From Periplaneta americana (taxonomy: Eukaryota > Arthropoda > Insecta > Blattodea > Blattidae): DNA of 64,000 bases. The notes beneath the pieces are model-generated. The model did not search any database. It saw nothing but the letters and a program-made list of their open reading frames with translations, and had not been told where the DNA came from. Each line of letters starts with the position of its first letter. Position 1 is the first letter of the stretch. This document shows, piece by piece, positions 1 through 64,000 of the stretch. Location: contig NC_091125.1 in NCBI RefSeq assembly GCF_040183065.1, positions 117,972,121-118,036,120 on the forward strand, in the 5' to 3' direction. The position numbers and the translations under genes were made by a program.

Positions 1-66
1 TGGTTTGCAATGGGTAAACTTATTGTATGTTAGTGGCAAGGCTTAACATGTGTGTCTTTGTTGCAG

Positions 67-180
67 TTCCAGTTCCAAGGACCTAGCACACCAATGGTGG
101 TGCCAGCAGGTGTACAGCTAACATTAGTCAGTGCCACAATGCCAACCAGTCTGCCTGACATACTGGGCAACATTGTTGAT
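67..180 (+). CDS. Ddx28: DDX28-like exon with motif III (SAT)
   Basis: The acceptor is ttgcag at 61-66. The frame opens with TTC at 67 and runs 38 codons to GAT at 180. I place the donor at GTGCGT (181) because this keeps phase 0 into the next exon and gives VD-TDSLQRV. The stronger-looking GTAAGA at 185 would shift the next exon out of frame. The exon holds QLTLVSATMP, motif III, which couples ATP hydrolysis to unwinding. Confidence 0.82.
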
Positions 181-3100
181 GTGCGTAAGACTGAAATCCA
201 CAGTTTAGACATGCATATTCTGTGACATTTTCTGTATAAGGAGAATTTGTATATTGATTGTCTTTAGTTCAATGGCTAAGTATAAGAACATAAATATCGG
301 TTAACTATCTCAGCAGTATCTGTTAGTGCATGAGCATTTCTTGCTGTTGGGTGTAGATGTTCAATGATGTTGCCATGCTTGCAGACAGACTCACTGCAGC
401 GAGTGAGTTCAAACCAAGTCCACCATCTGCTGCCACATGTTCCACAAAAGTTCTACAGACTTGGCCAGTCCCAGAAGCCTGCACAGCTGCTTGCCATGGT
501 GAAGCAAGATGTTGGTAGGAAACATCCCATCATTATCTTCAGGTGATTATAAATTTATAAGCTTTGTAATAAGCTCAGTGTTGGTTATGAAATTACGAAG
601 TATTCTAGAGAGTTCTGATATTATACTCGGTAGTGGTATTTGTCTTTGAACTTGTGTATCATTAGTTCGAGTCTTGTTGAGACTGATGTATTTTCGAATG
701 AAAAGATCCTAATCTTCCTGCAGCAGGGAGTAAAAGCTGGAAGTTGAAATGGAGCTTCCAGGCTAAGATGCCATGGTCTACTGGTGAAGATATTCCCAGA
801 TGTTTCATCTACTACTGCGACAGACATCTTCAGTGGTGAGGTATCCTAGATCTGAGTCTTCTGCTAGGGGTACCTGTGGCAACTGATACCCTGACTGTTT
901 GCTTGTCCTTATTTATAGAGCCAGGGATTGGCCTTGGTGTTTAGTAGACGAAACATCTGGGAATATCTTCACCAGTAGACCATGGCATCTTAGCCTGAAA
1001 GCACAGTCTACTATATACAGTCGCGAAACTCAACACGTAGTAAATATGCAAACATTAGATAGTTGCTCACCACTAGGATCGCTAATATCGCCTCATTACA
1101 GGCAATGCAAAATAGTACCATCACAGTCTATTGTTTCTAGCACCCTCAAAACCCAAGCTTCGTGACTATATAGTAGACTGTGCTGAAAGCTTCATTTCAA
1201 TTAGACACTGGCCGTGAAAGCCTACATGCTAAAAGCTGGAAGCTCTATTTCATATGCAGTCATTAGCATATGAAAGAATATTATGACATTAAACTGATTA
1301 ATGTTGTCATCAATATGATCACACCTTAGGTCAGCCCCAGGCACATACCTCAATTGAGTCACTGTTGGCTACCCTCATGTTTTGGTCTGATATGAGTAGA
1401 CAGTCTGATAAGCGTTGCTCATTGATGGATTGTATATCATCATAGAAAATCGATTGTGCTACAATTTCCACAAGGTGTAAGAAATACAATAATTTTTGCG
1501 TTCAGAAAGGACACCATAACACAGATATGTGATATACAAATCTATAAACTAAGCCTATAACAAATTTAAATTTAAGAGGGCATTTTAAGCTGTATTATTC
1601 TACAATAATAATTATCAAATCTTATGCAGAGACATAGGAACAGAAGATGGGAAAGATTGGAGAATGCTGGGTTTGCAGTGAAATATCTGCCCTTGGGCAG
1701 AACACTATGAATGAATGATTTTCTTTAGGAAGAAACGAATAGCACAGCTAGAATAGCTAAAACATTTAAATGATCATATGATCGAAGAGCACAGGTGAGT
1801 CAGTGGGAAACAAAAGTCAGGGATCAAGAATCAGAAAGTTTCACATGAAATCTAGAGAAGGTGAAAAAAACGGGCAGAGAAGACGAGAAGATTCGCCAAG
1901 GAGGAGAGAAGAGGAGATTTTGCTCTCAGTGTCAAATAGCAGTTCTTTATTTCTGATAGAAAAGAACAGTAGCTGGAAAAGCTTAAATTTGAGAAGTTAG
2001 TGGACTGAAAAACAGAAATGTGAAGGTCTACTATGACTAAAATGTAAAATTGTTTGATAATAAAAATATATCATATAAGGGACGATAAGCTTCTCAAATT
2101 TTATAGCAAATTCTGACAAATATAAAGCCCTAATGTGAGCTGTGAGTTAAAAAGTGCCCCATTGTAGCAGCCTACGAAATACACCCTGAGAAATTCAATT
2201 TATTTAACATCATAAGTCTTTCTCGACATATAGTAACGAAGAAATGTGTTTTGATATTGAAAATCAATTAGGAATTAAAATAAAAATTGTCTTTGTGGTT
2301 TTTGTTTGCATTAGATGAAAGCATTTATGATATGTTAGTTATTTATTAGAGGGTTTGATTTTAATTTCAATATATTGGATCTCATGAAATTCATTCAAGC
2401 CTGATTTCCATCTAGTTCGACTTCTCAAACTTTCACTGACATTTTATGAACTAACAGAAAATGCTGTCAAGAAATGACTTTCATACTCCATCAGCATATC
2501 TACCGTGCTATCAAAAAGGAGTGTATTATATGGCAGTAAACATTTTAATAGCCCCCCTATGGATATCAAAAAAATCAAACTCAAAAAACGAGATTATTTA
2601 GGCCCAAATTAAAGAAGTACCTAATTTCTTACGCCTTCTATTCTGTAGGTAAATTTATGACATTCAGCAACACAGCATGAATATTTCTGTCTTGTATTAA
2701 GTATCGATACTAATCCCTTGTGTTGTACTAGTATATTGTAAAACTCCTCTGTATATATTTTAACTAGACTGTGACTATAATTAAGACCTTGTAGTACTGT
2801 TAAGATTTTTTGACATATTCCATATTCTAGCTGTGAAGCTATGTATGAATACCATGGATTGTAAATAAATACAATACAATAGGGCATCTTCAGAAATAGT
2901 GGCGACTAATCCTTCAGTAAAGAGCTATCCAAAATTGTTTTGGTCTACCCAGCTTTTAAATTGTTTGTGACCCACTAGCTGTGTCAAAAATCTAAATCAT
3001 TTGTGATAGTGGTATCCTTTGTAGATGCTTTATAATGAGGGGCCTAGAACAAAAAGCAGGTAAGTGACATTATTAAAAAAAATGAGGTAAGTGCATGTTG

Positions 3101-4960
3101 TGATAGCCGAAAAGGATGTTTCTTTGGGATAAAATCAGGTAAGTGATCACACTGTGCAGTGCTGCTACATGGGCATCATTTCACCAAACTAGTGTATAAT
3201 ATTCCATTGCATGTAGAACTTTAACTGTAATTTCCTCAAAAACTAGGTTTCTGTCACTTACCTGCTTTTTGTTCTAAGCCCCTCAATTATGTTTTGTGTT
3301 TTGGAGATTTATTGTATCCGAGTTTTTCTAAAATCTGTTCTGCTTTTTTGTGAGAGATCTGTGCAGTTTTATAATATATTGGTCAAGAGACCAATGAAAC
3401 CTGTGAGAAACAGTTGTCCGATAATTCTGCCTGGTTAGATTTCTTGTAAGGTAAAGGTAAAGTTATCCCTGTGGAGGCTCACAGCATAGTTGGAAATTAG
3501 GGTTCCACCTTTGCAAACAGTAGTAGCAGGATGGATATTGATCTTATGTGCTTGCTGCTTTTACCACCAAGGTATTAATTTATGGTCCCCAGGGCCCTAA
3601 TGGAGCTGGAAAGATTAAGTCAATTAGAAAAACCCATGACACCATTAGGAAAATAACCCGCGACCATCAGTGTAGTGTTAATTACTATGCTACTATGCAT
3701 CACATGTGACCTTTGGTTTTGCTTCATTTCTGAAAAAGCCTTGGTAACGATTTTTATTGTGCTTTAAACATCTGTCTGGGTTTGAATCTACGAACTTAAG
3801 ATCCTGTGTTTAAACATACAGAATCATTACCATTAAACAGAAGGTTGTACATTAATAAATCTTTTTGAGGATATTTTATTAACTTATCTACATTTAAAAT
3901 TAATATCTTAAAAGCTAAGATGCCATTGTGCGATGTCATTTTTCTGTCACAGCAACAAGTCGTCGACATGTGACTGGATCTCCATGTTCCTGAACGAGAA
4001 TGGAGTGAAATGTACGAATCTCAATGGAAGTATGCCACTTGCTGTTCGAGAGGGCAAACTGAAAGCATTCCAGACAGGGGAGATGGATGTTTTGTCATGT
4101 ACAGATATTGGTTCCAGAGGCATCAACACAATCAGGGTGATTACTTTCATATTCATGAAATCCAGTGACCTGATGGTTTCTTCTTAGCAATTCATTGGGT
4201 GGCACTGATTATATATAACCTTTATTATAATCTTTCATTATTTTCATACATTTATTGCTCGTCGTAATTACATTGTTTTAGAATAGCCTCAGTAGTACAA
4301 TGAGTCCATTGCTCAGACATCTTTAACAGCAGATAACCAACACTGATAATCCAAATACGTTTCTTTTTATAATTTTTAACAGATTTGTAGAAGACTGCAG
4401 AATTTATCTATTCATCTGTATGATTGAAGGATTAGAAACTGACGTAGTCTCATAGAGACAGTCTGTGAGATAGAAAATCTAGACAAAGAAATGGCTAATA
4501 ACTTTGCTGAAAGCCTCTCATCCAGAAACAATTTTCGTGTATGTCGTAAATACGTTTCACATGTTACATTTACAAAGGAAACCATGATAAGAATTTTCTA
4601 CCTTTAGATATTCACAATCATTGGTTGTGTTTGAACTCACCAACTTTTGAGCAAACAGATAAAAATGTTAACATTAAACCAAGTACAGTCTTAAGAGTTC
4701 AATTCACTTCATTGGTAGTGTGACAGACTGCAGATTGAAAAAGCCTGGACTTAAGGGACTTCTTATCTAATCACATTTTCCAGAATTATCTTCAAAAGTC
4801 TATTCTAACTCCTATAACATTAAATAAAGGGAAATATCGTATTCAAAGCAAAATTTGTATTAATAACACTTTAATTGAACGTAAAAGAGTCGACTCGTTT
4901 AGTTTTATCTGATACACAAAATACTGCTAGGTGTTTAATGATGGTTATGTAGGATGCTAC

Positions 4961-5004
<44 letters not shown>

Positions 5005-6809
5005 CAACATCGTTATATATATATATATATATATCAGTGTAGCCTATATTTTATGTTGTCATACTCAGTAGTCTGATGTTTATGATGCCAGCTATTTGGT
5101 CCTACGTTCTTGGGTTCAGATCCTGTCTTGGGTGATGGATTTTAAAGGATAATAAAATCCTTAGCATGACTTCCTCTCTTAGTGATACATAGTACTGCAA
5201 AAAAAATTATTTATTAGGCCTAACCCTAAACAGGAAAGAGAGGAAGAAGAATTTTAAAATAATGTAAACATAATGTAGACGGTTTAAGATTTATCATATA
5301 ACAAAATCACAAAAAACTCATAACACAAAATTGGGCATATTTTTCTGGTGAATGAACTATGGTAATTAGCAATACTTTCAATATAACCTTCAATTGTCTT
5401 TTCTGTAATTCATAGTTTGTTCGTTGTGGCAAAAACTCTTTCTATAGGAACACTGGTTCCAGGCAGGGATAAGCCAAATTCTACAATTTTATTAGTGTTT
5501 CTGAATGACAAATTGTGGAAAGGAGAAATGTTGCAACATTTCTACCTATCTCATACGGACTTCTTTCTCCTCTTTATTCCATTGAGTGACTTCGTCAGCA
5601 CTAGCAAATTACTTCACTTAAATTCACTGACCATGCCTTTATCATAAAAGTTGCAATCGCCAGAAATATTTGTAATACCTGTACATTTCAACATTATTCT
5701 ACAAGATGGGTCAAAAGTCGCTTTCCCAATATTCGTTCGTAAGTTTTATATTTGTACACATATACAGCTGTCATAACTAGAATAAACGAATAGCTGGTGT
5801 AGTAAGTGGTGGTTGACAACCATTGTTTGTGCGTGAACTGTTTTTCCAATGTCATGTCTTGTTATTGTTATTTTGTTCTATTATGTTGGGTTGCGTCATT
5901 AGTATCTTGCAATGAATCGTAAATTGACCATAGAACAATATGTTTTTGTGCTACAACGTTGGTGGAACACAATAAGAACATATTGTGTATCGAGAAACAG
6001 GGCCTCCATTTTGAACAAAATCTGTAAAGGAATGTGTAGTCAAATGTAAATTGAATGTGATTAAATTAAGGAAGTGTTTGGGGAAAGCGACTTTTAACCC
6101 ACTCTGTATTTTAGAACATTGTTCAGCAAGATTCTATTTTGCATTTTGGGAATAACAGGCATCTCAGCAAGAACTGTTGGAACATTGGGACGGAAGATCT
6201 AAAAACAGAACTGTCCCATTCAAAACAGGACATCTGATCACTTTATTTGATGGTAATCAGTGACATGCATTTTTTTACATTTCAGGTGAGACATGTCATC
6301 AACTACGACTTCCCTCTCTACACAGCAGATTACATCCATCGCTGTGGACGGACAGGACGTGTTGGTAGCATGCAGGGATGCCATGTTTCCAACTTCGTTG
6401 CCACAGGACGGGAGGTTGAGCTGGTGCAAAAAATAGAGGCAAGTATCTCAATCAGACTCTATTTGGTAAACATTTTAACTGAAGTCGTGAAAAAATTTCC
6501 ACGGAACGAACATTGCAACAAATGAAGAAATTGTACACCACAGTTGTCTTATTGATTAGCTTAATTGTAATCTTTCTTCTATCAATATGACGTTAATATT
6601 ACAGCTGATATAGTAACAAGTACATTAATTAAGAAAGTGAGGTTGTAAAGCATATTAAAATGTAACAAAACATTGGCATTCCAACATTCTTGTATGGATC
6701 ACAGTCTGGACACTGACATTTGCACATTAAAGAGAAAGGAGTAGCAGAAATGAGGTTGCTAAAATCTTTGACTGGCTATATTATATATGTGTGTGTATAT
6801 GTGTGTCAA

Positions 6810-6840
<31 letters not shown>

Positions 6841-6955
6841 GGATTCAGAACTTCTCAAAACCTGTGCGTCAGTGGCTAACCATGACAATATCTTTGAAAA
6901 ATATTGGAGTGCAAGAGGTCAAATGACTTTATTATCAAATGCCTGGCATTAGAAA

Positions 6956-7009
<54 letters not shown>

Positions 7010-8817
7010 GGTGGCCCTTAGCTATAGGTAATTTTCCGAAAGTTAAAATTGTGCTGCTCCCACCCCCTTATCTTGTTCCAATCGACAAAAAAATGATCTG
7101 TGCAAATTTACAGCTCAATCGGACAACTGCTTGGCGACCCTCAAACGCTTTGAAGTTGGAGCATAATATACGCAACTATTAATTCCATACAAAAGCGGTA
7201 TACTCTTTCCTGTCTCGACCATTTCTTTTTTTGTTCTTAGAGAAATTGATGTGGACATTCTGACGATGCCAGCAATTGTTTAAAAATATTCTGAACGAAA
7301 TTTCCGAAAAGTTAATTCGAAAAATTCCTGAAAATAAAATGAAAAATTTAAGAAATATAAGGTTTTTTTAGTAACGCACACAACTTCTATAAGAGAAACA
7401 CATTTTCATTTTCAACAATAATTTCTACAGAATCAAAACACTATGTATATGAACGAACATTGAACATTAATTTTTCCTAAGGGAGGATTTAGTAGTAGTT
7501 TTTTTTTTACAGTCTCTGGTAATAATCTGTAAAACAAATTGTTTCTCAATTTCATCTTTTGTGAGAATATTATTGTAATCCTGAATAAGTTTGACTTTTC
7601 TTTCTGCAATGTCCTTCACAACAACTATCTTCTAAAGTTTTTTAAATTCCACTTTTGTAAACAGGATTATCTTTCCAAGTTGAAGGGTCTTTGTTGAGGA
7701 AATCGGTGCTGATAGTAAATCTCGTGAAGAAAATTTTAGTACCAGGTGTTACAAAAGACGAAAATTCAATATTCGTAAAGGAAGAAAAATCATTCTGTTG
7801 CAGAATGTAGCTCTTCAGTTGATTTTCTTCTTCTTTTTCTTCTTCACCTTCGTTTGCTTCCAGTATAACTTGAGCCATATTTGCTTTAACTGCTGTTAGA
7901 ACATAGTCATCAAATAAGGATAGAACCACAGTTTCGGGAACTAAGTACCAGGAGATGGTTGGAAAATTCATTTGCAGCAGCCTGATTTCTGGATCAATAT
8001 CCTGATAATTTATCAGTTCACGCATGAATAGGAAATCATGATAAGGTGCTTTAATTGCTTCTGATGACAGAAACCAGGCTCGAACATAGCCTACACTCGA
8101 GCAAGAAAAATACATATTCTTCTTAAAGAGTTCTTCTCCTTATGAGATACCTGAAATTGATCTTGAAACATCTAGCATGACTTCCAACTCCTAGTATATG
8201 AAATGGTATCCCGTTCTTTGGAATGCTGCCAAGAAAAATCATCGTTAAAAATTCTTATCCTCTTCATTTTTCATCTGTCCCAAAGCTCTGAATGAACTAT
8301 GTCAAAGAGATCGTCCATAATTTCCACAAAAATATCTCTTTTTTTTTTTTTTTTTCTTTTCCCTTGCCTGCAGTTTTACTCAAATATTTTTATAAACCTT
8401 CCCAATCATCATAGAGTTTGAATAACTTATGAACACAGTGGTCACTTTTTCTAGTACGGATTCGTGCTTTTTGCCAAAAAGTTAAAACTTCTTGAATCTC
8501 CAATGTTACACTTTCCTTTGTTGTAAGATTTACAACTTGTACATTGTAAAAGAAAACACTTAAAACTTGCCGGTTTGAAGGTAGTTTGGCTCCGATGATT
8601 TGATTGGAGAGAGACATAAAAGTATTGTCTTAACTTATGAGACGAACTATGTGAAGAGATTGATGACATTTTACAACTCTAGGGAAAAAATCTTGAAAGT
8701 CACTTTACGTGAGCAGTCAGCAGGTCAGCACAGACAGTTCTGAATCAATAACTGAAAAATTATTCATCAACAAGATCATGTTTAGTTATAAAATAAATGA
8801 ATAAAGCACATACAAAG

Positions 8818-8877
<60 letters not shown>

Positions 8878-11642
8878 TAGGTTTATCTATAATGTATCAA
8901 ATATGAATGAGGTCTCGCCCACCTCATTATATTTTGCTCGACTAGTGTGACTAGTCAGTTTGTTTTTATACCATTAAGTACGAGAAAAATTCGTACTGGC
9001 ACCGGGAATCGAACCCAGGACTCTCAGCTGTGCGCGCTGAGTGCTCTGAGTAAGGCCGTAACACGATACTACGAGAGGAGTTCGGCCGGCGTCGTGAATC
9101 GGGTCCCGGCATAGCTCAGTTGGTTAGAGAGCACTCAGCGTGCACAGCTGAGAGGTCCTGGGTTCGATTCCCGGTGCCGGTACGAATTTTTCTCGTACTT
9201 AATGGTATTATCTAATAATATTAGAAAAAATATTTTTCAAAACTTCATGGTCGATGAGGGTCGCCTTGCAGTTGTCTGATTGAGCTGAAAATTTGCACAG
9301 GTCGTTTTTTTGTTGATTGGGACAAGATAGAGGGGTGGGAGCTAAACGTTTAGAAAATTGAAAAATAAGGGCCACCCTAATATATATATGGAGCATATTT
9401 CCGAAGTTATTTGAGCAAAAAATGTTATGTAAACATGGGTCCTATTCTCAATATTTTCAGAGTGACACTAATTTGAAGTTGTTTAAAAAATACCTTTTTT
9501 CTTTAGTTTTAAGGGTAAAAGAATATTATAATTAGAGAATACTATTCAGAAGTATAATTTCTTTAATTGGCTAGTATTTTGAAGCTAAAAATGTGTTGTC
9601 AATTCCATAGTAGCTTCATACAGAAGTTTCTTTCAATTTTTAAATACAAAATTACAATTTTTTTACGCACTTATCACAAGAATTGTTACAAATCACGTTA
9701 TTCTTGTAAACTCTTTGTACATTAGGATGCAAAAGTGAACTGCAAAAAATCAAGTTGTTAGAAGTCATGTGATCTGTAACAGTTATTGTGATAAGTGTAG
9801 GCATTTTTTTTAACAACTTCAAATTAGTGTAACTCTGAAAATATTGAGAATAGGACCCATTTTTATATGACAGATTTTGCTCAGAATGTCTTCGAAAATA
9901 AGCTCCATAAGTGGTGGTTACTCCATGTGAATCATTCTGTATATATATAGACATATACAGGGTGAACCGTAAGTAATGTCATTAAGTTCAGGAAGTTGTT
10001 CTTTAAGATATTTCAAACAAATAAGTTTAATACAACTTTGCTGGTTTGTGCTTCCTTTTCGAAATAAAAATTATTTTATACGGAACATTTCATAGTGTGT
10101 TTTGGGAAAGCCATTCATTTAATTCCCGATATGTTTAGTCAATTTAAGAGAGCAGTGTATTATGATAATAAATGATTGAAAGAATTTTAGTTTTATCCTT
10201 TAAATGTGCAGAAATTTGGTCCGAACAATTGTAACTTTTCCTTCTGCAATGGAATTTTACGATTTTACATTCTTTCAGTCATTGATTATCATAACACACT
10301 GCTGTCTTAAACTGACTGAGTATATTGGAAATTAAATCAATGGCTTTCCCAAAACATCCTGTGAAATATTTCATATAAAACAATTTTTATTTCGAAAAGG
10401 AAGCAAAAACGAGCAAAATTGTATTAAACTTATTTGTTTGAAATATCTCAAAGAATAACCTCCTGGACTTAATGACATTACTTATGGTTCATTCGTATAT
10501 ACAGGATGGAAGAGAAATAATCCTGTAAATTGAAAAGGACGATAAGGTACACTTAAATTAATAGAAAACCTACATTACATTTTGTGATAAAATGCGTGGT
10601 TAATTAGAAAATTAAGTTGGAAGTTTCAGCAGTCTGGCAATATCGCCACTAACACACTACTCTTTCTTTTCGTGTAAGAGGTCAACGAATTCAGGTGTGT
10701 GTACCAAGGTCAATTACTCCCCACCTTTCTCTCTCTGGTTACAATATTGCAATCTGGTTGCAGCGTTCAGTAATTTCGAATTATTAGTGCTTGTTAAATT
10801 AAATTTATACGAAAACCGTCCACGCTATTGAAATACACCAGAAGGACAAATGATTCTTTATTATGAACAAAAAAATCACGATCCTACTTGCAATAGTTAC
10901 CGAATAAGAGGGTGTTATACATTTGGGGAAAAAAACATTTTTTCTGAAAAAACTATGAACTTTTATATGATTAAATGGATTAAATCATAAATGAAGTGAA
11001 GAAATTAACCTTCCATTATCCAAAATGGATTAAAATTGGCACATACAGAAGCAATTAATGAATCATTCAAAATGAATTCTCCAGAGAGTACACCTTACAA
11101 ACTTCTGCATTGCATACAAGTGGCAAGAAATAGAGAACTTCTTCCAAGTGTTGGAAATGTTTTATGAAACACTGTTAACATGCCAAGATGTAAAACATTC
11201 CATGACTTTATGACTAAATTTCGGGAGACAAGAAATGTCAAAACCACCAAGAGATTTATTTTTAGTAGACACTAAAGTCACATGAATATGGGGAAATTAT
11301 GTCCACACCCACAGAGCTATTGTGTAAGTGCAAGGGTAAGTACTCTTATAGGTCCCCAGGTTTCCAAGAGGCACCATTAGAGTTAGACTTAACCCAGTTA
11401 CCATTCAGTCTTCAGCACATTAAACATAATACATATGTTGACCTACTTTGACAGCTGTCAACCTCAGCCCCATGATTCAACAGCACAATTTGCTTGGTAG
11501 TATAATGAAGCTTTACTCATGCTGTATTCCTTGTATCTTACAGATTGCTGCACGGAGGGGTGATGCACTGCCAAATGTAAATGGCAACATAACAAGAACA
11601 ATCATGTTCAGAGCTCAGAAGAAACTTGAAGGAAGAATGTGA
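67..11642 (+). CDS. Ddx28: DDX28-like DEAD-box RNA helicase, C-terminal five exons (partial gene)
   Basis: Joining 67-180, 385-542, 3953-4136, 6286-6438 and 11544-11642 gives one open frame of 235 codons plus TGA. Seen in order: motif III SAT (130-138) in LVSATMP; HLLPHV; the helicase C domain with LNGSMP; motif V as CTDIGSRGIN (the usual final D is N); NYDFP; motif VI HRCGRTGRVG (6337-6369); then VQKIE joined to IAARRG. This order and the short tail fit DDX28, a mitochondrial DEAD-box helicase known for large mitoribosomal subunit assembly. The N-terminal half (Q motif, Walker A, DEAD box) lies left of the window. Phases agree at all four junctions. Introns are 204, 3410, 2149 and 5105 bp and carry many transposons. 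Another DEAD-box paralogue is possible, but the VQKIE-x-AARR tail is characteristic. Confidence 0.88.
385..542 (+). CDS. Ddx28: DDX28-like exon linking the two RecA-like domains
   Basis: The acceptor is cttgcag ending at 384. The 158-nt exon starts ACA GAC TCA and ends TTC AG before gtgatt (donor at 543), phase 2. It encodes the linker and the start of the second RecA-like domain, with HHLLPHVPQKFYRL and the beta strand HPIIIF. The first C of the next exon completes a serine codon, giving IIIFSNKSS. Confidence 0.88.
735..1200. repeat. Inverted repeat in intron 2, one arm split by a MITE
   Basis: Sequence 757-815 is nearly the reverse complement of 941-997; both arms contain GATGCCATGGTCTACTGGTG or its complement. 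The left arm reaches outward to about 738 (GGAAGTTGAAATGGAGCTTCC). The matching right-arm part resumes after the MITE at about 1183-1200. The arms were therefore about 75 bp before the MITE entered. The 125-bp loop has no recognised content. Confidence 0.6.
1002..1182. mobile_element. 181-bp hAT-like MITE
   Basis: The ends are CACAGTCTACTATATA and its exact reverse complement. They are flanked by the direct repeat CTGAAAG at 995-1001 and 1183-1189, or 8 bp if one terminal base is moved. A 7-8 bp target duplication and a CA-initial inverted repeat suit a nonautonomous hAT element. There is no coding capacity. Confidence 0.65.
1630..1720 (+). pseudogene. LINE ORF2 C-terminal remnant
   Basis: The sequence corresponding to KDWRMLGLQ followed by the CLWAEHYE-like tail is recognisable (gattggagaatgctgggtttgca, then ctgcccttgggcagaacac). 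The same segment occurs at 31905-31950. It is a short 5'-truncated copy of the LINE family also seen at 28845 and 31745, sense to the host gene within intron 2. Confidence 0.55.
1721..3036. other. Intron 2 interior, nothing recognised
   Basis: AT-rich sequence with several short chance frames, including a polar 65-codon frame at 1803. I see no domain, terminal repeat or splice-supported exon. Confidence 0.5.
3037..3284. mobile_element. 248-bp MITE containing splice-donor consensus motifs
   Basis: The terminal inverted repeats are about 33 bp (left starts GAGGGGCCTAGAACAAAAAG; right complement GAGGGGCTTAGAACAAAAAG). They are flanked by AAT at 3034-3036 and 3285-3287. Each TIR contains CAGGTAAGTGACA. 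Two further copies of AGGTAAGTG lie inside, near 3085 and 3138. It is nonautonomous and of unknown superfamily; a 3-bp duplication would fit Harbinger. Confidence 0.65.
3445..3715 (-). mobile_element. Degenerate tRNA-derived SINE (minus)
   Basis: On the minus strand the right end has a degraded B box (GCGGGTTATTTTCC where GGTTCGATTCC is usual), preceded by a tRNA-like arm. The left end carries a repeated GGTAAAGGTAAAG-type tail. No target duplication was identified. Confidence 0.4.
3953..4136 (+). CDS. Ddx28: DDX28-like exon with motif V
   Basis: The acceptor is tttctgtcacag ending at 3952. The exon starts with C, completing the serine codon, then NKSSTCDWI. It carries LNGSMP, FQTGEMDVL and motif V CTDIGSRGIN. 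The donor is AGG|GTGATT at 4136/4137, phase 0. The frame read upstream of 3953 (MSFFCH) is intronic. Confidence 0.88.
4137..5701. other. Intron 3, left part
   Basis: Mostly unrecognised AT-rich DNA. It contains an (ATC)n tract (4962-5003), a (TA)n tract (5014-5034) and, at about 5070-5200, a SINE-like stretch with a B-box-like GGGTTCAGATCCTG. The open frame at 5417 has no recognisable domain. Confidence 0.5.
5702..6106 (+). mobile_element. Internally deleted mariner-like element
   Basis: The element is bounded by TA at 5700-5701 and 6107-6108. Its imperfect terminal repeats are CAAGATGGGTCAAAAGTCGC and, from the right, CAGAGTGGGTTAAAAGTCGC. Inside, from ATG at 5912, a short frame begins MNRKLTIEQYVFVLQRWW, resembling the N-terminal helix-turn-helix of mariner-type transposases. 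The catalytic region is absent, so this is a nonautonomous deletion derivative. Confidence 0.65.
6286..6438 (+). CDS. Ddx28: DDX28-like exon with motif VI, ending at a GC donor
   Basis: The acceptor tttacatttcag ends at 6285. The exon opens VRHVINYDFP and contains YIHRCGRTGRVG, motif VI with the arginine fingers, followed by VELVQKIE. The coding match ends at GAG (6436-6438), followed by gcaagt. This is AG|GCAAGT, the context typical of GC-AG introns. The nearby GT at 6443 would leave phase 1 and put the last exon into a frame with an early stop. Confidence 0.85.
6809..7006. repeat. Two (TA)n microsatellites
   Basis: TA repeats occupy 6809-6835 and 6967-7006. The second abuts the terminal repeat of the next element, and TA repeats also adjoin that element's right end at 9378. 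The intervening DNA has no recognised content. Confidence 0.8.
7642..8670 (-). pseudogene. Fossil ORF of an uncharacterised arthropod repeat family
   Basis: The longest intact piece (7642-8115, 157 codons) reads, in part, YVRAWFLSSEAIKAP, then MRELINYQDID, then ISWYLVPETVVLSLFDDYV. An upstream piece (8390-8617) contains SVFFYNVQVVNLTTKESVTL and QKARIRTRKSDHC. From memory this order (tyrosine-rich segment, SWYL.PE.VVLSLFDD) matches the C-terminal part of a multicopy, functionally undescribed arthropod protein family that behaves like a transposase. Frames are broken between the pieces. Position inside the TIR element supports a transposon origin; function is unproven. Confidence 0.5.
8968..9045 (-). 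mobile_element. Truncated SINE (CCGGCATAGCTCAG family), inverted
   Basis: The reverse complement of this stretch is the 3' part of the adjacent SINE: B box, GGTGCC segment and GAATTTTTCTCGTACTTAATGG tail. The tRNA 5' part is missing. It meets the plus-oriented copy head to head. Confidence 0.65.
9046..9207 (+). mobile_element. tRNA-derived SINE (CCGGCATAGCTCAG family)
   Basis: A leader (TAAGGCCGTAA to CGGCCGGCG) is followed by a tRNA-like unit. This has A box TAGCTCAGTTGGTTAGAG, B box GGTTCGATTCC and a 7-bp acceptor-like pairing CCGGCAT/GTGCCGG, then the tail GAATTTTTCTCGTACTT. The anticodon loop is not standard, so it is not a functional tRNA. A second full copy is at 20521-20670. Confidence 0.75.
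9389..9939. mobile_element. Palindromic (foldback) element 1 in intron 4
   Basis: The left arm (9389-9490) is the imperfect reverse complement of 9800-9908; both contain GGTCCTATTCTCAATATTTT or its complement. The outermost about 30 bp of the right arm is missing on the left, where the element abuts the preceding transposon. Right flank TA. No coding frame. Confidence 0.65.
9958..10495. mobile_element. Palindromic (foldback) element 2 in intron 4
   Basis: Arms of roughly 200 bp or more run inward from 9958 (CAGGGTGAACCGTAAGTAAT) and from 10495. They share GTAATGTCATTAAG and the AAATAAGTTTAATACAA region. TA flanks at 9956-9957 and 10496-10497 suit a mariner-type MITE. It lies 18 bp from foldback element 1. 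Confidence 0.7.
10502..10945. mobile_element. MITE copy related to 29937-30464, right end missing
   Basis: It starts at TA with CAGGATGGAAGAGAAATAAT and is alignable over about 430 bp to 29937-30370, for example GGTTAATTAGAAAATTAA and CAATAGTTACCGAATAAGAG. The right terminal repeat is not found, so this copy is truncated near 10945. Confidence 0.6.
10946..11543. other. End of intron 4, nothing recognised
   Basis: AT-rich, with a short polar segment around 11050-11250 lacking any family signature. The splice acceptor of the last exon is at 11543. Confidence 0.5.
11544..11642 (+). CDS. Ddx28: DDX28-like terminal exon and stop
   Basis: The acceptor is ttgtatcttacag ending at 11543. Phase 0 reads IAARRGDALP, which continues VQKIE as in the DDX28 C terminus. 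After 32 codons (ending KLEGRM) the TGA is at 11640-11642. The basic tail is typical of the family. The exon lies 5.1 kb after the previous one, separated by a transposon-packed intron. Confidence 0.85.
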   Translation: MAARRGDALPNVNGNITRTIMFRAQKKLEGRM

Positions 11643-12032
11643 AATGTGTATTGTACATCTGAAGTATAGGTCCACCATGTTTCCATGTTTCAATAACCGA
11701 AGTTTTCTCCTTTACTTTTTTGTGGTTTTGATTCAGGTTTTCTACCATTTCATTATTTGTCAAGTGCCAAATTGCAATCTTAATGAATGTTACAATATAG
11801 CATTATCCAAGTATGCTAAAGTATTAGCTTTCCACACCAGAGATTGAGTTTTAAATTACTGTTCAAGTAAAGTTTTTATGGTGGTAAAAAGTGATATTGG
11901 GCCAGATTTTCTCAGGGTATTCCTATCTCCGTAATATAATTTTGTGATCTCTCCAAAGTAACCTCACTCTCTCGCAAATAAGCATTTGGCTTTGCCAACC
12001 AGTATTGTAACATAAAGTACAGTGTCAAATAC
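11643..12032 (+). other. Probable 3' UTR of the DDX28-like gene
   Basis: This is AT-rich, noncoding sequence between the stop codon and a palindromic element. I see no AATAAA. Weak variants AATATA (about 11934) and CATAAA (about 12011) are the only poly(A)-signal candidates, so the transcript end is unknown. Confidence 0.4.
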
Positions 12033-12293
12033 AGTTACATGAAAATCATAGAAGCCAGCAAAAAACGTGGTTTCGTTATTTCCAAGAAGGGCATCTTCTG
12101 TGTACTTAATAAGACTGACAAAGCTCGGATGAGATTAATTCCAGAGGGGAGAAAGCAAGCAAATCCATCCCCCTCCCCCATACAAATTAATCCTGTCCAA
12201 GCTTTACCACTCTTGTTAAGTACACAGGAGATGCCTTTCCTGGAAATAACGAAACCACATTTTTTCGCAGGCTTCTATTATTTTCACTAACTA
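12033..12293. repeat. 261-bp near-perfect palindromic element
   Basis: Both ends read AGTTA then TGAAAAT..ATAGAAGCC inward, followed by TGGTTTCGTTATTTCCA and TGTGTACTTAA. The arms are about 115 bp with a loop of a few tens of bases. It has no internal gene; open frames on both strands simply mirror each other. It may be a MITE, with no target duplication identified. Confidence 0.7.
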
Positions 12294-12663
12294 TACTTGG
12301 CATCGGAAATGGTTGTAATGTACCCCTCCCAAAAAGGCTGTATTTTCTTGGGCATTGCTGCTGTGAGACTCCGTGCACTCCGTCAATGAAATCACTCACT
12401 ACTGGTCTGTCACCTTTCGCCACAGTTCAGCTGTCATGTGACTCCTAACGCACATGACTTCATTAAAAAATCGTTTCCAGAGATCAGAAACAACCCTCCG
12501 TAAAATCGAAATTTGGACCTTCTTGAGGATATTGACATGCCATGCAGAAGTGAAGCCTTCTGTCTTGTTTCAGTAATTGAGATGGTTCAGTCATCTGTGT
12601 GTCATGCAGAAAGGAATGGTTTCGAGCATCATCCCAGTAATTTCTGCCCCCCCCCTCCCCCCC

Positions 12664-13581
12664 AATAATGTTAAAATGGAATTTTACAGAATTTTAGGTT
12701 GATGTTTCAGTTTAATTACCAAAAAGTAGAATAATTACTCTCCAACTCCTATCAATTATTATTAGGCTTGACTTGGCCCAAAGAAAAACTGTTAATTGGA
12801 AGATAGTTTGTCTTCCTTAAACAAATTAAGATAAACACAATTCGACCCTCCCAAATACTAACGTTGTAACTCAATTTTTTATGGTTTTGAGTTATGCTAG
12901 TTAATATGGTCTTAAAATGTTTATTTTTCTTCCAGTACTATCATTGTAGCTCTAAACCTTCCCAATCGTATGTAAAATCGTATTGTTACTATCTGTATAC
13001 ACTGATTTACATTATCATTTTAAAACTTCATTTGCTTCTCCTGAAAAATGGAAGGAAGTGAGTTACAATGTTAATACTTGTGAGGGTCGAATTATGAAAA
13101 AAATAAAAAGAAGAAAAAAAGTTCCCTAAAACTCCATTTTAAACTCCGATCATAAACTAATCAGACCAGTGTAAATTCGCAATTGTGCTTACTTGTATTT
13201 GCTAATAATGTCTCCAATTTTCATCTCTTAGATTTCTTGCTCCTTTTCTCAAACAGTTTCCTAGGACGTTACTTTGGTGGCACCAGATGTCAATTCAGGA
13301 CAAGATACTGGTGTTTCACAAGTCTAATTGCATTTAACACATTTTCCGGGAAAGATACAGAACAATTCAACCACTGACTGTTCTAAGCTAAAACTTTTCT
13401 AAGAGTTCGATTACTTCGAGTTCATTTCTTAAACACTCTATATAAATTGTCATTAATATTACAATGACATACGACATCAGTACAGTTCACTAACTCTAGT
13501 CTTTTCAGTATGTAGTCAAGAGCCTGTTCTTTCCTTTCAGAAAAAACACTCAGCGTAATCTGTGCCCCTAAACCTGAAAAA

Positions 13582-13626
<45 letters not shown>

Positions 13627-13790
13627 CGAAAGTGGCGAAAAGATGCAGCTGATTTTTCTACCATTAACCATTGTAACATTATTCAAGGTCGAGCCTAATA
13701 ATGATCCATAGGAGTTGGGCAATAATTATTCCATTTGTTAAACTGAAACATCAATCCCAAGACTGTAAAATTCCATTTTCATGTTATTCA
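12664..13790. mobile_element. 1.1-kb element with about 110-bp inverted arms
   Basis: The left arm (12664-12780) and right arm (13680-13790) share AAAATGGAATTTTACAG, TTGATGTTTCAGTTTAA and CCAACTCCTAT..ATTATTAGGCT in opposite orientation. The interior holds a second palindrome (12839-13093) and a (TA)n tract (13591-13622). No transposase is visible. A C-rich run precedes the left end (12647-12662). Confidence 0.65.
12839..13093. repeat. 255-bp palindromic element nested in the larger one
   Basis: It starts AATTCGACCCTCCCAAATAC and ends with the near reverse complement (AAGTATTAACATTGTAACTC read from the right). The flanking AATT is itself palindromic, so a target duplication cannot be distinguished. 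No coding content. Confidence 0.6.
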
Positions 13791-13799
13791 GAGAGAGAA

Positions 13800-14885
13800 A
13801 AGAAAATAATAAAAAAACATTTGAATGGGCGCTCGAACCTGCTTCCTTCTGCATGACAAGTAGATAGCTGAATTGTCTATATAGAAAGGTTATACTTCTG
13901 ATCTGCTCGTCAATGTCCTTACAGATGTTATCATGTGAATCGTGCTATGAAACAACTTCAAAGAGTCACACCATTCCTTTTTTTCTGTTACTGTACATTG
14001 TCAGCTGCGTTTCTTCATGAAGATATTACAGCACAAGGTTCTTTCCATATAAATGTCACCATACTTTTGAGATTGATCAAAGAGGCTTCACATCTCAATC
14101 CAAGTCATTCTTTACATTCTAAGTATATACTTTGAAAGAAGTGTAAGAACTTTGCAATAACATAAGTAATCGTCAAACGCTTCCTTGATAGAATTATATT
14201 TCCTGGCAATCCATTCTATAAGCATGTCCAAATAAGAATCAAAATATGGTTGACATATGCTCTCAGATTTCCCGTTTCATTTACTATACTTTAACTTATA
14301 TAATTAATAACCATTCACTTGGTTACATAAAATGACAGTTATGTTTAGACTTTTGTGACATCCATGTTTCACTTAATGTAAAACTGAACACTCTAACTCA
14401 AAGAAGGGAGAAAAAAAAAGGTTTACATACTTTAACTGATTATGAAGGAAAATAGACATAATTGACTGATACATAATTTGTGATTATGTATGTAAGGAGA
14501 AATTTTATTAAATTATTCATGATTGTAATCTTAGGGAACTCTTTTTTTTTTTTTCGCCAAGCTCACGAAATTCCCTCTGGTCATGTATAGTACACAGTAA
14601 CAATGAAAGTTAACATCCATCCACAAACCATATCTTAACCTAAGATTTCCAGACGTCCCTATTTCCCGGGGACAATCCCCGAATTCATACTTTTGTCCCT
14701 GGCTAAAATTTACTCTGGAATGTCCCCAAACTTCCCAAATTGACATATTTTCAAACACGACTTTATTTTATTATTAAGCCGTTAACATCACAGACGTTAA
14801 CAGTTAATTGTATCATAGCTTATATTGTTATTTTATTAAGACATGACAACACTTTCATAGAAATTAATAAAGTGTCCTTTAAGAT
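13800..14885. other. Unassigned intergenic sequence
   Basis: No domain or clear terminal repeat. A possible degenerate minus-strand tRNA-like head with a B-box complement (CGCTCGAACCTGC) is at about 13826. The 66-codon frame at 13935 and the minus frame at 14531 show nothing recognisable. Confidence 0.45.
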
Positions 14886-15245
14886 AAACTAAGGATTAAA
14901 ACAAGGATGTAATCTTTCCCCCATTCTCTTCGACATCTATGAGTACATGGGAAAAATTATGCAGGAATAGAAACAAAGTAACATCAGAAGTATAAATATT
15001 AGTATTAATTTGATTGTTACCATCATGTTCGTAGATGATAAAGTGCGCTTAGCAGAAAAAGATTATCTCCAAGAGAATGTTAATAGGTAAATAAAATTCT
15101 TCAACAATACAATATGAAAATATCCATTAATGAAACAAAAGTTATGACTATACAAGGTAAAGATAATAAAAGACCTAAACTTGTCATTAACAAACTGTGT
15201 AATAGACAAACAACCTTGTTTAGATATTTGGGATGTGATATTTCG
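14886..15245 (+). pseudogene. Degenerate LINE reverse transcriptase fragment, left part
   Basis: Across frame changes, translated pieces read LKQGCNLSPILFDIY (RT palm entry), MFVDDKVRLAEKDYLQENVN (a YADD-type box as FVDD), then KISINETKVMTIQGKD and FRYLGCDISIY. This is the normal order in non-LTR retrotransposon ORF2. Several stops and frameshifts show it is dead. It is interrupted at about 15246 by a dispersed repeat. Confidence 0.65.
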
Positions 15246-15455
15246 ATATACCAAAAAGCACCACTTATGTATGAGGCAGCTAGGCTAGTATATAATGGGC
15301 AAGTTCCTTTCTTCCTCCATTGCATACATCGCCGATTAGCTACATGTTACACTAATCAGACTTCAGATGTATACAAACAAATGTTCTTCCTCTGACACAC
15401 ACTGCCTGATAATAGAAATACATATCAGCCAGAACCACAATCTGAGGATTATTTA
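15246..15455 (-). repeat. Dispersed repeat R1, copy 1 (inside a LINE)
   Basis: It contains CTCCATTGCATACATCGCCG, GATTAGCTACATGTTACACT, TCAGATGTATACAAACAA and CATATCAGCCAGAACC, all shared with 62080-62312. It sits between two parts of one reverse transcriptase fossil, so it was inserted there. It lacks the TTGTTTAGTCAACTGTC end of fuller copies. Confidence 0.65.
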
Positions 15456-15775
15456 GAAAGTAATGTACGGAAATATAATGCGCTAAATGGATGTATTAAA
15501 AGGTACTTGGGGGAGGGGGAAATATGTCAAATAAAATAAGGTTGAAACACCACAATGTCGTCTCAAAACCCTCTTTACTTTATGTTAAGAGCAAATGACA
15601 GAAGACGCATTGAAATGACAAATAAGATTTTTGAGATCATTGCTAAGAGTGAATCTGAAAGATTAAATAACTGGGAGACGAAAACAACTGCAGTGAGTAC
15701 CATGGAAGTGGAATGAACATAGAACCTTTGGAGATATAAACAGAGTGGATAAATTGAATCTAAAATATAAAACAT
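15456..15775 (+). pseudogene. Degenerate LINE fragment, right part
   Basis: After the inserted repeat the frame resumes with VRKYNALNGCIKRYLG and, after a shift, LRLHNVVSKPSLLY, the usual region downstream of YLGCDIS in LINE ORF2. The rest is too decayed to read. Confidence 0.5.
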
Positions 15776-16839
15776 AACATCTCGTCTAGAAAGTCAAATA
15801 ACTCCATCTAACCAAGCATGTAAGCAATCTTTCTAGCAAAAGAGTCAATATCCTTGAAAACCAAAAGCTTTTTTTCCTGAACAAATCCCTCCTGTAAATA
15901 ATATTCTTCCGTGGCAATAGACAATAGGCCTACCATCTTTAAGTCTCGCGTTACCAAATGGCCAAGGAGATAAAAGTTCAACGCCTACAGAACTTCTGTA
16001 AGAATCAGCTCCTAACATCATAAATTTAAAATACGCCAGTTGTTTACACATTATACTGATGGCTCCATGAATTCAATCAGGAACTCATTGGGTGCAAAAT
16101 ACCTACTATGTTTCGTCTACAGATCAGAGAATGCTATGAAATGAAAATCAGATGGAATGATGTTGATACCTGATACAGAGAAACTGAAGAATCCTGAGAA
16201 GAACCTACATATTAGATTTAAGGATAATTCTTTATTGAATTATATTATTATAGGTACCGATATAATATCTGTGCAAGAATTTAGAATGAAATTACTGTGT
16301 TTCATCTGAATTGGTTTGTTGGAGACTGTTAGTAGGACCTAAGGTTCTATGATAAGAGGAATATAATTCATGCAAGGAAGTAAGTGTATCCCTCTTGCAA
16401 ACGCTATATCAATGTAAGAGTCTGATCCGTTGCTAAGCAAGTAACGTCAGACGTTAGAACTTAGCGCGAATTAAGTTATTGCCTGAAAAGCAAGTGACGT
16501 AAAGTTGTTAAACTTTCTGTAACATTTTTTCTTTAATGTTTGAAAGCATTTTTTATTTCAAGATTTTACAACTTAAATATGATTATCTTTTCATTCGTAT
16601 TAATGCTGAACCGTAATTATATTTCTAATAAAGGATATGAACTGAGAATTTTGAAATTAGTTTTTTTTTTTTTTTTTTTTTTTAATTTACGTTGAGAGCT
16701 AATGCCCCAAGTCCTGTAAAATGCTGCCCTCTGTCAATAATATTGGGATTCAGAGTATATTTTTACATTTAAATGTTGGTCACCCTGACTCATTCATATG
16801 TTACAACGAAACTTTCACTGTGCTTACACTACGTGGCGC
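15776..16839. other. Unassigned sequence with a poly(T) run
   Basis: Nothing recognisable. A run of about 22 T at 16661-16683 could be the complement of a retroposon tail, but no body is identified. Confidence 0.45.
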
Positions 16840-17365
16840 TGGGATGTATTTGACCGCGTACACCGTGTGGCGTGGTAATGTGCTGTGAGCTGGTTGTGAG
16901 ACAGCTTGTTGGTGCGTGCTATCTCATTCCTGTCACGTGATGAAAGCTTTGTAGTCGGAGGCTCGAGATTCGTTGCTTGTTTTGTTGTGTTGACATCTCA
17001 GAGCGATTGAGTTTGTACGGAGCGCGGTCTTGTCGTTGTGTTTACGTCTTGTGTTTTGTTCGCGTATTATTTTGAATTTCGAAGTCATGTGCAGTGATAG
17101 TGAATTGTTGTGAACGTTGTGAATAAAGTTAACATTTTCGTCTTGCGTTGTTATGGTCCGTGTGTTTTGTTGGTTTTTCCGAAAGAAGAAGCAACTGTTG
17201 TACGTGGTGGAAGTCTAATGAACGTTTTGAAGAGTATAATACGACTGTGAGAAAAATCTGATCAGTTCAGTAGATGATTTCTGTTCTTTTGAGAAAGGAG
17301 TTGTTCAAGACGTAACGCTGTTTTGTGTGCAACGTCAAAGACGGACCTCACAGCCAGCGGAAGAT
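16840..17365 (+). promoter_or_regulatory. CpG-rich stretch, candidate promoter and noncoding first exon
   Basis: Base composition changes sharply from AT-rich to GT-rich with many CpGs (GACCGCGTACACCGTGTGGC, GAGCGCGGTCTTGTCG). No long frame is present. The stretch ends at a good donor-like site, GGAAGAT|GTAAGAAT (donor at 17366), after which composition returns to AT-rich. This fits a 5' UTR exon of a plus-strand gene whose coding exons lie elsewhere, possibly beyond the window. There is no TATA box or expression evidence. It could be an old element. Confidence 0.35.
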
Positions 17366-20254
17366 GTAAGAATATGTTAATAATGCTATTCCTGCATGAT
17401 GTATGTTTTTAGCAAGTATGAGTAGTTACATAGGTATAGTAGAAGTTACGCCGTCGTTTTTGTACTTGATATTTTTCTTCACAGTTTTATGTCAGATTTA
17501 CGTGATTATTTTTTTTAGTCGTACTTATAATTGTTCAGATACCTTCGAATGTCTTTAAAATAATATAAGATCTTGGCATTTTTATAGGCCTAATATAGAA
17601 TATATTTTTCATGCGATGTGTACAGTATTTGTTTTATGTTCTTAAATCTTGTTTTATTTGTAAAATAAGGCATCGCGTGTCATTTGACATTGGTATATGG
17701 AGTCTCATATTACATATTATGTAATTTGTCATGTTTTGAAGGAAGAACTAAATCGTCGATGTAATTCACTTTTTTTATATAAAGTTGTTTACTCTATGCA
17801 TATATTTTTTACACATATTAATGGCTTTAGTTTGCGAAAAAGTCTTTCGACAAAGTTATGACTTGTGATTTGAAAAATAGAGTTGAAAGTTACTGAAGCA
17901 CATAGTTTCACAGCTACAGATTAGTGGAAATAGGCCTACCTTTATTTCTACTAGACTCGGAAATATCATTTGACTATAATTTTCCTCCCATCCTCTCGCT
18001 GCAGAAGTCTATCGATAACTTGTATAATTTTCTCCAATTATTTTTGCACATAAATAATGTACGTACTTCACACGATATTCTCATTATTAGGTAAGAAGAA
18101 CCTCCTCGTTATTTTTGCTAGAGGTAGGTGGGATAGTTGTTTAGCTTCAAGTTGTCAGTTTGGGTAAAATTATTTTATGTTATGCATTATACGTTTCGGT
18201 TTGTGACCACAACTAAAATAAGTTCAGTAGTTTAAACGGAACTCTTGGAACCTTTTGACGAGAGCACCGTTATACGAACATGCGACCTTCGGGATTGTGC
18301 TTGACCTGCCCAGCCCACTTGCGTACTATATAGTCAGTATAGTGTGTTCATTTTGGACTTAAACTTTATTAAATGCAGAGTTAATGTTTTTGTGAGACAT
18401 GGTGTGATTGATTAGTCATTGTTTCATTAAGTTCTTACATTCGATGGTAATGGACTCATGAACTTCATACAAAAGTACGAAACTGACGGATTCACTTGCA
18501 CACTCTAGTTTCTGTGAGTAAAGAGACGATTTGACAGATACGAGATATTGCTTCAGAATCCAGTTTAAGAAGTTACTTCAGAAAGTTTCCCCCCCCCCCC
18601 ATATCCAATACGTCGTAAAGTCGCTGTGACATTGAGCTCGTTTTACAACTATAATATTATTTCTCCAATGCATGAACCTTCTTTACTTGTGTAGATACAT
18701 ACGCATCCCGACACCTTGGTCGTACACACATTTTTTTAGAACAGTTACGCTAACGGTTTGACCCTAGACCGTAATAATAACCACGGTTATTAATAACAGT
18801 GGGTGAAGTTATTTCCTAATAACCTGTACCCAACTATAACACAATTCATCATACTTTCCTGGACATCTCTATTATTTACTGATTTTAGTCATTACACTGA
18901 TTTGACATTGAGCATCTTCGATACCGTAATCGTTATCATGGCTATGCCTGGGTACAATAATTCACTTTCACCCAATCCCCAATTCTTGTAAGTGGTTAGA
19001 TTTACTTTTGTTATTTGAGTTTAGGAACTTAGGTCTATGTTCGGAAATTATTGAACCTACAGGCAAATTATCTGACTTAAAAGTCTTAAACAATGGAGAT
19101 TACTTATAATATTATCTATGGCTATTGCATTTGCAAACATACTGTATATTCTAAATTCATTGATTTAAGACTTATTTGTTGCTTCTATGTCAGACGATGT
19201 AATCCCCAGTACTTGGACATTTGATGTATGGTCAACAGCTTTTTGGAAACTGCCTGTATTCTGGACATTGTTCCTCCTTAACTTTACTGATTGCCATACC
19301 TGTCTTTTAAGATCAATTTGAAGAAGTGTTTTAAGTTTAAATGGATTATTCTCAGCTTCGACACATTCCAATTTATAACTAACTTATTTGTTTCTTTTCT
19401 TAACAGTGCTTAAAAAATTCTGGCAGGATTTCTATTACTGGTTCTGATATGTAGGTTAGTTTAACAATTCTAAAATATACACGCATTCAAAATTTTACTT
19501 GTATTTCCAAAGTCCTTTCTTACGCGCATTTCATTTTTCCAGATATACCATTTTGTATAGACTGACTCATTTCCTTCGAACAATCAATTCAAAATTTTTA
19601 CGAAATTTGGCATCGCTACAAGTTTGACAACAGCCCATTCAACAATTTTCATTTACAGGGTCACGTATAACTGAATTTGGAATATCGTGTATGTTGTTGG
19701 GGATTTAATCTTTTGCTTTATATAAAGCTTACATTGCCCGAAATATGTTTTCATGATGCTTGTTGTGAGGAAGAACTTGTCTAAATTCTGCAAACTTGGA
19801 TTTACCCAGAGGTTTGTCTGGATTTGTTGTTTGAAAAGTTTGCGAGTCTTTTGAATAGAATAAAATATCATGTGTCGAACTTGTTCTTTTTCTTTTCACC
19901 ATCTTGGGTACTACTTGTAAACTACATCTGTTCGTCCAGGAGCTTGTATACTAATGATATCCTGGCATTAGAAGGCTTTCACTCTTATGGGCTTACTTAT
20001 TTGATTACTCCGTGGTGCATATCTCTAATAGGAGAAACTGTTGAAGAAAATAGATTTGTAAATACTGCCCTCTTACCCTTCGGCAACTGCTTTTGCCAGA
20101 GCTCTTGAATGTTTTATAAACTTCAAGTGAAGAAGTAGTGCATAATCATAATTCCAGTGTAACTTACGTTACGAATACAAATTTTGAAATATTTTCTAAC
20201 CATGCTATAATATAAAATCTTTGTAATACACTATTTCATGCATATATAAATGAA
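17366..20254. other. Unassigned AT-rich sequence
   Basis: If the CpG-rich stretch is a first exon, this would be intron. I find no exon, terminal repeat or domain. A poly(C) run is at 18590-18600. The open frames at 18803, 19165 and 19824 have no family features. Confidence 0.45.
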
Positions 20255-20480
20255 AGGACTAACTTTCGCCTTTCTCATATATTTCGTTGCATAATGATAG
20301 AATTTGCTTCTTGTCTTCACCCAAGCATTTCACTAATTCAATGGGGATGGCATCAACTAATGTTGCTTTCCCATTCTTCATTTCCTTAAGCGCTAGTTCA
20401 ACTTCTTCGCTTAAAATAGAAAATCCTTTTTTTGTCTTTTGATACGGCTTCTTCGTCTTCTGTAGCTATGTCATCTGGAC
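20255..20480 (-). pseudogene. LINE ORF2 fragment, N-terminal RT region
   Basis: The minus strand reads GFSILSEEVELALKEMKNGK, then LVDAIPIELVKCLGEDKKQI, then LSLCNEIYEKGES and a stop. The pattern E-V..A.K.MK.GKA..D.IP.EL is the conserved block ahead of the first RT motifs in non-LTR elements. It is a short isolated fragment, open for about 70 codons without an ATG. Confidence 0.7.
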
Positions 20481-20520
20481 GATATTATGTTAAAATAGTG
20501 TTTGAATATACTTAACATCA

Positions 20521-20670
20521 TCACCATTTTAATTCGAGAAAAATTCGTTCCGGCACCGGGAATCGAACCCGGGACCTCTCAGCTCTACGCGCTGAGTGCT
20601 CTTTCCAACTGAGCTATGCCGGGACACGATCCACGGCGCCGGCCGAACTCCTCTCGTAATGTTTTACGGC
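20521..20670 (-). mobile_element. Complete 150-bp tRNA-derived SINE with target duplication
   Basis: CTTAACATCA at 20511-20520 is duplicated at 20671-20680. Read on the minus strand the element has a leader (GCCGTAAAACATTACGAGAG, then GTTCGGCCGGCGCCG) and a tRNA-like body with A box TAGCTCAGTTGGAAAGAG and B box GGTTCGATTCC. The tail is GAATTTTTCTCGAATTAAAA. It is the same family as 9046-9207. The intact duplication suggests relatively recent LINE-driven insertion. Confidence 0.85.
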
Positions 20671-20680
20671 CTTAACATCA

Positions 20681-21989
20681 ATTCATATACCTTTCAGGAA
20701 ATTTATTCTTTGATTGTCAATAAGGCATGATTTTATTTATAACTGTGAAACTTAACATACCGTAATTTAATTGATCTGAAACTTAGCCTATAGCATTTAA
20801 CCTGATTAAGTACTAAGTACAACGGAGACAAAGTTTAGCGCAATGTAACTCTAGGATTTTGCCTCCAAATCTTATCATCGCTATTAGCAACATGAACCAG
20901 GACCTCTTAAAATGTATCTCAACATAAGTTACTTTCATGGAAAAAGTTTTAGTCAAAATTTCTTACACCTTGTAGAGTTACATGGATTGCCTGGTAGTTT
21001 AAAATTCATCAGCAGAAATTTACATAGCCTAAGTTAACATATTTTATGGGAAAATAATTTCTCAATAGCTGACATATTCATAGTTCTCGTTATTTTTTAC
21101 AATTCCACGCGCCTGTTGATACAAATTCATGTACTGTATAACTATGGTGTCAGAGCTACGATCACTTCATTTGGGATGTAGAAATAGAGTACTTCAAAAT
21201 ATTAATTTAAACAGGCAAAGAACACTCCAATTTTTTATATGTACCATTAAAAATATATATTTTCTGTTGTCACCTCATTTGTGCTAAAATATAAACATTA
21301 ATATGCACCAGTTATTACGTAATTCATATTTAACTTTAATATACAATTCGGAATTGTGGAAAAAAATACAGATTTGAAACATCGGCAAAATATGTTTTCA
21401 TAATTTGGGGGTACATAATTCACGTTAGATCATACAGTAATCTCGTATGAATCATAGAGCGTATCAAAATAACTACAGTACATATTATAATTTTTACTGA
21501 TTCACCCAATAGCGGACGCAACTATTGGAAGGAGTCCGCTCAGGTGAAGTTTCACTGCACTTATCGGAAAGTAGGACTAGCTTTATTTTGAAGACTACTC
21601 ATACTCTGTAATTAAATAGAAGTAATGGACAATAATGAGTTCTAGCAATTCATAAACTGTTTCATTTCAAAGATTGGACTTTGTCTCAGCTTTGGGCAGC
21701 AGCAAAAAGACGTTATATTCAGCAAGCTTTCGTTTCATGCAGGGCTGGGGGATTCTCCACAGAACTTTTCAAGTGCACCACACTGCTCTTGACTAGAAAT
21801 AATGTCAACAAACACATAAGACAACAGAGGAACACACTCAGTCTGTCGTTCTAATAGGCCCGAACTACGTGTGCCGGTGTATGAAGGTCGTGGGCAAAGC
21901 TAGTCAAATGGCTAATACGTGGGTGCAGATTTTGATACTTCTTCCGGCTTTTGCCAGAGTCAGTTAACAGAAGTAATACATTCCTTCGT
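20681..21989. other. Unassigned AT-rich sequence
   Basis: No gene, terminal repeat or RNA feature recognised. Confidence 0.5.
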
Positions 21990-22262
21990 CTCTGATTGAG
22001 GCTCGGGCTGATATGTACTGTACATCTCACTTGACGGTATGTATCAGAGGAAGAACAATATTGTTTGTATACATTTGAAGTCTGATTAGTGTAATTTTTA
22101 TATAGTCAGCAATGTATGCAATGGAGGGGGAAAGGAATTGGCCGCCGTACCCCATTATCTCCTGACTTTATTGCCTCATAAGCGATGCGTTATTGATGTC
22201 ACGATGTTCAGACCTGTCTTCAGACAGTTGACTAAACAACAAACAACTCCCATTTAACAGTA
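21990..22262 (+). repeat. Dispersed repeat R1, copy 2 (long)
   Basis: It begins CTCTGATTGAGGCTCGGGCT, passes through GTATGCAATGGAGGGGGAAA and GGAATTGGCC, and ends CAGACAGTTGACTAAACAAC. Orientation is defined here as plus. Six copies lie in the window. There is no tRNA-like box and no ORF. Confidence 0.7.
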
Positions 22263-22528
22263 GGCCTAGCATGTGGTCAGAAGAGACATAGAGCTCTCAA
22301 CAAATTAACAATTTTTATCCGTCAATAACATTGTTTTTGCTAACATGTTGTCCAGCTGCTGCGATCGTTTCGTCTATCGAAACTCGTATTTTGTTGTCAG
22401 TGACACTCTCGTTTAAAGATTATAGACGGACATTTTTCTAACTTTTCTGTAAGATTTAGAGAAATATTAGCACAAATCATCAAGCACGAGTTGTAACAAA
22501 AGATTGAATGATCATGTGTTAAACCTGT

Positions 22529-22911
22529 ATTCGGACTCCTACGATGGCTAAGTAGTCAAATCTTCAGTCTGACCTCATGCGATCCGGGTTCGAGTCCTGG
22601 TCTTATGGCGGACAAGACCGCTTACCTTACCGAGGTTCTCCCCTTTTCCCATATTAGGCATCTACATCATTCCGTCAACATTCCTCTATTCTCTCCTCAT
22701 TCCATAGCATTCCCCGAATGCCGGCTGGCGACTGACGTATGGAGCTGGCCTAGGGACGAATGGGGTTGCCTGTTCGAAATCTGATACGCAGCGAACCTTA
22801 GCCGGTGTGGATTTGGGAATGCGCCTAACTTGAGGGTTAGCGCAGTAGCTCGTGAAAGGTCGCAGTACTGGATCATAGTGCCCCCCCTCCCATAAATTCA
22901 GTTCAGTTCAA
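22529..22911 (+). mobile_element. tRNA-derived SINE (GGCTAAGTAG family)
   Basis: A tRNA-like head (GATGGCTAAGTAGTCAAATC, then B box GGGTTCGAGTCC) is followed by a body with CATTCCGTCAACATTCCTCT and ends in a TTCAGTTCAGTTC repeat. AAACCTGT at 22521-22528 is repeated at 22912-22919, an 8-bp candidate target duplication. Confidence 0.65.
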
Positions 22912-23274
22912 AAACCTGTGTCCAAACTTGAACACTCAGAAAACAATTTTAAATGTTCATTGTGTTTCCTACTGTCATGCTTTCGAACATCACGACGCTT
23001 TTCCGCTTTTATATTTAATTAATTTGCAGACTTTACAAAATGAAATGTCTTGTACTGTAAAATATTTCGTTTTGGAATTCTGCTGCAATTACATGCAGTG
23101 CTGCATTCTTAATTAGTCGCATTTTATTTTAACCTGTAAAATAAATAAGCAGCAATAAATAAAAAATAAAACTACCGTACCAATTAATAAAAACTGGAAC
23201 AAACACGTTTATAAACTTAAAGCACACATACTAGTTATATAATATAGCCTACAAAATTATTTATTGTATGTGGC

Positions 23275-23525
23275 AGTCGGGTAGGTAGTTCAGATGGTAG
23301 AGCAACTGGAAGGTCCGGGGTTCGATTCCGGGTGGTAACGGGATTTTCTCGTTGCCAAATTTCTACCACGGCCTCGAGTTTCACTCAGCTTATCAAAATG
23401 AGTACCGGATCTTTTCCGGAGGTAAAAAGGCGGTCTGAGCGTGGTGCTGACCACATCTTTAGTGCCAAGCATGGGGCTCTTCCTCCATGCTCTCCAAGTG
23501 CCTTCATGACATGTACTGTATAAGC
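23275..23525 (+). mobile_element. tRNA-derived SINE (GGTAGTTCAGATGG family)
   Basis: A box GGTAGTTCAGATGGTAGAGC and B box GGGGTTCGATTCC lie at the left end. A body follows with GGGATTTTCTCGTTGCCAAA and TTTCCGGAGGTAAAAAGGC. The right end at ACATGTACTGTATAAGCG is approximate. Confidence 0.65.
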
Positions 23526-24211
23526 GATATTTTTAGGCCTACCTTTATTGTGAAATTAATTACCTGGATATACAATGTTTACTACATAAGATGCGACTAC
23601 TGTTCTGCGGTAAAACCCGGAACGCAGTGTGTAGATTTGTAGAAAAATGTAGTTTTTTGCGGTGTACCTGTATCTAATGAACAAATTATGATTTATTCAG
23701 ATAGCTATTAAAAAGAGTAAGCAAATATAGGCTATGTATGTCGACTACATTCTTTTCTTTTATAGAAAGTAGATTTATACTAATGAAAGTACATAGCTGA
23801 TTTAATAGGACATTGAGCAAAATGAGGACTTTGTTTTGGAGAAGAGACTGAAATAGCTTATATAAATAGGCTATCTTGTGAAGTTTAGTTCATGAGAACA
23901 AGCCAACTGTACGAAGTTGAAGGTCTAAGATTTGGTAAAACTCATCGTCAACCCGTTTTGAGTTAGGCTGTATGTGTTATTACCAATTAAATAATGAGAT
24001 TCAGAACGAACCCTGAAACCATGCTGAACTACAATGCATTCCATATTCTTCGCAACCATGCTTCATAGCGAGTCCAGTGCACCCACTGTCTCATGCTACG
24101 AAGCGCAAAGAAACACTAAGCAGTATGAAATAGCAGTGCTTGTCATAGCTGCTTCCGATTCCAGTATTGCTTCATACACTACTTTTTTCTAAGATAACAC
24201 TGTTTTCTTTC

Positions 24212-24269
<58 letters not shown>

Positions 24270-24439
24270 AATGACGAATCTAATAATTGTTTCTGTTCCC
24301 TTCAATGCACAGAAGGAATCGCATACTTTTTTTTTTTTTTAAGCTTGAAGCAAACCGAATTTTAAAAGGCAGGATTGTTCATATTCGTCTTGTGTGAAAT
24401 ATTAGTAGAGAATACATGAGCATATTTCCTTGAGATTAA
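23526..24439. other. Unassigned sequence with a (CTTT)n microsatellite
   Basis: The CTTT repeat spans about 24207-24268. A poly(T) run is near 24330. Nothing else is recognised. Confidence 0.6.
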
Positions 24440-25296
24440 AGGCTGGTTCACAATAAACCGGGAACGAGAACCAGAATGAAAACGAGAAGCAGAGGACGTG
24501 AATATGAAATTTTTTGATTCACAATAAACCGAACGTAGACGACTATGCATATCGATATGTATGTCAGTAACGACATGTAAAGTCGATATTACGCATTCTG
24601 ATGTTCTTTGTATATAATTGAGCACAAGGCAGCCAACATAAACATAGGTTAACCAACTTCGAAATTTCAACTGAAGCATTTCATTAGGTACGATACTATA
24701 AATATGCCCACGAATCTTTATTATCACAACCTATTTTAAGTCTACCATAAAGTAAAATAATTAGAGAAGAAACATTTGCAATAGAACAAAAATGAACACA
24801 ACAGTAGTTATTGAATTGAAGCGTGAATATGTAGTGTGTAATACAACCAATACAGTAATAAAATATGATTCGCTTTCGATCGGTGTTCAAAGATGCAGCT
24901 ATTGAAAGCCACGTATTCTCCTTCATTTTCTCATCTTTATGCAAGGCGCGCCGCTTATCGTAAACGTGAGGATTTTCCTCAACACTCAATATTAGAATCT
25001 CATCAAATAAAACTTGCTCCATGATACACAGCACAGAACAAAATAATGCATAGGTTATGTCACGGTCTTCTTGCTACAAAATATACGACGACAATATAGC
25101 TTTTAGATGGCAGTAGAATGAATCTAGTGGGCTGTGATCGGAAACGTGAAGTTGGCCAACTTTCCGTTTCCGATCTCGGGCTCCGGCAAGCTTTTCGTTA
25201 ATTGTGAATGTTCACATTTAAATGTATACATTTTAACAATTTTATCGTTTTCGTTTTCGTTCCGATTCTTGTTTCCGGTTTATTGTGAACCAGCCT
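24440..25296 (-). mobile_element. 857-bp Harbinger-type element with MADF remnant
   Basis: The ends are AGGCTGGTTCACAATAAACC on the left and its complement on the right, alignable further through CGGGAACGAGAACCAGAAT versus CGGAAACAAGAATCGGAAC. TAA is duplicated at 24437-24439 and 25297-25299; a 3-bp T-A-rich duplication is the PIF/Harbinger signature. A second CACAATAAACCG copy lies just inside the left end (24511). The interior carries a minus-strand MADF fragment. The transposase is missing, so this is a deletion derivative. Confidence 0.75.
24862..25022 (-). pseudogene. MADF-domain fragment of a Harbinger-type accessory protein
   Basis: From ATG at 25022 the minus strand reads MEQVLFDEILILSVEENPHV, then YDKRRALHKDEKMKENTW and LSIAASLNTD. 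This is the N-terminal half of a MADF domain (pattern L..V..NP.LYD..H..Y.D...K...W..IA..L). It breaks off after about 52 residues. PIF/Harbinger elements commonly carry a MADF/Myb-like DNA-binding protein beside the transposase, which fits its location. Confidence 0.65.
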
Positions 25297-25539
25297 TAAG
25301 TCTTTACGATTAATCCTATTCAGCGATTCATTCATAGTTTTCTGCCCGCGTGCAGAGCTTCCATAGCGGATGCGGGAAGATTTTTTTTTCTATTCAGTGA
25401 CGGATACTTTGCTTCATTCACCCAAGCGTCTGCATCTACTGTATCAGCGACTCGCCGAAACAATAATTATTTTTGCCGCCATAGGCATTTCCTTCGGTGT
25501 GCCATGGGAAGCGAACTGAATAGCATCGTATAACGATTA

Positions 25540-25715
25540 TTAATGGAGCAGTGATGAAATACTAGTAGGGGCAAAGGAATACCCGACATAAATCTAGCAC
25601 TAACCATCTTTTTCCGGAGATTCCACTTGAACCCATTGGGATTCAAACCACAGTTACCAGCATGGAAAGTTGACGCTATAACCTTTCGGCAAACGGTGCA
25701 CCCTTTTCACCAGAA
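25540..25715 (-). mobile_element. Probable tRNA-derived SINE (minus)
   Basis: On the minus strand a tRNA-like head (GTTTGCCGAAAGGTTATAGC) is followed by B-box-like GTGGTTTGAATCCC. The body runs left to about 25540. Boundaries are uncertain. Confidence 0.45.
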
Positions 25716-26839
25716 AATGAAAATAGATTTACTTTTGAAAACTGCAATTCCTGTAATTCATCGGGAATAGAAAACGTCGAATCTAAACCATTTGACCACA
25801 GAACAGAAACATAGTCTAATACATGTGAAACAATGCTGTCCGTAACATATCTACGTGTCATTGCAATCATTTGCGATGCTTTCTTGCAAGGTATAAGAGG
25901 TCGGTTGTTCACAATATTATTTTAAGTATAGCACATTCAAAGCCATGCCCTGAAATCAGGATTGGGAAGTTACGCGTAAAAATTACTTCCGCACGACTCG
26001 TAAAATACGCGTAAAATGCGTAATTTATATCATAAATGTAAAAAATGTAATAAATTCAAAACTTACTGTAATACATTATTTAAACAATGAGAAATAAAAT
26101 TGTACTAGAGTTTACACGGTACAATCGTGCATCACTTGCGATAATTTATTCGAGCTTTTTATATTGTCTTCATTTCTTGCATCTTTGAAACGATACGCCA
26201 ACACCACACAGTGTTTCTGCGTGTACTTGGCTACTCGCTGCGCGGAGACATCCCAGAGTTTACTTGTCATCAAAAGCTGCCGATGGTTTTCATAATGTGC
26301 ATTTTGTCATTGTGTTTTCCACAGTTCCCAAGTCACCTTTTGTCTTTATATTTTTTGCCGAACTCCTTACATCATTGTGGTCATGGAGTGTGTTGGTACG
26401 TAATTCGACTTCGTTTATTTTCCTTTATCCGCTGGCCGAAGAAGTTGTCCTCTTCACAGAGGCCAATATTAAAAGAGGAAACACAAAATTTGTCGTCCCT
26501 TTGAGAACTCTGTGGACGGATACTTTCTCGGAGGCGGCGCCTTTAACTTTTGCTACACAATTCTAAGTTGTTGGTGATTATATTGTGATCTGGTAGTCTA
26601 GCCTTATATTAGTTCATATTGTCTATAGAGGGTGAGTCTGGAAGAAAGGTACATGATGTGAGGGATGATAATATTGCTGATTCTGAACATAAAAATGTTT
26701 ATATGAATATATGCCGTATTCTTAACAGTATCTGACATACAGCTGTTTGAAAATAACTGGCGTCAGTCTCATGTCCTTCATCGGCACTCACATGCGGACG
26801 CAACCAAAACGACATTAGGTTGTAGTAGGATTAATGAAA
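25716..26839. other. Unassigned sequence
   Basis: It contains a 78-codon minus frame at 25676-25912 and overlapping plus frames at 26211-26566, none with a recognisable domain or splice support. Confidence 0.45.
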
Positions 26840-27020
26840 CTTATCCGAGCGTTGGATCGGTCGCGGTGGAGTAATTTCTTGGCCACCGAGGTCATCCGAC
26901 CTTACTCCATTGGATTACTGTGTGTGGGGTTGGTTTAAGAGCGAAGTCTACAAGCGCAAAGTGGAAACAAGGGAGGAACTTCTCGCTCGAATTTTACAAG
27001 TTTGTCTTAAGTAAAGGAAT
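26840..27020 (+). pseudogene. Mariner-type transposase, C-terminal fossil
   Basis: The frame reads ISWPPRSSDLTPLDYCVWGW, then FKSEVYKRKVETREELLARI, then LQVCLK and a stop. PPRS.DLTPLD..LWG holds the third catalytic aspartate of the mariner group. The preceding RWIGRG-like stretch is frame-shifted. Only the end of the gene remains. Confidence 0.7.
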
Positions 27021-27829
27021 GTCTGAATCAGCTCAGATCACCAACACACCATCATATCACCGGGGTAATGTAACTCCGCCTTCCAGGCGCCCGAACCTCA
27101 GAAATGGGTTACACCTAAACCCGGAGAGAAGGCTAGAAATGTTGAAACACAACCTGGTGGCATTAGAAAAAAAACCTGCCTGAAAGTGATTATATTTGCG
27201 GCTTTTACTTTACACTCTACAGCAACTGTCATCAGCACAGTGCACCCTCGGGCTAGCGTCTGTTACTCGCGGATAAGAGACTGCACTATGGTGCACCCGT
27301 GGCTGCTGGCGGGTATGCTCTTCCCTCTTCCTGCTACACGATGGGGCATATTACGACGCACTGCTTACCCATTACCCATTTCAGCGAGTGTTGACGACCA
27401 CTGCTCTACAGAAACAGTCCTGCAGCCGCATGACTTGGAACTATACTGAGCTGACTGAGCAAAAGTGGAAACTGAGAGAGAGAATTGTTTGAAAAGATGC
27501 GTCATCTCGCCTCCTTGGGAGATGTCTCTCAATTTGACGGAATAGCTACTGTATGTTAGTTCCAAGCCTATTTTGTGCTTTTGCATGCTGTACCTGCCCT
27601 TCATATGCCCAAAATGGACTACATTACCTGTACCTGAGATTCTTAAGGGTGCCTTCTAGCTGTATGTGACACTATATTTCCAAATTTCGAAATTCAAAAC
27701 AAAGTACAGGTGAAATAAATGAACAAATCAAGCTGCTCGTATTGGTATGATTTTGCAGAAGAGTAACAGAGTCCGCCCTTCAACTTAAAAATACAAGTAA
27801 TACATGTTAGTTCTGTTACTTCAAATTGA

Positions 27830-27899
<70 letters not shown>

Positions 27900-28844
27900 T
27901 AAATATAATAATAATAATAATAATCCGCGCATTTTGTTAAGCTTCAGTACTACGAAAATGCATTGCGGCTCTGGGCAAATTACTGTTTTTCACTTTTGGC
28001 TCTCGTCTAAGTTCTAGTGAGTACCACTGATTTAAACGGAGTTCCCAAGGTATTGCGGTGAAAATGTTGACGTTGGGAAATGTCACACTCGTTAAAAATA
28101 TAAGGCTGTATGCTTATGTGAGTGTTGCACAATGAAGGCCTCCACCTTTCGAGGCAAGGTTTACCACGCAAATCTGGCTACATATATGTTTGGCCACGGC
28201 CATAATTTACAAAATTGCTGCTGGTATGTTAGCACAAGTGTGTAGAAACAAAACGTAATTTACTCAAAATTCAAACCAAATCGATTCATTTCAGAGATGC
28301 AGCAGATAGTCCAATTTATCACTTCATGCCAACACTTTTTCTTGGAAGTGTTCTATAAAACAGTCTTTTACTTTGAGATGAGTCACCCCCACCATTACCG
28401 CCGTCAATCAAGGCCCACAAGAACTTGGCCTATAGGCTTGTTTTGGTCGCATGGAAGTTTTGGTGTCGAAATTGTTCAAGTAATCTACGCATTCACTGCC
28501 TGCTAATTATTCTCCTTCCGGCAGCTGTGGGCTGCATTTGATTACCAATTGATTTTCAGTAGGATTCATTTTCGTTTATTTCTCAGTTTTTACTGTGCCA
28601 ATTCAAGAAAATATTCAATTTTTAAGAATATGTCGTTTTCTTTTTTCTTATTGAGATTGTGTATGTACGGATGTAGGCCCATATATGTGTATGCTTTTTT
28701 TCCCCCACAGGAATATTTCAATAATATTTGTTCGAATATTATTGCCGCCTTACAGTTCAGAATTGAGTCGCTTGTACCAATAAGGATGGGCCTACATATC
28801 TGGCCATAACTTTGTAGAATTTCTTCTGGTTTAGGGTTCTTTCA
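27021..28844. other. Unassigned sequence with a long (TAA)n tract
   Basis: The TAA repeat covers about 27829-27925. Nothing else is recognised; the 27186 and 28297 frames show no domain. Confidence 0.5.
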
Positions 28845-28945
28845 AAAGGAGGATGGCGGTGGCAAAGGAAGCTTTTAATAGAAAAAAAGGAGCATATTCT
28901 GCGGACCTCTGGAAAAAAGAACTAAGGAAGAGACTAGTTAATAAT
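28845..28945 (+). pseudogene. LINE ORF2 fragment
   Basis: The frame reads MAVAKEAFNRKKGA, then, after a shift, PLEKELRKRLVN. From memory this is the segment that follows the RT domain in the same LINE family whose C terminus is at 31745. About 35 codons survive. Confidence 0.55.
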
Positions 28946-29936
28946 GCACATGTACCTAAAATGTGATTTGTTCTCTGTGACGAGGTAAAAATGTACGTCG
29001 GTTCGGCATTTCGAAGGTATTCCAAGCATCCTTTGCGTATTGGAGTTCACGGCAGAAAAAAAACACTTGAAAATTCGTAGTACCAGAGGCTACGAATAAA
29101 TGCGATGACTTGTTTTTATTGGGCGCTCGACCTTGGATGAAACTGAGGAGGTTTCCGGGCGGTCGGGCGGGCTCTGCCCCGGGTTATAATAATTACACTC
29201 GCCTGGCTGAGACATTCCTGCATTCATGACAAGAGAACCCGCCTGTCCGCACATCATATCATGGCTCTCCACCATAGAGCCTACTTCCAAGTGCAGTGGC
29301 TGGAATTTCGATCTTGTTACACGACTATTCTGATTTAATTTCTGTGGTTGGCTTGAATATTTAATCTTTTTCGAATTGTAGGCATTTGACTTAATTCGTG
29401 ATTACATTGATAATGCAAGATCGATGTAAAAATGAAAAAGTTAAAAACAATGTAAAAATATCTGTTGGCAATCGTTTGCAAGTTAAAAACAAATTCTATA
29501 GTTTTTATTCTATTTTAAAATCATTACAATATTAATATGTGCGGTGGATATTATTGAACATATACAGTAGGCCTACATTAATCGTGATGGTTGGCACACT
29601 CGTTCTGATGTTCTCACTTGGTAATATATATATTGTACGTGACGTTCTGCAGTCTCACTCGAGATGTAGCCTAGTAGACTAGCTAATCTATTTTCCTTTA
29701 GGACGCGCGAAGGCCGACTATTTGCAATCAGCCTGTACTTAGTTTTTCATTTACCGATCATTTTATTTTCTAACTTTATATCGATGGCACTACGAGGTAT
29801 TTGGTTGTATGACATGATCTGAAATTCAAGATTCTTGCACCACATTGAGCACCGTGAATGTTTTAAATCATAATTAAGTTTACTATATACACAAAGCTGT
29901 TTAAAATTTGTCAGAGCTCCAAACATCTGCTTTATA
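28946..29936. other. Unassigned sequence
   Basis: A CpG-richer patch at 29120-29250 (GGCGGTCGGGCGGGCTCTG) has no identified role. No gene found. Confidence 0.45.
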
Positions 29937-30464
29937 CAGGGTGGAAGTGAAATAACCTTGCAGATTGAAAGAGACGATAGAGTACACTTAAATGAATAGA
30001 AAACCTATATTAAGTTTTGTGATTAATGCACGGTTAATTAGAAAATTAAATTCGAAGTTTCAGCAGTCCGGCAACATCACCGATAACACACTCTTCTCGT
30101 GATACAGATATGAGAGGTGAACGAACTCGGTGTGTCTCACTAAATGAGCTGTTCTGTGGCGCTGTATTGCAACCAACTCGTATCGTGCAATGGCTTGAAA
30201 TTAAGAGGTTTTTAAAATTAAATTTACACGAAAACTGTCCATTATTGAAATACGCCAGAGGGATAAATTATTCTTTATTAGATTTTCTATCGATATGGAC
30301 AAAACTCACGATCCTTCTTACAATAGTTACCGAATAAGAGGTTGTTAAACATTTAAGGAAAAAAAAAAACTTAACTTTTCCACCAATATGTTATAGGTTT
30401 TTTGTTACATACAACATGAGCTATTCGCTCTGAAAATCTGCAAGGCTATTTCACTTCCACCCTG
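29937..30464. mobile_element. 528-bp TA-flanked MITE
   Basis: The terminal repeats are CAGGGTGGAAGTGAAATAAC and, from the right, CAGGGTGGAAGTGAAATAGC, continuing CTTGCAGATT. TA lies at 29935-29936 and 30465-30466. A second, right-truncated copy is at 10502. It is nonautonomous; the TA duplication suggests Tc1/mariner. The 75-codon frame inside is not a domain. Confidence 0.8.
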
Positions 30465-30466
30465 TA

Positions 30467-31744
30467 TATACTGTATACAATTTGTCAGCAAAATTACAGC
30501 CTGTTCAATAGTGTGAACAATGAGTAACAATAATGAAATAATCTTAACAGTGTTACAAAATATAGCCTATTGGCATATAAATCGCTTCTAAATCCAAATC
30601 TTTGTTGAAGAATTGTGAAAACCGCAATCACTTCTTCCTTGAGAGGTTAGTTCTATCTGATCTCCATTCCATTTAAGGTAAATACGTTCACAAAAATCTG
30701 TCACAGAAGCATTTTCGTCCTTCTCTCATTGATTAGACCTATGTAAGCCCAAGCTTGTTGGGCATAATGATACGATAACTCCTCTTTGTGTAAGGCATTC
30801 CTTCAATTTTCCTCTTGAACATCGATTATCAGTTATAATCACATTCTGCTTGTTCCATAGTTTTATTGTATTATTTGAAGTCTCTGTTCTGTTTATTTAG
30901 TTACAGCAGTACCCGCGTATGACGCCTGACAGGTTTTTGTAAGGTTTCAAGATCGTGGCTAAATATGGCGAAGTCCTCGCCTGAATCCGTCTGGCAAGTG
31001 TAACGAAGTTTGCGACCTCAAACTTGACATTTGCTTGTGTAACTTGGGAATAATATGGCTTTTCTCTAAACTTTGAACATTTGTACAAGACTTAAAAAGC
31101 AATATATTTTAAGAGTCTTTTCAAACATAAGTTGCCTTCTACAAATCTATTATTGTTATTATTTCGAGGACCTATCTACTTTTCAGCATGGATCACTGCA
31201 TTTTCACGAGAAGCTGTTCTGTAGATTGTCCTTGTCTGCAAGACAGGAAATTGATAAAGCGATAAACAATAATATTAACAAATAATAATTTTATCCCGAA
31301 CCTTCTCAATCGGGCATAGTACTTCTCTCGTGTCATAAATTTACTCGTACAACACAATACTCCAGTTTCACATCCCTTTCGAAGGAAGTCATTCTAAGAT
31401 CTATACAGCTCCGAACCCTTGAAGCAAGCCCGTATTCTACGAACGTGTGTTGCACTGACATGGACCCCCTTCCATCTTTCTTGTCCAATCGCCACTAGTA
31501 AGAAACTAGAAAGATTGGAGTTGGAACCTCGGCAGATTGTGAATTTTATAATAGACATCTTTTTTCCGAGAACTGATTCCATTCTGCTATTGTTCCTTTT
31601 TCCTCATCTCAGCATATTCTGATTTGACCTGCCTTCCTATTTTCTATATTATTGTCTATAATGATACCGATTATTATGATTGTTGTTACTTATTTCGATT
31701 TTCATTATTGCATGATAATATAGGGTAATAATTCATTAATAAAA
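30467..31744. other. Unassigned sequence
   Basis: No recognisable gene. The overlapping frames at 31394-31622 on opposite strands are not supported by any motif. Confidence 0.45.
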
Positions 31745-31965
31745 GGCATTGGTTGGGTCACTGGCTGAGAAGAAACTGTCTACTGAAGGTTGCACTGGAA
31801 GGAATGGTGAACGGGAGAAGAGTTCGGGACAGAATAAGATATCAGATGATAGACGACATTGAGATATGTGGATCATATGCGGAGACTAAGAGGAAGGCAG
31901 AAAATAGGAAAGATTGGAGAATGCTGGGTTTGCAATGAAAGACCTGCCCACTTATAAGTGTTATG
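31745..31965 (+). pseudogene. LINE ORF2 C terminus with 3' tail
   Basis: A 61-codon frame reads GHWLRRNCLLKVALEGMVNG, then RYQMIDDIEICGSYAETKRK, then DWRMLGLQ and TGA. This basic C-terminal block is that of a non-LTR retrotransposon ORF2. The stop is followed by a short tail ending in a TATG repeat (about 31960-31978), where LINE copies normally end. It is 5'-truncated, and shares its end with 1630-1720. Confidence 0.7.
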
Positions 31966-32187
31966 TATGTATGTATGTGTAGTTCATTAACGACCACTTG
32001 TAAATTTAAAGTTTGGTGAGTACTAGTTTTTTAAATTTTGTTTTCGGGCCAATATAAAGATCAACCATTGCGAAATTTAGTGATTTGATATGGAAATTTG
32101 GAGTGCATGAGAGCGAGCAGTAGTAGTGGAATTTTATTTTGCTAACAATTACTCAGTCATGTTACTAGTCAACTATGTATACTCCAT

Positions 32188-32332
32188 GTATGCAATGGAG
32201 GGAGAAAGGAATTGGTAAACATAACCAATTACCTCCTGACTTAGTTGCCTCATGAGGAATGCCTTATTGGTGTTCACTTAACGAAGTTTAAACCTGTCTT
32301 CTGACACTTGACTGAACAGCAGTAACTCAGTT
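32188..32332 (+). repeat. Dispersed repeat R1, copy 3
   Basis: It holds GTATGCAATGGAGGGAGAAA, ATTACCTCCTGACTTAGTTG and the end TGACACTTGACTGAACAGCA. It directly abuts a mariner-type transposase fossil. Confidence 0.65.
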
Positions 32333-32334
32333 AT

Positions 32335-32860
32335 TACTGCTCAAAGAAGGTTCCGTGCTGCGCTTTGCGGGCGTGCTTGTCCTCGAAAATCAATTTTGCG
32401 AAATGTTGAATACTACAGAAACTGTGGAAGTGTACAGTTAGGCGGAGATCTGCAACGAAGAAACAATCGCAATAGTGGGAACTGCAATCAGAAGGAACCC
32501 AATGAAATCTGCGAGGTTATCGCAAGAAGTTGGTATCAATAGAGAAACTGCGCAGAATCCAGAGAAAAGATCTGAATTTGTTTCTTTGTAAACTTCAGGT
32601 ATCCCAGAAGTTGAAATCAACAACACGGCAAAGTCGTTTGGCGCTATGCTACACCATGATTGTAATTAGACTAGTCAATCCAAATTGTGGAAACTCATAA
32701 TGCCTGATGAAGCGCGCTTTCACTTATCCGGGTAAGTGTATAAACAAAATGCGCGAATATGGAATAGAATAAACCCATGTAAAATTCATGAACGTCCTTT
32801 ACATAGGACAGAAGTACTGAACCTTGTTTGAGCAGCGGTGATTAATAGTGCACTCCATCT
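32335..32860 (+). pseudogene. Mariner-type transposase fossil, most of the gene
   Basis: Pieces in shifting frames read TAQRRFRAALCGRACPRKSI (N-terminal helix-turn-helix), NVEYYRNCGSVQ, then KLVSIEKLRRIQRKDLNLFL, DEARFHLSG-like, VNKQNARIWNRINPCKIHER and PLHRTEVLNLV. The order matches mariner-group transposases up to the region after the first catalytic aspartate. Many stops and frameshifts make it long dead. Confidence 0.6.
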
Positions 32861-34832
32861 TTTCGTTTTACACCACTTTATTTTGCAATGGTTGATCTTT
32901 ATATTGGCTTGTAAACAATATAAAACAATTAGTATCACGAAACGTTGAATTTAAATGTGGTACTTAATTGTCACTCCGGAGAAAGTCGTACAGGATTTTA
33001 TCGTCCTTGATCGTCTTCTAATCCGCGAACCTCTGATAAAGCTGCCAGCCTGCTGTTTGTGAGACAACCGAGGACGACTCCGGTGATATTTATTTCAGTT
33101 TATTTTTAGTTCTTCTCATAGGTAAACCCCGGTGAATGGTTTTGAGGAATTAGCGATTCAGAGGATTAACATCTGTGGCCGGGAGGAAAAAGGTCTTAAG
33201 TAAAAATCTTATACTTTTCAGGAGAGCAGTAGGAAGATTGAAATTGGTGTCAATTATAGAGTTTTTTTTAATTACGAGGTTTTTCCTGATTATTATTTGT
33301 TTATATTTTTTCTAAAATGGGTAATGTTGCTCATTTAACAATTTTCTTGATTATTTAAAAAAAAATAGTCGCACTTAAGCCTTTTTAAGACTAGAACCCA
33401 AACTGAGTAGAAGGGAATATGTAAACATAAGACCTTTTTCATGTCAAAATAAATGAGAAATGTAAATTATTAGGAATGCAAAATGGGTCTTAAACAATTA
33501 TAGGACTGTTTACCCTGGTGCTTAAACTTTTAAAAGGAAAGGGCATCAGTATGTGATAAAATGGCTAAAATACAAGTTAGACCTTTTTAATAGGGAAGTA
33601 TGGAAAGTAAACATGTGATGGTTTGTAAGGAATAAAGTATTAAATATTCTTAAGTTCTTTATTTTGTGTGTGCTCGATTCAAAAAGTACTTAGGACATTT
33701 GGTAACGCTCTATAAATCCAGTCAGGAGTCTTTTTGACTTTAACCGTTTTACCAGATTGTAGAGAATTGTTTCTGCTTTCAGAATATATAAAAGTCTCAT
33801 TTTCACAATAACATCTTTTTCCTCCCGGCCAATGGTAAAAAATGTTGTACAGTTTTTTTTTTTCTTGCTCGTGCTCAGGACTGTGTTAACCTCCGGAAAA
33901 CATGGACGCACGCAGGGTGATATTTCGCACGTACCGCAGTCTCCCTGTTTTTCACTCTTAAGATAAATGTAATATAATTGGTCAGTTTAGTGCTGCTTAT
34001 GATTAGGTTTTCTCCGGAGCGGTTGTTTGTGCGCTTTCAATCGGAGACCTCCGGTTACCTCCGATTGATGCCGCGCAGGTTGTATATGTGCTGTGGCGCA
34101 GACACACACTTCCCGCTGAGCATTCCTTTAATCGGATCAGGTAGCGATTCGAGTCCGCTGACGTCCGCGTATCTTTTAAAATAAGTTGTAATTTGTTGTT
34201 TATTCTCTCTTTTATGTTAATCTCTCTCTCTTTCTTCGGCTCTTTTTTTTCTTGTGTTGCTTAAAGTGCTACGTTAGCTGACAGATTTTTTTCTAGTTTT
34301 GAAATTCATAGTATATGTGGAAAGGCGTATTAGTTTTATGTCATTGATCAAATTAATAACATTCAATCTAACTGCAAAACTAACGCAGAAGTAAAGCTTT
34401 TCAGTAGCTAATGTAAACATTTATACTTTAGTTTTCCTAGAAACTCTCCTTTAATCGCAAACAGTGTTTGTCATTTATTATTCTAATCGGTTTAGTTTAA
34501 CGTAAAATATATTACGGGAGCTTCAGAATGGAACAAAAGAATCTTGGGCTATCGATGGGATAAAGTTTACTGTTCAACATAATTTATTCAGATTCTTCAC
34601 CGAACAGGATTGTGATTATTGTGTTAAAGGGTGTCAGCATTTGAACTGCCTCTTCTAAAACGCGCCACTCTTGCTCTAATATAAGCGGATATCAACTTAA
34701 GGATAATTGTAATTATATTATTACCACATGTTTCTTTAGTTTCATTCAGAAACTCAATATTTTAATCCAAACAGTAAAATATAACTCAAGTTGTCTAAAC
34801 ATCAAAATATAACTCAAGTCGTCTTGTAAATA
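32861..34832. other. Unassigned sequence left of the transposon nest
   Basis: A GGCCGGGAGGAAAAAG motif at 33177 and its complement ending at 33830 are the only inverted pair. A CpG-rich patch (33960-34190) contains the short hairpin CAATCGGAG/CTCCGATTG and a donor-like CAG|GTAGCG at 34139-34140. No gene recognised. Confidence 0.4.
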
Positions 34833-35075
34833 CACTCAGGGACAAAAAAAACCCGGACACTTCTATATTTGCTTGTATTTTGTTGCCAATTATTTCAAAA
34901 TGAAACAAAACCCATTTAAACAAAATAATGTTTCATTTAGCACCTTATACGACAACATTTGAAAAAAAAACTCTGATGAGAAAATTTACAAAAAATTACA
35001 AAGGGCGTATAACTAGGGCATCGTTTGGTCTAACTGTTTTTCATTTTCTGGTGCCTTAAACGTTAAAAACTCTTT

Positions 35076-36088
35076 TTAGTAACGGGTATTACCCCCTCTG
35101 GCTTGAATAACTGCATCCATACGTCTTGGCATGCTCTCAATTTGGTTAGCAATGTCTTCTTGAGGAATAAGTTCCCATTCTTCGCCAAGTGCTCGCCTCA
35201 ACTCTTGTAACGATTCTGGTCTCGGTCGTCTATTCTTAACACGCCGTCCCAGCATGCCCCACACGTGTTCAATTGGGTTCATGTCTGGATTCCTTGCTGG
35301 CCATGGAAAAAAATGGATTCCCACTTCTTGGAGATAATCTCCGACCGCATGGGCAATATGCGGCGGTGCATTATCATGCATTAAAACAAAATTATCGCCT
35401 ACAAATTGGCCAAATGGCACAACATGATCAGCCAAACATTCATTTATATACCTATCAGCTGTTAGTCTTTCATTTTCAACAAAAACCAACTCTGTACGAG
35501 CATCCGCACACACTCCTGCCCAAACCATCACTCCACCACCTCCATACGGCACATTTTCGGAAATGCAACACTGTGAAAATCGTTCTCCCTCCTTCTCCAA
35601 ACTCTTTCACGTCCATCAGGTGAGCACAGATTGAAACGGGACTCATCGGTGAACAGAACACTGCTCCACTGTCCATTTCTCCAGTCCCTGTGATCATTTG
35701 CAAAACGCAGTCGTTAAACTCGATGCATCCTGAGAAGTCTGGGACCAGTTGCAGGTCTACTTGATACCAGTCCACTTGCTTTCAACCTCCTTCTAACTGT
35801 TTTGGCCGAAATTGGGCGTCCATGCATGTTAACAAATTACTGGGCTACACTAGTAGCTGGCAGGTTGCGCTCCCTAAGAACTCTCAACACCATATACCTG
35901 TCTTCATTTGGATTTGTAGCTCTTGGACGACCCGAACCTGGTCTTCTGGTATATTCTAGGGTCTCTCTATACCCTTTTATGGCATCATGGGTTGTGCTTC
36001 TAGCCATATTCATAACATTTGCAATGTAACGTACACTGCGTCCATCATCGTAAAGGGCTACAGCTCGAGTCACATCTTCAGGTCGCAT
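35076..36088 (-). pseudogene. Transposase of Tc1-like element A (broken)
   Basis: From ATG at 36088 the N-terminal helix-turn-helix reads VALYDDGRSVRYIANVMNMA, then GSGRPRATN. The catalytic triad is present: DESRF, MHDNAPPH, and NPDMNPIEHVWG with 34 residues between D2 and E (DD34E). The gene is broken by in-frame TAA at 35837-35839 and 35714-35716 and a one-base frameshift near 35590. It ends TRY-stop at 35076. The piggyBac insertion lies 7 bp upstream of its start codon. Confidence 0.9.
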
Positions 36089-36639
36089 CTTGTTTTAACC
36101 CATATTATCCCGGTGATGCGTTTTCGCAACATTTTACTTCTTTGCTATTAAACGTGTGTGAAATATGGTTTTTAGTATTTGTTAAGTTTATGGCACATAT
36201 TATCTATTATACTGATGTTGGTAGACCTGGTTTATTGAAAACATTTGGTAACTGATTCATTGTTGGCGCAATACTTGAGAAGAAAAGAAGTGATTATTAC
36301 AAGTGTTGAAATGTTTGCAGACTGTCATAAATGAATGCAATTTTTGTTTATTTTTATAATTTCATTATACCTTTTCTTGTATATATTACAATCTAAAGAC
36401 TCTTAGGACACGTCTTGTAAAAGTAGCTGGACATTGCATGAAACGTTACTTCTGTAATGTATGCCTGAATGTTGGTGTTGCGTTTTTGCAACACCGGGCA
36501 CATGGAATATCAAAACTGTCTTTCTGAGATTAGTGAAATAATTACATATATTTACTTATGGAATTCGATTTTTCGCATGAAATAGTTATTCTATTCATGT
36601 TTTATATACAAGGGGCCTGAGTGAACATGAAATAATGAC

Positions 36640-37735
36640 AATCATGGAAGAGAACCAAAAATTCAGGCAGATTTTACAGATGTTTTTATATCTCCACCGG
36701 AAGCTAGAAGTGATATCGATGAAGACAGTGCTGACGAGGACTTCGATGGAAACATAAATAATCTAAATTGTCATCAACTGGGGGCCGAAGGGATAATGGT
36801 CCTCATTAGATGGAAATATATATATATAATAATATAAAATCAGGCACAGAATGAATAGATGCTAGAAGGTGCAGAAATACGTGAAATATCAGAGCCTGTC
36901 AGGGGATAAAGTGACTATTGTAAGAAAATGGAAAAAGAGTGATTTACCAAGTTACTGTTCACTGAAAAGAAAAGTAAATGAGGAACTTGAAAATTGTGAG
37001 TCGAATCCCAACATGAAAAGAACTTATTGCCAATTGATGTTTTTCAATTATTTTTCCATGAAAATTTTGTACTTGATATTGTAAACCAAAGTGTTGCGTA
37101 TGCGGTGCAGAAAGGCAGGGATAAATTTATTTTTTCCCCAAATGATTTCAAAACATTCCTTGGGATTCTTTTTGTAAGTGGATATACTAAAGTCCCACGC
37201 TGTCGAATATACTGGGAAGAGAGCAGCGACACAAGAAATGATTCAATTTAGTCAGAGCTATGAGACGCAATAGATTTGATGAAATAATAAGAAACCTTCA
37301 TCTAAATGGCAACACACAACTTGACAAGAGCGATAGGTTGTCTAAGGTGAGGCCCTTTCTAGATGAACTTATGTGAGAAAGTGAACTTTGTAGCCAAACC
37401 TAATTCGCTTTCCTCGCATAAATTGTTTTAGCATATGTCTTCCAAAATAAAGTATCATAGCCTCGTCAATACTGGATTTATTGTCTCACAGTGTTGCCTA
37501 CTGTATGCATAATTTTCATTTTCCTCATTTAATGAAATGCACTGAACGTTGTAGATATATTCACAGAAATAAGTATGAGCCTTACAGGGACAGAAGTGTC
37601 CACTAACAAATCTGGCTGATATGAAGAAAACAGAGAGGTTCCTTTGATATGAAGTACGATGAAAGTTCTAAATTACTGATATGTCGCTGGAATGACAATT
37701 CTGTCGTGACTGTTGTGTCAAACTGAACGATGTCT
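36640..37735 (+). pseudogene. piggyBac-type transposase remnant
   Basis: Pieces across frames: an acidic N-terminal region FISPPEARSDIDEDSADEDF; then QLFFHENFVLDIVNQSVAYA, FSPNDFKTFLGILFVSGYTK and IYWEESSDTRND; then RRNRFDEIIRNLHLNGNTQL. After a gap of about 200 bp come SFDMKYDESSKLLICRWNDN and SVVTVVSN. Most of the catalytic aspartate region between those parts is deleted, and frameshifts occur near 36950-37050 and 37248. It is a dead, internally deleted gene. Confidence 0.82.
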
Positions 37736-38305
37736 AAAATGTGACATTGCTTTGCATTATAAATGCTTCCAAGAATTTCATTTTCAGGAATAATGTTTCT
37801 AACGATGTAAATAATATAAACTTTTCAAGGTGTTGCTTGCAAAGAATTTACTTTTCAAAAATAATGTCTCTAATGATGTAAAATGTTAATTTTTCATGTT
37901 GTTGCTTTCAATGTTAAATATTTCCAAGATTTTTTTTTTTTTCAGAAATAATGAGATAAAATGAAAACTTTTCATCTTGTTTCTTCCAATGTTAAATATT
38001 TTCAAGAATTTAATTTTCAGAAATAATGTCTCAGATCATGTAAAATACATTCTGTGCATGGTAATAAAGTAGGTTAGGTCAAAATATGTCGTCTTGTTTA
38101 ATTATTAATTCATCATATTAAAAACACAATGTGAGTAATAATTGCTACCCTATGTGCCCGGTGATGCGTTTTCGCAACACATCATATCTCAGGAACTAGA
38201 AATGCGATAACAAAAATTTCTGAAAATTCTACGTTCATAAATGCTAATGCATTCAGGAATTCAATTTTATTAAATTTGAAAACAAAAAATTATTCTGGGC
38301 ATATA

Positions 38306-40313
38306 CAGTGCCTACCAAAAGTTTAAGACCACCTTGTGACGTGATATATTTTTGAATGTGAACAAACTAATTCTAATAATTTTCACAAAATAACCACTTT
38401 AATACAAAAATTATACTATTATTTATTGTTACTGTAAGTTTCATCAAGGTCATTAATGTTTTAGCTAATACTTTACACATTTAATTAAAGAATGTCACTG
38501 AAGTAAAAAAAGTGAAAATCATGTGCTAGACAGGTATTTTTTTCTTTACTTCGCAAGCTGCACATGAAAACGTTAATAGTCAATAGGTCCACCCTTATGC
38601 TTTAAACACATTTGCACACGTTTTCTCATACTTTGCACCAACTTCTGACATTCTTCGGGGGTAACTTCGTTCCAGACCTCGGAGATTTTTTCTCGAAGTT
38701 CCTGGACATTCCTTGGCTGGCGGGACGCTACACGAAGGCCTATGATATTCCACAGGTTCTCAATAGGGTTCAGGTCCGGACTCCTTGCTGGCCAAGGCAA
38801 CAATGGAATGCCCTTCCTTTCGAACCAAGCCATTGTTGCTGCTGACTTGTGGCAAGGCGCGTTGTCCTGCTGAAATACGAAGTACCCGTTGTGCAGCTTC
38901 TGGGCGGATGGGAGCATATTGTCTTTCATTGTCTCAATATATTCTTGCGAATCCATTGAGCCATCAATGAACCTTAAAATTCCTGTCCCTGCAGCAGACA
39001 TGCAGCCCCAGATCATGACGGAGCTTCCTCCCCCCTGGACTGCTGGTACGAGGCATTCGGGAAGAAATTTTTCCGTTGGTGTCCTTCGGACTCTCACTTT
39101 TCGCGAACTATACAGAACAAATCGCGATTCATCGCTGAACATCACCTTACCCCAATGTTCCATATACCAGTTCTTCCTGGTTTTACACCAGTTCCTTCGA
39201 TTCCTCTTGTGAGTGTTATTTAACAGTGGCTTTTTAAGAGGAACGTAGGACTGAAGACCAGCTTCTCCCAGGCGACGTGAAATGGTCATTTTTGACACCT
39301 TTTTATGTGTAGTATCTTCAAATTCCCTCATTATACCTGGAAAAAGAAATTGGCATACAGTATAACATTACTCCTTTCTTTTGCCTAGAAAACCTAGAAT
39401 ACTGCCCTAGTGGTTCTTGTCAATGGACGGACCTGGCTTCAGGCAGAACACTAAACAAACAAATAATAGTACGTACCTGGAAGGGATGCTTTCCGGTTCC
39501 TCTTCGCCACTCGAGCGATGATCCGGTCCTCGCGTAAGGAAGTTACCCTGGGACGGCCGCTGCGTGGTTTATCAACCACTTCACCTTGCTCGTGAAATTT
39601 TTTAATTGTGTTAGTCACGCAAGTTTTACTAACATTTAACGCTGCAGCAATTTCTCTATGAGACTTACTGCACCTATCCATACCAATTATTTGCCATTTT
39701 AAGGCCTCGGTCACAGATTTTCTCCCCATTGTTACCTAGCTCAGTACTGTAAACAACCTGCTTCTCACACAATGTGAAGGAAACTGGTTACAAGTCAAAA
39801 CATGATGTTCTTAGACATATTTTGTTATGCGACATCTCTTCAGCGAAATCTGAACTATCGAATGGTGCAAGAACGGTAACGCTAGCTCAATCGATTTAAA
39901 AGATATTAATATCTGAAGATCTCTCACTTTTAGCTACCTTTTTCTTATTTTGCAAAAGTGCAAAAAAAATTATAAAATACCGAGAAAATTTTTGGGATTT
40001 TTTTCCTTGCGCCAAAACGTTCCTGTACATTCTCCAATACTATAGAAAAATCAGTACTGAAATGACGCAATTCGTTTAGTGTCCACAAATGAATCTGTAA
40101 CTAAAATTGATGCATTTTTTTAATTACATATTTTTATTTAAAAAATCATATCTTACAAACGAAATGTCGTATCCCAATATTTTTTGCACAAATAGATGTC
40201 TAAGAACGTATATTATTTAAACAAAATTCCAGGAAAGATTTGTAACAAAAATATAAGACCAGGAACTGTTTACATGAAATTAGCTGGTGGTCTTAAACTT
40301 TTGGTAGGCACTG
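38306..40313 (-). mobile_element. Tc1-like element B, apparently intact, nested in piggyBac
   Basis: The 28-bp terminal repeats are identical, starting CAGTGCCTACCAAAAGTTTA and continuing AGACCACC. TA lies at 38304-38305 and 40314-40315. The element is 2,008 bp and encodes a complete transposase once a 140-bp intron is removed. It sits a few bases from the right terminus of the piggyBac-like element. It is the youngest layer by position, and its perfect TIRs and open gene agree. Confidence 0.93.
38573..39729 (-). CDS. Tc1-like transposase (element B), two exons, DD34E
   Basis: Exon 1 is 39729-39477 and exon 2 is 39336-38573 on the minus strand: 1,017 nt, 338 residues plus TAA, the usual Tc1-like length. 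The N terminus has MGRKSVTEALKWQIIGMD and the helix-turn-helix HREIAAALNVSKTCVTNTIK, then an AT-hook-like SGRPRV. The second DNA-binding unit is KKVSKMTISRRLGEAGLQSY. Catalysis: D1 in FSDESRF, D2 in QQDNAPCHKS, E in SPDLNPIENLW, with 34 residues between D2 and E. It acts in the nucleus as a cut-and-paste transposase on TA targets. The intron is CCAG|GTACGT to TTTTTCCAG|GTAT and rejoins LPG-IMREFEDTT in frame. No stop or frameshift was seen. Confidence 0.9.
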
Positions 40314-40613
40314 TATGGGTTAAGACAAATGTTACAACCCCACTTAAACTCAGAATATGTAAAAATAAAGAAATAACGAATGATTACGATAATGAAGCAC
40401 AAAATGGTTTAGACAAAATTGTTATAGCTGAGACTCCGAAAGCAAAATTGGAATATTTGGTTGTAATGGCTTGTTTATAAAACAAAAAACAATCAACAAT
40501 ATATACACGTCTCCATAACAACAGATGGCTACCATAATATTGTATGAGAAGATAATGTTTTGCAAAATACCAGCAAATATTAAAGTGTCCGGTTTTTTTT
40601 GTCCCTGAGTGTA

Positions 40614-42183
40614 TTTCATATGTTTTTATTGCCTCGAAAGTTACGTTTTAGAGAAATTTCAAGACTTTTACCTATACTGTGGGCCTTTGGGAACAATAGC
40701 ACTAAAACAATTTAAAAAGAAATCGTATCAAATGTTTTGCGTAATTGTTTTCATAAAGTTCGCGATTGTGCGATCATTTCAAATGGTCTAACAAATTCGA
40801 AGTTCCACCACCATTAGAGTAAATTCGCCCACGAAGTTTACGGTGTGCGACTTTATTATTACCTTCAACTAAATTAAAGAATTTCCATGCGACGGATATC
40901 CGATTTCGTGCCATTTTATTCCACTCACAACTACCGTCAGTCCGTACGCGCCGGCCGTCCTTGAGCTAACTGTCGCTTCGCTCCGAACCACCGCATCCCT
41001 CTGTATGTGCCCTGTTCCACCTACGGTAGTACCGGAGATCACCGGTGGAGAGCTTTATTCGTAATCTCCGATTCCTCCGCGGTAGTAGTCACTCCGATGA
41101 GCAGCACTGGGTCAGTTTGTATGCTTGTTGATTGAGAGTAAGAGGCAGAACCTCGCACAAAACAGCCATACCGCCAGACGAGTCTAACCAGCGTATTATA
41201 TGCTTGTACTGTAACACAAAATAATATTTTTTTCCCCAAAGGGTTCCATAGCACTGCTTTTATTTGTAGAAGTGCATTTATGTGGGACAATGAGCGAATC
41301 TGAAATTTCTTCGTTTGTGTTCATTTTGTTGGCAACAAACCATATTTGCCTTATATTGAATATTTTTTGTTTTTGTAGCTGTATCTATACTTGTAGTCTA
41401 ACACCCGAAGTCTTTTCTTCCCGCGCTGAGCTGTGTAAAGTATTGCTAGTGGATGCAAAATTGAGAACACATGACTTTACTTCTTCGGCATTGTCACATT
41501 CACTTTATTGGTTTTTTATTGATCTGTCATGAATTGAGAGATACATGCAAATCGTATCGACATCTTTACTGGAGGTTAAAAACATTATGGGAATGAACCG
41601 TGGCTACTTTCTTAAGCAATGAGCTTAGTTCTGTCGTCGATTTGCAAAAGGGGACATCTACAAAATTACAAAGTGTTGGAAAATCGCAAAAACTATAACC
41701 AAGTTAAATTAAAATGTTCATATATTTTTTTCTAATTAGATCACTATGGATACATACATTCAGGATTCATTATCATTTTGGTTTTTTAAGTCTGTTATGG
41801 TTTTTTTGTTGCGATTTTACACGTCTGAGGACGCCTTGTTAGGGTACGGTGGTATGTGATAAAGTCGCTATAATATGTGTACGACTGTATTACATAATAT
41901 GTAGTCTTTTGCGACATCTTAAAATATTTTTTATCGTTGAGAGAAGCTTGGTATAATGTCCAGTTAGAAAACTGATTATAAATCTGTTCATTCACTATAG
42001 CTCTACGCGATTGGATTGACAGACGAATAGAATCGCGGGCACGAACAGGACGTGTGTTTACGAAAGCAACATCGTGCCGTAACCATGGTAACGTGTGTTG
42101 ATTGCAAAGTTGATAAGCAGAAAAGAAAAATATGTTACTATGGAATAAACACGAGCCTTCTTTTTGACGTAGCTAGTGGGAAA
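40614..42183. other. Unassigned sequence right of the nest
   Basis: A CpG-rich patch at 40890-41170 (GTCCGTACGCGCCGGCCGTC) has no identified function. Short frames at 41039-41532 have no domain. No gene supported. Confidence 0.45.
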
Positions 42184-42312
42184 TGTATGCAACGGAGGGG
42201 AAAAGGAATTGGCCACCCTACTGGCCTAGTTGTCTCGTAAGTGGCGCCTTCTTGTTATCACTTGTGAGGTTCAGACCTGTCTTCGAACAGTTGACTAAAC
42301 AACATTACATCT
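42184..42312 (+). repeat. Dispersed repeat R1, copy 4
   Basis: It runs GTATGCAACGGAGGGGAAAA, GGAATTGGCC, TGGCCTAGTTGTCTCGTAAG and ends GAACAGTTGACTAAACAACA. It is short on the upstream side, like copy 3. Confidence 0.7.
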
Positions 42313-42455
42313 GTAAGTTTGATCCAGTACCAGGGTTCCATTCCAGAAAGTCGACCGATACATTTTCAGGTCAGTCTTGTGCCTATAATATATTTGTAAA
42401 CTATACGACAAATTCCAGTGAAGTAAACGGCGCTCGACGAACTAAGGATCAATTA

Positions 42456-43252
42456 CTACGTTTTCATGGAGTATTCAGATCGATTTGAATACGATTACCA
42501 TATTGAAACTTCCATGAAAACGAGGACTCAACGATCCGAGTCTCAAGGTCGATACATCTAAAAAGTGGTATCGTTCCATGAAAACTGGTTCATATTCGAA
42601 ACGATTTTTTTAGTAGGTTATTTTACGACGCTTTATCAACATCTTAGGTTATTTAGCTTCTGAATGAGATGAAGGTGATAATGCCAGTGAAATGAGTCCG
42701 GGGTCCAACACCGAAAGTTACCCAGCATTTGCTCATATTGGGTTGAGGGAAAACCCTGGAAAAAACCTCAACCAGGTAACTTGCCCCGACCGGGAATCGA
42801 ACCCGGGCCACCTGGTTTCGCGGCTAGACGCGCTAACCGTATTCGAAACGATCTCAGTACACTAAGCGCGAGAACGATCGTCATTTGTTTGATATGTCAG
42901 CTGTTTTACCAACAGCGAGGGCAATATGTATGTTGAAAAGGGGTGTTGTAACGCATATTTTGTGTTTTCTTAAAAGCCAATAGCCTATTACCATTCTTCA
43001 TTAACAATCAGAACATTAAGTTTTCATGCGCCTCATTTGGAAAACGTAACATTGTTTATAGCTAAGGCGTACAGAGTGACCAACATGCTAATATGTCGAT
43101 GACATGTTAACCAACATAACTACTTTCGAAACTTTAGCTTTAGTATTCAATTCGTTTTCAGTGCGTATAAAAATTGCATGAAAACAGGGACCTGTGGGAT
43201 CGTATTCAGTACGGTAAATGTATATCGATTTGAATACTTCATGAAAATGTAG
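42456..43252. mobile_element. Candidate TIR element interrupted by a SINE
   Basis: CTACGTTTTCATGGAGTATT at 42456 is matched from 43252 inward by CTACATTTTCATGAAGTATT, continuing through ATCGAT. CATGAAAAC motifs recur in both directions inside (42515, 42578, 43170). No target duplication is clear. The SINE at 42606-42839 is a later insertion. Confidence 0.5.
42606..42839 (-). mobile_element. tRNA-derived SINE with 13-bp target duplication
   Basis: TATTCGAAACGAT at 42593-42605 is repeated at 42840-42852. On the minus strand the tRNA-like head has GGTTAGCGCGTCTAGCC and B box GGGTTCGATTCC. A body follows with AGGTTTTTTCCAGGGTTTTC, and the tail contains CGTAAAATAACCTACTAAAA. A second copy is at 55967-56222. 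Confidence 0.85.
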
Positions 43253-44529
43253 TGAATCTAGCCAGCGTGACCTTGGATGAGTTGGAGCGGGTGATGTCAT
43301 CTAGTGATACGCGGGAGGGAGAAAATTTGCACGAATTAGCGGGTCGCGCGGCATCCGAGACTGCGAAGCGATAGAATGTTCGCAGTGGCGTGAAACGATT
43401 CGTAACGAACCAAACTACAATCTAAATTGAGCAACAATCAGCGGTCGACGAAAAAAAGCGCGACTGAATTCGAGTGAAACGAGAAAATTTACAATGTCGA
43501 GACATACGTAGCGCAAATAGAAGCGGGCATATATAGCAAACGATAGAGCACGATGATTATTATAGCAGTGATACTTTGGGCTCGCTGAACTCGAATTTCA
43601 CCGCCTGTGAACAATAATAATATGCACGATGATACCGTTTTCTGTTCTCTACTTGCCAACATGGCAAATCAGAATATTTCATTTTATTGTGGTGACAAGT
43701 CAGAGAAACGTCTACGGTGTGTAGAGTGCATTGTATCTTAGAACAGGTTAGTCGTAAGAAAATGATTAATTTTGAATTAGTTTGATCAACGATGCCTAAC
43801 GAAAAATGTGCCAGAAGTGTACTGCTTAAGCAGTGGGTGGGTTGAAGGACACACAACTTTAACAACTGATGGTGTCTCAGTGTTCTTATGTATAACAGAA
43901 AAACATTCAATAACAGTGAATTTCTTTAAAAATTTAAATTGTAAAACTCCCTATTTTGTTATGTTAAGTGTATATGTGCATGAATATTTTGCCGTTTTTA
44001 GTGGATATGAATACGCCTCTATTAAGTATGAACTACTGGCGTGAGAGCCGGCTTCATAGCGATGCTATGCAAAATGTTACAAAAAACCTGGAGACTTATC
44101 CAACTCTGCAGTGACAACGATGAAATTCACATAAACCCGTTAGAATAAGATGCAGGAGTACGCTAAGATCCACTCTGTATAGTTTTGGTGTTACAGATGT
44201 ATTGATGTGAAACTTCAAGCACTTCAGCAGGACTAAGGTTCGTTCCCATCGAAATAAATATATTGTTGTAATATATTGAAATCCAATAACCAAAAATAAA
44301 ACAACATAAAATTTATAAAACTAGAGAAAAATAAAAAATAAGCATAACTCGTAAAAGTAATACAATCAACTCTTCTTTTGGTTTATTCTACCTCATTTGA
44401 AATCACATTTTGGCTTCAGTTTGAATGTTGTCCAGTGAAAAGTTAAGTCCAATCGATATTAATTATTTTCTCTATATTAAGTAGGCCTTGAGTTGATCCA
44501 TTTTTTGGAATGGAGGTGAAGTAGTAATA
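43253..44529. other. Unassigned sequence with a CpG-rich patch
   Basis: The stretch 43300-43520 is CpG-rich (GCGGGTCGCGCGGCATCCGA) and may be regulatory or an old element; there is no ORF. The rest is AT-rich and unrecognised. Confidence 0.4.
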
Positions 44530-45250
44530 CAGGATGTTTCCGAGGTGGTGTTACAAACTTTCAGGGATGATGGCGAAGGGCACATGTATTAATTTGAGAT
44601 AAGGAACCATGGTCCGGAAATGACTGAGTTGAAAGTTATGAGCAAAAATAGTTGTGTGGAAACGGAATTGTAATTTGGCACCACGTGCCCTCCTTCCCTT
44701 AACTTTTGGAACAGTCGTGGAAAAATGGTATGGGCCGAATGTCTTCTACGTGGGTACTTGCCCCGATACAATCTGTGAGCTTGTCTACTGTTCCCATTGG
44801 CTCATCCGTATTCGAAAATCAGATCTGCTTATTCCGGTCTCGTGTACTCCTCCATTTGACTAGGACTGATCGACTGGACACTGTAACTTGTACACATACA
44901 CTGCTGCCTACAGACGTGCATATCAGGACCGGCCATGTCCGTTACACATTACGCCATCTGCATTGCTTTAGTGTAGTTTCCTGTCCCCATCCCTCAGACA
45001 GCGCACTGACTGGAATACTGTAAATAGACAACGTAAACAACGTCAGATGAATACAATATGTGTAATATGTACAGATAAATACACATAAATAAGGTGTACA
45101 GAGGAATAAAATTATTTCATTTCCACAGAACTATTTTTGCTTGTAACTTTCGACTCTCATTTCCGGACCACGGTTCCTTATCTCAAATTGATACATGTGC
45201 CCTTCGCCATCATCCCTGAAAGTTTGTAACACCACCTCGGAAACACCGTG
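44530..45250. mobile_element. 721-bp element with about 150-bp inverted arms, TA-flanked
   Basis: The left end is CAGGATGTTTCCGAGGTGGT and the right end, read inward, CACGGTGTTTCCGAGGTGGT. The arms continue through GTTACAAACTTTCAGGGATG and TGAGATAAGGAACC. TA is at 44528-44529 and 45251-45252. The interior has no transposase; overlapping frames at 44654-45023 show no domain. It is a nonautonomous, probably mariner-type element. Confidence 0.8.
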
Positions 45251-45929
45251 TATATTAATTAAAAAGTAAATGGTGTTAAATATTAAGAATTTCTAATTTA
45301 ATAACAATAGCCACTCCATCACGAAGTCCTTTCATATCTTTTACATTCTAAATTCCCTCTATTTCTTACATCTTTATTATTGCTAAAAAGAAAGTCGGGG
45401 GGAGGGGGCACCCTTGGCTACTACCGTTACGCTCTCCTTGGGTTTAGTGACATTGCCCAGCGGCTCAAATAAAATACGCAAACAGTATACATGATCAGTG
45501 ATCACGACCGTTCCTATTAGAAGTTATACAATTAGCCAGAAGCTGTGAATGAAGCCGCTAAACTAACGAGTGAAGTTCCCAGACTTGTATAACGAGTAAC
45601 GGACCACACGAACCAGTTCCACACGGGACACGAGATAACAAGATCGATGCGATGCTGGAGTCCAGGTGCACATTAATGAATAACCAACATATTGAACTTA
45701 GCAGAGATTACCTCACGTCAGTTTTAATATTAATACGATTTAGTATTCTAGTAACTATTTGAAATCGGTGTATATTGTGTTAACGCCACACAATGCTCAC
45801 AAAGGTACATCTATAAATTAGGCTATTAATAATTTACATATTGTTCGCGTCCGACTTCTGTACCCCCTGAGTAATGATGCTAAGGTTATCGGAAAGATGG
45901 GGGAGGGGAGGAGAGGTATAGTGGACTAC
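45251..45929. other. Unassigned sequence
   Basis: No gene or repeat recognised. A G-rich patch is at 45393-45405. Confidence 0.5.
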
Positions 45930-47642
45930 CTTACTTACTGGCTTTTAAGGAACCCGGAGGTTCATTGCCGCCCTCACATAAGCCCGCCATTGGTCCCTAT
46001 CCTGAGCAAGATTAATCCAGTCTACCATCATATCCCACCTCCCTCAAATCCATTTTAATATTATCTTCCCACCTACGTCTCGGCCTCCCCAAAGGTCTTT
46101 TTCCCTCCGGCCTTCCAACTAACACTCTATATGCATTTCTGGATTCGCCCATACGTGCTACATGCCCTGCCCATCTCAAACGTTTGGATTTTATGTTTCT
46201 AATTATGACAGGTGAAGAATACAATGTGTGCAGGTCTGCGTTGTGTAACTTTCTCCATTCTCTTGTAACTTCATCCCTCTCAGCCCCAAATATTTTCCTA
46301 AGAACCTTATTCTCAAACACCCTTAATCTCTGTTCCACTCTCAAAGTGAGAGTCCAAGTTTCACAACCATACAGAACAACCGGTAATATAACTGTTTTAT
46401 AAATTCTAACTTTCAGATTTTTTGACAGAAGACTAGATGACAAAAGCTTCTCAACCGAATAATAACACGCATTTCCCATATTTATTCTGCGTTTAATTTC
46501 CTCCCGAGTGTCATTTATATTTGTTACTGTTGCTCCAAGATATTTGAATTTTTCCACCTCTTCGAAAGATAAATCTCCAATTTTTATAGTTCCATTTCGT
46601 ACAATATTCTGGTCACGAGACATAATCATATACTTAGTCTTTTCGGGATGTACTTCCAACCCTATCGCTTTACTTGCTTCAACTAGAATTTCCGCGTTTT
46701 CCCTAATCGTTTGTGGATTTTCTCCTAACATATTCACATCATCCGCATAGACAAGAAACTGATGTAACCCATTCAACTCCAAACCCTGTATATTATCCTG
46801 AACTTTCCTAATGGCATATTCTAGAGCGAAGTTAAAAAGTAAAGGTGATAGTGCATCTCCCTGCTTTAGCCCGCAGTGAATTAAAAAAAAAAACATCAGA
46901 TAGAAATTGGCCTATACGGACTCTGCTGTAAGTTTCACTAAGACACATTTTAATTAATCGAACTAGTTTCTTGGGAATACCAAATTCAATAAGAATATTA
47001 TATAAAACTTCTCTTTTAACCGAGTCATACGCCTTTTTGAAATCTATGAATAACTGATGTACTGAACCCTTATACTTCCATTTTTTCTCCAATATCTGTC
47101 AAATACCAAAAATCTGATCAATAGTCGATCTATTACGCCTAAAACCACACTGATGATCCCCAATAATTTCATCTACATATGGAGTTAATCTTCTCAAAAG
47201 GATATTCAACAAAATTTTGTACGTCAACAAAAGTGATATTCCTCGAAAGTTACTACAGTTAGTCTTGTCCCCCTTCTTAAAAATAGGTACGATTATGGAC
47301 TCCTTCCATTGTTCTGGTACAATTTCCTTTTCCCAAATTGCAAGTACAAGTTTATAAATTTCGCTAGATAATGCCCTTCCACCCTCTTGTATTAATTCTG
47401 CTGGAATTTGATCAATACCTGGAGACTTGTACTTTTTCAGATTTTCTATCGCAATTTCGACTTCAGAAAGTGTGGGTTCCGGTATGAATGGCTCAGCAGT
47501 TTGTATTTGAATTTCGTCCTGATCATTTCTATTTGGCCTATGTATATTTAGTAGTTGCCCAAAATAGTTTTTCCATCTATTCAGGATTGAATCAGAGTCT
47601 GTAAGTAAGTCACCATTCTCATCCTTGAGTGTACTATCTATC
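45930..47642 (-). pseudogene. LINE reverse transcriptase, 5'-truncated and frameshifted
   Basis: On the minus strand, in order: DENGDLLTDSDSILNRWKNY, KYKSPGIDQIPAELIQEGG and WKESIIVPIFKKG; then QLFIDFKKAYDSVKREVLYN (RT motif with catalytic D); then [31 protein letters not shown] (catalytic YADD), [18 protein letters not shown] and [20 protein letters not shown]. After a shift comes [20 protein letters not shown], ending LRVP-stop at 45945. Frameshifts lie near 47260, in a poly(A) run near 46885, and near 46015. The endonuclease domain is missing. The tail is AGTAAGTAAG. It is a non-LTR element; the clade is not assigned. Confidence 0.9.
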
Positions 47643-49178
47643 TACTGTTATTTAAAAAAAAAAATGTAGGCTTACGTTAGTATATAGCCAGTGCTTTTGA
47701 GGAAAAACAGAAACTAATGCAGATAAAATTAATATAATTGACGTTTCTGTGTGTCATTTCTAGTATTTAAAACAACTTTGTCTTAACTGTTAGTAATTCG
47801 TATAGTGAAAGTCTCTTTGTTTGGGTCTTGGCATCTACTGCATGCCGGTGCATATCCTGCACAGGATGTTATTCGCACCGTTTCCGCTGTAACATTCTTG
47901 TTCTTTATTTCACGACCTTCGCGTATTGATTTACGAGATGCTCGACTTCTATCCGCCCTCTGGTTGTTATAATATTATTGCGACAGGTGTATGAACGCTT
48001 GTTTTCTTAGTCGTTGAGGTCACGTTAAAATGCCCATGTACTAATTTTCAATTTGTTCATCTACCTGTGGAAGTACAGAATGCACTGCTTTCGTTCGTTC
48101 GCTGCTCTCCATCTCCACTAATGTCGCAGCTTTGATGTTATGGGTTCTGTGCAAATTTGTTTATTGAAGAATCTGAGCTAATTTCAGGTTTCAGTAAGTG
48201 GATAAATTATTTTATCCACCTTTGTTACGTAATGCCAAAGTTTAACGTTCATGAAATTGACGTAATTAGATACTTTACCACACTATTGACATAAAGTGAA
48301 GCACACGTCGAATGAAATTATTTTATTTATTGTACACACTGACTAAAATTGTTTCGGAATATGAAGATAGCCCACAACAGGCTGAAACTAGTCGACAGGG
48401 TACTTTATCTAATATTTAACACGCGAAAGCAATAAACTACATATTCCGAAGTGATATAGTTTTAGAAGTTGTGTAATCAAGATATATAAAAATTGTACAG
48501 TTTGTCAAAGTGAGTCACAGTGTCTAAGCTATACAGTTAATAATCTTCTCGTCATTGAAATATTTATATTTACAGTTATGCAAAACTTACGATAGAAAAT
48601 GAAATATTTGTCTATTGTTTATAGTGACTTAGTTATAAGTGTCATAACTAATGTACTGCAAATTCATTTATTTCAGTAATCTAATTAGCTATAAACAAAA
48701 TCCTGTCACATTTCTCCTCAGAGAGATTGTCAAACTATACTTGATGGATTATTAAACTCGGCCTTAGACCTCATTTGACAATTTTTCCATCTCGGACTTT
48801 AATATAATATGTTGAAATGTAACTTGAAGTGATCATGGTTAATACGAAACTAAAGCGAATATGTTTGGAGAGTTTATGTATCAGAACTAGAACAACAAGT
48901 GATTAACAAATAATTAGATAAAGAAGAATGCAAATTAATAGTCGGTTGTACAATTAAATTACTGAGGAAGGGGATAAGGAGTGTAAATGAAGTGAAGTAA
49001 TAGTTGTTAAAGGTGATAAGATAATCTTGTTCACAATAAAAAAGATATAAGGGATGACTAATTAGGAAAGGTATTGTGAGGAAGATGAATGTAACTGATG
49101 TATTGTTGGTTCATATACAAAAATGTGAAAGCCACCATTAAAGGTTGTATTTGGTGATGACAGTATCATCGTATAATG
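47643..49178. other. Unassigned AT-rich sequence
   Basis: No coding or structural signal recognised. CAGGCTGAAACTAGTCGACA near 48379 resembles the terminal motifs of some retroposons but is isolated. Confidence 0.45.
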
Positions 49179-49191
49179 TACGATACGTTAA

Positions 49192-49415
49192 TGTTATGTT
49201 TTATTTAACGACGCTCGCAACTGCAGAGGTTATATCAGCGTCGCCGGATGTGCCGGAATTTTGTCCCGCAGGAGTTCTTTTACATGCCAGTAAATCTACT
49301 GACATGAGCCTGTCGCATTTAAGCACACTTAAATGCCATCGACCTGGCCCGGGATCGAACCCGCAACCTTGGGCATAGAAGGCCAGCGCTATACCAACTT
49401 GCCAACCAGGTCGAC
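49192..49415 (-). mobile_element. tRNA-derived SINE (GGCCTGGTTGGC family) with 13-bp target duplication
   Basis: TACGATACGTTAA at 49179-49191 is repeated at 49416-49428. On the minus strand the head is GACCTGGTTGGCAAGTTGGT and the B box GGGTTCGATCCC. The tail contains the hairpin CGACGCT/AGCGTCG, then TTAAATAAAACATAAC. A plus-strand copy is at 61771-61985. Confidence 0.88.
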
Positions 49416-49537
49416 TACGATACGTTAAGATACTACTTGATCGTAAATAACTTGCCTATCTATTGCGGTCTTGCCAAAAATGTATTCTTAACTAACTTAA
49501 TGACTTAAGAGATAAAATAGAGAATATTATTAGAATT

Positions 49538-49738
49538 ATTTTTTTAAAGACGCTTTCAACTGCAGAAGTTATTCAACGTCGAAATTCAACATGGGCGAGA
49601 ATTAGCAGACAAAATTTTTCCTGTCTTTTATCAGAAACAGGAATCTTTGCATGTCGTAAATCAGAGACTTTGGTCCCACAACTTTTCTTCCATCCCGGGG
49701 AAAACAAAGCTAAGGATTTTATAAAATCCATACCCTAT
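49538..49738 (-). mobile_element. SINE-like fragment sharing the same 3' tail
   Basis: GACGCTTTCAACTGCAGAAG then TTATTCAACGTCG is a diverged version of the conserved SINE tail of 49192-49415. The body is different or heavily decayed and no B box is visible. It abuts the next SINE. Confidence 0.45.
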
Positions 49739-49741
49739 TCT

Positions 49742-49950
49742 CGTCCATGGTCGAGTGGTTAGCCTCTACCTTCCACCGTGGCGACCCGGGTTCGATCCCC
49801 GTTTGGGTCACGAAGGAATTTGTGGTGGACAAACCGGGGGCGAGAGTTTTTCTCAGGGTTCTCCCTATTCCCCTCACCAATATCATTTCACCAATACTCC
49901 ACAATCATCCTTACTCTGCGAGGTCCCGAGCGAGGCCTCCAGAACAAATA
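49742..49950 (+). mobile_element. tRNA-derived SINE (GGTCGAGTGGTTAGC family)
   Basis: A box TGGTCGAGTGGTTAGCC and B box CGGGTTCGATCCCCG lie at the left end. The body contains GGTGGACAAACCGGGGGCGA and TCTCAGGGTTCTCCCTATTC. The end near GAGGCCTCCAGAAC is approximate. Not a functional tRNA. Confidence 0.7.
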
Positions 49951-50828
49951 AAAAGTGGCTGAAAATTGTACACATTTGTGTTTAATAAAGACTATTAAAA
50001 TTCATCTCCCTCGGCAGCGTTTCAGTCTGCGAACTTCTGATTCAACGGCTGTTACGGTAACCGCTAGATCTTATAGAATCTAGGACGATTAACGTGGGTA
50101 TTAGCAGGGTGGGGGACTTACATAGGATCGACTAGCTATGGGGATGCACTATGATTGGATAGTTTTCATAGTTGCTATATTATAAATTTCATAATGGGTT
50201 ATTAAAAGGTACAGTGCAGTTTATCTGCCAAATATGCGGAATAGGTGACATCCTACTCTAATGTGCGTTGGTATACGCATAATGTTAGTACAGTTAGTCA
50301 AGAAATGATTGAGCGTTGTAAATGACATACATTCAAGTTACCAAGTGAAATTTGAACGAATGAGCCGATTTTTGTAACATTGAGAGCTCTTGTATGGAGT
50401 CACACCTGGTACGTCATCAGTATGTTTCACCTGTCTCCAGGTGTTTGATTGTCCTCGACCTTGGCGCCCCGGTTTTTGCTCCTGCCTCACTGAAGCATGC
50501 TGTTTGTCATTTTGTGTCTACTGTGCAATGTCTTTTCAGTACCTTTATATTTTTCTCCCGTTTGTTTTGGAGGAGATATGACTTGGATATTTAACTATTA
50601 TACTAACAGTAAACAAGTTGTACATATTAATACATTTTTAGAAGCAATGTCGGAGATGGAGACCTCATATTTTTACAATATGTTACTCTGCTGTAAGAGT
50701 AATGATAACTGTTGCTTGTTGCAGAGGGCCGGGCGGCCTGAAAAGTATTTCGAAAAACGCAACAGATTTGAGAAATGATTTCTTTTTGATATTCCGACAA
50801 CTAATCTTTTATTACGATGCAACAGTGT
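49951..50828. other. Unassigned sequence
   Basis: Several overlapping short frames at 50390-50778 have no recognisable domain. Confidence 0.45.
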
Positions 50829-50992
50829 TGTTGTTGTTATACAGTCAACTGTCCGAAGAGAGGTCTGAAACTCAGAAGTGATACCATGAAGGCATCACTT
50901 ACGAGGCAACTAGGCCAGGAGATACTGGGCTAGAGTGGCCAGTTCCTTTCCCCCCTCCATTGCATACATCGCCGACAAGCGCAACAATAATA
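50829..50992 (-). repeat. Dispersed repeat R1, copy 5
   Basis: GTCAACTGTCCGAAGAGAGG, GCAACTAGGCCAGGAGATAC and CCTCCATTGCATACATCGCC are shared with the 62031 copy. It starts at TTGTTGTTG, the same end as copy 6. Confidence 0.75.
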
Positions 50993-52194
50993 GTCGTAAT
51001 AAAAACTGTTCCGACTGGCAGCCTCAAAATTACGTCCAATAGGCGCGACAAATAGATTTGAGGAATCGAATTTCCTTTTTGGTACTCTCACTGCTAATCT
51101 CTTGTTAGCATCAATAATTATCGTATTTACCGCAATAAAAACTTACGGCGGAAGCCCTCAAAGTACGGTACAACAATATTAATGTAAATCGATATCTACA
51201 AATCATTCACTATTATTGTATCCAACTTTGAAAAAAAAAAAAAACACTGTCATTCTGCTGCTGATAACGTGATGGTTTATGTCCGTCCGTGACGGAGACT
51301 GTTGACATACGTGTATCGTTGTTCGTTACCGTGTTTGCTGGGAAGAATGGGCAACGTAAAAAGAAAATGAAAGATTCAGGCCTACTAGTAAAAATGTCCA
51401 AATTAGATGCTTGCTTTACTGTTTCTTCTAAAGCATCTTCTAGTGAACCAATATACTGTACAATGTTAATGTTAGTGTTGCTGCTGCGCGTACAAAATCT
51501 GATCGTACACCATCGTGCACGGTCAATGATTTAAATAATGTGTCCGAAAGTCAGGATTTCGAGAAGCTAAACTTAGATCCAGATCTATCCAAATGGGTAA
51601 TAAATGGCTCAGTTGGTGGAGGAAAGAAAAACATTCCGGTCTTGGATTTCGACTCCCCCCCCCCCCCCCCAAAGTAAAGTAGTTGTTTTTTTGTAATACT
51701 ACATGTAGACTTTCCGATATGACATCAGCTTTGACAAAATAAGATTATAAAATTATAATTACTATTGAAAAAATGCCAGTGGGCGCATGAAAAAACACGA
51801 AGAAATTCTTTACTGAAGCGAAGTCCTGAAATGTGTGGTGACAACATTTGTCTCCAGTTTCTCGAAGTTTATCATTTAAGATACTGAAGAAAAAATTGAG
51901 TCATCTGAATCACCTCGTAATAAATTTAACAGTGGAAATCACATCATAGTGCTTGAACCCATCGCAGCATTTGATCCGTTTTCGGCCCTAACAGATCAAG
52001 TCCCATTCTCAGACGAGTAACCTGATAAGCCTCAAGGTCAGAGACCCAAGCCCTCCTTATATCAGCATTGTAAACTCGTACTACTTCCAACATTTATTTT
52101 ATACTATTGTAGATGATAGATGAAATGAGAGAAATGTGGAGAATGTTGTTGGAATTATAGAAACACCCCTAGAAAAACTCTCTGCAAATGTCTG
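50993..52194. other. Unassigned sequence with a possible transposase-like patch
   Basis: At 51340-51620 two plus frames read KDSGLLVKMSKLDACFTVSS and, one frame over, NVSESQDFEKLNLDPDLSKW. The lysine-rich start with D.CFTVS resembles the N termini of hAT-type zinc-finger transposases, but the match is weak and no zinc finger or catalytic part follows. A poly(C) run is at 51656-51670. The rest is unrecognised. Confidence 0.3.
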
Positions 52195-52300
52195 CTTTGT
52201 CTACCTCAAATACCATCACGAGTTGGTCGGAGATCGAACCCAGGCCACATACGCAGCTATTACTACCATCACTGCTCCATGCTATATGTGGGCTGTACGC
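52195..52300 (-). mobile_element. tRNA-like SINE head (minus)
   Basis: On the minus strand, GCATGGAGCAGTGATGGTAG is followed by B box GGGTTCGATCTCC. It is short, the body to the left is unclear, and the A box is degraded. Confidence 0.45.
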
Positions 52301-52873
52301 AGCTCAAACACTTCGAAGTCTTAGGTGCGATTGTTTTCATTATGAAGGATTGAGACCATGAAGGATATCTGCTTTGACTCAAAATGAAACAAGTGGATTG
52401 TGGTTATATGGCCGATAAGACTACCCTACCAAGTGCATCCACCCCATCTGCATTCTTGTTCTACACCGCGGCTTCCTGTTCGCACACTATGCGTGGGAAA
52501 CTAGGTCTCTTCAAGCCCCGTCCGTACCTTCGGTGTAAGAAGTGAGCGCTTGTGAAGTTGCGTAAAAAGTATCTTATAATACTTAGGCTAGTATAAACGC
52601 GACTTCGAGAAGACTGTACTTCTCATGAGGACTGCTTGAAGTGATTGTTCGTGTTCATTAATCTGCTTCTTAAAAATGAAGTAAAAGAAAAGAATATGTT
52701 CTATTGTTTTGTCCTGTTAGATAATGTGAAAAAAGTATATATACATAGTGTACTACGTTGACATTAACTGCTATTTCACGAAATAATTCCTAGATAAGTT
52801 ATAATGGACCCGAGGTTTTTACTTCCATTGATAGATGCATGCTTGTAATAATTTCTGGAGAATTCTTAGAAAG
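52301..52873. other. Unassigned sequence
   Basis: A mildly CpG-rich patch at about 52440-52560 is followed by AT-rich DNA. No gene found. Confidence 0.45.
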
Positions 52874-53484
52874 TTAGAGGAGAAGGTGGAAATATGGGCT
52901 ACCATTTTGTTTTCCTCATAATAGTGGAAAATGGTGTGACATATTGCTTAGAAATCTTTATTGACATACAAAGTAATTTATTCATATACAGTTTTTCCAG
53001 TCTTAAAGGTCAATAGTTGCAATAGATAATTAGTTTTTGAAAGAAAGACGAACTGGTCCTCTACAGGTAGTAGGGTCTAAATATGGGTTACCACAAAAAT
53101 TTGAAAATAAAATTGTAAAAAACAAAGAAACATAAGTAGGAAACCTGTGTCACATCAATGGCACTATTCTGTAACAAATAACGCAAATCACGATAGTGAA
53201 AGTACGGGACGTGTTAGCGTGCTGGTAATATGGGCTACCTATCCCACCAGGCGTGATTTCTAAATACGAAATAGGCTATAGGCCTATTTTTTTCAATAAA
53301 ATTGAGGCTACAAATCTGCAAAAACTTTGAAATTGATTAAAAACACAAAGAACACACCACAAAGGCAACTGGTTTGTGCACGCAGACTTATGGACAGGAG
53401 ATGTACTTTTAGAGCTTTTCCGTTGGGTAAAACACCATATATATTAAAAAACGAGGTAGCCCATATTTCCACCTTTTCCTCTAA
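52874..53484. mobile_element. 611-bp MITE with reiterated ATATGGGCTACC motif
   Basis: The 30-bp terminal repeats begin TTAGAGGAGAAGGTGGAAAT and continue ATGGGCTACC, with one mismatch between ends. The motif ATATGGG(C/T)TACC recurs near 53080 and 53227. The target duplication is ambiguous (TTA on one side, TAA on the other, which may belong to the TIR). No coding capacity. Confidence 0.72.
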
Positions 53485-54117
53485 CAGAATTTGTGAATAT
53501 GGATAAATAGAAGTTTAAATTGTCGGGTTTAAAATAATTAGTGTTTGGAAAACTGAAGGGCATTCATGTTTAGTTTAGGAAAGCAGTTGTTAACTTGCCG
53601 GGTGTCGAACTCGTCAGTCATTAACGCAGGATGTTCGTCTTGTGTTTGAACTCAATGGAAGAGGGGAAATGTATACAAATTAATAATGGCGTCTTGGGGG
53701 TTTTAAACCCTCTCAGGAAACAAGGAAAGTCCAGATTTTATGTTGGAGTTTGAATACAGGATAATGTTTCGCTCCAAATTTTTAATTGGCTAAAAATCCA
53801 TTATGTAGGCTCTGTTAGTTGATTACAGAGCTTGGGGCAGAGGTTAAGAATGCTAGATTAAAGAAGCACTTGAAATAAAAAGCGTGTCCACGCAAGTGGG
53901 GTTGACATATTCTCCAACTCAGTTTCCCTTGCATGTCTCCACGCCAACCTCACCAAATGATGGTGTCTTATACAGCGATTCTGTCTCCTGTGGATCCTGT
54001 AAGATTTCTTTTCCCTTCACATTTTCATTCAGCCATTGCTTTCTTTTCGTGATATTCCACCTTTTCGAGATGACTTATTATTTTAAGGCGTACTTTAACA
54101 ATTTATATAAATGGAAA

Positions 54118-54149
<32 letters not shown>

Positions 54150-54157
54150 TATTATTA

Positions 54158-54201
<44 letters not shown>

Positions 54202-54460
54202 GCGACATTTAATCTTTTTCGATACTCATATCTTCACCGTCGCCGTCATCGTCATCGTTATCGCCATCCTCTCCATTAGTTCCTCCCTCGCCCTGTCAAA
54301 TGTTTTTGCTTTTTTATATATTTAGGTAATCCTCTTGTCTATTATCCGATGTATATTTACCTCCATTATTGTAATGAAATATATGTCGAAAATCTATATC
54401 CCATTGTATGCATTTTGGAATACAATAGAGTTTACTGTATATTATTAAACTTATTCCTCT

Positions 54461-54508
<48 letters not shown>

Positions 54509-55064
54509 CTTAAAGTGGATCCCTTATATCACAAACTCGTATATTTTGAGTAACTTTTGCGCCGAAGGAATTTACCGTCACGCTACTGGGGTCATGTCAT
54601 GCATCACCCAAGTGTAACTGTTCGCCTGTTGTGCGTCATGAACAGAGAGCGGAATTAAGGCAAACCCTTTTTTTTCCTTGGCACATACAGGTTTGAGAAT
54701 TAATATTTAGGTTTTTCATGGATATATACTGTAGGTCTAAGTAAGGAGTTTTGTAGTGCCTAAAAATGCGTATTTCCATGTGGTTTTATCCATTCTTGCA
54801 TCATTTTTCGTAACTGTCTATTATTTTTCTTAACATCTTGTACTGCTTACATTCCAAGACGGATAACAACCCCTTTTTCCCATAATCGGTAAGTCCAGCA
54901 GTAAATAACACAATAGGAGTAAGCTACTTGCAGACAACTTCTTTTTATTCAGTCTTAAAATTCCAATTTCCATCGAACTTTTCGATTGCAGCGATATTTT
55001 ACTACTTAATTAACATGTTATTCCCAGAACATGAATTTTACCAGCAATCGAAAAGTATTGGGAA
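53485..55064. other. Unassigned sequence with microsatellites
   Basis: (TTA)n lies at about 54118-54200 and (TA)n at 54470-54502. The 131-codon frame at 53884 is mostly translated microsatellite. The first 35 residues of that frame cannot be assigned. Confidence 0.5.
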
Positions 55065-55190
55065 TAAATTTAAATAAGGAACAAAAAAAAGTTTCCTTCC
55101 CAGACAGGATTCGAACCACGAAAGTCTTAGTTACCAGTCTATCGTGCTCTAGAGTGAACAAGGCTCTGAAATCAGCTACAAGGGTCGGAC
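55065..55190 (-). mobile_element. tRNA-derived SINE (minus)
   Basis: On the minus strand a tRNA-like head (TAGACTGGTAACTAAGACTT) is followed by B box GTGGTTCGAATCC. A short tail follows, GGGAAGGAAACTTTTTTTTG then TTCCTTATTTAAA. It is compact, with the head directly joined to an oligo-T and AT-rich tail. Confidence 0.6.
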
Positions 55191-55955
55191 CAATTTTTTT
55201 TTTTTGCCACTACTGTACATACACCTGGTCTTTAGATCTCTGGTTGGTGTTGCTTGGCAACGGATTATCTACTTTCATGATTGGTTTTCTATAGTTTATA
55301 TGACTAGTCTTTCTCTGGACTGAGTATAGTATTTATCCTTCAGTAGCCTACAGTAGCGGCTTCCATCTTGTGCTTGCAGTGTATATTATGTCTCGTCTAT
55401 GACATTCTCTCCTCTTGAGGATCTATTATTCTTTCACTAAGTTCGGATTTTTATGACGTAGAAGTTAAAAACGACAGTGTGTGTATCTTATTGGTTGTAA
55501 TGTGAAGTAGGCTAATCGTTTGGTTTACACTGATTTGGAATTCAAAGAGTCTTTGCCAAACACAAATCCTATTTCAGATGAAAGGAGTTGTCTGTAAATC
55601 GCGTGTCACAGAGTTTGTTACCTGCGAGGAGTGTGCTTATGTATAATCTTCGTTTTGTTTACGTTCACTGCAAAACAAAATTAGTAGATTTCAGAGTCAG
55701 TGTTCACCAGACTGTAACGAAGTACCCAATGACAGGATTCTTTCTGAGATATAGGGAAAGGTTACTGATCCTGAGCTATATTATGTTGCAATATCAACTT
55801 ACAGTATGTAAAAAAAATTCGAGTTCTCGTTACAATTCTCAGGTTGACAGCATCCCTTATTGAACAAAAATGCAGTAGAGACGATAAGCTGGTGATGGTG
55901 TTGCGTACAGTAAGTGAATGCTTTAACTTCCTGTTTAGTTTCTTATTCTACATGT
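55191..55955. other. Unassigned sequence
   Basis: The 91-codon plus frame at 55588 has no recognisable domain or splice context. Nothing else is seen. Confidence 0.4.
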
Positions 55956-55966
55956 TGTATGTTGTA

Positions 55967-56222
55967 TTTTATTTTAGTAGGTTATTTTACGACGCTTTAT
56001 CAACAGCTGAGGTTATTTAGCGTCTGAATGATATGAAGGTGATAATGCCGGTGAAATGAGTCCGGGGTCCAACACCGAAAGTTACCCAGCATTTGCTCAT
56101 CTTGGGTTGAGGGAAAACCCCGGAAAAAACCTCAACCAGGTAACTTGCCCCGACCGGGAATCGAACCCGGGCCACCTAGTTTTGCGGCCAGACGCGCTGA
56201 CCGTTACTCCACAGGTGTGGAC
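55967..56222 (-). mobile_element. tRNA-derived SINE with 11-bp target duplication
   Basis: TGTATGTTGTA at 55956-55966 is repeated at 56223-56233. It is the same family as 42606-42839 but more complete at the head: CCACACCTGTGGAGTAACGG, B box GGGTTCGATTCC. The tail has CGTAAAATAACCTACTAAAA. The 184-codon frame across it is a by-product of the SINE. Confidence 0.88.
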
Positions 56223-56233
56223 TGTATGTTGTA

Positions 56234-56918
56234 GCCTGGGTTTGACTTCAGTTAAATGTGTAATTTCAGTGTCGATGTCTTCTCGTCTTAGAAGAGCTTG
56301 CAAGGTTGTTAATTCAGAGCTGCATGTATTTGCAAGCTACGATACCTCGGTTAACTGTTGTGTCAGGGTCCTCGCGCCTATTCATTACGCGATGGCAAGG
56401 AGCAACAATATTCTAACGGGTCGCTCCTTCAGTGTCTGCAGGGTTGTCCAGCACGAAGCATATCATGATTTAAACTTCAGGTTTACGATAGTGTGGCTGT
56501 ATTGGTTTAGTCTAAAAGAAATCTCGTTTTCACATAATTTTCTTAAGAAAACTAAGAACCACACACGTCCATGGATATGGGAGCGCATGTGCAGTGTACA
56601 TTACTTCTAGGATCGTTCATGAAAGTGCAATAATTACACTGAACAACAGTTTTTTTCTTCTTACCTTGCTCCGATAAAAAATAGGTGAATATCACTAATA
56701 TGTGTGCCCTAAATCTGAATTTAAAATCCAAATTGCCCCATTACGTACCATCTTTCGGGGAAAGTCAATTAATTTTTTTATGAAAAAACTTCTTTTTTAA
56801 ATTTTTCACTGCTACTGGTAAAATTACAACACACTAGGGATTCAGATTTCTCATAATTCTTGAAAAATGTGTACTGGATACAAAAATGATGTTACACAGT
56901 TTAAAACACGACTATAAT
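56234..56918. other. Unassigned sequence
   Basis: No gene, terminal repeat or RNA recognised. Confidence 0.5.
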
Positions 56919-57291
56919 AAATATATTTCATGCGTAGGGAGAAAAATCTCGGAATTTGTACTCACCATTTAAAATAATTTTCTGTTTAAATGAGTAGCTT
57001 AATATCAAAGGCGGACATCTTACCTCAGATCGAAATTTAGATAGCTGTGGATTTTTATACAATTTTTCATGCTCTTTCAAGTTATAGTGAAACCATATGT
57101 AAACTCTAACACTACATATAAAATAAATTGTGTTAAATATTACAAAGAACACTGAAACAAAAAATTGCCTCTAGATCAAAACTATGGAGACGACAGATGT
57201 CCGCCTTTGATATTAAACTACTCAAATATATTTCATGCGTATAATGAGAAAAATCTCGGAATTTGAACTCACTATTTAAAATAATTTTCTG
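56919..57291. repeat. 66-bp direct repeat flanking a MITE
   Basis: AAATATATTTCATGCGTA to TTTAAAATAATTTTCTG occurs at 56919-56984 and again at 57224-57291 with a few differences (GTACTCACC versus GAACTCACT). The second copy contains the 3' end of the adjacent fossil ORF. The MITE lies between the copies. Confidence 0.75.
56991..57224. mobile_element. 234-bp MITE between direct repeats
   Basis: The 30-bp terminal repeats are TGAGTAGCTTAATATCAAAG on the left and TGAGTAGTTTAATATCAAAG from the right, both continuing GCGGACATCT. No coding frame. The target duplication is obscured by the surrounding 66-bp repeats. Confidence 0.7.
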
Positions 57292-57775
57292 GATGACTTC
57301 CGTTTATAACTAGACCCGGGACTGTTTTTGCAAGGAACCAACAATAATCTGCAAGCATTCTGGATGATGATCTTCCTTTATGTCACCTTTCCATTCAGAT
57401 ATTTCTTGATGAAATCTTCGCCATGCTCGCCGCTAACCGCTCCAAGGTTAGGAGAAAAGAAATCCAAATGAGAATGAAAAAAATGTATTTTGAGACATAT
57501 ATTAAATCTCATTTTATTACATGCTCTTAACATGGTTTCCACAAGTTCGTTGTAGTTGTCTGCCCTAGAATTTCCCAGGAAATTTGAGCAAGCATCTTTG
57601 AAAGAGCGCCATGCCATTTTACTGTAACGGAAAGTTTTTCCTAAACAAAGAGTCAGCCATAAATTGTGAATTTGTGGACCGATGAAAATGCCCTCTTTTA
57701 ATTTGCCTTGACTCAAACTGATAAACTTTTCTTTTAAGAACTGAAAACCACACCCTTGTTTGTTCATTGCGTAGA
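57272..57775 (-). pseudogene. Fossil ORF with HSHLDFF motif, uncharacterised repeat family
   Basis: The minus strand reads MNKQGCGFQFLKEKFISLSQ, KLKEGIFIGPQIHNL, then AWRSFKDACSNFLGNSRADN and KIHFFHSHLDFFSPNLGAVS, then GEHGEDF. After a frameshift past 57378 comes RMLADYCWFLAKTVPGL and a stop at 57272. From memory this order matches the C-terminal half of an uncharacterised, multicopy arthropod protein family of presumed transposon origin. It is broken and lacks its N-terminal half, though minus frames to about 58040 may be decayed upstream parts. Confidence 0.55.
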
Positions 57776-59783
57776 CCTCACTTTGAACTGTTATTAAATT
57801 TACTGAATATAAGGAACCAATATCTGTTTATTTATTGGAAGTATAAAAGAACATGCCAACAAACATAAGAAACTTAAAATAGGTCCTAAACTCGTAAAAT
57901 GCATTAGTTCTTGTTTTGGTTTACAACTCTTAACCGACACCAGATGTTTTTTTGGAAAAATGAAATCATAGTATATCTTAAAAACCTTACGTGATACGAA
58001 GAAAAGAAATGCATTTTTTTCGGATTCAGCGCACACCAAACCATAAGGAACACATTGTTTTAAGTTGGAGCAAAATTCTTGTTGTTCAGTGTTAATCAGT
58101 AATTTTTATCCACGTTCTGCTGCTTGCCCAATGCACAATTTATAAATTATGTTTTATGTCCATCGTGCGTCACAATTTCTCAGGTACAATATATCAATAG
58201 GGAATGTAAGACTGAATTTAGGGGGATTCTTTTTATTTTCTTTAGTGTTTCAGCAAGATAACGTCATTTGTCTTACCAACTTGTTCCAGAACTGCAAGGA
58301 TTGCCTTCTTTCGGCCACCGCTGTGCATTATAAACTAATCCCAGCATGTTTGACAACATTTTCTGTCACTCGAAATCCCCATCCACCTCTTAAAAGTGCT
58401 GATGTGTACTGCTTGTTTCCCAGAAAATAAAATTTCTTCAAACCATGATGAAGTTCAAAGAGTGCAGTATACTCTTTATTTAGGAAATTTGTCATACATC
58501 AGTGTTTTAAACGAATATGCAGTAGATTACATCTTCGATTTTGATTTACAACAATGCCATCTGGTGGAAAGAAGTGAAACTAAAAGTGTGTATGCTGGAA
58601 GTTTAAAATAGTCGCATGTTAGGGTCAGAATTAATTTTCACAGTCATAGCTGAGTATTGAAGAAAGGAGAAAATGAGATTTTTCCATTCGAAGCTATTTT
58701 TATAAGCGAGCAGTCCACCATGGCTCTGTTGATATCTTTCCGTTTACGACACTAAGGTCTTCGCATAGTTTCATGGTTTCATTATAGGACTCTTGTTCTC
58801 AGGATAGGAAGCCAGTGGTCGTTCATATTAAGGATTGTAGCTGATGATAGGAATAAGATTTCAGAATTATAGCGTGTATACGAGTACATTCACAACACAA
58901 CGTCTGTCAACGTCCGACTTGATCGAGTAGCTGCGTCCATTAAGCAGTTCAGTCACTGTCGGTACACATCAAGCTCATCTGAGGAGACCACATAGGCTTA
59001 CAGTAACCTATTCTGTGACGCTAAAGATTTTTTATTTGTTCGCTGTAGGCCTATTTGTGTAGTTTTTGTCAAGTCTATCGCCACGTCATGCAAATCACCG
59101 TGAAGATCACTGAGGAGAACATGTGAACACCGTGACACCTGCCAAAAATTCTGTCACACAATGGTGAAAATTTGAGCAGTGTTCCTCCCCACGCAGGCGC
59201 CAGGCAGGTGTGACGAAGCACGCATGACGGAGCGCGTGTTTTTGTTTTGAGAGCTACGCTCATTTGTTTACGATCACGTCACAGGTGGGGTAACACTAAT
59301 GACGGTCACGCTGTTTCATTTTCCTGTGCTTTGTGTCCACTATGTTATGTTGCTTCAGTCCAGAAAAGATGATCAGCCCGTTGGAAACGTAATACATCAT
59401 AATGAAAATAAAAACACAAGATACAGTATTGTTATTAATACATTAGGCCTATAGCTAGAATCTGATGTGATTATATGAAATACACTGCTGAAAAAATCTA
59501 AGAAACAAGTACATTATTTTTCAGTTTATTATTCATAGCAGTGAAATGGATATTACCTTATCTAAGAAATAAATTACCTTGACTAACTACTGCCCATTTA
59601 TAGTGTAAATAAGTACATATATACAATATCGTGGGTTACGAAGACAGTATAAGAATGAAAATGGCAAACATATTGCTATTATTGACATATTCAACTGTTT
59701 TCTCTATTTCTTTGGACGCCATTTGTCAAAAATTAATTACCCATTGCATCTTAAAAATCGATATCTGCTGCAAAATCTCAGTA
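57776..59783. other. Unassigned sequence
   Basis: A minus frame at 57800-58039 may belong to the neighbouring fossil ORF. The plus frames at 58149-58611 have no recognisable domain. 58620-59783 is AT-rich and featureless. Confidence 0.4.
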
Positions 59784-59830
59784 CAGTGAGTAACAAAAAT
59801 ATTCGGACATCCGTCAACTAACAATTCAAT

Positions 59831-59890
<60 letters not shown>

Positions 59891-61253
59891 CTTTTCTTAT
59901 TTTTTCCCTAAAAGTATCCCATTTCATATAAACATTTTCAACACAACAATTTCAATTAACTTAATCTTCTTCTAATTATTAAAACATAAAGGAAAACATT
60001 TCATTTCTAATACGAACAGAAATATTCTGACACTTTTTGAAAACAAAGAATACTATTTCAGCTCGTTATTATTAGTACATTGTAGGACTACCCTTCTGTT
60101 TAATAACCTCTTTCAGTCGGTGTGGCATCCTATATACTAATTTTTTTGTTATGTCTATAGGAATTTTCACCCATTCTTTTTGAAGTCTTGCTTTTAGTTC
60201 TTCTTTAGAAGAAATAGGCATTGATCCAACCCTCCTGTTAAGTTCTTCCCATAAATGTTCAATAGGGTTCAAATCCGGCGATTGTGGAGGAGGATGAAGC
60301 ACCTTAGGGCATTTGTAGAGCAGAAATTCTTGTACAATATAGGAGTTATGCTTGGGATCGTTGTTCTGGTAAAACATAAATTCCTTTTAATTCCAAGCTT
60401 TTCTGCACTTTTCACTAAATTATGTTGCAGGAGATGTAGATAGTCTTCCTTCTTCATGAGATCCTCGATGAACAGCAATTCACCAACCCCAGAAGCTGAC
60501 AAGCACCCCCATATCATCACATTTCCTCTACCATATTTAACAGTAGCTCGCAAATTCTTGGTTTTCATTTCCTCCTTAGGCTTTCTCCTGACCATTTGTC
60601 TACCATCGTTGCCAAAAACATTGAATTTGCTCTCATAAAAAAGAGCCTTTTCCCACCAATATTCGCCTTTACTTTCATATTCTTTAGCAAACTGAAGTCG
60701 TTTACGTCTGTTCCTTTCACAAACATAAGGCTTTTTTCATGCTATTGTTCCGTTGTAGCCCCGTTTATGTATTGCCCTCTTAATTGTTTGGGCATGCACT
60801 TTTTTACCCGTAGCCGATTCAATTTCAGAAGCTAACTTCGGGGCACTTATACGAGGATTCTTTTTAATCTGTCTGATAATAATAGATTCTTCTCTGTCTG
60901 TGAGGACTTTTCGGCGACCTGTTTGCTTTCTCAGCTTTATTCTGTCCTCGTTTTTATATCTGGGAATTATGTCAGACACTGTACTTCTCTTCATCTGAAG
61001 TAAATCTGCAATGTTTCGAATGGTTTTCCCTTTTTCGTGATGGAATATCACTAACTGCCTCTGATTAAATATATTTTGCTTACCTTTACGCCCCATTTTA
61101 TGTTCCGTCTTGCTGAAACGACAGCACAAGTAAGACTAAGACTCTCGCATATTATTGAAACTCGGTACCTCCACCTACTTTGTAATGTAAGTGATTAACA
61201 GGGGTGTATAGAATAGGTACAACAGGACTGTCAGAATATTTTTGTTACGCAGC
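59784..61253 (-). mobile_element. Tc1-like element C, dead
   Basis: The left end is CAGTGAGTAACAAAAATATT after TA at 59782-59783. The right end, read inward, gives GCGTAACAAAAATATTCTGA, with the outermost bases decayed. Size, about 1.47 kb, fits a Tc1-like element. A (TA)n tract is at 59827-59888. It contains a broken minus-strand transposase. Confidence 0.82.
60072..61096 (-). pseudogene. Transposase of Tc1-like element C (broken, catalytic residues lost)
   Basis: From MGRKGKQNIF at 61096 come the helix-turn-helix KGKTIRNIADLLQMKRSTVS and TGRRKVLTDREE. An in-frame TGA follows GYNGTIA. Then FAKEYESKGEYWW and ALFYESKFN: the first catalytic D (normally DESKF) is Y or lost. A frameshift follows GIKRN. 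YQNNDPKH has N where the second catalytic D stands. SPDLNPIEHLWEE keeps the glutamate at the 34-residue spacing. It could not catalyse transposition even if the frame were open. Confidence 0.88.
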
Positions 61254-61770
61254 AAATTGTATATTTGTTTATTTTTATATACATATATTAACATACCATT
61301 TCATTAGCAAGCTCTTTTTATGCTCATGTTATGCAGATTGGTTTATTTGACGTAACCGCAAGCGTAATTTCTGCGTTTTTGCAAACATGTTTAGTAACAC
61401 ACATAAACATTTGGAATATTAAGTGTCGAATAATTCTGTTATTCACTGTATCTAATTTTATGTAGAATGATACAAAAATATGTACTCCGTGTTTAATATG
61501 TAAATATATTACGAACTCTTAATCTAACTTAGGCCTATCGAAAGTAATACACAAAAGCACAAAGGTATTTATTATATCCGAAATAAACAGAAAAATAAAA
61601 TTATGCCTTTTACAGTTGAACTAAAATTGCACTTTTCAACACTAAATAATGTAACAGTTACAAATTATATTGTATTCTAAGGAAAACAAAGGAGGGGTGA
61701 TAATAATGTTAAACGTTTTGTGTTCTCTTTTAATTTGCTGCTGTAAACAGGATGGCTTTACCGGTCAGCG
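61254..61770. other. Unassigned AT-rich sequence
   Basis: No gene or terminal repeat recognised between element C and the next SINE. Confidence 0.5.
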
Positions 61771-61985
61771 GGTCGGCCTGGTTGGCGCAGTTGGTATAGC
61801 CTTCTATGCCCGAGGTTGCGGGTTCGATCCCTGTCCAGGTCGATGGCATATAAGTGTGCTTAAATGCGACGGCTCATGTCTGAAGATCTACTGGCATGTA
61901 AAAGAACTGCGGGACAAAATTCCGACACACGGCGACGCTGATATAACCTCGGCAGTTGCGAGCGTCGTTAAATAAAACATAACAT
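61771..61985 (+). mobile_element. tRNA-derived SINE (GGCCTGGTTGGC family), plus strand
   Basis: Head GGCCTGGTTGGCGCAGTTGG and B box GCGGGTTCGATCC. The body has CTGGCATGTAAAAGAACTGC, and the tail has hairpin CGACGCT/AGCGTCG then TTAAATAAAACATAAC. It is the second copy of the 49192-49415 family and shows the same 3' end. The target duplication is not clear. Confidence 0.85.
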
Positions 61986-62030
61986 TTCGGTCTCTGCGAA
62001 ATAAAGAAGATAAACTGTGTTGAAATTCTA

Positions 62031-62312
62031 CATTGTTGTTGTTTAGTCAACTGTCCGAAGACAGGCCTGAATGTCACAAGTGATACCAAAAAGCACTACT
62101 TATAAGGCAACTAGGCCAGGAGATAATGGGATAGAGTGGCCAGTACCTTTCCCCCTCCATTGCATACATCCCCGATTAGCTACATGTTACACTAATCACA
62201 CTTCAGATGTATACAAACAATTGTTCTTCCTCTGACACACATCGTCAAGTGAGATGTACTGTCAAATAATAGATGTACATATCAGCCAGAACCTCAATCA
62301 AAGGATCAATTC
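62031..62312 (-). repeat. Dispersed repeat R1, copy 6 (longest)
   Basis: It runs from TTGTTGTTTAGTCAACTGTC through CTCCATTGCATACATCCCCG, GATTAGCTACATGTTACACT and CATATCAGCCAGAACCTCAA. It ends about 30 bp before the 18S-like sequence begins. Confidence 0.78.
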
Positions 62313-62483
62313 TATATTATTAATTGATAATGAGAAAATTAGTTTGGCATAACACCTGTCCTCTGAACACACATCCCTTGGTATTACCAATTGAATGATT
62401 TAGTGTGGACCGGTGAGAGAGGGTGGTGTCCGTCTCTTCGATTCCACAAGGAAGATGCCAAAACTTGATCATTTAGAATTTTA

Positions 62484-63026
62484 GGCCGTGTCTCAAAGCT
62501 ACATTTTCAGCTGAAGTGAACTAGATTGTTGACTAAATAGCCGGATGTGACGTCAGATGTCATGATCCAAAGCTACATAATGCATAGCAATGAAGTCCGA
62601 AGTAGCTAGTAAACGAAAATGCTTGCTTGATTAATGACTTGTTCACTAAACAAACATGGATACCTCATCAGGAAATGGGGTTATGAAATCTGAAAATGCT
62701 TTGGAAGTAAAATAATGTAAATATAATGTAGACTAACACGTTAACTTTGAACACTGACATTGTTAGTACCTTCTGTACAATGTTTTAAACATTACTGTAA
62801 TATATTAAGCCCTTATCTTTTCCATATAACTCGTAATGAAACTGCATTAGGACAATGCCTTCTTAATTTAGTGCTGCACCGTGTTGTCATGGTTTTTAAA
62901 AAAATAATCTGTGACGAAGTCCATGTTTCAAGCATACATTTCCAAAGCTCCCTAGTGTATAGTTTAAAAGTCACCTAGTTGCTAGTCACTAGTGTGTAGT
63001 ATGGACTTGAGCTTTGAGACACGGCC
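62484..63026. mobile_element. 543-bp TTA-flanked MITE inside the 18S pseudogene
   Basis: The ends are GGCCGTGTCTCAAAGCT and its reverse complement. TTA is at 62481-62483 and 63027-63029. The 3-bp duplication suits PIF/Harbinger. No transposase; the 72-codon frame at 62760 has no domain. Confidence 0.8.
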
Positions 63027-63045
63027 TTAGTAAAAGTCGTGCAAG

Positions 63046-63440
63046 ACTACGAATTATAGAAACCAAAATAGATAAATCCAAAGCACCTTCACAAACAGAA
63101 AATGTTAAAAAAACCTCACGGGATATATCCGAGCTTATCGAACTTTACGATGATTTCGATTCCTATAAGCGGACTTGCTGGAGGAAGGAACGAGCGTGGC
63201 GACATTACCAGTATGAAAACAAATCCTTCTCACTGCTGAATCAAGAACATCTGCTCACTGTTACTGTTACACTATAATAGAGGAGCAACATAGAGAGCGG
63301 TGAGTAGTCGATGTTGTAAAATTCTGTACACGCATAACAATCCACTCTACAGCATCATGTAGAGTAGTTTTTACCTGCTTATTTCGCCATCCTTTCCCCG
63401 CTATGTAGAGTAGGTTCGGAAGTATCTTACTTCACTATAA
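63046..63440. mobile_element. Unclassified insertion in the 18S pseudogene
   Basis: It separates GTAAAAGTCGTGCAAG from AACAAGGTTTCC; CAAG at 63042-63045 and 63441-63444 may be a 4-bp target duplication. The left half is open for about 80 codons on the plus strand (LRIIETKIDKSKAPSQTENV, then ELIELYDDFDSYKRTC) with no recognised family. The right half has a hairpin CTCTACAGCATCATGTAGAG. Nature unknown. Confidence 0.45.
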
Positions 63441-63476
63441 CAAGGTTTCCGTAGGTTACCCTGCGGAAGGATCGTT

Positions 63477-64000
63477 GTCAAGATGATACATTATATTGCT
63501 GTCTGCAAAAATGTTACGAATTATTGAAGATCATGAAGGAATGGAAGATGATGTTAAGGGAAATGGAAGTACCCCAAGAATTCTGCTTTGTAATTACTTT
63601 GTACATTATAAATCTCACCATACCCTGGAAATTAAAGTATGGTTCAGGTGGAGGAGAAACGAGGGACATAACATAATATGTCCGTAAAGAATGAGTAGAA
63701 GAAGAAGAAGAAGAAGCCAAGGGGAGGAAAGTGATCGGGAAGTAAAGACAGGCAACTTACATCACCACCAATTGAAAAAAAAGGATCTATACGAAACGAG
63801 AAAAAATATACAGAAAGTAAAAATTATACAGGATCACAGGGATCAAGCATTGGGCAAAAGAAACTATAGTGGCTGAATCACAACTGGTGCGATTAGTTGA
63901 AGGCAGTGAATGACCAAAAGAAGATGAAACTTCTGTTTGACATTGTAAAGACGCCAGTAAAGAACAGTAGAGATACAGCTCAGTTGATTGCAGCCGAAAA
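63477..64000. other. Sequence downstream of the 18S-like end
   Basis: It may begin with diverged ITS1, but that cannot be judged by eye. A (GAA)n tract lies at 63697-63716. The frames at 63496 and 63691 have no recognised domain. Confidence 0.4.

Follow-up and report, generated by a model that had tools for sequence, protein, structure and literature searches.

Four different transposons lie one inside the next at a locus of Periplaneta americana, with an order of arrival readable from the scars at their target sites. This raises the question of how the stack was built, how old its layers are, and whether the innermost element, whose transposase gene is interrupted by 140 nt, could still produce its enzyme. 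In the window, i.e., the whole 64-kb stretch of DNA that was analysed, the layers are, from the outside inwards, the putatively hAT-like element D, the Tc1-like element A, a piggyBac-like element and the Tc1-like element B (Table 1). The nest itself is a fresh example of a common kind and represents ordinary biology; the part of the locus worth following is the candidate intron of the B subfamily. Since repeats reportedly make up 65.86% of the P. americana assembly (PMC12774602), nests of this kind should be common in this genome.

Table 1. Features of the transposon nest, in window positions
Feature	Position	Strand	Remarks
8-bp target duplication, left of D	33980-33987	.	GGTCAGTT
D	33988-41109	.	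hAT-like; 1,341 bp without insert; ends TAGTGCTGC / GCAGCACTG; outermost level found
TA target site, left of A	34831-34832	.	single TA here in the empty-site loci
A	34833-40611	minus	Tc1-like; DD34E transposase (two stops, one frame change)
A transposase remains, in pieces	35076-36094	minus	HTH and DDE_3 matches
TTAA target site, left of piggyBac	36095-36098	.	6 bp upstream of the A ATG
piggyBac-like element	36099-40319	plus	deleted and rearranged
piggyBac transposase piece	37000-37251	plus	DDE_Tnp_1_7 positions 2-72, E 2.8e-12
piggyBac transposase piece	37257-37373	plus	DDE_Tnp_1_7 positions 76-114, E 4.7e-7
piggyBac core piece	37372-37485	minus	DDE_Tnp_1_7 positions 128-162, E 1.6e-5, above curated cut-off
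piggyBac piece, weak match	37634-37723	plus	DDE_Tnp_1_7 positions 252-279, E 0.16, below cut-off
Degenerate 65-nt repeat, four copies at 71-84 nt spacing	37747-38044		where the remaining transposase would be expected
TA target site, left of B	38304-38305	.	
B	38306-40313	minus	Tc1-like; identical 28-bp TIRs; inside the piggyBac right terminal repeat
B transposase exon 2 (predicted)	38573-39336	minus	Tc3_2 HTH and DDE_3 domains
B intron (predicted)	39337-39476	minus	140 nt, GTACGT...TTTTTCCAG (also given ...TTTCTTTTTCCAG); direct repeat TTCCAGGTA at both borders
B transposase exon 1 (predicted)	39477-39729	minus	253 nt from ATG
TA target site, right of B	40314-40315	.	
TTAA target site, right of piggyBac	40320-40323	.	
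TA target site, right of A	40612-40613	.	
8-bp target duplication, right of D	41110-41117	.	GGTCAGTT

The preliminary description of this locus had recognised a nest of three levels, B in the piggyBac-like element in A, bounded by TA, TTAA and TA duplications. These levels are real and their coordinates exact, and the duplications together with the matched ends support the proposed order of A, then piggyBac, then B. The stack was wrongly taken to be complete, because D forms a further outer level that encloses A. Using the 687 bases to the right of A as a query, we found a high-copy repeat that starts at the edge of A. The best 40 of 1,600 first-look candidates included the window itself and gave at least 39 further genomic copies, with 95–96% identity over about 490–510 bases. 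In all five other D copies chosen for comparison (L035–L039), the left and right flanks of A adjoin, i.e., these copies constitute empty sites for A; a stack of only three levels was therefore rejected. In four of the five copies the overlap between the two flank matches is exactly the 2-base TA, and in the fifth (L036) the alignment likewise shows a single TA. Compared by eye, the 8-bp duplication around D is exact in five of the six copies (window included) and agrees at 7 of 8 bases in L037. The outer flanks of D had no match among the 36 other loci examined.

Our label for D derives from its 8-bp duplication and the form of its ends alone, the latter of which we take to be that of hAT elements; as D lacks ORFs of at least 150 aa and no transposase was seen in it, the superfamily assignment is tentative. 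The hAT element Tol2 is described as having an 8-bp target (PMC2874221).

Target duplications match at all four levels (8 bp for D, TA for A, TTAA for piggyBac, TA for B), and we hold it to be very likely that the locus is a nest of four cut-and-paste insertions, made in the order D, A, piggyBac, B. That the stack is an artefact of assembly is exceedingly improbable: no sign in favour of it was seen, the duplications agree level by level, and the underlying assembly was built from long reads with a contig N50 of 42.4 Mb (3.23 Gb in 91 scaffolds, nearly all of it in 17 chromosome-scale ones; PMC12774602). An assembly join inside the nest, the objection that the preliminary description had raised against itself, likewise found no footing, as there is not a single N across the whole window. 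The same description expected the flanks to close when each inner element is removed. For A within D this was seen on real empty sites, and for piggyBac within A and B within piggyBac it was read from the duplications and ends alone.

Every layer can be accounted for by ordinary cut-and-paste transposition. D would have entered a locus in the germ line, duplicating 8 bp, and A would have followed into a TA within D. A piggyBac-like copy would then have entered a TTAA located 6 bp upstream of the A start codon, and B would have come last, into a TA within the right terminal repeat of that copy. D and probably the rearranged piggyBac would have travelled as passengers, their transposase supplied from elsewhere; A may once have been autonomous, and B still looks autonomous if its transcript is spliced.

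Element A carries the hallmarks of the Tc1/mariner superfamily, i.e., a TA duplication, TIRs, and matches to DDE_3 and HTH domains. The two ends of A can be aligned in 50 columns that contain 3 substitutions and 1 gap. The DDE_3 match (PF13358, E 6.6e-13) lies above the curated cut-off, whereas the HTH matches (PF13551, E 2.3e-5; PF01498, E 1.3e-5) lie below theirs. We recovered the previously described two stops, at 35837-35839 and 35714-35716, and a single shift of frame located somewhere between about 35528 and 35606. Among the 36 other loci examined, none contained a further copy of A; only ~70 bp of its DDE region matched copies of B there.

The ends of the piggyBac-like element, compared by eye in this one copy with B removed, match at each of the first 7 positions and, over 15 positions, at 11. 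The right end, as read in the nest, is TTAA-CCCATATATG; beyond B only TA-TGGG plus the TTAA is left of it, and B therefore very likely locks the element in place. Against the 349 positions of the DDE_Tnp_1_7 profile, three pieces matched above the cut-off and one weakly, and about half of the profile was unmatched. Hence the earlier characterisation as internally deleted holds as far as the deletion goes, but deletion was not all that happened: the core piece at 37372-37485 lies on the minus strand, so the copy has suffered a local inversion in addition to the deletion. This piece covers the stretch in which the first catalytic aspartate would be expected. The rearrangement likely stems from aberrant repair after excision, with template switching. 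If the copy was already rearranged when it moved, it would have been mobilised by the transposase of another element. A PDB search with one of the pieces returned no match, and no second copy of this piggyBac was present in the 36 other loci examined.

The many copies of D set an upper age bound for everything inside it. Over the columns at which at least four of the five other D copies agree, the window copy differs from the family majority at 26 of 1,310 (1.98%), and the corresponding distance for each of the other five, measured against the majority of the remaining copies, is 2.05–2.52%. All layers inside D must postdate its insertion, and A, piggyBac and B would have inserted in a short interval corresponding to less than about 2% divergence, an estimate that draws on few copies. 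The tip of the window B on the tree of its family (described below) measures 0.0027 changes per column. The preliminary description had used the decay of the layers as a clock, arguing that it fits their order. Decay in place in proportion to age would indeed give the right sequence, with A broken, piggyBac rearranged and B open if spliced, but D has been there longer than all three and is only 1.98% from its family majority, a value that leaves A and piggyBac little time for decay at this site and at which the stops in A and the rearrangement of piggyBac cannot be read as simple old age. Moreover, gross rearrangement is typical of transposon copies that were defective before they moved. We therefore regard decay as no usable clock here, and proportional decay in place as less likely than not; the damage in A and piggyBac may have arisen quickly or may predate insertion, and the decay of nested elements need not measure their time in place.

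B is a member of a recently active subfamily. Its 28-bp ends together with the TA recur at two unrelated loci, where near-full copies, 98.96% (L002) and 98.5% (L003) identical to B, each sit at their own TA. Both domains of the transposase (PF01498 and PF13358) scored above cut-off, exon 2 matches SB100X over 221 residues, and 34 residues, counted by eye, separate the second D from the E, which is the DD34E spacing. B had been called intact with identical TIRs. The 28-bp TIRs are identical, but the frame is intact only if the 140 nt are spliced out: unspliced, it stops after 92 residues, and without the 140 nt it encodes 338 aa. The length of the insert is not divisible by three and it contains stops in the incoming frame. 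It further has GT-AG borders and a pyrimidine-rich 3′ end, and its removal restores the frame; its predicted fold was no better than that of shuffled sequences (z 0.34). All five subfamily copies that cover the site carry it (B, L002, L003, L004 and L026; L005 and L026 are one locus, counted once), which means that the insert predates the split of these copies.

L002 encodes a 338-aa protein identical to the predicted spliced product of B, and all six of its coding differences from B are synonymous. L003 differs by nine synonymous changes, one non-synonymous change and one stop codon, on account of which it is itself broken, and L004 (12 synonymous, 16 non-synonymous, one stop, two gapped codons) looks like a pseudogene. 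Among B, L002 and L003 a hand count gave 14 distinct coding differences (three of them shared), 12 of which are synonymous. The synonymous fraction expected under neutrality is 0.22 unweighted and 0.27 with transitions weighted; against the latter, and with the changes treated as independent, P is about 7e-6. Coding constraint thus appears to have continued after the common ancestor of the copies bearing the 140 nt, which makes splicing the simplest reading of these sequences. Production of the B transposase would then require splicing by the host.

A rather unlikely alternative is that the 140 nt are an insertion that killed the gene, and that the subfamily spread by means of the transposase of intact relatives. 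Splicing is a prediction from the sequence, L003 and L004 contain stops, and the same genome holds 14 relatives that align across the site without the insert, among them one (L016) with a long open frame that could have served as such a source. However, the predominance of synonymous changes is what would be expected for a translated protein, the splice signals have a canonical appearance, the two predicted exons join exactly in frame, and the intronless relatives align across the joined site.

These relatives also bear on whether the intron was gained or lost. They comprise seven internally deleted copies with 83–85% identity (L009–L015) and seven with 72–75% identity (L016–L022). An extra base is present at the intron site of L010, and short gaps lie at or near it in L012 and L014; the open frame of L016 runs through the site over a stretch of 373 codons. 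A maximum-likelihood tree of 25 rows, computed with the intron columns excluded and rooted at the midpoint, shows a single change of intron state, which falls on a branch with support values of 95/96. Six rows carry no state, as their matches do not extend to the site (L006, L007, L008, L023, L024, L025), and three of these partial copies (L006, L007, L025) fall on the intron-bearing side. Because the relatives at 72–75% identity, taken as outside, lack the insert, gain is the parsimonious direction, and the intron was probably acquired within the subfamily of B. An ancestral intron lost in the relatives would be in keeping with Minos, a Tc1-like element for which a 60-bp intron is given (PMC2874221). 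Yet both the sister and the outer group are without it, so that, with the midpoint root, a single gain stands against at least two losses, and we regard ancestral presence as improbable.

The intron sequence was located at five genomic places, all of them copies of the B subfamily, by a search that skips common words; a repeated genomic source may exist. We also considered a 9-bp target duplication at the intron, for which the repeat TTCCAGGTA is present at the borders. In most relatives, CTTCCA or a very similar sequence precedes ACA, GCA or GAA where the repeat has GGT, and only L010 reads CCAGGTA; since the relatives differ in this way, a target duplication is not established.

Taken together, we favour, with a probability of roughly 0.65, that the 140-nt intron was born once inside this Tc1-like subfamily, is spliced, has been under selection and was spread by transposition, and that intronless sisters are preserved in the same genome. 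The B intron would then be a case of probable recent gain in which the intronless state is still present in related copies. The nest, for its part, allows four transposon families of a large insect genome to be placed in relative order. Among the matches listed in literature searches on nested Tc1/piggyBac insertions, Tc1 introns and intron gain, neither this nest nor the B intron was reported. Searching viral contigs with two TIR patterns and two protein scans gave no match, a result that is uninformative for an insect genome.

The individual layers can be compared with several known systems. D shares with non-autonomous hAT elements the 8-bp duplication, the many copies and short terminal repeats of the TAG/CAGTGCTGC form, and differs in that neither a long ORF nor a transposase was seen in it. 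The nest element resembles the piggyBac superfamily in its TTAA target, its CCC/GGG ends and its DDE_Tnp_1_7 pieces; in contrast to that superfamily, one core piece lies on the opposite strand and about half of the profile is unmatched. A and B have the TA duplication and the HTH and DDE_3 matches in common with Tc1/mariner elements of the DD34E (Sleeping Beauty) type, from which B differs by the 140-nt intron in its gene; it thereby departs from the intronless state that is a usual, although not strict, trait of Tc1/mariner genes. Like that of Minos of Drosophila hydei, a Tc1-like element, the transposase gene of B consists of two exons, predicted in the case of B, separated by a short intron. 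Minos is given as DD34D, with 254-bp TIRs and a 60-bp intron (PMC2874221), whereas B has 28-bp TIRs, the 140-nt intron and DD34E. Introners (PMC9860276) are recently gained, as the B intron probably is, which also has a short direct repeat at its borders; the B intron differs in that it occurs in one transposon subfamily only, with no multi-copy source found.

Relatives of B, the innermost Tc1-like element of the nest, that lack its putative intron and are internally deleted occur elsewhere in the genome (loci L009 to L015), with 83-85% identity to B. The deletion in exon 2, the second part of the transposase gene, is common to all of these loci, which cluster with locus L008 in the tree in a star-like arrangement. 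Another related Tc1-like element, L016 (C1:26765600-26768000), is likewise intronless and contains an open stretch of 373 codons.

We also observed elements of ~940-950 bp that are near-perfect palindromes from end to end, at loci L027 (109-1048) and L028 (154-1101). In these two examined elements, palindrome identity was 97.4% and 94.7%, respectively, and the ends of both are ~70% similar to the right end of B; the L027 element is flanked by TA on either side. Paired matches of this kind were found at six more places in the genome, and one further place (C11:4071312) has a single match instead of a pair.

Another nest exists on contig C5, where a 1.65-kb insert breaks the B copy L026 (at 1923-3576 of that locus); the inverted edges of the insert are TGTAGGGCCGCG and CGCGGCCCTACA.

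Other features within the window
Feature	Position	Strand	Remark
Reverse transcriptase piece (RVT_1)	46012-46911	minus	profile match
Reverse transcriptase piece (RVT_1)	47099-47641	minus	profile match below its cut-off
Another Tc1-like transposase remnant	60269-60736	minus	weak HTH_Tnp_Tc3_2 match, E 0.0085
Four degenerate tandem repeats	37747-38044		in the piggyBac-like element, where its 3' coding part would be
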